DNA of 37,284 bases from Gammaproteobacteria bacterium (GTDB lineage Bacteria; Pseudomonadota; Gammaproteobacteria; Steroidobacterales; Steroidobacteraceae). The first letter of the stretch is position 1. Each line of letters starts with the position of its first letter. Positions 1-37,284 of this stretch are shown piece after piece. Both the position numbers and the translations under genes were made by a program. The notes under the pieces were generated by a model. That model did not search any database. It saw only the letters and a list, made by a program, of their open reading frames with translations, and was not told where the DNA came from. The stretch is from NCBI GenBank assembly GCA_021773365.1, contig JAJFKF010000107.1, forward strand, positions 1 through 37,284, given 5' to 3'.

Positions 1-163
1 CTTTTCCCAAGGCCCCCAGGATGGGGTCTTACTGCCGGTCCCCGGAAATCCCTCCCCGACCCTGCTGCCTGCGCCCGGCAGATCCTCTGATTGCACTGAC
101 AACCCTGTGCATGAGCCCGCGTTCCTGTCCGCAGCGGGAGAGAAATCTGGTGAGCACGCCTTG
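1..163. other. Upstream region, no gene recognised
   Basis: No recognisable protein end is visible here. The frame used by fliH is open from the window edge, but the residues upstream of position 164 look non-coding, being rich in Pro and Ser with no FliG-like C-terminus. A frame-3 stop at 162-164 overlaps the fliH ATG as TGATG, but the peptide in that frame does not resemble FliG either. The end of fliG, the usual upstream neighbour, is therefore expected just outside the window. Confidence 0.4.
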
Positions 164-796
164 ATGGCCACCGAGGACGCACAGACCTGGCAGCCACCCG
201 ACGTGGATCATCAGTCCACGCAGGTCGTCGATAAAAAGGCTGCCTCCGGTCTTCTCACAGCCGGTGCGCTGGAAGACCTGCAGAAGGAGGCCTATCGCGA
301 GGCCTATGCGCAGGGACTGAAGGAAGGCATCGCCCAGGGTCAGGAGCGGCTCAAAATTCAGGTGGAGCGCTTCGCCGCCATGCTCGATGACATGGCCCGT
401 CCCTTCGAACAATTCGACGAGCAGGTGGAGAAGGAACTGGTGGCCTTGTCGGTGTCGCTGGCGCGGCAGATCGTGCGTCGCGAACTGCGCAGCGACCCCA
501 CCCAGGTCATTGCCATCATCCGCGATGCCATCAAGACGCTGCCGGTGGCCTCGCGCGAGGTGCGCGTCATCCTGCATCCGGAGGATGCCGCCATCGTGCG
601 CCAGCACCTGGCGCCCACGGAACGCGAGCGCGCCTGGACCATGGTCGAGGATCCGGTGATGGCGCGCGGCGGCTGCCAGGTGGTCAGCGCCAGTTCGCGC
701 GTTGATGCGCGTCTGGAAGCGCGTCTCGCGGCTTTTCTTACCGAGATGCTGGGTGAGGATCCGGCGGTGGATGCACCGGAGGCGACGAAGCCATGA
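164..796 (+). CDS. fliH: Flagellar export apparatus protein FliH
   Basis: FliH is the cytoplasmic stator of the flagellar type III export ATPase. It binds FliI and tethers it to the FliN/FlhA export gate. The product from the ATG at 164 is 210 aa. A tryptophan-containing N-terminal segment (QTWQPPD) matches the FliH tail that binds FliN and FlhA. A glycine-spaced helix follows (AYREAYAQGLKEGIAQGQE), the GxxxG-type repeat typical of FliH. The C-terminal half is the V-ATPase E-subunit-like FliI-binding domain. An in-frame ATG at 107 would add 19 unremarkable residues; I prefer 164 because the Trp motif then sits near the N-terminus, as in known FliH. No strong ribosome binding site decides it. 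The stop overlaps the fliI start as ATGA, so the two are translationally coupled. Confidence 0.9.
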   Translation: MATEDAQTWQPPDVDHQSTQVVDKKAASGLLTAGALEDLQKEAYREAYAQGLKEGIAQGQERLKIQVERFAAMLDDMARPFEQFDEQVEKELVALSVSLARQIVRRELRSDPTQVIAIIRDAIKTLPVASREVRVILHPEDAAIVRQHLAPTERERAWTMVEDPVMARGGCQVVSASSRVDARLEARLAAFLTEMLGEDPAVDAPEATKP

Positions 797-2151
797 CCGC
801 CACCGCGGAATCCAGGCAGCGGCGCAGCCGCTGGGCCGCGGGACTGGCCGCACAGCGCGAGCGGCTGCCGCAGGTGCGTGAGATGCCGGTGGAAGGCGTG
901 CTCAACCGCATGGTGGGCATGACGCTGGAAGCCGTCGGCTGCGAGGCCGCCGTTGGCGGCCGCTGCCTCATACACAATCACGACGGGCGCCGCATCGAAG
1001 CCGAGGTGGTCGGATTTTCCGGCGAGAAGCTGTACCTGATGCCCACCAGTCACGTGCGCGGCCTGATGCCCGGCGCCCGGGTCGTGCCCACGCGCGCGGC
1101 CAGCGAGGCGCGGGTGGACGAGAACGTGCTGGGGCGGGTGCTGGACGGCGCCGGCCGGCCGCTGGATAACCTCGGGCCCCTGGAGTGCGCCGATCACGTG
1201 CCCCTGCTCGGCGAGCCGCTCAATCCCCTGCAGCGCCGCGCGATTCGCGAGCCACTGGACGTAGGCGTGCGCTCGATCAATGGTTTGTTGAGCGTGGGCC
1301 GTGGCCAGCGCATCGGCCTGTTCGCCGGCAGCGGCGTGGGCAAGTCCGTCCTGCTCGGCATGATGACCCGCTACACCGACGCCGATGTCACCGTGGTGGG
1401 CCTGATCGGCGAGCGCGGTCGTGAGGTGCAGGAGTTCGTCAGCAACACGCTGGGGCCGGAAGGCATGCGCCGCGCCGTAGTCGTGGCCACACCCGCCGAC
1501 AACCCGCCGCTGATGCGCCTGCACGGCGCCTGGCTGGCCACCGCCATTGCCGAGTATTTCCGCGACCGCGGCATGAAGGTGCTGCTGTTGCTGGATTCCC
1601 TGACGCGCTTCGCGCAGGCGCAGCGTGAGATCGCACTGGCCATCGGCGAGCCGCCGGCCACCAAGGGCTATCCACCATCGGTGTTTGCCCGCCTGCCGCA
1701 GCTGGCCGAACGCGCCGGCAACAGCGATCGCGGCGAGGGTTCGATCACCGCCTTCTACACCGTGCTTACCGAAGGTGACGACCAGAACGACCCCATCGCC
1801 GATGCCGCCCGCGCCATTCTCGACGGGCACATCGTGCTGTCGCGCCAGCTGGCCGAGTCCGGTTTGTATCCGGCCATCGACGTCGAAGCGTCCATCAGCC
1901 GCGCCATGCATCAGATCTCCTCGCGCGAGCACCTGCAGCTGGCCTCACGCCTGCGTCAGCTTTACAGTACCTATCAGCAGAACCGTGATCTGATCAGCGT
2001 CGGCGCCTACCGCAAAGGCAGCGATGCGCGCATCGACGCGGCGGTGGAGTACTGGCCGCGCATCCAGGAATTTCTGCGCCAGGACATGGAGGAGCCGGTG
2101 AGCCTGGCGCGCAGCCACCAGCAACTGCAGGAATTGTTGAGCACAGGATGA
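793..2151 (+). CDS. fliI: Flagellar type III export ATPase FliI
   Basis: This is the 452-aa ATPase that powers unfolding and entry of flagellar substrates into the export channel. It is homologous to the F1 beta subunit and acts as a hexamer at the membrane base. The P-loop GSGVGKS is at residues 179-185, in the context LFAGSGVGKSVLLGMM. The Walker B strand VLLLLDSLTRFAQAQRE is near residue 261. It is followed by the family signature GEPPATKGYPPSVFARLPQL. Length and motifs are complete. It overlaps fliH by 4 bp and is followed by fliJ after 19 bp. Confidence 0.97.
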   Translation: MTATAESRQRRSRWAAGLAAQRERLPQVREMPVEGVLNRMVGMTLEAVGCEAAVGGRCLIHNHDGRRIEAEVVGFSGEKLYLMPTSHVRGLMPGARVVPTRAASEARVDENVLGRVLDGAGRPLDNLGPLECADHVPLLGEPLNPLQRRAIREPLDVGVRSINGLLSVGRGQRIGLFAGSGVGKSVLLGMMTRYTDADVTVVGLIGERGREVQEFVSNTLGPEGMRRAVVVATPADNPPLMRLHGAWLATAIAEYFRDRGMKVLLLLDSLTRFAQAQREIALAIGEPPATKGYPPSVFARLPQLAERAGNSDRGEGSITAFYTVLTEGDDQNDPIADAARAILDGHIVLSRQLAESGLYPAIDVEASISRAMHQISSREHLQLASRLRQLYSTYQQNRDLISVGAYRKGSDARIDAAVEYWPRIQEFLRQDMEEPVSLARSHQQLQELLSTG

Positions 2152-2170
2152 TTGATTGAGTGGGAGCACA

Positions 2171-2638
2171 ATGACCCGATCCGAACGCATGCAGCCCATC
2201 AAGGAACTGGCCCGCCATCGCGAGCGCGATGCCGGTTCAATAGTCTCCGCCGCCCAGCAGACGCTGCAGGAGCGTGAACAGCAGCTCGAGCAGCTCAAGC
2301 GTTATCGCGAGGAGTACGCCAGCGGCAGTGGCAGCCAGGTCGGCGCCGTGGACGGCATGCGCCTGCAGAACTACCGCGCCTTCGTGCAGCGCCTGAACGA
2401 CACCATCTCCCAGCAGGAGCAGGCCGTGCGCGTGGCGCGCGAGGACTACGAGAGCAAACGCGACGCCTGGCGGGTACGGCGCGTCGAGGCGCAGACCCTG
2501 GATCGCGCCATCGAAAAAATGCGCGGCCAGGAACGTCGCACCGAGGACCGGCGTGAACAGCACAGCATGGACGAGCAGTCCGCGGCGCAACGGCGCGTGC
2601 GCGAGCTGGCAGCGGAGAGCGGGACGTGGAAGGTGTAG
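2171..2638 (+). CDS. fliJ: Flagellar export chaperone/stalk FliJ
   Basis: FliJ is the coiled-coil central stalk of the FliI hexamer and recycles export chaperones. The 155-aa product is almost entirely charged helix rich in Gln, Arg and Glu (for example LQEREQQLEQLKRYREEY), as expected for a two-helix coiled coil, and length fits the family (about 147 aa). I chose the ATG at 2171 because GGGAG at 2162-2166 is a well-placed ribosome binding site. A TTG at 2156 would only add five residues. Sequence alone is weakly conserved in this family, so the call rests strongly on position after fliI. The next flagellar gene, fliK, is missing here and lies at 33795. Confidence 0.88.
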   Translation: MTRSERMQPIKELARHRERDAGSIVSAAQQTLQEREQQLEQLKRYREEYASGSGSQVGAVDGMRLQNYRAFVQRLNDTISQQEQAVRVAREDYESKRDAWRVRRVEAQTLDRAIEKMRGQERRTEDRREQHSMDEQSAAQRRVRELAAESGTWKV

Positions 2639-2794
2639 AGGAAAGCGCCGTACTGTGCAGGGCCGCTGGCCTGCGCATGCCCATCATTTCACTGGAAAAT
2701 CTCGCCCGGATGGGCTAAAACCTTCGCCCACCTGAGGGACGAATCAAGGGAGAAGAAGGCAGGGCTAGCGGAATGCCCGGTCTTTGCGATCCGC

Positions 2795-4389
<1,595 letters not shown>

Positions 4390-4393
<4 letters not shown>

Positions 4394-4752
4394 AAAGCAA
4401 GCGCCTGCCACAAATGGAGGCTGTGGCGGATTCTGACGCCTACCAAGGATTGCTCCGTGACCTCACGGCAGCCATTGCCCCGCTCCAGACGCTCCACCAG
4501 CAAGCGGTCGAGACCCTTGCCTCCACAATCCGTGACATCCTCCACAGCCGCAGCCGGGATACCCGCTTGATCGAACACACCTTCGATCATCTCCTGAACC
4601 ATGCCTGCATTCCGCAGGGGCTCGTCTGCTTCAAGTCTCTCTGCCGCTACTACTGGCAGATCAACCCCCAAGCTACCGCCAGCTACATCTTCGCCTATCG
4701 CGACATGTGGGGCTCTGACACGGACGACGACCAGGAGTCAGGCCATGAATAA
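4390..4752 (+). CDS. Small unknown protein inside the hsd operon
   Basis: This is a 120-aa protein that I do not recognise. It is predicted soluble, with no signal peptide or membrane segment. The first half is helical ([20 protein letters not shown]). The second half carries a Cys/aromatic-rich stretch ([19 protein letters not shown] and [10 protein letters not shown]) that looks like a conserved small helical domain. The C-terminus is acidic ([11 protein letters not shown]). It starts in an ATGA overlap with hsdM and its stop lies inside an ATGAATAA overlap with the hsdM remnant, so it is fully embedded in the translation chain between hsdM and hsdS. The tight coupling and codon use like its neighbours argue that it is a real gene. 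A role as a regulator or accessory subunit of the restriction system is only a guess from position. Confidence 0.75.
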
Positions 4753-4870
4753 CTCGTTCGTGGAAAAGATACCGTGCCTCGTCGTTGAGTCGCAGGTCCA
4801 GTTCGATGAGTCGACGAAACGGGAGCAGACCATCCAGGCAAACCTGAAGGAGTTTGGTTGTGGCGGGTGA
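4745..4870 (+). pseudogene. Duplicated 3' remnant of hsdM (41-codon reading frame)
   Basis: The frame from the ATG at 4745 encodes 41 residues. From VEKIPCLVVESQVQFDEST onward they align without gaps to the HsdM C-terminus ([19 protein letters not shown]). At DNA level 4756-4865 matches 4261-4370 at about two thirds of positions by my hand count (74 of 110). The remnant ends in TGA at 4868-4870, overlapping the hsdS GTG start by 11 bp, as a normal hsdM/hsdS junction would. The simplest reading is a former hsdM tail left in place when the small gene and another hsdM end were inserted. It may still be translated to couple hsdS to upstream ribosomes. Confidence 0.75.
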
Positions 4871-6188
4871 GCGGAGAAATCTACCGCTCGAAGATTGCAT
4901 GGCCGCAATCATCGACTATCGCGGAAAGACACCGGAGAAGACGCCTTTCGGCGTTCCACTCGTTACCGCGAAGGTTATCAAAAACGGGCGCATCCAACGC
5001 CCTGATGAATTCATAGCTGAATCCGACTTTGATGCGTGGATGCGGCGTGGAATGCCCAAGCGCGGCGACATTGTGATGACGACTGAGGCGCCGCTCGGCG
5101 AAGTTGCGCAACTTGACGGAGCGAGAGTCGCATTGGCACAGCGCGTCATCACGCTGCGTGGAAAGGCCGAGCTGCTCGACAACACGTTCCTAAAGTTCCT
5201 TCTACAATCAAGCGAAGTTCAGGAAGAACTTCGATCAAGGGGCACGGGTACAACGGTTGTTGGCATTCGGCAGAGTGAGCTTCGCAAAGTCAATCTCACG
5301 CTTCCACCCCTCGCCGAGCAAAAAGCCATCGCGGCGGTGCTCGGCGCACTGGACGACAAGATCGAGTTGAACCGGCGGATGAACGCGACGCTGGAGGCGA
5401 TGGCGCGGGCGCTGTTCCAGAGCTGGTTCGTGGATTCCGACCCCGTCCGCGCCAAACTCGACGGTCGCCTACCCGTTGGCCTTGATTCGGCCACCGCCGC
5501 TCTTTTTCCTGCGGCCTTCAAGGATTCGCAGGCCGGACATATCCCCAAAGACTGGACCATAGAGCCCGTGGGCGAAGTTGTCGATTGCGTTGGGGGTGGG
5601 ACGCCGAGCACTGCAGAGTCAAAGTATTGGGAAGGTGGCACGCACCACTGGACGACACCCAAGGATTTCTCCTCGCTGCAAGCGCCAATTCTCCTCAGTA
5701 CCGACCGCAAGCTAACCGACGCAGGTGTGGCCAAAATCTCATCTGGTCTACTTCCCGCAGGAACGCTCCTGCTGTCCTCTCGTGCCCCGGTTGGATATCT
5801 CGCCATAGCGTCCATGCCAGTTTCGATCAACCAGGGATTCATTGCGATGAAGTGCAACGAGCGAGCTTCAAACTTCTTTATGCTGAACTGGTGTCAGGCA
5901 AACATGACCGAGATCGAGAGCCGTGCCACCGGCACCACTTTCGCTGAAATCAGCAAGCAGAATTTCCGTCCCATTCCCGTTGTCCTGCCGCCAAAAGCAC
6001 TCATGGCTGCTTTTACTGCAAGAGTAGCTCCGCTTTACGCTCAAGTTACCGCTAACCTCCATCAGTCCCGCGCCCTCGCGACGCTGCGCGACGCGCTGCT
6101 GCCGAAGCTGCTAAGTGGGGAATTGAGCGTGACAGGGGCGACGCGTAAGCAGGGCGTGAAGGTTCGGGCCGGAGCGCCGAAGTCGTGA
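4860..6188 (+). CDS. hsdS: Type I restriction-modification specificity subunit HsdS
   Basis: HsdS selects the bipartite DNA target for the HsdM and HsdR subunits. From the GTG at 4860 the product is 442 aa. It has two target-recognition domains, about residues 5-150 and 215-365. Each ends in a conserved helical region; the central one reads LPPLAEQKAIAAVLGALDDK followed by ARALFQSWFVDSDPV, and the C-terminal one includes TLRDALLPKLLSGELSV. A TTG at 4854 in the same frame is a less attractive start. It overlaps the hsdM remnant by 11 bp and rhuM by 4 bp. The two recognition domains differ from each other, so the target should be asymmetric. The recognition sequence cannot be read from the protein. 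Confidence 0.95.
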   Translation: MAGERRNLPLEDCMAAIIDYRGKTPEKTPFGVPLVTAKVIKNGRIQRPDEFIAESDFDAWMRRGMPKRGDIVMTTEAPLGEVAQLDGARVALAQRVITLRGKAELLDNTFLKFLLQSSEVQEELRSRGTGTTVVGIRQSELRKVNLTLPPLAEQKAIAAVLGALDDKIELNRRMNATLEAMARALFQSWFVDSDPVRAKLDGRLPVGLDSATAALFPAAFKDSQAGHIPKDWTIEPVGEVVDCVGGGTPSTAESKYWEGGTHHWTTPKDFSSLQAPILLSTDRKLTDAGVAKISSGLLPAGTLLLSSRAPVGYLAIASMPVSINQGFIAMKCNERASNFFMLNWCQANMTEIESRATGTTFAEISKQNFRPIPVVLPPKALMAAFTARVAPLYAQVTANLHQSRALATLRDALLPKLLSGELSVTGATRKQGVKVRAGAPKS

Positions 6189-7225
6189 GTAAAGAATCTG
6201 TGCCTGATTCTGAAATGATCCTCTACCAGACCGAGGACGGTCATACGCGCATTCAGTGCCGGTTTGAGGAGGAAACGGTGTGGCTGTCGCAGGCGCTCAT
6301 TGCGGAGCTGTTCGAGAAGGATGTGCGCACGATCAACGAGCATCTGGTGAACATCTTCGATGAGGGCGAACTGGGCCGGGAGGCAACTATCCGGAAATTC
6401 CGGATAGTTCGATCGGAGGGCCGCCGGGAGGTGGCTCGGGAGATCGAGCACTACAACCTCGATGCGATTCTGGCCGTGGGATTTCGCGTTCGCAGCCATC
6501 GCGGTACGCAGTTCCGCCAGTGGGCCATCGGGCGCCTGAACGAGTACCTGGTCAAGGGCTTCACCATGGACGACGAGCGCCTGAAGAACCCGCCGGGCAA
6601 GGGCCATGTGGACTATTTCGATGAGCTGCTGGAGCGCATCCGCGACATCCGTGCGTCGGAGCGGCGGATGTACCTGCGGGTGCGGGACATTCTGGCGCTG
6701 TCGGCGGACTACGACGCCACGGAGTCCGATACCCAGGCATTCTTCCAGACTGTCCAGAACAAGCTGCATTTCGCCGCCACCGGCAGGACGGCCGCGGAGC
6801 TGATCGCCGAGCGGGCGGATGCCTCACAGCCGAACATGGGTCTGACGACGTGGCGCGGCGGCGTTGTGCGCAAGGGCGATGTGACCGTCGCCAAGAACTA
6901 CCTGCGCGGGGATGAGATCGAGCAGTTGAACCGGCTGGTGGTGATGTTCCTGGACTTCGCCGAGGATCAGGCCCGGCGGCGCAAACAGATCTTTCTGCGG
7001 AACTGGCTGGCGCGTCTGCATGATTTCCTCAACCTGAACGAACGCGAAATACTGCCCGACGCGGGCAAGGTCAGTCGCGAGGAGGCGCACCGTCTGGCGG
7101 AGCAGGAGTACGGGCATTTCGCCGCCCGCCGCCGCGCTGCTCTGGAAGCGCAAGGGGAGGTGGATTTGCTGGCGCTTCTCGACGCCGAGGTGAAGAAGCT
7201 GCCGGGGAACTCCCGGAAACAATAG
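6185..7225 (+). CDS. rhuM: RhuM family protein in the restriction operon
   Basis: This 346-aa protein belongs to the RhuM family, first named in a Salmonella pathogenicity island. Its biochemical role is not established. Family hallmarks are an N-terminal winged-helix-like segment ([20 protein letters not shown]), then [13 protein letters not shown] and the block [22 protein letters not shown], read here in parts. The C-terminal half is helical ([20 protein letters not shown]). No signal peptide or membrane segment is seen. The GTG start at 6185 overlaps the hsdS stop as GTGA, and hsdR begins 2 bp after its stop, so it is co-translated with the restriction subunits. RhuM-family genes are often found inside type I restriction operons. 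A nucleic-acid-binding role is plausible from the N-terminal fold but unproven. Confidence 0.88.
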
Positions 7226-7227
7226 CC

Positions 7228-10200
7228 ATGACCCTCAACGAAGCCACCGTCGAAGACGCCACCCTGGAATGGTTCGGGGAACTGGGATACACGCTGGGGC
7301 ATGGGCCGGATCTGGCGCCTGGTGAACCGGCGGCGGAGCGGGATTCGTTTGCTGAGGTGGTGCTGGTCGGACGCCTGCGCGAGGCCATCCAGCGGTTGAA
7401 CCCGGCCATTCCCGAGGACGCGCGGGAGGAGGCGCTGCGCAAGGTGCTGCGGGTGGCGACGCCTTCGCTGGTGCAGACCAGCCGTGCCTTTCACCGCATG
7501 CTGCGCGACGGGGTGCCGGTGGAGTATCCGCGGCCTGACGGCAGCATCGCGGGCGACCATGTGCGGCTGGTGGATTTCGGCGATGTGTCTGCCAATGACT
7601 GGCTGGCGCTGAATCAGTTCGCGGTGAAGGAAGGCGCGCACAGCCGGCGGCCGGATATCGTGGTTTTCCTCAATGGATTGCCGCTGGGGCTGATCGAGCT
7701 GAAGAACGCGGCGGATGAGGACACGGATATCTGGGCGGCGCTGCGCCAACTGAAAACTTACCAGGCGCAGATCCCCAGCCTGCTGCAGTACAACGCCGCG
7801 CTGGTGATTTCCGATGGCGTGCAGGCCCGCATCGGCTCGCTGACCGCCAGCCAGGAATGGTTCAAGGTCTGGCGCACCATTGACGGGGAAGGCGATGCGC
7901 CGAAATCCGCGCCGGAGCTGCAAGTGCTGCTGCGCGGATTGTTCGAGCGGCGGCGGTTTCTCGAACTGCTCCAGCATTTCATCCTGTTCGAGGAGAATCC
8001 GGACAGCGGCGCGGTACACAAGATCATCGCCGGTTATCACCAGTTCCATGCGGTGAATGCGGCCGTGGAGGAAACGGTGCGCGCCAGCCTGCCGGCGTTG
8101 GCGGATGAGTTCGCCCAGGGCCTCAGTGTCCGGGATTCCGGCGGGATCTACTGGGGCGGCAGGGCGCAGGGCGGCAAGCCGGGCGACCGTCGCGCCGGTG
8201 TGGTGTGGCACACGCAGGGCAGCGGCAAGAGTTTTTCCATGCTGTTCTACGCCGCGCGTATCGTGCGCCATCCGGGGATGCACAATCCCACCCTGATCGT
8301 GCTCACCGACCGCAACGACCTGGACGATCAATTGTTCGGCCAGTTCCAGCGCTGCCACGACATCCTCGGTCAGATGCCGGTGCAGGCCAATACACGCGAG
8401 CGGCTGCGGGAGCTGCTGGCGGTGGCCAGCGGCGGGGTGGTGTTCACCACCATCCAGAAGTTTCTGCCGGAGGATGGCGAGCGGATGCCGCAGCTCAGTC
8501 CGCGCTCGAACATCGTGGTCATCGCCGATGAGGCCCATCGCAGCCAGTACGGGTTCCGCGCGAAGGTCAATTCGAAGACCGGCGCGATGTCCTATGGCTT
8601 CGCCAGCAATATCCGCTCCGCCGTGCCGAATGCCTCGTTCATCGGCTTCACCGGTACGCCGATAGAGAAGACTGATGCCAACACCCGGACGGTGTTTGGT
8701 GACTACATCAGTGTGTACGACATCCAGCGTGCCGTTGCGGACCAGGCGACGGTGCCGATCTACTACGAAAGCCGTGTGGCGAAGCTGGGCCTGAACGCGG
8801 CCGCGCTGCCCAAGCTGGATGAGGAGTTCGAGGAAATCACCGAGGGCGAGGAGGAATCGCGCAAGGAGAAGATCAAGACCCGGTGGGCCGCGCTGGAGGC
8901 GCTGGTGGGCGATCCGAAGCGGATTGCGATCATTGCGCAGGATATCGTGACGCACTTCGACAAGCGCGCGGAGGCCATGAATGGCAAGGCCATGATCGTC
9001 GGCATGAGCCGCCGGATCTGCGTGGATCTCTACGAGGCGCTGATCAGACTGCGCCCGGACTGGGCCAGCGCCAGTGACGACGACATCGAGACCGAAAAGG
9101 GCCGGGGCTGCGTGGTGAAAGTCATCATGACCGGCAGTGCCGCCGATGGCGCCGACTGGCAGCCGCATATCCGCAACAAGGATAAACGCCGCAAGCTCGC
9201 CAACCGGTTCAAGGACAGCAAGGACCCGTTTCGCATCGTGATAGTCCGCGACATGTGGTTGACCGGATTCGACGCGCCCTGCCTGCACACGATGTATGTC
9301 GACAAACCCATGCAGGGGCACGGACTGATGCAGGCCATCGCCCGCGTGAATCGGGTGTTCCGTGACAAACCCGGCGGACTGGTGGTGGATTACCTGGGTC
9401 TGGCTGATCAGCTGCGGCAGGCACTGGCCACGTACACGGAAAGCGGCGGCAGGGGAGACCCGACGCTGGATCCGGAGCAGGCCGTTGCGGTCATGCAGGA
9501 GAAGTATGGCATCGCCGCCCATATGTTCCATGGCTTCAGCTGGGACCTCTGGGCGAACGGCAAGCCCAGTGAGCGCCTGGCCCTGATTCCCGCCGGGCAG
9601 GAGCACATCCTGGCGCAGGAAAACGGCAAGAAACGTTTCGTGCAGGTGGTGGCAGAACTGTCGCATGCGTTTGCGTTGTGTTCGGCTAGCGATGAGGCCA
9701 CGGAAGTGCGCGACGATGTGAGCTTCTTCCAGGCCATCCAGGCGGCGTTGAGCAAGCAGACCTCCCGCAGCGGCAAGACGCCCGAGCAGATCGATGCGGC
9801 CGTGCGCCAGCTGGTCTCCAAAGCCATTGTCACGGACGGCCAGGTGATCGACGTTTTCGCCGCCGCCGGCCTGTCGAAACCGGATATCAGCATTCTCGAT
9901 GACCGCTTCCTGGCCGAAGTGCGCGGCCTGCAACACAAGAACGTGGCGGTTGAATTGCTGGAAAAGTTGCTCAAGGATGAACTCAAGCTCCGTTCCAGAC
10001 GCAACCTGGTTCAGTCGCAGCTGTTCTCCGAGAAACTCAAGCGCACCCTGAACGCGTACCACAACCGCGCCATCTCCACCCACGAGGTCCTCGATCAGCT
10101 GATTCACGTGGCCAGGGACGTGAATGCCGCGACTCGCCGTGGTGAGAAGCTTGGCCTCACCGACGACGAAGTCGCCTTCTACGACGCGCTGGCGACAAAC

Positions 10201-10443
10201 GATTCCGCAGTCAAGGTGATGGGCGATGCACAGTTGAAGGTGATTGCGACGGAGCTCATTACCCAGGTGCGCAGGAGCGTCTCAACCGATTGGGCGCTGC
10301 GCGAAAGCGCCCGCGCGAGAATTCGCGTGATGGTGAGGCGCATCCTGAAGAAATACGGCTACCCGCCGGACCTGCAGGACGAAGCGGTGAAAACCGTTCT
10401 GGCCCAGGCTGCGCTGCTGTCTGCCGAATGGGCCGCGGAGTAG
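7228..10443 (+). CDS. hsdR: Type I restriction endonuclease subunit HsdR
   Basis: This is the 1071-aa motor and nuclease subunit: ATP-driven DNA translocation followed by cleavage at a distance from the HsdS target. The N-terminal PD-(D/E)xK nuclease has Asp143 (RRPDIVVF) and Glu157-x-Lys159 (GLIELKN). The helicase P-loop is GSGKS at 331-335 ([13 protein letters not shown]) and the DEAH box is at 434-437 ([12 protein letters not shown]). Motif III is [13 protein letters not shown]. The C-terminal motor signature includes [19 protein letters not shown] and [14 protein letters not shown] helical C-terminal domain follows. Length is typical and all catalytic residues are present, so the enzyme looks active. 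It is the last gene of the operon; no clear terminator is visible after it. Confidence 0.97.
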
Positions 10444-10600
10444 TTCTGTAGCTGTAGCGAGCAGGCGTCATACGGAGGTGATGCAGCCCCACTGATGACT
10501 GCGGCATTCACGCGGTATGAACCCGGAGCTGTCTGCAGTAAGCTGAGCCACGTTGACCCGGTGCTAATTCCCGGTGGTGATCCAGGAGCCGCAGCAGATC

Positions 10601-11881
10601 ATGAGCAGTTATTCCCGACGGGATTTCATACTGGCCGGCGCTGCCCTGGGTGGCGTGGTTGCATCCGCGCCGCGCGCGGCACTGTCCGCAACCGGCGCCA
10701 GCGCAGTGGCTGCCGCCGATGACGAGACGTACTGGGCCGAGGTGGCCAGTCACTACGACATGACCCCGAAGGTGGTCAATCTGGAGAACGGCAACTGGGG
10801 CGTGATGGCGCGTCCGGTGCTGGATGCCTTCGAACGTCATACCGAGCGGGTCAATCGGGAGAATTCATATTATTCCCGCCGCGGTTATGGCGACGATCTT
10901 GCGTCGGTTCGCCAGCGGGTCGCCCGGCAGCTGGGCGCGGGTACGGATGAGATTGCGCTGACGCGCGGCGCTACCGAGGCGCTGCAGAACATCATCGGCG
11001 GGTTCAACCTGCTGGGCTCCGGGGACGGCCTGATGTATGCGGACCTGGACTATCATTCGGTGCAGGCGACCATGGACAGCGTGGCGCGGCGCACCGGCGC
11101 CGCACTGGTGCGGCTGGAGATTCCCGAGCCGGTGGGTTACGAGGAATTAGTCCAGTTCTATGTCGAGGCCATGGAGCGTCATCCGCGTACCCGGCTGCTG
11201 CTGCTCACCCATGTCAGTCATCGCACCGGTTTGCTGGTGCCGGTCCGGGAGATCTGCCGTGAGGCGCGCAAGCGCGGCATTCGCACCGTCGTCGATGCTG
11301 CCCATAGTTGGGGTCAGATACCTTTTCAGGTGGCCGATCTGCAGGCCGACTACGCGGGATTCAATCTGCACAAGTGGATGGGTGCGCCGATCGGCGTGGG
11401 TGTGATGTATATCCGCCGCGACCGGCTGCGGGACATCAATCCGAATATTTCCGCGACGATGGAGGAAGCCGCCACGATTGACGGCCGGGTTCATTCCGGT
11501 ACCAGTAACCTGGCCACTTTTCTGACGGTGCCCGATGCCCTGGCGTTTCATGAGCGGATCGGGCCGCAGGCCAAGGCGGCCCGCCTGCGTTACCTGCGCG
11601 ATCTGTGGGTGACGCAGGCGCGCCAGCTGGACCGGATCGAGGTGCTGACGCCGGATGATCCGCGCATGCATGCGGGCATGACCTCTTTCCGCATCAGGGA
11701 TCGCGGAACCGAGGCGGACAATCAGGCGCTCGCGGCGCGGCTGCTGGATGAATTCAACATCTTCAGCGTTCATCGCACCGGCGTGGCCAGGGGCGCCTGC
11801 GTGCGGATCACGCCCAGCGTGTACAACAGCGCGGCGGATGTCATGCGGTTTGTCGGGGCGTTGAAGAAAATCACGGTCTAG
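10601..11881 (+). CDS. Tat-exported class V aminotransferase-like PLP enzyme
   Basis: The 426-aa product has a twin-arginine signal at its start: SSYSRRDFILAGAALGGVVA, so it should be folded with its cofactor and exported to the periplasm. I chose the ATG at 10601 because it places RR at residues 6-7; an upstream GTG at 10574 would only add residues before the signal. The mature part is a fold-type I PLP enzyme of aminotransferase class V, close to isopenicillin N epimerase and cysteine desulfurase-like proteins. It has LTRGATEALQNIIGG, the PLP-contacting Asp in VVDAAHSWGQIPF, and the Schiff-base lysine Lys258 in GFNLHKWMGAP. The substrate is unknown. It stands alone between the restriction operon and the oxidase cluster. 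An epimerase, lyase or aminotransferase activity are all possible. Confidence 0.88.
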   Translation: MSSYSRRDFILAGAALGGVVASAPRAALSATGASAVAAADDETYWAEVASHYDMTPKVVNLENGNWGVMARPVLDAFERHTERVNRENSYYSRRGYGDDLASVRQRVARQLGAGTDEIALTRGATEALQNIIGGFNLLGSGDGLMYADLDYHSVQATMDSVARRTGAALVRLEIPEPVGYEELVQFYVEAMERHPRTRLLLLTHVSHRTGLLVPVREICREARKRGIRTVVDAAHSWGQIPFQVADLQADYAGFNLHKWMGAPIGVGVMYIRRDRLRDINPNISATMEEAATIDGRVHSGTSNLATFLTVPDALAFHERIGPQAKAARLRYLRDLWVTQARQLDRIEVLTPDDPRMHAGMTSFRIRDRGTEADNQALAARLLDEFNIFSVHRTGVARGACVRITPSVYNSAADVMRFVGALKKITV

Positions 11882-11916
11882 GAGCCGGTTCGGGCATTGC
11901 CAGTGCCCGCCGCGTC

Positions 11917-11958
11917 TTGACTCAGGTCAAGGCAGGCGTCGCGTACGTGGATAAAAAT
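11917..11958 (+). promoter_or_regulatory. FNR/ANR-type box and promoter of the cbb3 operon
   Basis: TTGACTCAGGTCAA at 11917-11930 is a perfect palindrome with the TTGA-N6-TCAA core of FNR/ANR/FixK sites. An A/T-rich hexamer (within TAAAAAT, 11952-11958) lies downstream. With the box centred at 11923.5, a start about 41.5 bp further (near 11965) puts this hexamer at the -10 position, the class II FNR arrangement. A strong ribosome binding site GGAGGG at 11975-11980 precedes ccoN. Oxygen-limited activation is known for many cbb3 operons; the factor itself is not in the window. Confidence 0.75.
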
Positions 11959-11983
11959 AGGGGAATTATTCTCCGGAGGGCGC

Positions 11984-13450
11984 ATGCCAGGCACTGAAAC
12001 CTACAATGACCACGTCGTGCGCCGTTTTCTGCTGGCCGCCGCGGTGTGGGGTGTTGTCGGCATGGGGATGGGGGTCTTCATCGCAGCACAGCTGGCCTGG
12101 CCGGCATTGAACTTCGATCTTCCCTGGCTGACATTCAGCCGGCTGCGCCCGGTGCATACTTTCGGCGTGATCTTCGCCTTTGGCGGCTCGGCGCTGATGG
12201 GCACCTGTTACTACGTCGCCCAGCGCACCGGCCATACGCGGCTGGCCCTGCCCAGGCTGGCGAACTTCACCTTCTGGGGCTGGCAGCTGGTCATCGTGCT
12301 GGCGATGATCTCGATGCCGCTGGGTATCACCCAGAGCAAGGAGTACGCCGAGCCGGAATGGCTGATCGACATCCTGATCGCCGTGGTGTGGGTGAGCTTC
12401 GGCGTGGTGTTCTTCGCCACGCTGGCGCGCCGGCGTATCAGGCACATCTACGTGGCAAACTGGTACTACGGCGCGTTCATCATTGCGGTGGGGCTGCTGC
12501 ACATTGTCAACAACGTCGCCTTGCCGGTTTCACTGTTCAAGTCCTATCCGGTCTATTCCGGCACGGTCGATGCCATGGTGCAGTGGTGGTATGGCCATAA
12601 CGCAGTGGCGTTCTTTCTCACCGCCGGCTTTCTCGGGATGATGTACTACTTCGTGCCGCGGCAGGCGCAGCAGCCGCTGTGGAGTTACCGTTTTTCCATC
12701 GTCAATTTCTGGGCGCTGATCTCGATCTACATGTGGGCCGGCTCCCATCATCTGCTCTATACCGCGCTGCCGGACTGGGTGCAGTCGGTGGGCATGGCGT
12801 TCTCGCTGGTGCTGCTGATGCCCAGCTGGGGTTCGGCGGCCAATGGTCTGCTGACCTTCAACGGCTCCTGGCACCGGCTGAAGACCGATCCGGCCGCGAA
12901 GTTCATGGTGATGGCGCTGGTGTTCTACGCCGCCTCCACCTTTGAGGGCTCGATGATGGCGATCAAGACTGTCAATGCGCTCTCGCATTACACCGACTGG
13001 ACGGTGGCGCATGTGCATTCCGGCTCCATTGGCTGGGTGGCGATGATTACCATCGGCTCGCTGTATGCGATGGCGCCGCGGGCCCTCGGCCGGCCGGCAA
13101 TGCATTCGCACGGCGCCATGGAGCTGCACTTCTGGCTGCACACCATTGGCCTGCTGCTGTATGTGCTGTCGATGTGGGTCGCGGGCGTGACTGAAGGCCT
13201 GATGTGGCGGGCGACCGGCGCCGATGGCTCGCTGACCTACGCCTTCATCGACAGCCTGATCGCGATCAAACCGTTGTATGTGGTGCGCTTCCTCGGTGGC
13301 GTGCTGGTGGTCAGCGGCATGATCGTGATGGCGTGGAATCTGTGGCACACGGCTGCTGCTGCGCGTGCGCGCCTGATCAAGCCGATTCCGGTGCCCATCC
13401 CCGAGCCGGTGGCGCCGCAGGTGCCGGCGCCCCTGCCGGCGCCAGGTTGA
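11984..13450 (+). CDS. ccoN: cbb3-type cytochrome c oxidase subunit I (CcoN)
   Basis: This is the catalytic subunit of the high-affinity cbb3 oxidase, carrying heme b, heme b3 and CuB. The 488-aa polytopic membrane protein has the expected ligands: His in [15 protein letters not shown] (low-spin heme region), the CuB His in [11 protein letters not shown], and the His pair in [12 protein letters not shown]. The Tyr six residues before that pair matches the position of the cross-linked active-site tyrosine of cbb3 enzymes. Further His residues are in [13 protein letters not shown]. The C-terminus carries a ~25-residue proline-rich tail ([20 protein letters not shown]), not part of the usual core. 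The ribosome binding site GGAGGG precedes the ATG. ccoO follows after 10 bp. Confidence 0.97.
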
Positions 13451-13460
13451 GGAGATCGCA

Positions 13461-14105
13461 ATGGGCCGTGGTTATCGGTATTTCGAAAAGATCGAGAAGC
13501 ATGCCGGATTGCTCGGCATTGGCATTGCCATCATGGTCTCCCTTGGTGGGCTGGCCGAGATCACGCCGCTGTTCATGCGTGCCCATGCCATTGCGCCTGA
13601 TGCCAATGTCAGGCCATATGATCCGCTGCGACTGGCTGGCAAGGACATTTACGTGCGCGAAGGGTGCTACCTGTGTCATACGCAGATGATCCGTGCCCTG
13701 CGGGCGGAGACGCAGCGTTACGGGCATTACTCGGTGGGCGAGGAGTCGGTCTATGACCGCCCGCATCAATGGGGCTCAAAGCGCACCGGTCCGGATCTGG
13801 CGCGGGTGGGCGGCAAGTACTCGGATCAGTGGCAGCGGTTGCATCTGCAGGATCCGCGCGCCGTGGTGGCGGAATCAAACATGCCGGCTTATCCATGGCT
13901 GGAATCCGAAGCGATCGATGCCGACGACATCATGGCGCGCATGCGCACGTTGCGCCGGCTGGGCGACCCGTACACGGATGAGGAGATCGCCGCCGCACCG
14001 CAGGCGCTTGCGGGCAAGACGCACATGGATGCGCTGATCGCCTATCTGCAGGGGCTGGGTGTTGCTCCACCGGTGGCTCCGGCGACGGCCGGAGGTGCGC
14101 CATGA
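13461..14105 (+). CDS. ccoO: cbb3-type cytochrome c oxidase subunit II (CcoO)
   Basis: This is the 214-aa mono-heme cytochrome c subunit that passes electrons from CcoP to CcoN. One N-terminal membrane helix (GLLGIGIAIMVSLGGLAEI) anchors a periplasmic domain. The heme-binding motif CYLCH is at residues 69-73, in the CcoO-typical context YVREGCYLCHTQMIR. YGHYSVGEE, RTGPDLARVGGKYS and the probable axial Met in SNMPAYPWL are all family signatures. GAGGAG before the ATG serves as ribosome binding site. The stop overlaps ccoQ as ATGA. A small Ala/Pro-rich tail follows the core. Confidence 0.97.
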   Translation: MGRGYRYFEKIEKHAGLLGIGIAIMVSLGGLAEITPLFMRAHAIAPDANVRPYDPLRLAGKDIYVREGCYLCHTQMIRALRAETQRYGHYSVGEESVYDRPHQWGSKRTGPDLARVGGKYSDQWQRLHLQDPRAVVAESNMPAYPWLESEAIDADDIMARMRTLRRLGDPYTDEEIAAAPQALAGKTHMDALIAYLQGLGVAPPVAPATAGGAP

Positions 14106-14257
14106 GTCCATTCTGGGGTCATCTTGCCGGCGTCATCACGGTGATTCTGATGCTCACCTTCATCGGCATCTGGATCTGGGTGTGGAATGCGCGCCACAAG
14201 CCGAAGTACGACGCCCTGGCGCGGCTGCCGATGGCTGACGGGAGCGAATCGCCATGA
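14102..14257 (+). CDS. ccoQ: cbb3 oxidase small subunit CcoQ
   Basis: This 51-aa single-span membrane protein sits between ccoO and ccoP, overlapping both by 4 bp (ATGA). It begins MSPFWGHLAGVI, has one hydrophobic helix (VILMLTFIGIWIWVW) and then a short basic and acidic tail (NARHKPKYDAL), which is the CcoQ layout. CcoQ stabilises the CcoP-CcoNO interaction. The call rests on size, topology and exact operon position. Confidence 0.9.
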   Translation: MSPFWGHLAGVITVILMLTFIGIWIWVWNARHKPKYDALARLPMADGSESP

Positions 14258-15156
14258 GCGCATTCTGGTCCGCCTGGGTGATGTTCCTGGTAACGCTGAA
14301 CCTCGGCATCACCTTTTTCCTGTTCATCTGGGGACAGCGGGTGAAGATTCCGGTGCAGCCGGATGGCAGTACCGGGCATGTGTGGGCGCACGGTGTGCTG
14401 CGCGAAAGCGTGCGCAGACTGCCGCGCTGGTGGGTGCTGATGTCGGCGAGCCTGTTCGCCGCTGCCTTCATCTATCTGGTCCTGTTTCCTGGTTTCGGCA
14501 GTCACAAGGGACTGCTCGGGTGGACCTCACATGCCGAGCTGGCCCGTGACGTTGTCGCCAACGAGAGCACGGCCGGCGCCATCCTGGCCCGCTATGCGGC
14601 CATCCCGGCTGGCGAACTGGCCGCCGATCCTGCTGCCACGCGCATTGGCAAGAGACTGTTCATCGACAATTGTTCGGCCTGTCATGCGCCCGATGCCCGT
14701 GGCAACAAACGACTGGGAGCACCGGATCTGACGGATGCACACTGGCGCTACGGCGGCGATGATGATGCGGTGAAGACCAGCATTCTCGAGGGCCGCAGTG
14801 GCCTGATGCCGCCACTGGGCGCGGGGTTGGAGGAACAGGGCGTGCTGAATCTCGCCCACTACGTGCTCAGTCTGTCCGGCGCGCCGCATGATGCCGCCAT
14901 GGCAGCTGCCGGTGCGCCGCAGTTTGCGTTGTGCGCCGCCTGCCACGGTCCCAATGGCAAGGGCAATGTACAGCTCGGCGCGCCCGACCTGACGGACGCG
15001 ACCTGGCAGTACGGCGGCACGCTCGACGCGGTTGTGCTCAGCATCATGTACGGGCGCCATGGTGTCATGCCGGCGTGGAAGGATCGCTTGCGGGAGACCG
15101 ACGTTCACCTCATTACCGCCTGGTTGCATTCGCAATCCCACGGCGATGGCAACTGA
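14254..15156 (+). CDS. ccoP: cbb3-type cytochrome c oxidase subunit III (CcoP)
   Basis: This is the 300-aa di-heme cytochrome c subunit, the electron entry point of the oxidase. Two N-terminal membrane helices (FLVTLNLGITFFLFIW and WWVLMSASLFAAAFIYLVLF) flank the typical segment ending LPRWWV. Two heme sites follow: CSACH at residues 140-144 and CAACH at 227-231, in duplicated cytochrome domains (LGAPDLTDAHWRYGG and LGAPDLTDATWQYGG). The near-identical LGAPDLTDA blocks show the internal duplication. Length is normal. It overlaps ccoQ by 4 bp and the next gene by 11 bp. Confidence 0.97.
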   Translation: MSAFWSAWVMFLVTLNLGITFFLFIWGQRVKIPVQPDGSTGHVWAHGVLRESVRRLPRWWVLMSASLFAAAFIYLVLFPGFGSHKGLLGWTSHAELARDVVANESTAGAILARYAAIPAGELAADPAATRIGKRLFIDNCSACHAPDARGNKRLGAPDLTDAHWRYGGDDDAVKTSILEGRSGLMPPLGAGLEEQGVLNLAHYVLSLSGAPHDAAMAAAGAPQFALCAACHGPNGKGNVQLGAPDLTDATWQYGGTLDAVVLSIMYGRHGVMPAWKDRLRETDVHLITAWLHSQSHGDGN

Positions 15157-15361
15157 CGCCGGGCAAGGTGCCTGGTACCATCAGCCGGTCATGTGGCTCG
15201 GCGCGCTGATCCTTCTGGCCTCGCTGACGGGTTGCCTGTGGCTGATCGCACTGAGCCAGCGTCATGCCGACGAACCCGTCGATACCGTCGGACCGACAGT
15301 CTTCAAGGTGCCGACGAACGCGCCTGCTGATCCAGCTGTTCCCGACGGACCTGTGCCATGA
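15146..15361 (+). CDS. Short FixH/CcoH-like single-span protein
   Basis: The 71-aa product starts at the ATG at 15146, inside the end of ccoP. It has a WYHQPVMWLGALILLASL segment and one membrane helix, then a short polar tail rich in Pro and Ala. The position between ccoP and ccoI and the aromatic-Gln-Pro lead into the helix resemble the N-terminus of FixH/CcoH, an assembly factor that is normally about 150-170 aa. The periplasmic domain is absent. It may be a minimal CcoH reduced to its helix, or an unrelated small subunit. The stop overlaps ccoI as ATGA, so it is translated as part of the cluster. Confidence 0.6.
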   Translation: MATDAGQGAWYHQPVMWLGALILLASLTGCLWLIALSQRHADEPVDTVGPTVFKVPTNAPADPAVPDGPVP

Positions 15362-17802
15362 ATACGGCGTCCGGCTGCTGGCATTGCGGTGAACCGCTGC
15401 CGGCGGGCGAGGTGGTACAGGTTACGATCGACGGCGCCACGCATCCGGTGTGCTGTCACGGCTGTCGCGCCGCCGCTGAATGGATCGAGCAGCTGGGTCT
15501 GGCGGACTACTACCGCCTGCGCAGCCAGCCGGCGGTCCGCCCCGCGGATCCGGCAGAAGCGGCCCGCAGCCGCGCGGCCTGGACACGGCCGGAGATGGCG
15601 CGCCACGTGGTGCGTGAATTCGGCGAAGGCAGCCGCGAGGCGATCATGTTGATCGAGGGCGTACGCTGTTCCGCCTGCGTGTGGCTGATCGAGCGCGCAC
15701 TGGGTGCCTTGTCCGGGGTGAGCAGCGTGCAGGTCAATGCCAGCGCGCGCCGGGCGCGCGTGGTGTGGCGCAAGTCCGAGTGTTCCCTGGCGCAGGTGCT
15801 GGAGACATTGGCGCGCACCGGTTATCGCGCCCTGCCGCTGGATGCCGCCGCGCTTGATGATGCGCGCAAGCGTGAGTCGCGCGCCGCCCTGAAGGGACTC
15901 ATCGTCGCCGGCTTCGGTGCGATGCAGGCGATGATGTACGCCAGCGGGCTGTACCTGGGCGCGTTCGATGGTGTGGATACCTCCACGCGTGATCTATTGC
16001 GCTGGTTCGGTCTGCTGGTCGCCACGCCGGTGGTGTTCTACGCGGCACGGCCGTTTTTTGCCGGCGCCGTGCGTTCGTTGCGTGCGCGTGCACTGGGCAT
16101 GGATGTGCCGGTGGCACTGGCGATCGCATTGATCTATGCCGCCAGCCTCATCGAGGCATTGCGTGGCGGCGCTGAAGTCTATTTCGATTCAGTCAGCATG
16201 TTTGTGTTCTTCCTGCTGGTGGGCCGCTATCTGGAAATGCGCGCCCGGCACCGCGCCGGCGACCTGTCCGATGCGCTGGCCCGCCTGACGCCGGTGTATG
16301 CCGAGCGCGTCGGCGCGGACGGTGCGCTGGAGCGTGTGGGTGTGTCGGAGCTGCGTACGGGCGATCGCGTGCATGTCGGCGAAGGCAGTGGTGTGCCGGC
16401 TGATGGCGCGTTGCTCAGTGCCCGCTGCCGGGTCGACGAGGCGCTGTTGTCCGGCGAATCAGCGCCGGTAACGAAGTGTTGTGGCGACACGCTGGTTGCC
16501 GGCAGCATCGTGGTGGAGGGTCCGGCGCAGATGCAGGTGGAGCATGTCGGCGCCGACACTGCGCTTGCAGGCATTGTTGCACTGGTTACGCGCGCTGCGG
16601 CTGCACGGCCACGCCTGGCGCAAGCCGGCGAGCGAGCCGCCGCCGGTTTCGTGGCGCGGGTGTTGATGCTGGCCGTGCTGACCGCCATCGGCTGGAGCCT
16701 GATCGATCCTGCACGTGCGTTCACGGCCACCCTGGCGGTGCTCGTCGTTTCCTGTCCCTGCGCATTCGCGCTCGCCGTGCCGGCTGCGCTGACGCGCGCC
16801 ATTGCCGTGCTCGCGCGCCGTGGCGTGCTGGTGGTGCGGCCCGATGCCATCGAGCATCTGGCCGGTATTACCCACGTGGTGTTCGACAAGACCGGCACCC
16901 TGACGGACCCCGGACTCACGCTGGATCGGGTTGAGGTGCTGCGTGCCGATGAGCGCGAGAACGCACTGACGCTGGCTGCAGCCCTGGCGCGCGGCAGCCG
17001 GCATCCGGTGGCGCGCGCGCTCGCCGCTGCGGCTACTGGACGCTCCATGCAGGTCAGCGATCTGCGCGCCGTGGCCGGTGACGGCCTGGAAGGAGTGGTC
17101 TATGGACGCCGTTTGCGTCTGGGTCGGGTGGATTTCGCGCTCGGTGGCGCTTCGCTGCAGGCCGGGCTTGATGATGCTGTTGTGCTCGCCGATGACAAAG
17201 GCGTCATCGCCGCCTTTCACCTGTGCGAACGGCTGCGCTCCGGCGCACGGGCTGCCATTGCCGCGCTGGTTGCAGACGGTCTCACGCTGGAGATCGCCAG
17301 CGGGGACGCGGCCAGCCGGGTGGCTGATGTTGCCCAGCGCCTCGGCATCACGCAGTGGCGGGCGCGTCTGCGGCCGGCAGACAAACTCGATCGGCTTGCG
17401 ACACTGCGCAGCGCAGGCGCGCGGGTCATGGCCGTGGGTGATGGCATCAACGATGCGCCGGTGCTGGCGGGCGCCGATGTGGCCGTTGCACTGGCGGCTG
17501 GTACCGAGCTGGCGCAGGCTTCCAGCGACATCGTGCTGGCGGGCGAGCGCCTGGATCTGCTCGCCGAGGCGCGCGGAATCGCGCGCGAGACGCTGACCAT
17601 TCTGCGCCAGAACCAGCGCTGGGCACTTGGTTACAACCTGCTGGCCATGCCGTTTGCGGCGCTGGGCTTTGTGCCGCCGTGGCTGGCGGCCATCGGCATG
17701 TCGGCCAGTTCATTGTTCGTGGTGCTCAATGCCCTGCGCATCGGCCGCCAGGGGGAACGCAGCCGTGCGGCAGGCCTGGTGGGCTCGAAGGCGGTCGCAT
17801 GA
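15358..17802 (+). CDS. ccoI: Copper-exporting P1B-type ATPase for cbb3 assembly (CcoI/FixI)
   Basis: This 814-aa P-type ATPase supplies copper to the periplasm for the CuB centre of the oxidase. The N-terminal metal-binding domain has Cys7, Cys10 and the cluster CCHGC (residues 32-36). A heavy-metal-associated domain follows with GVRCSACVW (Cys104, Cys107). The membrane part carries the CPC ion-binding motif at 466-468 (SCPCAFALAVP). The phosphorylation site DKTGT starts at Asp510, the HP motif is in GSRHPVA, and the hinge motif GDGIND is at 694-699. The two-part N-terminus and the genomic position separate it from housekeeping CopA. It overlaps its neighbours on both sides by 4 bp. Confidence 0.95.
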   Translation: MNTASGCWHCGEPLPAGEVVQVTIDGATHPVCCHGCRAAAEWIEQLGLADYYRLRSQPAVRPADPAEAARSRAAWTRPEMARHVVREFGEGSREAIMLIEGVRCSACVWLIERALGALSGVSSVQVNASARRARVVWRKSECSLAQVLETLARTGYRALPLDAAALDDARKRESRAALKGLIVAGFGAMQAMMYASGLYLGAFDGVDTSTRDLLRWFGLLVATPVVFYAARPFFAGAVRSLRARALGMDVPVALAIALIYAASLIEALRGGAEVYFDSVSMFVFFLLVGRYLEMRARHRAGDLSDALARLTPVYAERVGADGALERVGVSELRTGDRVHVGEGSGVPADGALLSARCRVDEALLSGESAPVTKCCGDTLVAGSIVVEGPAQMQVEHVGADTALAGIVALVTRAAAARPRLAQAGERAAAGFVARVLMLAVLTAIGWSLIDPARAFTATLAVLVVSCPCAFALAVPAALTRAIAVLARRGVLVVRPDAIEHLAGITHVVFDKTGTLTDPGLTLDRVEVLRADERENALTLAAALARGSRHPVARALAAAATGRSMQVSDLRAVAGDGLEGVVYGRRLRLGRVDFALGGASLQAGLDDAVVLADDKGVIAAFHLCERLRSGARAAIAALVADGLTLEIASGDAASRVADVAQRLGITQWRARLRPADKLDRLATLRSAGARVMAVGDGINDAPVLAGADVAVALAAGTELAQASSDIVLAGERLDLLAEARGIARETLTILRQNQRWALGYNLLAMPFAALGFVPPWLAAIGMSASSLFVVLNALRIGRQGERSRAAGLVGSKAVA

Positions 17803-17984
17803 CGATTCTGATTGTCATGATCCCGCTGTCGATCCTGCTGCTGATCGGCGCCGGCGTCGCATTTTTCTGGGCGGTCGACAACGATCAGTTCGATGACATG
17901 GAAACGCCCGGGCTGCTGCCGCTGCTCGACAATCCACAGCCGTCGGATCTGGCACCGTCCGCTACGCCGGAGCAGGCGCCGTGA
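17799..17984 (+). CDS. ccoS: cbb3 oxidase maturation protein CcoS
   Basis: This 61-aa membrane protein begins TILIVMIPLSILLLIGAG and continues AFFWAVDNDQFDDMETPG. The FxWAVxxxQFDDxxTP signature after a single helix is diagnostic of CcoS, needed to insert the redox cofactors into the oxidase. The ATG at 17799 overlaps the ccoI stop (ATGA), and its own stop overlaps the next gene (GTGA). Confidence 0.95.
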   Translation: MTILIVMIPLSILLLIGAGVAFFWAVDNDQFDDMETPGLLPLLDNPQPSDLAPSATPEQAP

Positions 17985-18703
17985 TCGACGGTCTGACCAT
18001 CGGCGCCGCGCTACTGTTGGGGTTCGCCGCCAGTGGCCACTGCCTGGTGATGTGCGGCGGCATTTCGGCTGCGCTGGGCATTGCCACCGCGAAGACCGTG
18101 GACGGGCGGCCGCGTCCGGCGCTGCTTGTTACCTACCAGCTCGGCCGCATCACTTCGTACACGCTTGCGGGACTGTTGTTCGGTGGTGTGCTCGGCGGCT
18201 TGATCGGTTGGTTCGACATCGAAGCGGTACGTCGCAGCCTGCGCGCACTGTCCGCCCTGGCGCTGCTGCTCGGCGCACTGGTGGCCTTCGGTCGGCTGCG
18301 CGATCCAGGTTCCGGCGTCGGCCGGCGGCTCTGGGGAAAAATCGCGCCGCTTGGACGCAGGCTGCTGCCGGTCACCAGTGCTCCACGCGCCTTCGCCTTT
18401 GGCGCGGTATGGGGGTGGATGCCCTGCGGATTCGTCTACATAGTCTTGCTGATTGCGGCACTGCAACTCGATGCGGTACGCGCCGCTGCCACGATGGCTG
18501 CGTTCGGTATCGGAACCGCGCCTGCTATGCTGGCAACGGCCTTCGGTGCGCAGCGGTTCGCGGGGATCGCTGCGCGGCCGGGAGGCAGGCGAGTCGCCGG
18601 CGGGATTCTGCTCGCCAGCGCCGCGCTCACGCTGGCGGGACCGTGGTTGTCGGGATTCGCGCCGTGGATGCATACCTGGTTGCCGTTTTACTGTTCGGGC
18701 TAG
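17981..18703 (+). CDS. Sulfite exporter TauE/SafE-family (UreH-like) membrane protein
   Basis: The 240-aa polytopic membrane protein starts at a GTG overlapping ccoS. It shows GFAASGHCLVMCGGISAAL near the N-terminus and WGWMPCGFVYIVLLIAAL in the middle, the paired CxxxC-type and PCG helices of the UreH/DsbD-like branch of the TauE/SafE superfamily. Such genes are common directly after ccoS. They are thought to act in copper or thiol handling during oxidase assembly rather than in sulfite export. The paired Cys residues in membrane helices fit metal or electron transfer. The exact substrate is not decided by the sequence. Confidence 0.85.
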   Translation: MIDGLTIGAALLLGFAASGHCLVMCGGISAALGIATAKTVDGRPRPALLVTYQLGRITSYTLAGLLFGGVLGGLIGWFDIEAVRRSLRALSALALLLGALVAFGRLRDPGSGVGRRLWGKIAPLGRRLLPVTSAPRAFAFGAVWGWMPCGFVYIVLLIAALQLDAVRAAATMAAFGIGTAPAMLATAFGAQRFAGIAARPGGRRVAGGILLASAALTLAGPWLSGFAPWMHTWLPFYCSG

Positions 18704-18745
18704 CGGCGCCAGCCATTTGAAACCGTTCCGGTGACTGGAGTACGT

Positions 18746-19903
18746 ATGAAGACGACTGGCTTGATGGCAGGCGTGGCGCTGGGTTGTGCGATGGCGGTCA
18801 CCGCGACTGCGGCGCCGGGCACAGCGCCGACGCTGAAGATCGGCGATCCGGCGCCAGCGCTGGAGGTGATGACCTGGATCAAGGGCGAGCCGGTTACCGC
18901 CTTCGAACCTGGAAGGGTCTACGTGGTGGAGTTCTGGGCCACCTGGTGCGGGCCGTGCAATGCGGCCATGCCGCACCTCAGTGAACTGCAGCAGCAGCAC
19001 GCCGATCGCCTGACCGTCATCGGTGTCGATGTGCGCGAGACCATCAAGGGCGAAGCGAGCGTGGAGGCAGTGCGGCGTTTCGTCGAGAAGAAGGGCGCGC
19101 GCATGGCCTATACCGTCGCCATGGATGATCCGGTGACCGAGCCGATGTTCAACAACTGGATGACGGCGGCCGGATCGCATGGCCTGCCGACGTCTTTCGT
19201 GGTCGATGGTCGCGGAATTCTGGTGTGGATGGGCCATCCCATGGGCGAGGGCATTGCCGCCTTCGACCGCGCCGTGGTGGCTGCGGTGGCCGGCAAGACG
19301 GGTGATCTGCAAGCCGCGCGGGAGCGACAGGAACAGATCAGCACGCTGAACGCGCGGCGTCTGCGCGAGCAGGCGTTACTGCAGCCGCTGATCGAGGCGC
19401 AGCAGCGCCAGGATGATGCCGCCGTGGTGGCGCAGGCGGAAAGACTGATGGACACCGAGCCGCGACTGACGGCGCGGCTGTATGTGGCAAAGCTCAGTGC
19501 GCTGCTGCGCATGGATGAAGCCGCGGCGCTGCGGTTCGCCAGTACGCAGGCTGCGGACGACGCCTTTCGCCGTCGCATGGGCGCGACCAACGATGCGCGC
19601 TACTGGAGCAATGTCGGTGCACTGATCGCCCAGCAGCCGGATCTGTCGCGGAGCACTTATCAGCTCGCGCGCGGCTACATTCAGGACGTGGTTTCGGCGG
19701 GTGGCACCGACTTCAACAGCTGGATCTACCTGGCGAAGCTGCATGCCTGGCTGGATGAGCCGGCGCGGGCGCTGGCGGCGCAGGAGAAGGCCATTGCCAT
19801 TACCACCGCCAGCCAGCGCGAGTATCCGCCGGAGTTTCTCTCCGGGCTGGAGCGGGCGCGGGTGGAGTATCAGGGGATGGTGAGTAACGCCGGACGGGAT
19901 TAG
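18746..19903 (+). CDS. Exported thioredoxin-like protein with helical C-terminal extension
   Basis: From the ATG at 18746 (GGAG at 18737-18740 as ribosome binding site) the product is 385 aa with a signal peptide (LMAGVALGCAMAVTATAAPG). A TlpA/ResA-type thioredoxin domain spans about residues 30-190, with the redox pair Cys68-Cys71 in EFWATWCGPCNAAMP and the cis-Pro loop GLPTSFVV. The second half (about 195-385) is helical and TPR-like (SWIYLAKLHAWLDEPARAL), with no close family name that I can give. In the cbb3 context it may reduce apocytochrome or copper-site cysteines, but it is separated from the TauE/SafE gene by 42 bp and could be independent. Its last ~85 bp recur at 22216-22301. It converges with the next gene, overlapping by 4 bp. 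Confidence 0.85.
   Translation: MKTTGLMAGVALGCAMAVTATAAPGTAPTLKIGDPAPALEVMTWIKGEPVTAFEPGRVYVVEFWATWCGPCNAAMPHLSELQQQHADRLTVIGVDVRETIKGEASVEAVRRFVEKKGARMAYTVAMDDPVTEPMFNNWMTAAGSHGLPTSFVVDGRGILVWMGHPMGEGIAAFDRAVVAAVAGKTGDLQAARERQEQISTLNARRLREQALLQPLIEAQQRQDDAAVVAQAERLMDTEPRLTARLYVAKLSALLRMDEAAALRFASTQAADDAFRRRMGATNDARYWSNVGALIAQQPDLSRSTYQLARGYIQDVVSAGGTDFNSWIYLAKLHAWLDEPARALAAQEKAIAITTASQREYPPEFLSGLERARVEYQGMVSNAGRD
19808..19892 (+). repeat. Direct repeat copy A: 3' end of the thioredoxin-like gene
   Basis: This segment is repeated at 22216-22301 in the same orientation, with roughly 90% identity by eye and one 1-bp insertion in the other copy. In this copy it is coding and encodes SQREYPPEFLSGLERARVEY near the protein C-terminus. 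The two copies exactly bracket the FecA-like receptor gene. Confidence 0.9.
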
Positions 19904-22086
19904 AAATCGTACGCGGCGCCGAGGTGGAAGTTGCGCCCCGGTGCGGGTTCGATGCCGCCGTTGACGAAGAATACGCGCGAGTAGTAGTGCTCGTTGGTCA
20001 GATTGGAAACCCCGCCCAGCAGCCTCAGGTGCTGGGCGATCAGGTAGTCCGCCGAGAGGTCGAACACCGTATACGAGGGGATCCTGGCCGGCATCACGAT
20101 CACGTCGCCCGCGATGCGCGGCTGATTGCTGTCTGCCCAGAACTGCGTGCCGATACTCTGGCCGACGAGGCTGGCTTTCCAGTGGTCCTGCTGACGCCAG
20201 GTCAGGCCGGCCTTGATCACGTAGTCCGGAGCGTAGGCCGGCGTATTGCCGGCCAGCGTCGACCCCATCGGGTCGGCGGAGTTCTCCAGCGTGATGCTGT
20301 CGGTGATTTGCGCGTCCAGGAGTGAGGCGTTGACGAAGAAATCCAGGTGTCGGTCCGCTGGGGCATTCGCGGATATCCGCAGCAGATCGTAGTCGAGTTC
20401 CATTTCGACGCCGCGGCTGCGCGCATCGCCGGAATTCACGTTTACCGAGCCGCCGAGGCCGTCGCTCTGGCTTTCGATGCGGTTATTCGTTTGCACGACG
20501 AAGACACTGACGTCGTAAAACAGACCCGCTTGCGGCCAGCCGTGGATGCCCGCCTCGAATGTAAGGTATTCGGTGGTGTCCGGATCATTGCCGGCATTCA
20601 GGCGCGAGCGGTTGCTGGCGACATCACGGTAGCGCACCGGCCGATAGCCCTGCGCGATGTTGAGATACGTCTCGTTGCCGTGGCCGAAGTCATTGCCGAG
20701 TCCCAAGCCGAACAGCGCGACGTCGCGGCTGAGCGTGTCATGTACCAGGGGCCCGGTGTGCGGAGGCGAAGCGGCGATCTTTTCGTTGGTGCCGATTTCC
20801 TCACGCTCCAGGCGCGCTGAAGGCACGATGTGGAACTTGCCGAAACGGAACACGTTCTCGGCGAAGAGCGCTCCATACTTCGTCGTGCTGTGGTTGTCGT
20901 AGCTGATCGTGCCGGATCGGTCGTCCCGACGGGTATACGGCTGGAGGTTGTCCACCACTCCCCAGTCGCTGCTGGACCGGTACAGCGTCGTGCCGACCGT
21001 CAGCGCGTTGCCCCGGCCCCAGCGGTGTGCCAGACGCGCATCGAGGCCACCAAAATGAAACGTCTGCTCGTTGATCGAAGCGGCGGTCGGGGTATCGCCC
21101 GAGTAGGAATCTGAACGATGGGCCACCTCTGTTTTGCCGGCCCACAGCTTGACGGTGAGGAGGTCGTTTCCGCTGAACTGGTTGTCATAGCGCAGCGCGC
21201 CGCTAAAGCGGTCGGTCCACAGGTGGTCCGCTGGGGTGGTGGTCATGTCGGGATCGGCATTGAACTGCCGTACGGTCAGAAAGCCGGGCAGCCCGCTGTC
21301 CAGCGAATAGGCGAGTACGTCGAGGCGCAGACCTTGATGCTCGCCGACGGCGTACTTCAACCGCAGGTCGCCTGAATTGAGCGTGAAATCGCCGTTTTCG
21401 CGCATGCCGTCTGATTGGCGGCGGCTGAAATCGGCGAGATATCCCAGCGCACCGCGGGTCCCGGTAATTTCGTTATAGCTGGAAAACAGACCGTCTGCGC
21501 CCATCACCTGTTCGGTCATGCCGGTCAGCATGTGGCTGGGATCGGGCGCGCGCGAGACGTAGTTGATCACCGGCTGCGGCTCGGGCCCGTAGAGCAGGCC
21601 GGAGCCGCCGCGGATCATCTGGATCGAGTCGATCGTTTGCGGGATCGGCAGATAGTAGTGCGCGGGGTAGCCGAACCAGTCGAGCGCGATCGGCATGCCA
21701 TCCTGCAGCACCAGCACGTATTCGCTTTCCTGCGGATTGCCGATGCCGCGATAGGTGAGATTGAGCTGGGTCGGATCCTGTTGCTCGGCGATGATCACGC
21801 CGGGCAGCCGATTGAACATCTCACGTTGGTTGTTGTTGATCACCGTGGGCTGGTGGTCGAGCTGAACAACGGAGGCTTTCTTCGTCACGGTGATGACCGT
21901 GCCATCCACCTCCGGCAGCGAATGTGCGTACCGGGTTTCGGGATTGATCAGCCACGGCTTGCCTTGGACAATGACGCCCTCGGAATTCACTTTGTTCTGA
22001 TGATCATTCTGGACGGCATCAGCAAGGGCCTCCTTCTGGGCCATCATCGCCAGTAGCATTGCCGTCATCACCAGGATTGCTTTCAT
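19900..22086 (-). CDS. FecA-like TonB-dependent outer membrane receptor without STN domain
   Basis: The 728-aa product (ATG at 22086; a longer frame starts at 22116) has a signal peptide (MKAILVMTAMLLAMMAQKEA). The plug domain spans about residues 60-185, with VVQLDHQPTVINNNQREMF, LPGVIIAEQQ, LVLQDGMPIALDWFGYP and IQMIRGGSGLLYGPEP. A 22-strand barrel follows, ending in LGGVSNLTNEHYYSRVF and the terminal aromatic LGAAYDF. The plug resembles the Fe(III)-citrate/FecA branch, so a ferric chelate is the likely ligand, but this is inference. It lacks the N-terminal STN signalling domain of the other two receptors, so it should not signal to FecR. It is bracketed by a direct repeat, and its 5' region is more A/T-rich than its neighbours, suggesting separate acquisition. 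Confidence 0.9.
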   Translation of the reverse strand: MKAILVMTAMLLAMMAQKEALADAVQNDHQNKVNSEGVIVQGKPWLINPETRYAHSLPEVDGTVITVTKKASVVQLDHQPTVINNNQREMFNRLPGVIIAEQQDPTQLNLTYRGIGNPQESEYVLVLQDGMPIALDWFGYPAHYYLPIPQTIDSIQMIRGGSGLLYGPEPQPVINYVSRAPDPSHMLTGMTEQVMGADGLFSSYNEITGTRGALGYLADFSRRQSDGMRENGDFTLNSGDLRLKYAVGEHQGLRLDVLAYSLDSGLPGFLTVRQFNADPDMTTTPADHLWTDRFSGALRYDNQFSGNDLLTVKLWAGKTEVAHRSDSYSGDTPTAASINEQTFHFGGLDARLAHRWGRGNALTVGTTLYRSSSDWGVVDNLQPYTRRDDRSGTISYDNHSTTKYGALFAENVFRFGKFHIVPSARLEREEIGTNEKIAASPPHTGPLVHDTLSRDVALFGLGLGNDFGHGNETYLNIAQGYRPVRYRDVASNRSRLNAGNDPDTTEYLTFEAGIHGWPQAGLFYDVSVFVVQTNNRIESQSDGLGGSVNVNSGDARSRGVEMELDYDLLRISANAPADRHLDFFVNASLLDAQITDSITLENSADPMGSTLAGNTPAYAPDYVIKAGLTWRQQDHWKASLVGQSIGTQFWADSNQPRIAGDVIVMPARIPSYTVFDLSADYLIAQHLRLLGGVSNLTNEHYYSRVFFVNGGIEPAPGRNFHLGAAYDF

Positions 22087-22215
22087 GTTCTCTGTCGCTC
22101 CATTTCTATACATCATCGGTCACTGTAGCCTCGATCACTTACTTCAGCTGACGCTCACCGGCCAGTGCCGTCCGGGGCGCTCCAGCTGTGGATGGCTGGC
22201 CATCCTCCTTAATAT

Positions 22216-22301
22216 GCCAGCCGCCACGAATTTCCGCCGGAGTTTTTCTCCGGGCTGGAGCGGGCGCGGGCGGAGTATCAGGGGGATGGTGAGGAACGCC
22301 G
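22216..22301 (+). repeat. Direct repeat copy B: diverged thioredoxin-gene 3' fragment
   Basis: This is the second copy of the 19808-19892 segment. In the matching frame it would encode SRHEFPPEFFSGLERARAEY, with conservative changes (Tyr to Phe, Leu to Phe, Val to Ala) relative to copy A; a 1-bp insertion then breaks the frame. The rest of a thioredoxin gene is absent. The stop codon of the minus-strand esterase-like gene (22278-22280) falls inside it. Confidence 0.88.
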
Positions 22302-23630
22302 AACCGGCGTCGCCGGAAGCATTTCGTCAATGAAGATGAAGGCGTCGAACACGGCGGACCAGTCACCGCGCATCGGGCTGTAGCCGAAGGCGCCGGCAAC
22401 GAGCTCCTGGCGCAGCCAGTGATCCTGCGGCGTGTGTTTCAGGTCGATAAACAGATACTTGTGGCCGGTGAGATGAAGCAACTCCTCGAGTGAGCCTGGC
22501 ATTGCCTTTACGGGAATGGCGAAGTCCCTGTTTACCCGGCGACTGCGCCCGCTGTAGGCCAGCACGCCGATGGAGTAGATGTCATCGCCCATCAGCTCAA
22601 GCGCAACCTGGCCCATCGGCCGGTAGGTATCAAACATATCCCTGAAATTTCCGAAGCCTTCCAGGGCGGCGATATCGCGCGCCAGATGCGTATTGGCAGC
22701 CCAGGCAACGATCTTCCGATCCGGGTGGTACTGGTACGCCAGCCAGGCAAGGTTATTACCCATGGAGACGTCGCGCCGGTTGCCGGCTTCGCCGCCGGCG
22801 CGGATGGTTTCCAGGGTGATGGAGTAGGCGTGCTGGAAGTCCCACAGGTTCAGCAGGGTGCGATGCATCAGCATTCTTTCCCGCTGATCGATACGCTCAT
22901 CCGGCCGGCCGACAAGCACGATGAGACGGCTGAGCAGGTCCTGGTACGGTTGCCGCTGCTGATCTGACAGCTTCGCATAGCTGCCTGCGGAAACCATCCG
23001 ATGCAGATCCTGCAACGTGGTCCTGTCCTCGGCAGACAGTGTGTGCGGGTAGGCGCGATCGAGAAAGTCGAACAGCGGAGCGAACATCCCGCCTCTGGAC
23101 TGGCAGTCGAAGCCGCTCATCTCCAGTGGCTTCGCGGTTCCCTGTGTCGCTCTGACATATTCGAGGAGCGGTTGAGTTTCCCGGGCGGCACTCCATACGG
23201 AATAGATGCCGGCGGCAGCGGCGACGTCTACGGGCTTGTCGGTACGCAGTGCGATGTCCGCCATGCGGCATTCGAGAAGATTGGATTCCCAGGCCAGAAC
23301 GCTGAAATCCATGCGCTGATGCAGATACCGGATCAGCCGGGTCTTGGCGCGGAAGGCTTCGCCGTCTCCGTGTGTGGGTTCGCCAAGCGTGACGACGCGG
23401 GCATTGCTAATGCGCCGGCCGATGGGGGTCAGGTCGGAGTAGTCCGTATCGTCGGCGTCAAGCGTGCGGATAGGGATGGCATTTTCCTTCAGCCAGGCGA
23501 TGCGTTCCTGTGTTGTTTCATGTGCCGTCTCCGCCGTGATGTCTTCCGCCCGACACGACAGAGTGAGCACAGCGAGAATAAAAGCGGGGAGCGCCACAGC
23601 GGCGCTCCCCGAAAGATCAAAATACCTCAT
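22278..23630 (-). CDS. Exported erythromycin-esterase-family hydrolase
   Basis: The 450-aa product matches the erythromycin esterase (EreA/EreB) fold. It has VVTLGEPTHGDGEAF (the GExTHG active-site block with the catalytic His), VLAWESNLLE, the arginine/asparagine block VSMGNNLAWLAYQY, and WAANTHLARD. Known members open the macrolactone ring of erythromycin, but many relatives have unknown substrates. A hydrophobic signal (AAVALPAFILAVLTLSC) suggests export or a poorly conserved lipoprotein anchor, unlike cytoplasmic EreA. It starts 17 bp after the upstream TonB receptor on the same strand, with GGAAAG as a weak ribosome binding site. An intrinsic-terminator-like hairpin lies within codons 7-18. 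The last codons run into repeat copy B, so the C-terminus may be altered. Antibiotic resistance should not be assumed. Confidence 0.85.
   Translation of the reverse strand: MRYFDLSGSAAVALPAFILAVLTLSCRAEDITAETAHETTQERIAWLKENAIPIRTLDADDTDYSDLTPIGRRISNARVVTLGEPTHGDGEAFRAKTRLIRYLHQRMDFSVLAWESNLLECRMADIALRTDKPVDVAAAAGIYSVWSAARETQPLLEYVRATQGTAKPLEMSGFDCQSRGGMFAPLFDFLDRAYPHTLSAEDRTTLQDLHRMVSAGSYAKLSDQQRQPYQDLLSRLIVLVGRPDERIDQRERMLMHRTLLNLWDFQHAYSITLETIRAGGEAGNRRDVSMGNNLAWLAYQYHPDRKIVAWAANTHLARDIAALEGFGNFRDMFDTYRPMGQVALELMGDDIYSIGVLAYSGRSRRVNRDFAIPVKAMPGSLEELLHLTGHKYLFIDLKHTPQDHWLRQELVAGAFGYSPMRGDWSAVFDAFIFIDEMLPATPVRRSSPSP
23577..23610 (-). terminator. Intrinsic-terminator-like hairpin inside the 5' end of the esterase gene
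   Basis: On the minus strand, GGGGAGCGCC and GGCGCTCCCC form a perfect 10-bp stem (23610-23601 and 23595-23586) around a 5-nt loop. GC then TTTTATT follows (23583-23577). This is the shape of a Rho-independent terminator for the TonB receptor gene ending at 23648, yet it lies downstream of the esterase ATG at 23630. Confidence 0.6.
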
Positions 23631-23647
23631 TTTTGTTGAAGTCTTTC

Positions 23648-26600
23648 CTAGAGCCCGAACGACTTGCTGATCGTCACCGTGTAACGACGCAGCCTTGGGT
23701 CACCGTAGGGGCTGTAGGCCCTGCCGCTGGGGCTGGTGATGGCCAGGATGGGCGGCGATTCGTTGAACAGGTTCTGCACGCCGACCGACACCTCCACGTC
23801 GGCGAGGAAGCCGCCGGCGAACTGCAGGTCGCTGTCGAAGTGATAGGTGGCATTGAGGTCATGATAGATCTGGTCCGGAATCCATTCCGCGCCCTGGTTG
23901 AGTATGGCCAGGTCAATTGCCGCCGGTTGTGAGGTCGAGCGATAGACGCGATAGGCATTGTAGTACTGCGCATTCCAGGTCATGGACAGCGGACCACGAT
24001 CCCAGGTGACGCCGAGATTGCCACGCCACTCCAGGGGCCCGAAGCTGTAGCCGACATTCTCGACGAATGGTGTGCCGGGCAGCACCTGGCCCCGGTAGTG
24101 CGGTTGCCAGCTGGCCACTGCATACCAGCGGAAGGCGCCCCAGCGGTCGGTGGCCACCGCGTAGTCGGCCTGTATGTCATAGGCTTCCAGCGAGGTGCTG
24201 GAGGCATTGAGGAACGAGGCGTCGAAATGCGTGATCGGGCCCGCCCAGCCGGGCTGATCGGTGGGGAGATTGGGACCGCGTTGAATGCGGCCTTCCGGCA
24301 GATTGTCCTCGTAGTCGAGGAAGAACTGCCACGGCGGGGTGTAGATCTCGTCGGTCTTCTCGATGCGCGTGTAGTCCAGCGACAGCCGCAACGCCGGGGC
24401 GAAGCGCGGCGTCAGGACCATGCCGGCCGACCAGCTCTCCGATTGCTCGGGATTGAGGTTCGGATTACCGCCGGAGATCCAGGTGAAGGGCTGACCGACG
24501 AAGGTGGAGTTGAAGCCGCGCTTCGGATCGCTGCCCAGCGAGAAAAAGGCCTGACGTACGCGCGGCGCGATATGAACGGTGGAGGGCGCGATGAAGCCGG
24601 TGCCGATGCTGGCGCGGAAGGCCACATCCTGCAGCGGCGCGTAGCGAATAGCGAAGGTGTAATCGGTGGACTTGACGTTGTTGACGCTGTAGTCCGGGCC
24701 GGGCAGTTCATCGATCGACAGCAGGTAGTAGCTGTTGGTCAGCGGCGCGCGGGTTTCATACTTGTCGTGGCGCACCGAGGCCTGCAGTTCCAGCGCCCGC
24801 GCCCAGGGCTGCGCGTTCTTCGAGGAGATCAGGGGCGCGCGCGCTTCCAGGTAGTAGGAGTCGGCATCCTGGGAGCGTTGCGGATAGAACAGGTAGTAGA
24901 CGTCACGCGTGGTCTCCATATCCTGGTAGATCGCGTCCTCGAGGGTTTCCTCACGGCGCTCGACCAGGGTGGACAGCGTCAGCGGGCCGCCAGACAGATC
25001 GAACACCGGTCCGGAGAGACGCAGGGTGGCGTCCTTCAGCGTGGTGTCGAATGGGCCGATGAACTGGTTGGGTGAGGGCAACTGATAAGGGCCGAAGTCG
25101 ATCGGGAAGGTGTTGCCCTCCTGCAGGATATTCAATGCCGGACGCGAGTCGCCCGCGGCGCAGGGCAGCAGGGGGCCGGCACCATCGGGATCGACGCCGG
25201 CGCCGACGCCGCGCGCCAGCACGCAGGCGGCCACGGAATCGGCGACAAAGAAGGTGTTGATCTGCTCGAGTCGTGCGCGGCTCCAGTTGTAGTCGATCTC
25301 GCCGGTCCAGTGGCCGGGCAGGCGGAAGATCAGGCCGGCGGTCGCGCGGCGGGTGATCGATTCCGTCCGGGTCCTGAAACTGAGGTTTGGCGTCGGGAAA
25401 CGCACATCGATGGCCTGCTGGAAGGGATTGTTGGGCGCATTCGCCGGCAGGGTGATGGCGCTGGGTACCGCCGCATAGTAGCCGCTGCCGATGTTACCGA
25501 GCTGCGACAGGTCGAGAAACACATCCAGGTAGCTGGTGAACTCGCGGCGCACGTTGATTGAAGCCGATTTCAAGGACGGCCCGGCAAACAGGCCGAGTTG
25601 CCCGCCGGACATGTCCTCGGGTACCGCCAGGTTGTACTGATTGGCGTTGGCAATCAGGGCCGCACCGCCATCGGAATCCGGGCCGGCATAGCCCATCGGC
25701 AGATGCGTGATGGTCGAGCCCAGGGAGGTGCCGCCATATCCGGGATCCAGTGTCAGGTTCAGGCGCTGGTTTGTCATGGGATCGAAATCAGCGCTGCGGA
25801 TATTCACCGTGGCGCCGAGGGGAGCGAAGGATGCGCCCGTTATGGCAGTCGGATTGTTCTGCAGCTGCAGCGCCAGTCCGCGGGAATGAAAATCGCGGTC
25901 CCGGACCATCAGGTCGTTGGCCTGCGCGCGGGTGGCCGCCAGGGTGATCTGGGTGCGGCCGCCTTCCAGACTGAAGCCGGCATTGGCGTCCATGCGGATG
26001 TTTGCCGCGTCGCCGTCGAAGGTGTTGGCATAGGTGATGCGGGTGTCCAGGCCGGTGTACTCGTTGCGCAGAATGACATTGATGACACCGCCGGTGGCGC
26101 TGCCGCCGTAGATGCCGCCGGCCGTGGACGGCAGTACTTCGATGCGCTCCACCGCCGCCATGGGAATGCCGTTGATATCGGCCTGGAAGGAGAAACCCAG
26201 CGTGGAGATGTTCGGCAGACGGCGGCCGTTGACCAGGATGAGCGTCTGGTCGGGACCGAGGCCGCGCAGGTCGATGCTGGAGGACTGGGTGGCCGAGTCG
26301 CCCACGGTCTGGCCATAGGTGGCGCCGGCGGCGTTCATCGGCAGGCGGCTCTTGAGAAATTCCTCCAGGTGCACGGCCTGCGAGCGCTGGATCTCTTCTT
26401 TGTCGAAGACGACATAGGGCTGGGGCGCGTCTTCGGTGCGTTTGATGTCGACGTTGAGATTGCGCTGACCCTTGACCAGGATCTCCGGTGTGCCGGCCTG
26501 TGCTTCGCTGTCCTCGCCGTGTTCCGGATCGGAGCCGGACTTCGCATTGCCGGCTGCTGACGCGCCGGACTGGGGGGGCGCCTCGACCAGGGCAAGGTGC

Positions 26601-27010
26601 ATAGCCTGATGTCCGCCTGCGGGGATCACGGCAGAGGAGATCTCACGTACCTCGGAGCGGATGGCAACAGTTTGTGAATTAATGAAGTGGTAACTCAGAC
26701 CCGACCCCGACAGAAGCTGTGACAGGGCGGCGGCGGCGGTGTACTTGCCCTGGAGTGCAGGTGCGATGAGCTTCGGATTGACCACTTCGGTCGGATAGAC
26801 CACCTGCAGCCCGGCCTGGTCGGCCAGTTGCTTCAGCGCGGTGCCCATGGGCTGCGAGTCGATCCGCAGTGTCAGCTGCGGGGCCGGTTCCGGCTCCGCG
26901 GCCAGGCTGGGCGTCTGGGCGGTGAGCAGGGCCGCCAGCAGGGCCATGCTCAGTGTCGCGCGCAGGGCGGCCAGCGGGCCGGTCCTCGTCGGTTTGAAGT
27001 GTCTGGTCAT
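23648..27010 (-). CDS. STN-containing TonB-dependent receptor/transducer
   Basis: The 1120-aa product starts at the ATG at 27010, with GGGGAG as ribosome binding site 6 bp upstream; a longer frame to 27049 is less likely. A signal peptide (LSMALLAALLTAQTPSLAAE) is followed by an STN domain at about residues 45-125 (LTLRIDSQPMGTALKQLADQ). A Gly/Ser/Glu-rich linker comes next, then the plug (AVHLEEFLKSRLPMNA, SSIDLRGLGPDQTLILVNGR, VERIEVLPSTAGGIYGGSAT). The large barrel ends in RRYTVTISKSFGL. STN domains contact FecR-type anti-sigma factors, so this receptor should both import a ligand and signal. The divergent fecI/fecR pair at 27182 is the obvious partner. It is followed on the same strand by the esterase-like gene. 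Confidence 0.92.
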   Translation of the reverse strand: MTRHFKPTRTGPLAALRATLSMALLAALLTAQTPSLAAEPEPAPQLTLRIDSQPMGTALKQLADQAGLQVVYPTEVVNPKLIAPALQGKYTAAAALSQLLSGSGLSYHFINSQTVAIRSEVREISSAVIPAGGHQAMHLALVEAPPQSGASAAGNAKSGSDPEHGEDSEAQAGTPEILVKGQRNLNVDIKRTEDAPQPYVVFDKEEIQRSQAVHLEEFLKSRLPMNAAGATYGQTVGDSATQSSSIDLRGLGPDQTLILVNGRRLPNISTLGFSFQADINGIPMAAVERIEVLPSTAGGIYGGSATGGVINVILRNEYTGLDTRITYANTFDGDAANIRMDANAGFSLEGGRTQITLAATRAQANDLMVRDRDFHSRGLALQLQNNPTAITGASFAPLGATVNIRSADFDPMTNQRLNLTLDPGYGGTSLGSTITHLPMGYAGPDSDGGAALIANANQYNLAVPEDMSGGQLGLFAGPSLKSASINVRREFTSYLDVFLDLSQLGNIGSGYYAAVPSAITLPANAPNNPFQQAIDVRFPTPNLSFRTRTESITRRATAGLIFRLPGHWTGEIDYNWSRARLEQINTFFVADSVAACVLARGVGAGVDPDGAGPLLPCAAGDSRPALNILQEGNTFPIDFGPYQLPSPNQFIGPFDTTLKDATLRLSGPVFDLSGGPLTLSTLVERREETLEDAIYQDMETTRDVYYLFYPQRSQDADSYYLEARAPLISSKNAQPWARALELQASVRHDKYETRAPLTNSYYLLSIDELPGPDYSVNNVKSTDYTFAIRYAPLQDVAFRASIGTGFIAPSTVHIAPRVRQAFFSLGSDPKRGFNSTFVGQPFTWISGGNPNLNPEQSESWSAGMVLTPRFAPALRLSLDYTRIEKTDEIYTPPWQFFLDYEDNLPEGRIQRGPNLPTDQPGWAGPITHFDASFLNASSTSLEAYDIQADYAVATDRWGAFRWYAVASWQPHYRGQVLPGTPFVENVGYSFGPLEWRGNLGVTWDRGPLSMTWNAQYYNAYRVYRSTSQPAAIDLAILNQGAEWIPDQIYHDLNATYHFDSDLQFAGGFLADVEVSVGVQNLFNESPPILAITSPSGRAYSPYGDPRLRRYTVTISKSFGL

Positions 27011-27042
27011 TTCACGCTCCCCGGTATTGTGTACTACTGCGG

Positions 27043-27058
27043 CCGGCATTCGTGCCGG
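27043..27058. promoter_or_regulatory. Perfect hairpin in the divergent receptor/fecI intergenic region
   Basis: CCGGCA-TTCG-TGCCGG is a perfect 6-bp stem with a 4-nt loop, 33 bp upstream of the receptor start and 124 bp upstream of fecI. It could be an operator palindrome or an RNA hairpin in the receptor leader. A possible -10 sequence TATATT for fecI lies at 27130-27135, without a convincing -35. Confidence 0.35.
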
Positions 27059-27181
27059 TATCGCCCTTACAGTCCGGCCTGGAGCGCGGAATTCCCCCCG
27101 GGTGGGGAAAAATTTTCTCTGGAGGGGACTATATTACTGATGTGAAACCGTACGGAGCGAGCAGAGGGCTGATCGGGCGAA

Positions 27182-27754
27182 ATGAAGGCCAGAAGTTCAT
27201 CCGCAGGGGCGAAATTTGCCGAGTCGATGTTTCGACACTACGGCTCGGAGCTGCATCGCTACCTGCTGCGGCGCCTGCAGCATATGCAGGATGCCGAGGA
27301 TCTCGCCCAGGAAGTGTATGTGGAGCTTATCCGCGTCGACAAAGCGCGATTCATTCGCAGCCCTCGAGCCTACGTGCTCAGAATCGCAGCCAATGTGGCC
27401 AGCGATTTCCAGCGCGGCGCCGATGTCCTGCGCCAGAGAATCAGCTTTGATTCAAGGACCGTGGACCATCTCACCGAGTATCCGGCACAGATCGACACTG
27501 AAGATATGGCCGCGCGACTGCTCACCCAGCGGCAGCTCGGTGATGCACTCGGTAATTTGCCACCGGCCCACCAGGCGGCGTTTGTACTGCAAAGCCGCGA
27601 CGGGTACTCCTACGAGGAAATTGCCCGGCGCATGCAGTTCTCCGTGCGCAAGGTGGAGCGGCTGCTGGCGGAGGCCCGGGAGCAGCTGCAAGCCTCCCTG
27701 GGCGCGATCGCGCCCGAGCAGCGAGAAAAAGCCGGGGATCGGGAAACACCATGA
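27182..27754 (+). CDS. FecI-type ECF sigma factor, first pair
   Basis: The 190-aa product is an extracytoplasmic-function sigma factor of the iron/TonB (FecI) group. Region 2 contains FRHYGSELHRYLLRRLQHMQ and DAEDLAQEVYVELIRV, and SPRAYVLRIAANVASD follows. Region 4 contains LGNLPPAHQAAFVLQSRDG, YSYEEIARRMQFSVRKVERL and LLAEAREQL. An internal ATG (27227) would remove 15 residues and also fits the family start. It overlaps fecR by ATGA. It is divergent from the STN receptor at 23648-27010, its likely sensor. Confidence 0.92.
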   Translation: MKARSSSAGAKFAESMFRHYGSELHRYLLRRLQHMQDAEDLAQEVYVELIRVDKARFIRSPRAYVLRIAANVASDFQRGADVLRQRISFDSRTVDHLTEYPAQIDTEDMAARLLTQRQLGDALGNLPPAHQAAFVLQSRDGYSYEEIARRMQFSVRKVERLLAEAREQLQASLGAIAPEQREKAGDRETP

Positions 27755-28806
27755 AACAGCAACTCTCGGATGATCGCACTCTGGCTGAACAGGCCCAGGC
27801 ATGGATTTGCCGTCCACCCGCGCCGGACAGCGCGGAGAGCGAGGCCTTCGCCCTCTGGCTGAAACGTTCGCCGCAGCATGTGCAGTGCTACCTGCAGATG
27901 CTGGCGGTTGAGCGTGAGTTTCACGATATCGATCCGGCACGCAGGATTGACGTCGATGCATTGATTGCCCGCACGCGTGACAATGTCGTGCAACTGAACC
28001 CCGGAGTGGAAACGCATCCGGTTGCGCTGGTCCGCCGCCGGGCCCGGCGCCGCTCTGCACGCCGCTGGCAGGCGATCCCGGCCGCGGCGGCGGTACTGTT
28101 CGTGGCGGCCGGTCTGTTTGGCTGGATGTGGTGGAGCGCGCATGGGGCGCATGTCTACCGCACGGCTACCGGTCAGCAGCAGAAGCTCAAGCTGGCTGAC
28201 GGCACCATCATCGATCTGAACACCGAGTCGCGCCTGCGGGTGGATTTCTCCAGGACCCGCCGTGATGTTTATCTGCTCGCGGGTGAGGCTTTGTTCGATA
28301 TTCATCATGACGCCCACCGCCCGTTCCGGGTGCATGTGGACGGCGCGGTCATCACCGATATTGGCACGCGATTCAACGTCTATCGCCGTGCGCAGGCCAC
28401 TACGGTGGCGGTGCTCGACGGGGCGGTGGAGATTTCCAGCGAGGCGAGCGAGCGCACCGCTGCGGGAGTCACTGCCGCTCCGCTGCGAATCGATGCCGGC
28501 GAGATGGCGGCCATCGACGCGCGCGCGCAGCCCCTGGAGCTGGGCCGGGCCGATGTGGCGCAGGTGACGGCCTGGCGCCAGCGACGCCTGTGGTTCCAGG
28601 GGACCGAACTGGGGGAAATAGCCGCGCAGTTCAATCGTTACAACGCGGCGCCGAAGATCCTGGTGGAGGACGAGGCGCTGCGTTCCCGACGCTTCTCCGG
28701 CGTGTTCAACGCCGACGATCCGAAGACTTTCGTGCAGTTCCTGTACCAGGACGCTGACATTGATTTCGACCACGACGTGCGCGGGTTTGTGATTCGCGCG
28801 CGATAG
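27751..28806 (+). CDS. FecR-type anti-sigma/sigma regulator, first pair
   Basis: The 351-aa inner-membrane regulator is expected to hold the partner FecI until the STN domain of a loaded receptor signals. The N-terminal cytoplasmic domain has SEAFALWLKRSPQHVQCYL, the FecR N-terminal Trp-containing motif. One membrane helix follows (AIPAAAAVLFVAAGLFGW, about residues 108-128). The periplasmic FecR domain has KLADGTIIDLNTESRLRV, LLAGEALFDIHHD and ITDIGTRFNVY. The C-terminal STN-like segment has LGEIAAQFNRYN and RRFSGVFNADDPKTF. Complete by these marks. Confidence 0.92.
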   Translation: MKQQLSDDRTLAEQAQAWICRPPAPDSAESEAFALWLKRSPQHVQCYLQMLAVEREFHDIDPARRIDVDALIARTRDNVVQLNPGVETHPVALVRRRARRRSARRWQAIPAAAAVLFVAAGLFGWMWWSAHGAHVYRTATGQQQKLKLADGTIIDLNTESRLRVDFSRTRRDVYLLAGEALFDIHHDAHRPFRVHVDGAVITDIGTRFNVYRRAQATTVAVLDGAVEISSEASERTAAGVTAAPLRIDAGEMAAIDARAQPLELGRADVAQVTAWRQRRLWFQGTELGEIAAQFNRYNAAPKILVEDEALRSRRFSGVFNADDPKTFVQFLYQDADIDFDHDVRGFVIRAR

Positions 28807-28830
28807 CGCCTGGGCGGTCGACCACCCGCG

Positions 28831-28859
28831 AGGTGTACCTTTCCGGCCGTTTTCCACTC
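28831..28859 (+). promoter_or_regulatory. Putative ECF sigma promoter element, copy 1 (before second fecI)
   Basis: AGGTGTACCTTT (28831-28842), an 11-bp unconserved spacer and CCACTC (28854-28859) recur with identical spacing at 30510-30538. Taking GGTGTA and CCACTC as the two contacts gives a 16-bp gap, normal for ECF sigma promoters. A near-palindrome GGGCGGTCGACCACCC lies just upstream at 28812-28827. The second fecI starts at 28941. Confidence 0.6.
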
Positions 28860-28940
28860 TCAGGAGTACGGGGTATCCGTATGCCCATTTGAAATGCCTG
28901 CGGCGGGCCGACAAGCGCGCCCAGGCCTGGCGGAGAGTCG

Positions 28941-29450
28941 ATGGCTGAGACCGATCCATTTGTTGCGCGGCTGGCCAGCGAGCACGGTGAGGACCTGCTG
29001 CGCTTTCTGGCACGCCGGGCACGGAATACGGCGGATGCCCGCGAAGTGGCGCAGGAGGTCTATGTGCGCCTGCTGCGCATGGAGCGCAAGGATCGTATCC
29101 GCAATCCACGGGCCTATCTGTATCGGGTCGCCGTCAATCTGCTGCACGAGTACGAGCTGAAACGCCGGGCGGAGTCCGATGGATTGCGCGGCTGGGTACC
29201 CGAGCAGCTGGTCGATGCCGCTGCCCTGCGTGCCGAAGGCGACGCTGAGGCGCAGATCATCGGCCGCAGATTGCAGGCTGTGCTGGGTGAGCTGCCGGTG
29301 AAATGCCGCGCCGTGCTGGTCATGCATCGCCGCGATGGCATGACCTGCGATGAGATAGCGGCGAAGCTCGGGATCTCGCGCAGCATGGTCAAGCGCTATC
29401 TGGGCAATGGTCTGCGTCACTGCTGCGCACGCCTGGGTGAATTGCAATGA
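28941..29450 (+). CDS. FecI-type ECF sigma factor, second pair
   Basis: The 169-aa ECF sigma factor has region 2 with GEDLLRFLARRARNTADARE and VAQEVYVRLLRMERKD, then NPRAYLYRVAVNLLHEYEL. Region 4 has LGELPVKCRAVLVMHRRDG, MTCDEIAAKLGISRSMVKRY and GNGLRHCCARL. GGAGAG just upstream of the ATG is a good ribosome binding site. Its stop overlaps fecR by ATGA. It is transcribed toward the STN receptor at 30594 and probably controls it. The conserved bipartite promoter element upstream suggests control by an ECF factor, either itself or the first FecI. Confidence 0.93.
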   Translation: MAETDPFVARLASEHGEDLLRFLARRARNTADAREVAQEVYVRLLRMERKDRIRNPRAYLYRVAVNLLHEYELKRRAESDGLRGWVPEQLVDAAALRAEGDAEAQIIGRRLQAVLGELPVKCRAVLVMHRRDGMTCDEIAAKLGISRSMVKRYLGNGLRHCCARLGELQ

Positions 29451-30511
29451 GAGCCCCGCAGCTGGTCAGTGAAGCGGCCGACTGGTTCGCACGCATGCAG
29501 GAAGCCGATGTCAGCGCGGCGGATCGCGAACTGTTCGATGCCTGGCTGCTCACTTCACCGGCACACATCGCCGCCTACCTGCAGGTTTCCCGTGTCTGGG
29601 GGGACCTGGGGTCCGCCCTGGATGAGATGCCCGACATGGAGACATTGGCCAGTGCAGCGCGGGACGAGCCGCATGTGGAAAATGTCGTGGCGTTGTCGCG
29701 AGTTGACGCCCTGTCGGCTGGTAGGCCTGCTCATCAGTTCCGCCCTGCCGGCCCGGGCACATCGCGGTCGGGAGTTGTTCGCGCAGCGGTTGCTGCCCTG
29801 GCGGCGGCCGTGCTGACATCCGCGGTGTGGCTGCTGGTGGATCACCGGATGGCGCCGATCTACCTGGAGACCGGGGTGGGAGAGCAGCGCAGTATTTCCC
29901 TGGCCGACGGTTCAATCATGCATCTGAACACCGGATCGCAGGCGCGGGTCAGGCTGAACGACAGTGAGCGGCGCATCGTCCTGAGCAGGGGCGAGGCACG
30001 CTTTACGGTGGCCAGGGATTCCCGCCGCCCGTTCGTGGTGGTGACGCCGCAGGCGACGGTGCGAGCCATTGGAACGGTATTCAATGTGCAGGCGGCGGCC
30101 GGCAATACCGCCGTTACCGTGCTGGAAGGGCGCGTCGCCCTGTCTGCCGTGACGCCGGGCGCTGCCGGGGCGGCGGCCTACCTGGAACTCGACGCCGGCC
30201 AGCAGGCCACGCTGACCGGGCAGGGGGAACTCTACGCGGATACCGGACCTTCGCTGGAGCAGGCCCGGGCCTGGCCGCAGCGTCAACTGGTCTTCCGCGA
30301 CGACACGCTGGCCGAAGTGGTCGCCGAGTTCAATCGCTATCACACCGCTTCAATACGCATCGACGATCCGCTGCTGGCCGGCCTGAAGATCAACGGCGTG
30401 TTTGATGCCCGTGATTCCGCTTCCCTGATTGAGTACCTGCAGCGCTACCGGGATGTCCATGTGCAGGATCTTCCCGGTGGGGGGAAGGTGATCTCACGAC
30501 CTCGCCGGTAG
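29447..30511 (+). CDS. FecR-type anti-sigma/sigma regulator, second pair
   Basis: The 354-aa product has the same layout as the first FecR. The N-terminal domain contains ADWFARMQEADVSAADRELF and DAWLLTSPAHIAAYLQVSR. One membrane helix follows (VRAAVAALAAAVLTSAVWLL). The periplasmic part has SLADGSIMHLNTGSQARV, LSRGEARFTVARDSRRPF and VRAIGTVFNVQ. The C-terminal STN-like part has LAEVVAEFNRYHTASIRID and KINGVFDARD. The stop codon at 30509-30511 overlaps the second copy of the bipartite promoter element. Confidence 0.93.
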   Translation: MRAPQLVSEAADWFARMQEADVSAADRELFDAWLLTSPAHIAAYLQVSRVWGDLGSALDEMPDMETLASAARDEPHVENVVALSRVDALSAGRPAHQFRPAGPGTSRSGVVRAAVAALAAAVLTSAVWLLVDHRMAPIYLETGVGEQRSISLADGSIMHLNTGSQARVRLNDSERRIVLSRGEARFTVARDSRRPFVVVTPQATVRAIGTVFNVQAAAGNTAVTVLEGRVALSAVTPGAAGAAAYLELDAGQQATLTGQGELYADTGPSLEQARAWPQRQLVFRDDTLAEVVAEFNRYHTASIRIDDPLLAGLKINGVFDARDSASLIEYLQRYRDVHVQDLPGGGKVISRPRR

Positions 30512-30538
30512 GTGTACCTTTTTTCGCCGCGACCACTC
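30510..30538 (+). promoter_or_regulatory. Putative ECF sigma promoter element, copy 2 (before STN receptor)
   Basis: The same AGGTGTACCTTT block (30510-30521) and CCACTC block (30533-30538) occur with the same 11-bp spacer length as at 28831-28859. The spacer bases differ almost completely, so conservation is limited to the two contact blocks. The receptor ATG is at 30594, 55 bp downstream, leaving room for a start site and leader. Confidence 0.65.
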
Positions 30539-30593
30539 ATACGAACCGAAAGCACTTCATCGTCCAGATATAACGACACTTCAGGGGGCAGTC

Positions 30594-33500
30594 ATGTCTT
30601 TCGGTTGCGCTAAACAAATCGCCCGGATTCTGATCGCGGCAGCAGTGCTGCTGGTGATGACCTCAGGTCCCGATGTGGCATATGCCGGGAACGCCGGCCT
30701 GTCCAAGCCCGTGCCCGCGCAACCGCTGGTCGATGCGCTGGAGGCGTTTGCGCGTAATGCCGGTTTGCAGGTGGTCTACGGCCCTGAAATTACCGATGGC
30801 ATTCGTTCGCCCGGTGCGGCGGCGGGGCGTTCGGTGGAGGACACGTTGCGCGAGCTGTTGCGTGGCACGGGATTGACGTTCGAGTTCGTCAATGAAAAGA
30901 CGGTGACCCTGTTGCGGCATCCGCGCCCCCGGGACGTCTCCTCGTCAGTGCATCCGCAGCCGGATGGCCGGGACTCACGACAGCTGCAGAATACGCTGAA
31001 GCTGGCCAGCGCTGACGTCGCGACGCGGCGCCGCAATGATGAGGGCGAGGAAGAAGCCGCCGAATCCGCGACGGCGGCAGAGAAGGCGGGCACGCAGATT
31101 CTGGTGACCGGCTCGCGTATTCGCCGTGATCCGCAGGAGACGGACATCAGTCCGGTGACGGTTTTCAGTCGCGTGGACATTGAACGCAGCGGCGCTGTCA
31201 CCATGGCCGACTTTGTAGGCCGCATTACCCAGGCGAGCAGTGACGTCAGCAGTCGTGAGGCCAGCTCCGATCCGCGCCTTGGCCGGACGACGGTGAACCT
31301 TCGCGGCCTTGGCAACAACACCACGCTGGTCCTGCTCAACGGTCGCCGCCTGCCAAAGGCCGGCCAGGGCTTCGGCTTTGACGACTACAATCTCAACGGC
31401 CTGCCGCTGGCCTCCGTTGAGCGGATTGAAATATTGACCAATACCGCAAGCGCAATCTATGGCTCCGACGCCATCGGCGGTGTGATCAATATCATTACGC
31501 GGGAGAACTACAGCGGTCTGGATGCATCGCTGCGCTACGGCAACGCCTTCGATTCCGATGTCAGTGAGAAGGCCGCAGATCTGACCGCCGGACATGCCGG
31601 CGCGCTGGGCGCTGGCCAGCGCCACTATGCGGTGACGCTCAGTCTCTCAACAAACGAGCACAATGCATTGGCGGCACTGGATAGGCCGTACACCGCGCGT
31701 ACGGACTACGGCGATTCCGGCGGTCGTCCGCCGCAGGGTGTGAGCGTGTTCAGTACCAGTGGCGGTGCGGGCAGCGTTTCCACTGTCGGCCTGTTCAACT
31801 CGACGCCCCTGCCCGGATTGGCCGGCAACGCGGCAGCCATCCCCACCGGTCAGGATGGGCGCAATCTTGCAGTAGCGGATTTCGTCAGTTCCGGACCTAT
31901 TGTCTCTGCGGATGGCGATCTGCCGCGGTTTCGTCAGCTGCTGTCGCCGACCATAGAGCAATCCGCCTCGCTGTCCGCATCACTGGATCTGAACCCGCGC
32001 ATGCAGTTGTTCGCTACCGGCTCGTACTCACAGTACCGCGTGGAGTTTGACGGATTCCCTCCGTCGGGAACGGTAACGGTGCCGGCGCAGAATCCTTTCA
32101 ATCCATTCGGGATCGCCGTGGATGTCAACAAGGTGTTCTACGAGATCGGACCCGCCCGCGGCGTCGTTGAAACCCGCAACAGCCGTTTCGACCTGGGCCT
32201 GCGCGGCGACCTGTTCGATGGCTGGCGCTACGAAGTGTATGGCGACTACAGCCGCTTCATCGGCGAGAACACCAATCCCGTGCCGGCGGGCCTGAGCTTT
32301 CAGGCCGGTTCACCCGGCGCCGCCGCGCTGGCGCAGACTGATCCTGCGCTGGCATTGAATGTGTTCGGCGATGGGCGCAGCAGCCAGACCAATGATCAGG
32401 AGTTGCTGCGTTCCATTCTTGGCGTGGACGACTATCGCGATACCAGCGAAACCTGGGCCGGGGCATTTCAGGCTGATGGCGCATTGCTGGAGCTGCCGGG
32501 CGGTACGCTGAAAATGGCTGTGGGCGGGGAGTACCGCAAGGAAGAAGTCTCTTTCTACAAGCTCAATACCACCAGCAGCTTCTCGCCCAGCCTTGATGAC
32601 GGCGCCAAACGCGATGTCAGGGCTGCCTTTGTCGAGCTGAGTGTGCCGCTGATCGGGGAGAATCAGCAATTGCCGGGTGTCGAGAGTCTGCTGCTCAGCC
32701 TGGCCGGCCGTGTGGACTCAGAGAGCCTGTTCGGAGAGGAATTCACACCGAAGGCGGGTTTGATGTGGCGGCCGTTTCGTTCGCTTGCGCTGCGCACCAC
32801 CTACAGCCGCGGCTACAAGGTGCCGACGCTGAGGCAGTTGATGGAGCCGGATTTTGTCGGTACCGCCATATTCTTCTCCAATCCCCCGGTGGATCCTGTG
32901 ACCGGTGAGGTTCTCACGCGGCCGATCATGCAGCGTCGTGGGGGCAACCTCGCGCTCGATCCCGAGGAGTCGGTTTCCTGGAGTGCGGGATTCATCTACG
33001 AACCGGTCTGGTTGCCGCGATTGTCGTTGTCCGCCGATTACTTCGACATCGATTACACGAACAAGGTCTCTGCGAATGTCGGTGTACAGAACATTCTCAA
33101 CTTTTTCCCGGAGCGGGTAGAGCGCGATCCGGTGACCAATCTGCTGACGCTGGTGGATATCCGGGCCATCAACCTGTCGACCGCACATGCGGCAGGCATT
33201 GATGCGCGCCTGGTCTATCGTCTTGGAACCGCGGCCGGCGGGGTGATCGATACCCACTGGAACTACACCTACAATCTGACCAGCAGCACGCAGACGATTC
33301 CGGGCGCGACGCCCTTCGAGACGGTGGATCAATCGTTTTTCCCGCGGGTGCGGGCCAATGCAGACCTCTTCTGGAGTCGAGGCGGCCTGGAACTGGGCTC
33401 GGTGGTGGCCTATGAGTCATCCACCCGCAACGTCCTGGTTCTGGGCGCGGTGGCGCCGGTGCGCATCCGCCACGCCATCGTGGTCGATCTGCAAAGCAGC

Positions 33501-33683
33501 TTTGATTTCAGCGCGGCTCAGTCCGGCGCCATGCAGTCACGCTGGCTGGAAGGCTTGAAGCTCACATTCGGCATCAACAATGTCTTTGATCGTGTGCCGT
33601 CACCGACGGATGGCATCGGCGGTATGGCCAAGGTTGATCCGCGCCAGCGTCGCTACTACCTCTCGCTGCGCAAGACTTTCTAG
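30594..33683 (+). CDS. STN-containing TonB-dependent receptor/transducer, second
   Basis: The 1029-aa product has a signal peptide (ILIAAAVLLVMTSGPDVAYA). An STN domain at about residues 38-105 includes VPAQPLVDALEAFARNAGLQ and LRELLRGTGLTFEF. The plug has SPVTVFSRVDIERSGAVTM, TVNLRGLGNNTTLVLLNGRR and SVERIEILTNTASAIYGSDA, followed by IGGVINIITRENYSG. The barrel ends in a terminal aromatic (RRYYLSLRKTF). AGGGGG upstream is the ribosome binding site. It lies downstream of the second fecI/fecR pair behind the ECF-type element, so it should be both the sensor and the target of that module. The ligand is unknown; the plug type is close to the large receptors used for siderophores or oligosaccharides. 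Confidence 0.94.
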   Translation: MSFGCAKQIARILIAAAVLLVMTSGPDVAYAGNAGLSKPVPAQPLVDALEAFARNAGLQVVYGPEITDGIRSPGAAAGRSVEDTLRELLRGTGLTFEFVNEKTVTLLRHPRPRDVSSSVHPQPDGRDSRQLQNTLKLASADVATRRRNDEGEEEAAESATAAEKAGTQILVTGSRIRRDPQETDISPVTVFSRVDIERSGAVTMADFVGRITQASSDVSSREASSDPRLGRTTVNLRGLGNNTTLVLLNGRRLPKAGQGFGFDDYNLNGLPLASVERIEILTNTASAIYGSDAIGGVINIITRENYSGLDASLRYGNAFDSDVSEKAADLTAGHAGALGAGQRHYAVTLSLSTNEHNALAALDRPYTARTDYGDSGGRPPQGVSVFSTSGGAGSVSTVGLFNSTPLPGLAGNAAAIPTGQDGRNLAVADFVSSGPIVSADGDLPRFRQLLSPTIEQSASLSASLDLNPRMQLFATGSYSQYRVEFDGFPPSGTVTVPAQNPFNPFGIAVDVNKVFYEIGPARGVVETRNSRFDLGLRGDLFDGWRYEVYGDYSRFIGENTNPVPAGLSFQAGSPGAAALAQTDPALALNVFGDGRSSQTNDQELLRSILGVDDYRDTSETWAGAFQADGALLELPGGTLKMAVGGEYRKEEVSFYKLNTTSSFSPSLDDGAKRDVRAAFVELSVPLIGENQQLPGVESLLLSLAGRVDSESLFGEEFTPKAGLMWRPFRSLALRTTYSRGYKVPTLRQLMEPDFVGTAIFFSNPPVDPVTGEVLTRPIMQRRGGNLALDPEESVSWSAGFIYEPVWLPRLSLSADYFDIDYTNKVSANVGVQNILNFFPERVERDPVTNLLTLVDIRAINLSTAHAAGIDARLVYRLGTAAGGVIDTHWNYTYNLTSSTQTIPGATPFETVDQSFFPRVRANADLFWSRGGLELGSVVAYESSTRNVLVLGAVAPVRIRHAIVVDLQSSFDFSAAQSGAMQSRWLEGLKLTFGINNVFDRVPSPTDGIGGMAKVDPRQRRYYLSLRKTF

Positions 33684-33767
33684 GGTCCGGGCGCTGCGGG
33701 CCATTCGCGCTTACCGTATCCGCCTGACGACTGGAGGCACGGGAGGGCGGGACTGGTTAATGAAACC

Positions 33768-33783
33768 GGGCATACCCTTTGCA
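33768..33783 (+). promoter_or_regulatory. Weak sigma-54-like sequence before fliK
   Basis: GGGCATACCCTTTGCA shows GG and GC at the -24/-12 spacing and keeps GGCA and TTGCA of the consensus. RpoN controls many flagellar genes in gammaproteobacteria. However, the predicted start site would fall at about 33793, directly at the fliK ATG, leaving no leader. This may be a chance match. Confidence 0.22.
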
Positions 33784-33794
33784 TTGGATGTTGC

Positions 33795-35258
33795 ATGGCT
33801 TCATCTGTCATCAATGTTGCGTCTGCGCCGGCCGCGGCGGCAGACGCCGCAGCCCGCGGCTCGCCCACTGGCGCCGCGTCTGCGAGCGGATCTTCGCTGG
33901 GCTTGTCGTTCAAGGACTTGCTGGCAGGGCAGCCGGAGGCGGACATCGAGGCCGGGGATGCGTCCACACTGGAGGACGCGGAGCTTCCGGCGCCTGCGGG
34001 CGGCGATGATTCTCCGCCGGGCGGCAATACCTTGCCGCAGACCACATCCGTCTTGCCGCCCGCGGGCCTGCCCGGCATCGCCATCGAAAGTGAAGCTGCA
34101 GCCGAGCCGACGAAGCCACCGTTGCCGTCATCGCCGACGCCATCCACTACCCAGAGGACGGTCGGTATCGCGGCGGACGAAGTACAGTCCCGCAGCGTGG
34201 CTTCCGCCACCGATGCCGCGACGCCGGGGGCCGCGTCAGCATCTGCAGCGCAGGACAGACAACTGACATCTGGTGCCGGTCGTGGTAGCGGTGACAAAGC
34301 GGTGCCCACTGGCGAAGCGCCGCGTACCGCGCTGCCGCCGAATGCTGTGCAGTCCCAGGCCACCCAGCCCGTACCCCAGTCTGCAGTGGCGGCCACGCCG
34401 GGCGGTGACTCACGGAAGCCGGAGCCGGCTGCGAGCGCCCAGGCGGCATCGGCTATCGCGGCCCGCCTTGCCGGCAACAAAGGTGGTATCGACGATGCGG
34501 CACTGAGACGCTTACTGACTTCACTGCCGGCTGGAACTGCTGCAGGCAGGACTCCGCCTGCAGGACATGCTGCTCCGTTAGCGAGTGGCACGCCATTGCC
34601 GGACGACCTGCAGCTCGCCGCCGCGCAGTCGGGGCTGGCGCAGGACGGTCTGGCGCTGAACCGGCAACCGCCGGTGGCAGCAGCGGGCCAGCTGCTGCGT
34701 GAACTGAAATTCGATCGGGCGCCGGATGGGGTTGTCTCCACGCCCGTCACCGTGACACACGCGCCTGGCTTGCAGGCGACGACCGGCGCCACGACAAACG
34801 ATGCGCCGGTGCTGCAGCTCAACACGCCCATGCACAACAGGCCCGAGTGGGCCAACAGTCTGGGCGAGCGCATCATATGGATGACGGGCAACAACCAGCA
34901 AAGTGCCCAGATCCGCCTGAACCCCCCGCACCTCGGCCCCATCGACGTGCAGGTCTCGGTGGTGGATGACAAGACCAGCGTGTCCTTCACGGCCCACCAC
35001 GCCGCTACCCGCGATGCACTGGAAGCGGCCGTGCCGCGCCTGCGTGAGATGCTCGGCCAGCACGGACAGACCTCGGTCAACGTAAATATCAATCATCACT
35101 CCTCCGGCCAATCCTCCGGCCAGCCCACGAGCGAGGGCGCAACGCCGGAATCCAAGCACACGGGCTGGGGCGGCAACGCCAGCTCCGACGCGGATCCCCC
35201 GCCGCCCGTCACATCTGCAACACCCCAGACCCGCACGCTCTTCGACGCCTACGCCTGA
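33795..35258 (+). CDS. fliK: Flagellar hook-length control protein FliK
   Basis: The 487-aa exported ruler protein measures hook length and switches FlhB substrate specificity. The N-terminal two thirds is Ala/Pro/Ser-rich and low in complexity, as usual for the secreted ruler part. The C-terminal Flg_hook domain (about residues 345-435) has WANSLGERIIWMTGNNQQSA, IRLNPPHLGPIDVQVSV and RLREMLGQHGQTSVNVNI, followed by a Gly/Ser tail. No other in-frame ATG is available near the start. The ribosome binding site is weak. In most gammaproteobacteria fliK directly follows fliJ and is followed by fliL; here it has neither neighbour. Confidence 0.9.
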   Translation: MASSVINVASAPAAAADAAARGSPTGAASASGSSLGLSFKDLLAGQPEADIEAGDASTLEDAELPAPAGGDDSPPGGNTLPQTTSVLPPAGLPGIAIESEAAAEPTKPPLPSSPTPSTTQRTVGIAADEVQSRSVASATDAATPGAASASAAQDRQLTSGAGRGSGDKAVPTGEAPRTALPPNAVQSQATQPVPQSAVAATPGGDSRKPEPAASAQAASAIAARLAGNKGGIDDAALRRLLTSLPAGTAAGRTPPAGHAAPLASGTPLPDDLQLAAAQSGLAQDGLALNRQPPVAAAGQLLRELKFDRAPDGVVSTPVTVTHAPGLQATTGATTNDAPVLQLNTPMHNRPEWANSLGERIIWMTGNNQQSAQIRLNPPHLGPIDVQVSVVDDKTSVSFTAHHAATRDALEAAVPRLREMLGQHGQTSVNVNINHHSSGQSSGQPTSEGATPESKHTGWGGNASSDADPPPPVTSATPQTRTLFDAYA

Positions 35259-35322
35259 CCCGCGGCAGGCGTATCTGATCCAGATCTGACCTGTTCTCGG
35301 TGGAATATCTGACGATGTATCT

Positions 35323-35441
35323 GGCGGAGTTCCGGTCGGGTGGGGGTTTTCCGGGGCGTGAAAAACAGGATGTTTTTCCCGCAGCCTACAGGGACGTATT
35401 CACGGTGGCCCGGAAAACCCCCACCCGACCGGAACTCCGCC
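35323..35441. repeat. Long nested inverted repeat between fliK and the aminopeptidase gene
   Basis: Arms 35323-35355 and 35409-35441 are perfect 33-bp inverted copies around a 53-nt core. The core itself contains a second hairpin, GAAAAAC-AGGAT-GTTTTTC at 35360-35378. CGTGAA (35357-35362) can also pair with TTCACG (35399-35404). It lies in the 281-bp gap between fliK and the aminopeptidase. It may act as a bidirectional terminator, but its size and nested palindromes resemble a non-autonomous palindromic mobile repeat. No transposase is nearby. Confidence 0.9.
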
Positions 35442-35539
35442 CGGCACGACCCCGGAATCCTCGTAGCGCCATTGCACCAAATCACTCCGCAGTGCCAATA
35501 TTCCCGCCCTGTCCCAGCCCAGATTCCGAGGCCCCCGCC

Positions 35540-36997
35540 ATGAACACCTTCGACGCCAGCAAGCCCCCCGCCCGCAACAGCTACGACGCCGAGGTCCCAC
35601 CCAATCTGCTGGAGTTCATGCTCAAGCGCTGGAACACCCGCCTGCGCAAGGCGCCGAAGGCCCTGCGTCATGCGGAGAATTTCCTGGCCCGCCGCGAGCG
35701 CCTCTCGGCCCGCTTCCCGGGCGAAGTGCTGATCATCCCCACCGGGCACCTGAAAGTTCGCGCCAACGACACGCACTACGTGTTCCGCCCCGCATCGGAT
35801 TTTTACTACCTCACGGGCAACATGGAACCGGATTGCGTGCTGGTGCTGCTGCCGAAGCGCGGTGGCCATCGTCACGTTCTGTTTGTTGAGCCAAATCCCG
35901 GCAAGACCGATACCACGTTCTTCACCGACCGCATCAAGGGCGAACTGTGGGAAGGGCCGCGCCTGGGTGTTCCGGAAAGCCAGACCCGCTACGCCGTGGA
36001 CTGCCGGCCGTTGCCGGAACTGACCGGTGCGCTGACGGCGGCCATTGCTGCCGCCGGTGGACGCAAACGCATCCTGCGCGGATTCTCTGAGCAGACCGAA
36101 GCGCTGCTGGGCCGCGGGAGCAGGGAGCAGCTGCAGCAGGATCGCGAGATGGCGGAGTTTCTCTCCGAGCTGCGCCTGCTGAAGGATGCCGATGAGGTCA
36201 GGGCACTGAAGAGCGCGGTGGAGGCCACCAAACGGGGCTTCGAGGATGTGATCGCGCGGCTGCGGACGGCGAAAAGCGAACGCGAGCTGGAAGGGGTGTT
36301 CTGGACCCGTGCGCGCATGGAAGGCAACGATGTGGGCTACACCTCCATTGTGGCCTCCGGCGCCCATGCCTGCACGCTGCACTGGAAGAAGAACGACGGC
36401 GCCATACGCAAGGGCGACCTGCTGCTGCTCGACGCCGGCGTCGAGGGCAACTCCTTATATACGGCCGATGTCACGCGCACTTTGCCCATCTCCGGCCGCT
36501 TCACGCGCGAGCAGCGCGCAATCTACAACCTGGTGCTCGATGCGCAGCGCGCGGCGATGAAACTGGTCAAACCGGGCAATGATTTCATGGAGCCGAACAA
36601 GGCGGCCATGGCGGTGCTGGCGCATGGCCTGGAACGGCTGGGCATCCTGCCCATGTCCGCGGAAGAGGCGCTGCGCGAGGAGAACCAGTTCTACCGCCGC
36701 TACTCGCTGCACAACGTCAGCCACATGCTCGGACTGGACGTGCACGACTGCGCCCAGGCGCGGGCGCAGAACTACAAGTACGGCAAGCTGCAGGCCGGCA
36801 TGGTGCTGACGGTGGAGCCGGGCCTGTACTTTCAGGTGGATGACCTGACGGTGCCGCCAAAGTACCGCGGCATCGGTGTGCGCATCGAGGACGATGTGCT
36901 GGTGACCGCAAGGGGGCATCGTAATCTCTCTGCCATTCTGCCGGTGGAGGCCGCCGAGGTGGAGGACTGGATGCGGGGGATCTGGAAGCGACGCTGA
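35540..36997 (+). CDS. pepP: Xaa-Pro aminopeptidase (aminopeptidase P family, M24)
   Basis: The 485-aa cytosolic metallopeptidase removes an N-terminal residue before proline. The N-terminal creatinase-like domain has FLARRERLSARFPGEVLII and FRPASDFYYLTGNMEPDCVL. The pita-bread catalytic domain has the five metal ligands expected for the family: Asp298 and Asp310 (LLDAGVEGNSLYTADVTRT), His395 (NVSHMLGLDVHD), Glu426 (LTVEPGLYF) and Glu450 (VRIEDDVLV). I start it at the ATG at 35540; the open frame upstream runs into the inverted repeat and is not coding. It is longer than E. coli PepP (about 440 aa) at the N-terminus. The symbol is by family and may not mean strict orthology. Confidence 0.9.
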   Translation: MNTFDASKPPARNSYDAEVPPNLLEFMLKRWNTRLRKAPKALRHAENFLARRERLSARFPGEVLIIPTGHLKVRANDTHYVFRPASDFYYLTGNMEPDCVLVLLPKRGGHRHVLFVEPNPGKTDTTFFTDRIKGELWEGPRLGVPESQTRYAVDCRPLPELTGALTAAIAAAGGRKRILRGFSEQTEALLGRGSREQLQQDREMAEFLSELRLLKDADEVRALKSAVEATKRGFEDVIARLRTAKSERELEGVFWTRARMEGNDVGYTSIVASGAHACTLHWKKNDGAIRKGDLLLLDAGVEGNSLYTADVTRTLPISGRFTREQRAIYNLVLDAQRAAMKLVKPGNDFMEPNKAAMAVLAHGLERLGILPMSAEEALREENQFYRRYSLHNVSHMLGLDVHDCAQARAQNYKYGKLQAGMVLTVEPGLYFQVDDLTVPPKYRGIGVRIEDDVLVTARGHRNLSAILPVEAAEVEDWMRGIWKRR

Positions 36998-37020
36998 AGG
37001 CCGGCCGGCAAGGCGGCGCC

Positions 37021-37284
37021 GTGTTCAAACCGGCTCGCGGACTGCGCAATCCGCACCTGCAATCCATCCTGCCCAGCGTGGTCTTCAGACCGTGGATCGA
37101 GCGCCGCGCCGCGCCGCTGCTGCAGGCCAGCCGGCAGCACATTCTCGATTGCGGCGACGGCGTGCGTCTGATGGGCTGGCACGCAAGCCGGCCGGTGGAC
37201 GAGGGCGCGGCACCGCCGCCACTGGTCATGCTGCTGCACGGGTGTGAAGGCAGTTCCGAGTCCAGCTATGTTCTCGGGCTGGGG
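37021..37284 (+). CDS. YheT-like alpha/beta hydrolase, 5' part only
   Basis: From the GTG at 37021 (AAGGCGG just upstream) the frame stays open to the window edge, giving 88 residues. It begins FKPARGLRNPHLQSILPSVV, the characteristic N-terminus of the YheT hydrolase family, and later has VMLLHGCEGSSESSYVLGLG, the oxyanion-loop region of alpha/beta hydrolases. The nucleophile and catalytic triad lie outside the window. It starts 23 bp after the aminopeptidase gene and is probably co-transcribed with it. Confidence 0.82.
   Translation, partial: MFKPARGLRNPHLQSILPSVVFRPWIERRAAPLLQASRQHILDCGDGVRLMGWHASRPVDEGAAPPPLVMLLHGCEGSSESSYVLGLG

Follow-up and report, generated by a model that had tools for sequence, protein, structure and literature searches.

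RESULTS AND DISCUSSION

Organization of the receptor-esterase locus

The window, i.e., the whole stretch of 37,284 nucleotides that we analyzed (contig JAJFKF010000107.1 of a Steroidobacteraceae genome, assembly GCA_021773365.1), carries on its minus strand a gene for a TonB-dependent receptor, followed by a gene for an erythromycin-esterase-like protein and by a second receptor gene. Genes for an ECF sigma factor and a FecR-like anti-sigma factor, together spanning 27182..28806, run divergently from the first receptor gene. The features referred to below are as follows.

23648..27049, minus strand: TonB-dependent receptor, 1133 aa, the upstream gene (STN, Plug, and beta-barrel)
22278..23630, minus strand: erythromycin-esterase-like protein, 450 aa (ORF; PF05139, E 1.8e-35)
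19900..22116, minus strand: second TonB receptor, 738 aa, downstream of the esterase
27182-27754, plus strand: ECF sigma factor, divergent from the receptor
27751-28806, plus strand: FecR-like anti-sigma, divergent from the receptor
23646..23649, minus strand: AGGA, weak Shine-Dalgarno-like motif that overlaps the receptor stop and lies 15 nt upstream of the esterase ATG
23553..23630, minus strand: putative signal-peptide codons 1-26, MRYFDLSGSAAVALPAFILAVLTLSC, with a lipobox-like Cys26 (from hydropathy and a lipobox pattern)
23585..23611, minus strand: perfect stem of 11 bp with a loop of 5 nt, encoding SGSAAVALP of the esterase signal peptide
23577..23583, minus strand: U-tract UUUUAUU, which with its neighbors encodes AFI of the hydrophobic core
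23595..23597, minus strand: in-frame GTG (Val12), a rival start, with GGAG 7 nt upstream, inside the left stem arm

The receptor domains PF07660, PF07715, and PF00593 score above the Pfam cut-off, and the receptor gene ends with TAG (23650-23648, minus strand), with the esterase ATG (23630) lying 17 nt downstream. No sigma-70-like promoter was found near the receptor-esterase junction (a weak test; the scan is blind to ECF-type promoters), and no Rfam family matches in 22000-28000. The genome holds 15 esterase-family matches and at least 182 receptor match pieces, often several per receptor (150 of 243 candidates were scored). In an 837-kb sample, receptors picked by profile search make up 57 of the 503 called genes.

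A terminator-like hairpin in the signal-peptide codons

On the minus strand, positions 23611-23585 read CGGGGAGCGCC-GCTGT-GGCGCTCCCCG, then CTTTTATTCTCG, giving a hairpin whose loop in the RNA is GCUGU and whose stem is followed on its 3' side by the tail CUUUUAUU. The receptor stop precedes the stem by 36 nt, and the stem begins at nt 20 of the esterase ORF, 19 nt in from the ATG at 23630; the ORF predicted from this ATG covers the terminator-like hairpin. The hairpin by itself folds with -25.1 kcal/mol and has a tail score of 4.8, and the stem is retained in both the MFE and the centroid folds of the one 101-nt stretch that was folded. Both marks of an intrinsic terminator are present, namely a stable GC-rich stem-loop and a U-rich tract directly 3' of the stem. 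The initial annotation had described a perfect 10-bp stem followed by TTTTATT; the hairpin is real, but the stem has 11 bp rather than 10, and the T-run, itself interrupted by one A, is preceded by one C (C-UUUU-A-UU-C-U). That the stem is a REP-like repeat or a mobile palindrome was rejected, since its sequence occurs once in 3.97 Mb at 0 mismatches.

In 40 first-order Markov resamplings of the window, perfect stems of at least 11 bp occur at a mean of 0.1 per resampled window, and stems of this length with a T-rich tail do not occur at all. When the first 20 esterase codons were recoded synonymously according to the genome's codon usage, with the protein held fixed, an 11-bp stem was reached in 58 of 20000 recodings (0.29%), and folding as good as the native one was reached in 1.4% of 3000. 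None of 20000 codon-order shuffles produced a stem longer than 10 bp. By a terminator score that adds stem and tail, with coefficients modeled on published terminator scores, the junction hairpin ranks second both among 683 T-tailed hairpins in 437 kb and among 1346 in 837 kb. A high score is not proof of a terminator, because the hairpins ranked 5 and 6 in the 837 kb lie inside called genes. The other three of the top four entries in the 437 kb lie outside genes, 20-58 nt past stops. These three entries are two palindromes, one of them counted on both strands. A simple scan of 10 kb found no overall excess of terminator-like sites (6 vs 5.7 expected), and a simple scan of 1.1 kb found only the junction hairpin, vs 0.7 expected. 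It is by the quality of its stem that the junction hairpin stands out.

The start codon of the esterase

Export was judged from hydropathy and a lipobox rule rather than with a trained predictor, and Cys26 is lipobox-like by this rule. The ATG at 23630 lies in an AT-rich island, with a G+C content in the lowest 1% of 220 gene starts. Among the three starts compared, it is the only one that places an Arg ahead of the hydrophobic core; in the resulting n-region, Arg2 is offset by Asp5, for a net charge of 0. A start at GTG Val21 leaves no hydrophobic core. Hydrophobic N-terminal stretches are found in all six of the esterase paralogs scored, and other receptor-linked esterases also begin beside the receptor stop. 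ATG 23630 is probably the esterase start. The alternative raised earlier, that this ATG is wrong and that the protein starts after the hairpin, is unlikely given the AT-rich context, the Arg before the core, and the N-termini of the paralogs.

Hairpins at receptor 3' ends and junctions

Among the receptor matches listed, 103 reach query residue 1126 or beyond (stretch L139 was left out), and 23 of these 103 receptor 3' ends carry a perfect stem of at least 9 bp within 100 nt of the stop; the count falls to 21 of 103 if the interval is shifted 3 nt back. In control stretches of the same 103 listed receptors, such stems occur in 2 of 103 for the last 100 nt of the CDS, in 1 of 103 at 100-200 nt, and in none at 300-400 nt past the stop, where one end has less than 400 nt. 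A T-rich tail, defined as at least 4 T among the 8 nt next to the stem on its 3' side, is present at 7 of the 23 stem-bearing listed ends and is lacking at 16. Since such a tail is found at only these 7, the role of the hairpins as a class may be protection of 3' ends and not termination of transcription.

We also counted stems at close same-strand junctions, i.e., those where the next start lies at -10 to +30 on the same strand. Across 837 kb of contigs chosen partly for holding esterases or receptors, with genes called as the longest ORFs with high GC3 and with approximate starts, stems are found at 5 of 19 close junctions after receptors, picked by profile search, vs none of 92 after other genes (Fisher p 9e-5). 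Leaving out one doubtful ORF, the TTG ORF at C66:1542 that was dropped from the stricter p-values, gives 4/18 (p 5e-4), and leaving out the junction under study as well gives 3/17 (p 0.003). With a regular-expression classifier, which labelled several receptors as "other," the counts in the 837 kb are 2/12 vs 3/99, which is not significant (p 0.09). A count under a different rule in 437 kb, the only one to include C94:74511, where the gene probably starts after the hairpin, gives 5/12 after receptors vs 0/55. At unlinked ends in the 837 kb, stems follow 10 of 37 receptors vs 14 of 349 other genes, and they occur in 12 of 1920 gene-interior windows. Among the listed receptor ends, 6 of the 28 with a close partner have a stem vs 17 of the 75 with none. 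Therefore, the stems are not special to junctions but general to receptor ends. This recurrence lay beyond the view of the initial annotation.

The stem among esterase relatives

On C27, the nearest esterase paralog (63%) starts at residue 94, where the contig ends, and its probable N-terminus lies at C67:1-231, right after a receptor that is 55% identical to the receptor of the locus. This paralog (C27/C67), if so joined, has no stem; its probable ATG follows the receptor stop by 3 nt, and its signal peptide is different. The receptor-esterase pairs L008, L013, and L015 have no stem. Among the 10 own-genome paralogs with upstream sequence, a stem of at least 8 bp before the signal core is found in one (L007), where it is 14 bp long, has no T-run, and lies 17 nt after the receptor stop, inside the esterase frame; like the stem under study, it is single-copy in 3.97 Mb at 0 mismatches. 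One of three further own-genome paralogs (L051) has a 12-bp untailed stem, located 16 nt past a receptor-like stop and upstream of the esterase ATG, which is the ordinary arrangement.

In other genomes, same-family loci were scanned from 60 nt before the frame through to the domain. A stem of at least 9 bp is found in none of the 15 loci whose frame opens near the domain, and a stem occurs in 1 of the 14 with long N-terminal parts, where it is untailed. A contig search with the esterase (P0001) alone gave no match, and a search with alignment A1 gave 196 relatives, the best 80 of which were kept; stems are found at 2 of these 80 distant esterase loci, neither of them T-tailed, and at 24-39% identity the loci are too distant for RNA comparison. 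No ortholog was found in these searches: comparison of the esterase with 59 relatives gave matches in two other genomes, at E about 1e-23; the 296 genomes of the order hold one other match at E<=1e-30 (G244, 40% over part), and the 369 genomes of the class hold no other at E<=1e-40, with the source genome included in each genome total.

Altogether, the hairpin is not a conserved RNA element of the esterase gene among most of the relatives examined, and no conservation of it was found outside the source genome among these relatives. The stem is therefore not an esterase feature, being absent from most of the esterase relatives, the nearest paralog included. This outcome comes close to one that the initial annotation had itself named as speaking against its reading.

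A putative receptor terminator with proposed read-through to the esterase

We favor, at somewhat better than even confidence, the reading that the hairpin and its U-tract form an intrinsic terminator of the receptor transcript and that the esterase is made by read-through. The earlier suggestion that the hairpin ends receptor transcripts agrees with its strong intrinsic-terminator form at the receptor end, as a prediction from the nucleotide sequence. We infer termination, its efficiency, and read-through expression as follows. RNA polymerase arriving from the receptor gene would mostly stop at about 23577, so that the receptor mRNA would end in a stable hairpin. The esterase ATG would lie between the receptor stop and the terminator, whose DNA would double as signal-peptide code, and polymerase would reach this strong terminator before an esterase ribosome could follow. 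A read-through fraction, leaking at the interrupted U-tract, would then yield the esterase and perhaps the second receptor too. Since the ATG lies upstream of the putative terminator, full-length esterase would need passage of the terminator from any promoter; leakage of the stop signal is thus probably required for the esterase to be made. According to one review, intrinsic terminators that lie within 100 nt of an ORF start work with an efficiency of nearly 100%, the ribosome not having caught up (PMC7858274), so that mostly receptor-only mRNA would be expected. Given the enrichment at receptor ends, the stem is best seen as a receptor 3' element that is kept despite its overlap with codons. 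The statement about 5'-proximal terminators reportedly goes back to Li et al. 2015 and concerns E. coli. Counting against the terminator reading are the interrupted U-tract, the scarcity of T-rich tails among the stem-bearing receptor ends, the high-scoring hairpins inside called genes, the nearest esterase paralog, which has no stem, and the stems being as common at receptor ends without a close partner.

The main rival, to which we assign a distinctly smaller probability, is a protective role much as in the puf operon: once a receptor-esterase mRNA had been processed, the stem would stop 3'-5' exonucleases without itself terminating transcription. Such protection would suit the 16 of 23 stem-bearing receptor ends, among the matches listed, that have no T-rich tail, and an excerpt of PMC7509114 states that 3' stem-loops block 3'-5' RNases and that puf hairpins prevent cleavage. 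However, the junction hairpin is among the two best U-tailed scores in the 837 kb, and a U-tail would be unneeded for protection alone. It is unlikely that the element is a translation-dependent attenuator, in which ribosomes arriving or restarting at the esterase ATG would open the stem and translation would thereby fix the receptor:esterase ratio, as was initially proposed. The geometry would permit this, since 17 nt separate the ATG from the stop and the stem starts 19 nt from the A of this ATG, yet the footprint of a ribosome at the receptor stop would leave about 20 nt between it and the stem. The review passage describes coupled ribosomes as able to antiterminate intrinsic terminators, but the figure of nearly 100% that it gives for terminators within 100 nt of an ORF start argues against the melting of the stem (PMC7858274).

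We regard it as very unlikely that the annotated ATG is wrong and that translation starts at GTG Val12, in which case the hairpin would either conceal the ribosome site as a 5' element or act as an ordinary terminator. This codon has GGAG at a spacing of 7 nt, and the remaining peptide would still be hydrophobic, but it lies in the stem, its n-region would be without Arg or Lys, and the context of ATG 23630 is very AT-rich. In addition, at C152:57948, a strong stem without a U-tract lies in N-terminal codons, and since no in-frame ATG, GTG, or TTG occurs between this hairpin and the signal core, it would be translated unless a rarer start is used there. We give almost no credence to the idea that the hairpin has no role in RNA and simply follows from GC-rich signal-peptide codons. 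Although such codons can pair by chance, as in the 0.29% of synonymous versions that reach 11 bp, this idea is opposed by how small that fraction is, by the U-tract and the position of the hairpin, and by the enrichment at receptor junctions.

Comparison with known systems

With a canonical intrinsic (Rho-independent) terminator, the element shares a GC-rich stem, a short loop, a U-tract, and a position tens of nt past the stop, whereas its U-tract is interrupted and it lies in the signal-peptide codons of a downstream gene on the same strand. The pyrBI/pyrL and rph-pyrE systems are translation-dependent attenuators, where termination is prevented by a ribosome located at or close to the terminator and the upstream leader or gene is translated up to or into the stem. 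There, as here, the terminator overlaps or adjoins translated codons; here, however, the 1133-aa receptor ends 36 nt earlier, and the ORF that overlaps is that of the regulated enzyme. The stabilising hairpins of the puf operon, as described in an excerpt of PMC7509114, are similar in having a strong stem between cistrons, a likely operon, and possible unequal output, but the hairpin here lies inside the second cistron and is followed by a U-tract. In E. coli, ORF-internal 3' ends have been mapped, and a section of that report ascribes at least aceK int to intrinsic termination (PMC7815308). The likeness is that the 3' ends, here predicted ones, lie inside ORFs, and the section makes no tie to the 3' end of a preceding gene or to signal-peptide codons (PMC7815308). 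In the extracts of the literature searched, no report appears of a terminator overlapping the signal-peptide codons of the next gene.

Parallel loci in the same genome

At C4:5467, a 12-bp stem followed by TTTCTTTTT (score 47) lies 32 nt past a receptor stop and overlaps the N-terminal coding region of a thioredoxin-like protein (714 aa), the frame of which has GTG as its first codon, immediately past the stop. The stem and tail encode TAIAAAMAVFLF, and an alternative start is an ATG within the right arm of the stem. This junction appears to be an independent case that repeats the design of the esterase junction. As such, the putative element would be of a known kind in an unusual place, in a pattern seemingly repeated within one genome.

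A receptor terminator would be readable in frame as the hydrophobic core of a partner's export signal because GC palindromes encode Ala, Val, Pro, and Gly, and the U-tract encodes Phe, Leu, and Ile. We tentatively suggest, as a possibility well short of an even chance, that in this receptor-rich genome terminators double as signal-peptide code and that this has arisen at least twice (at the esterase on C10 and at the thioredoxin-like protein on C4); synthesis of the partner would then depend on leakage while the receptor mRNA ends stay intact. If this is true, one DNA stretch would serve twice, as a stop signal at the RNA level and as an export signal, and a receptor and its exported partner would be made from one transcript in unequal amounts, without separate promoters. 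Such junctions would also provide a natural test of whether terminators at ORF starts escape ribosomes and would caution annotators against discarding start codons ahead of terminators. A thioredoxin-like partner at C152:97161 has a 13-bp stem with no T-run in its N-terminal codons and is similar to C4:5467.

Receptors and esterases in the source genome

A search of the whole source genome (G000, 3.97 Mb) with one TonB-dependent receptor as query gave at least 182 match pieces, and at least 103 receptor C-terminal ends are present, a very large expansion. Receptors account for 57 of the 503 genes called in an 837-kb sample of its contigs, chosen partly for holding esterases or receptors. Thioredoxin-like or esterase partners lie closely downstream of several receptors.

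The erythromycin-esterase family (PF05139) has 15 matches in the same genome, several of them directly 3' of receptors. Among 217 genomes from the taxonomic family to which G000 belongs, 25 have a match to this esterase family at E<=1e-15. Three stretches concern individual members:

G000:C67:1-231, candidate esterase gene part at a contig end
G000:C27:22993-24051, candidate esterase gene part at a contig end
G000:C69:24344-25567, locus L012, with its esterase domain within one 1400-codon open frame

The first two seem to be parts of a single gene, with a few codons missing between them. At L012, a peptidase-like part, judged by eye, lies upstream of the esterase domain, possibly representing a fusion of the two.

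Other hairpins and terminators

G000:C69:69686-69735, perfect stem of 21 bp within the coding sequence of a 337-aa gene call
G000:C52:4872-4893, top-scoring terminator of the sample; its flanking genes are convergent and it has a T tail on each strand
Window 22237-22253, minus strand, short hairpin without a T-run (CCGGAGAAAAACTCCGG), just 3' of the esterase stop
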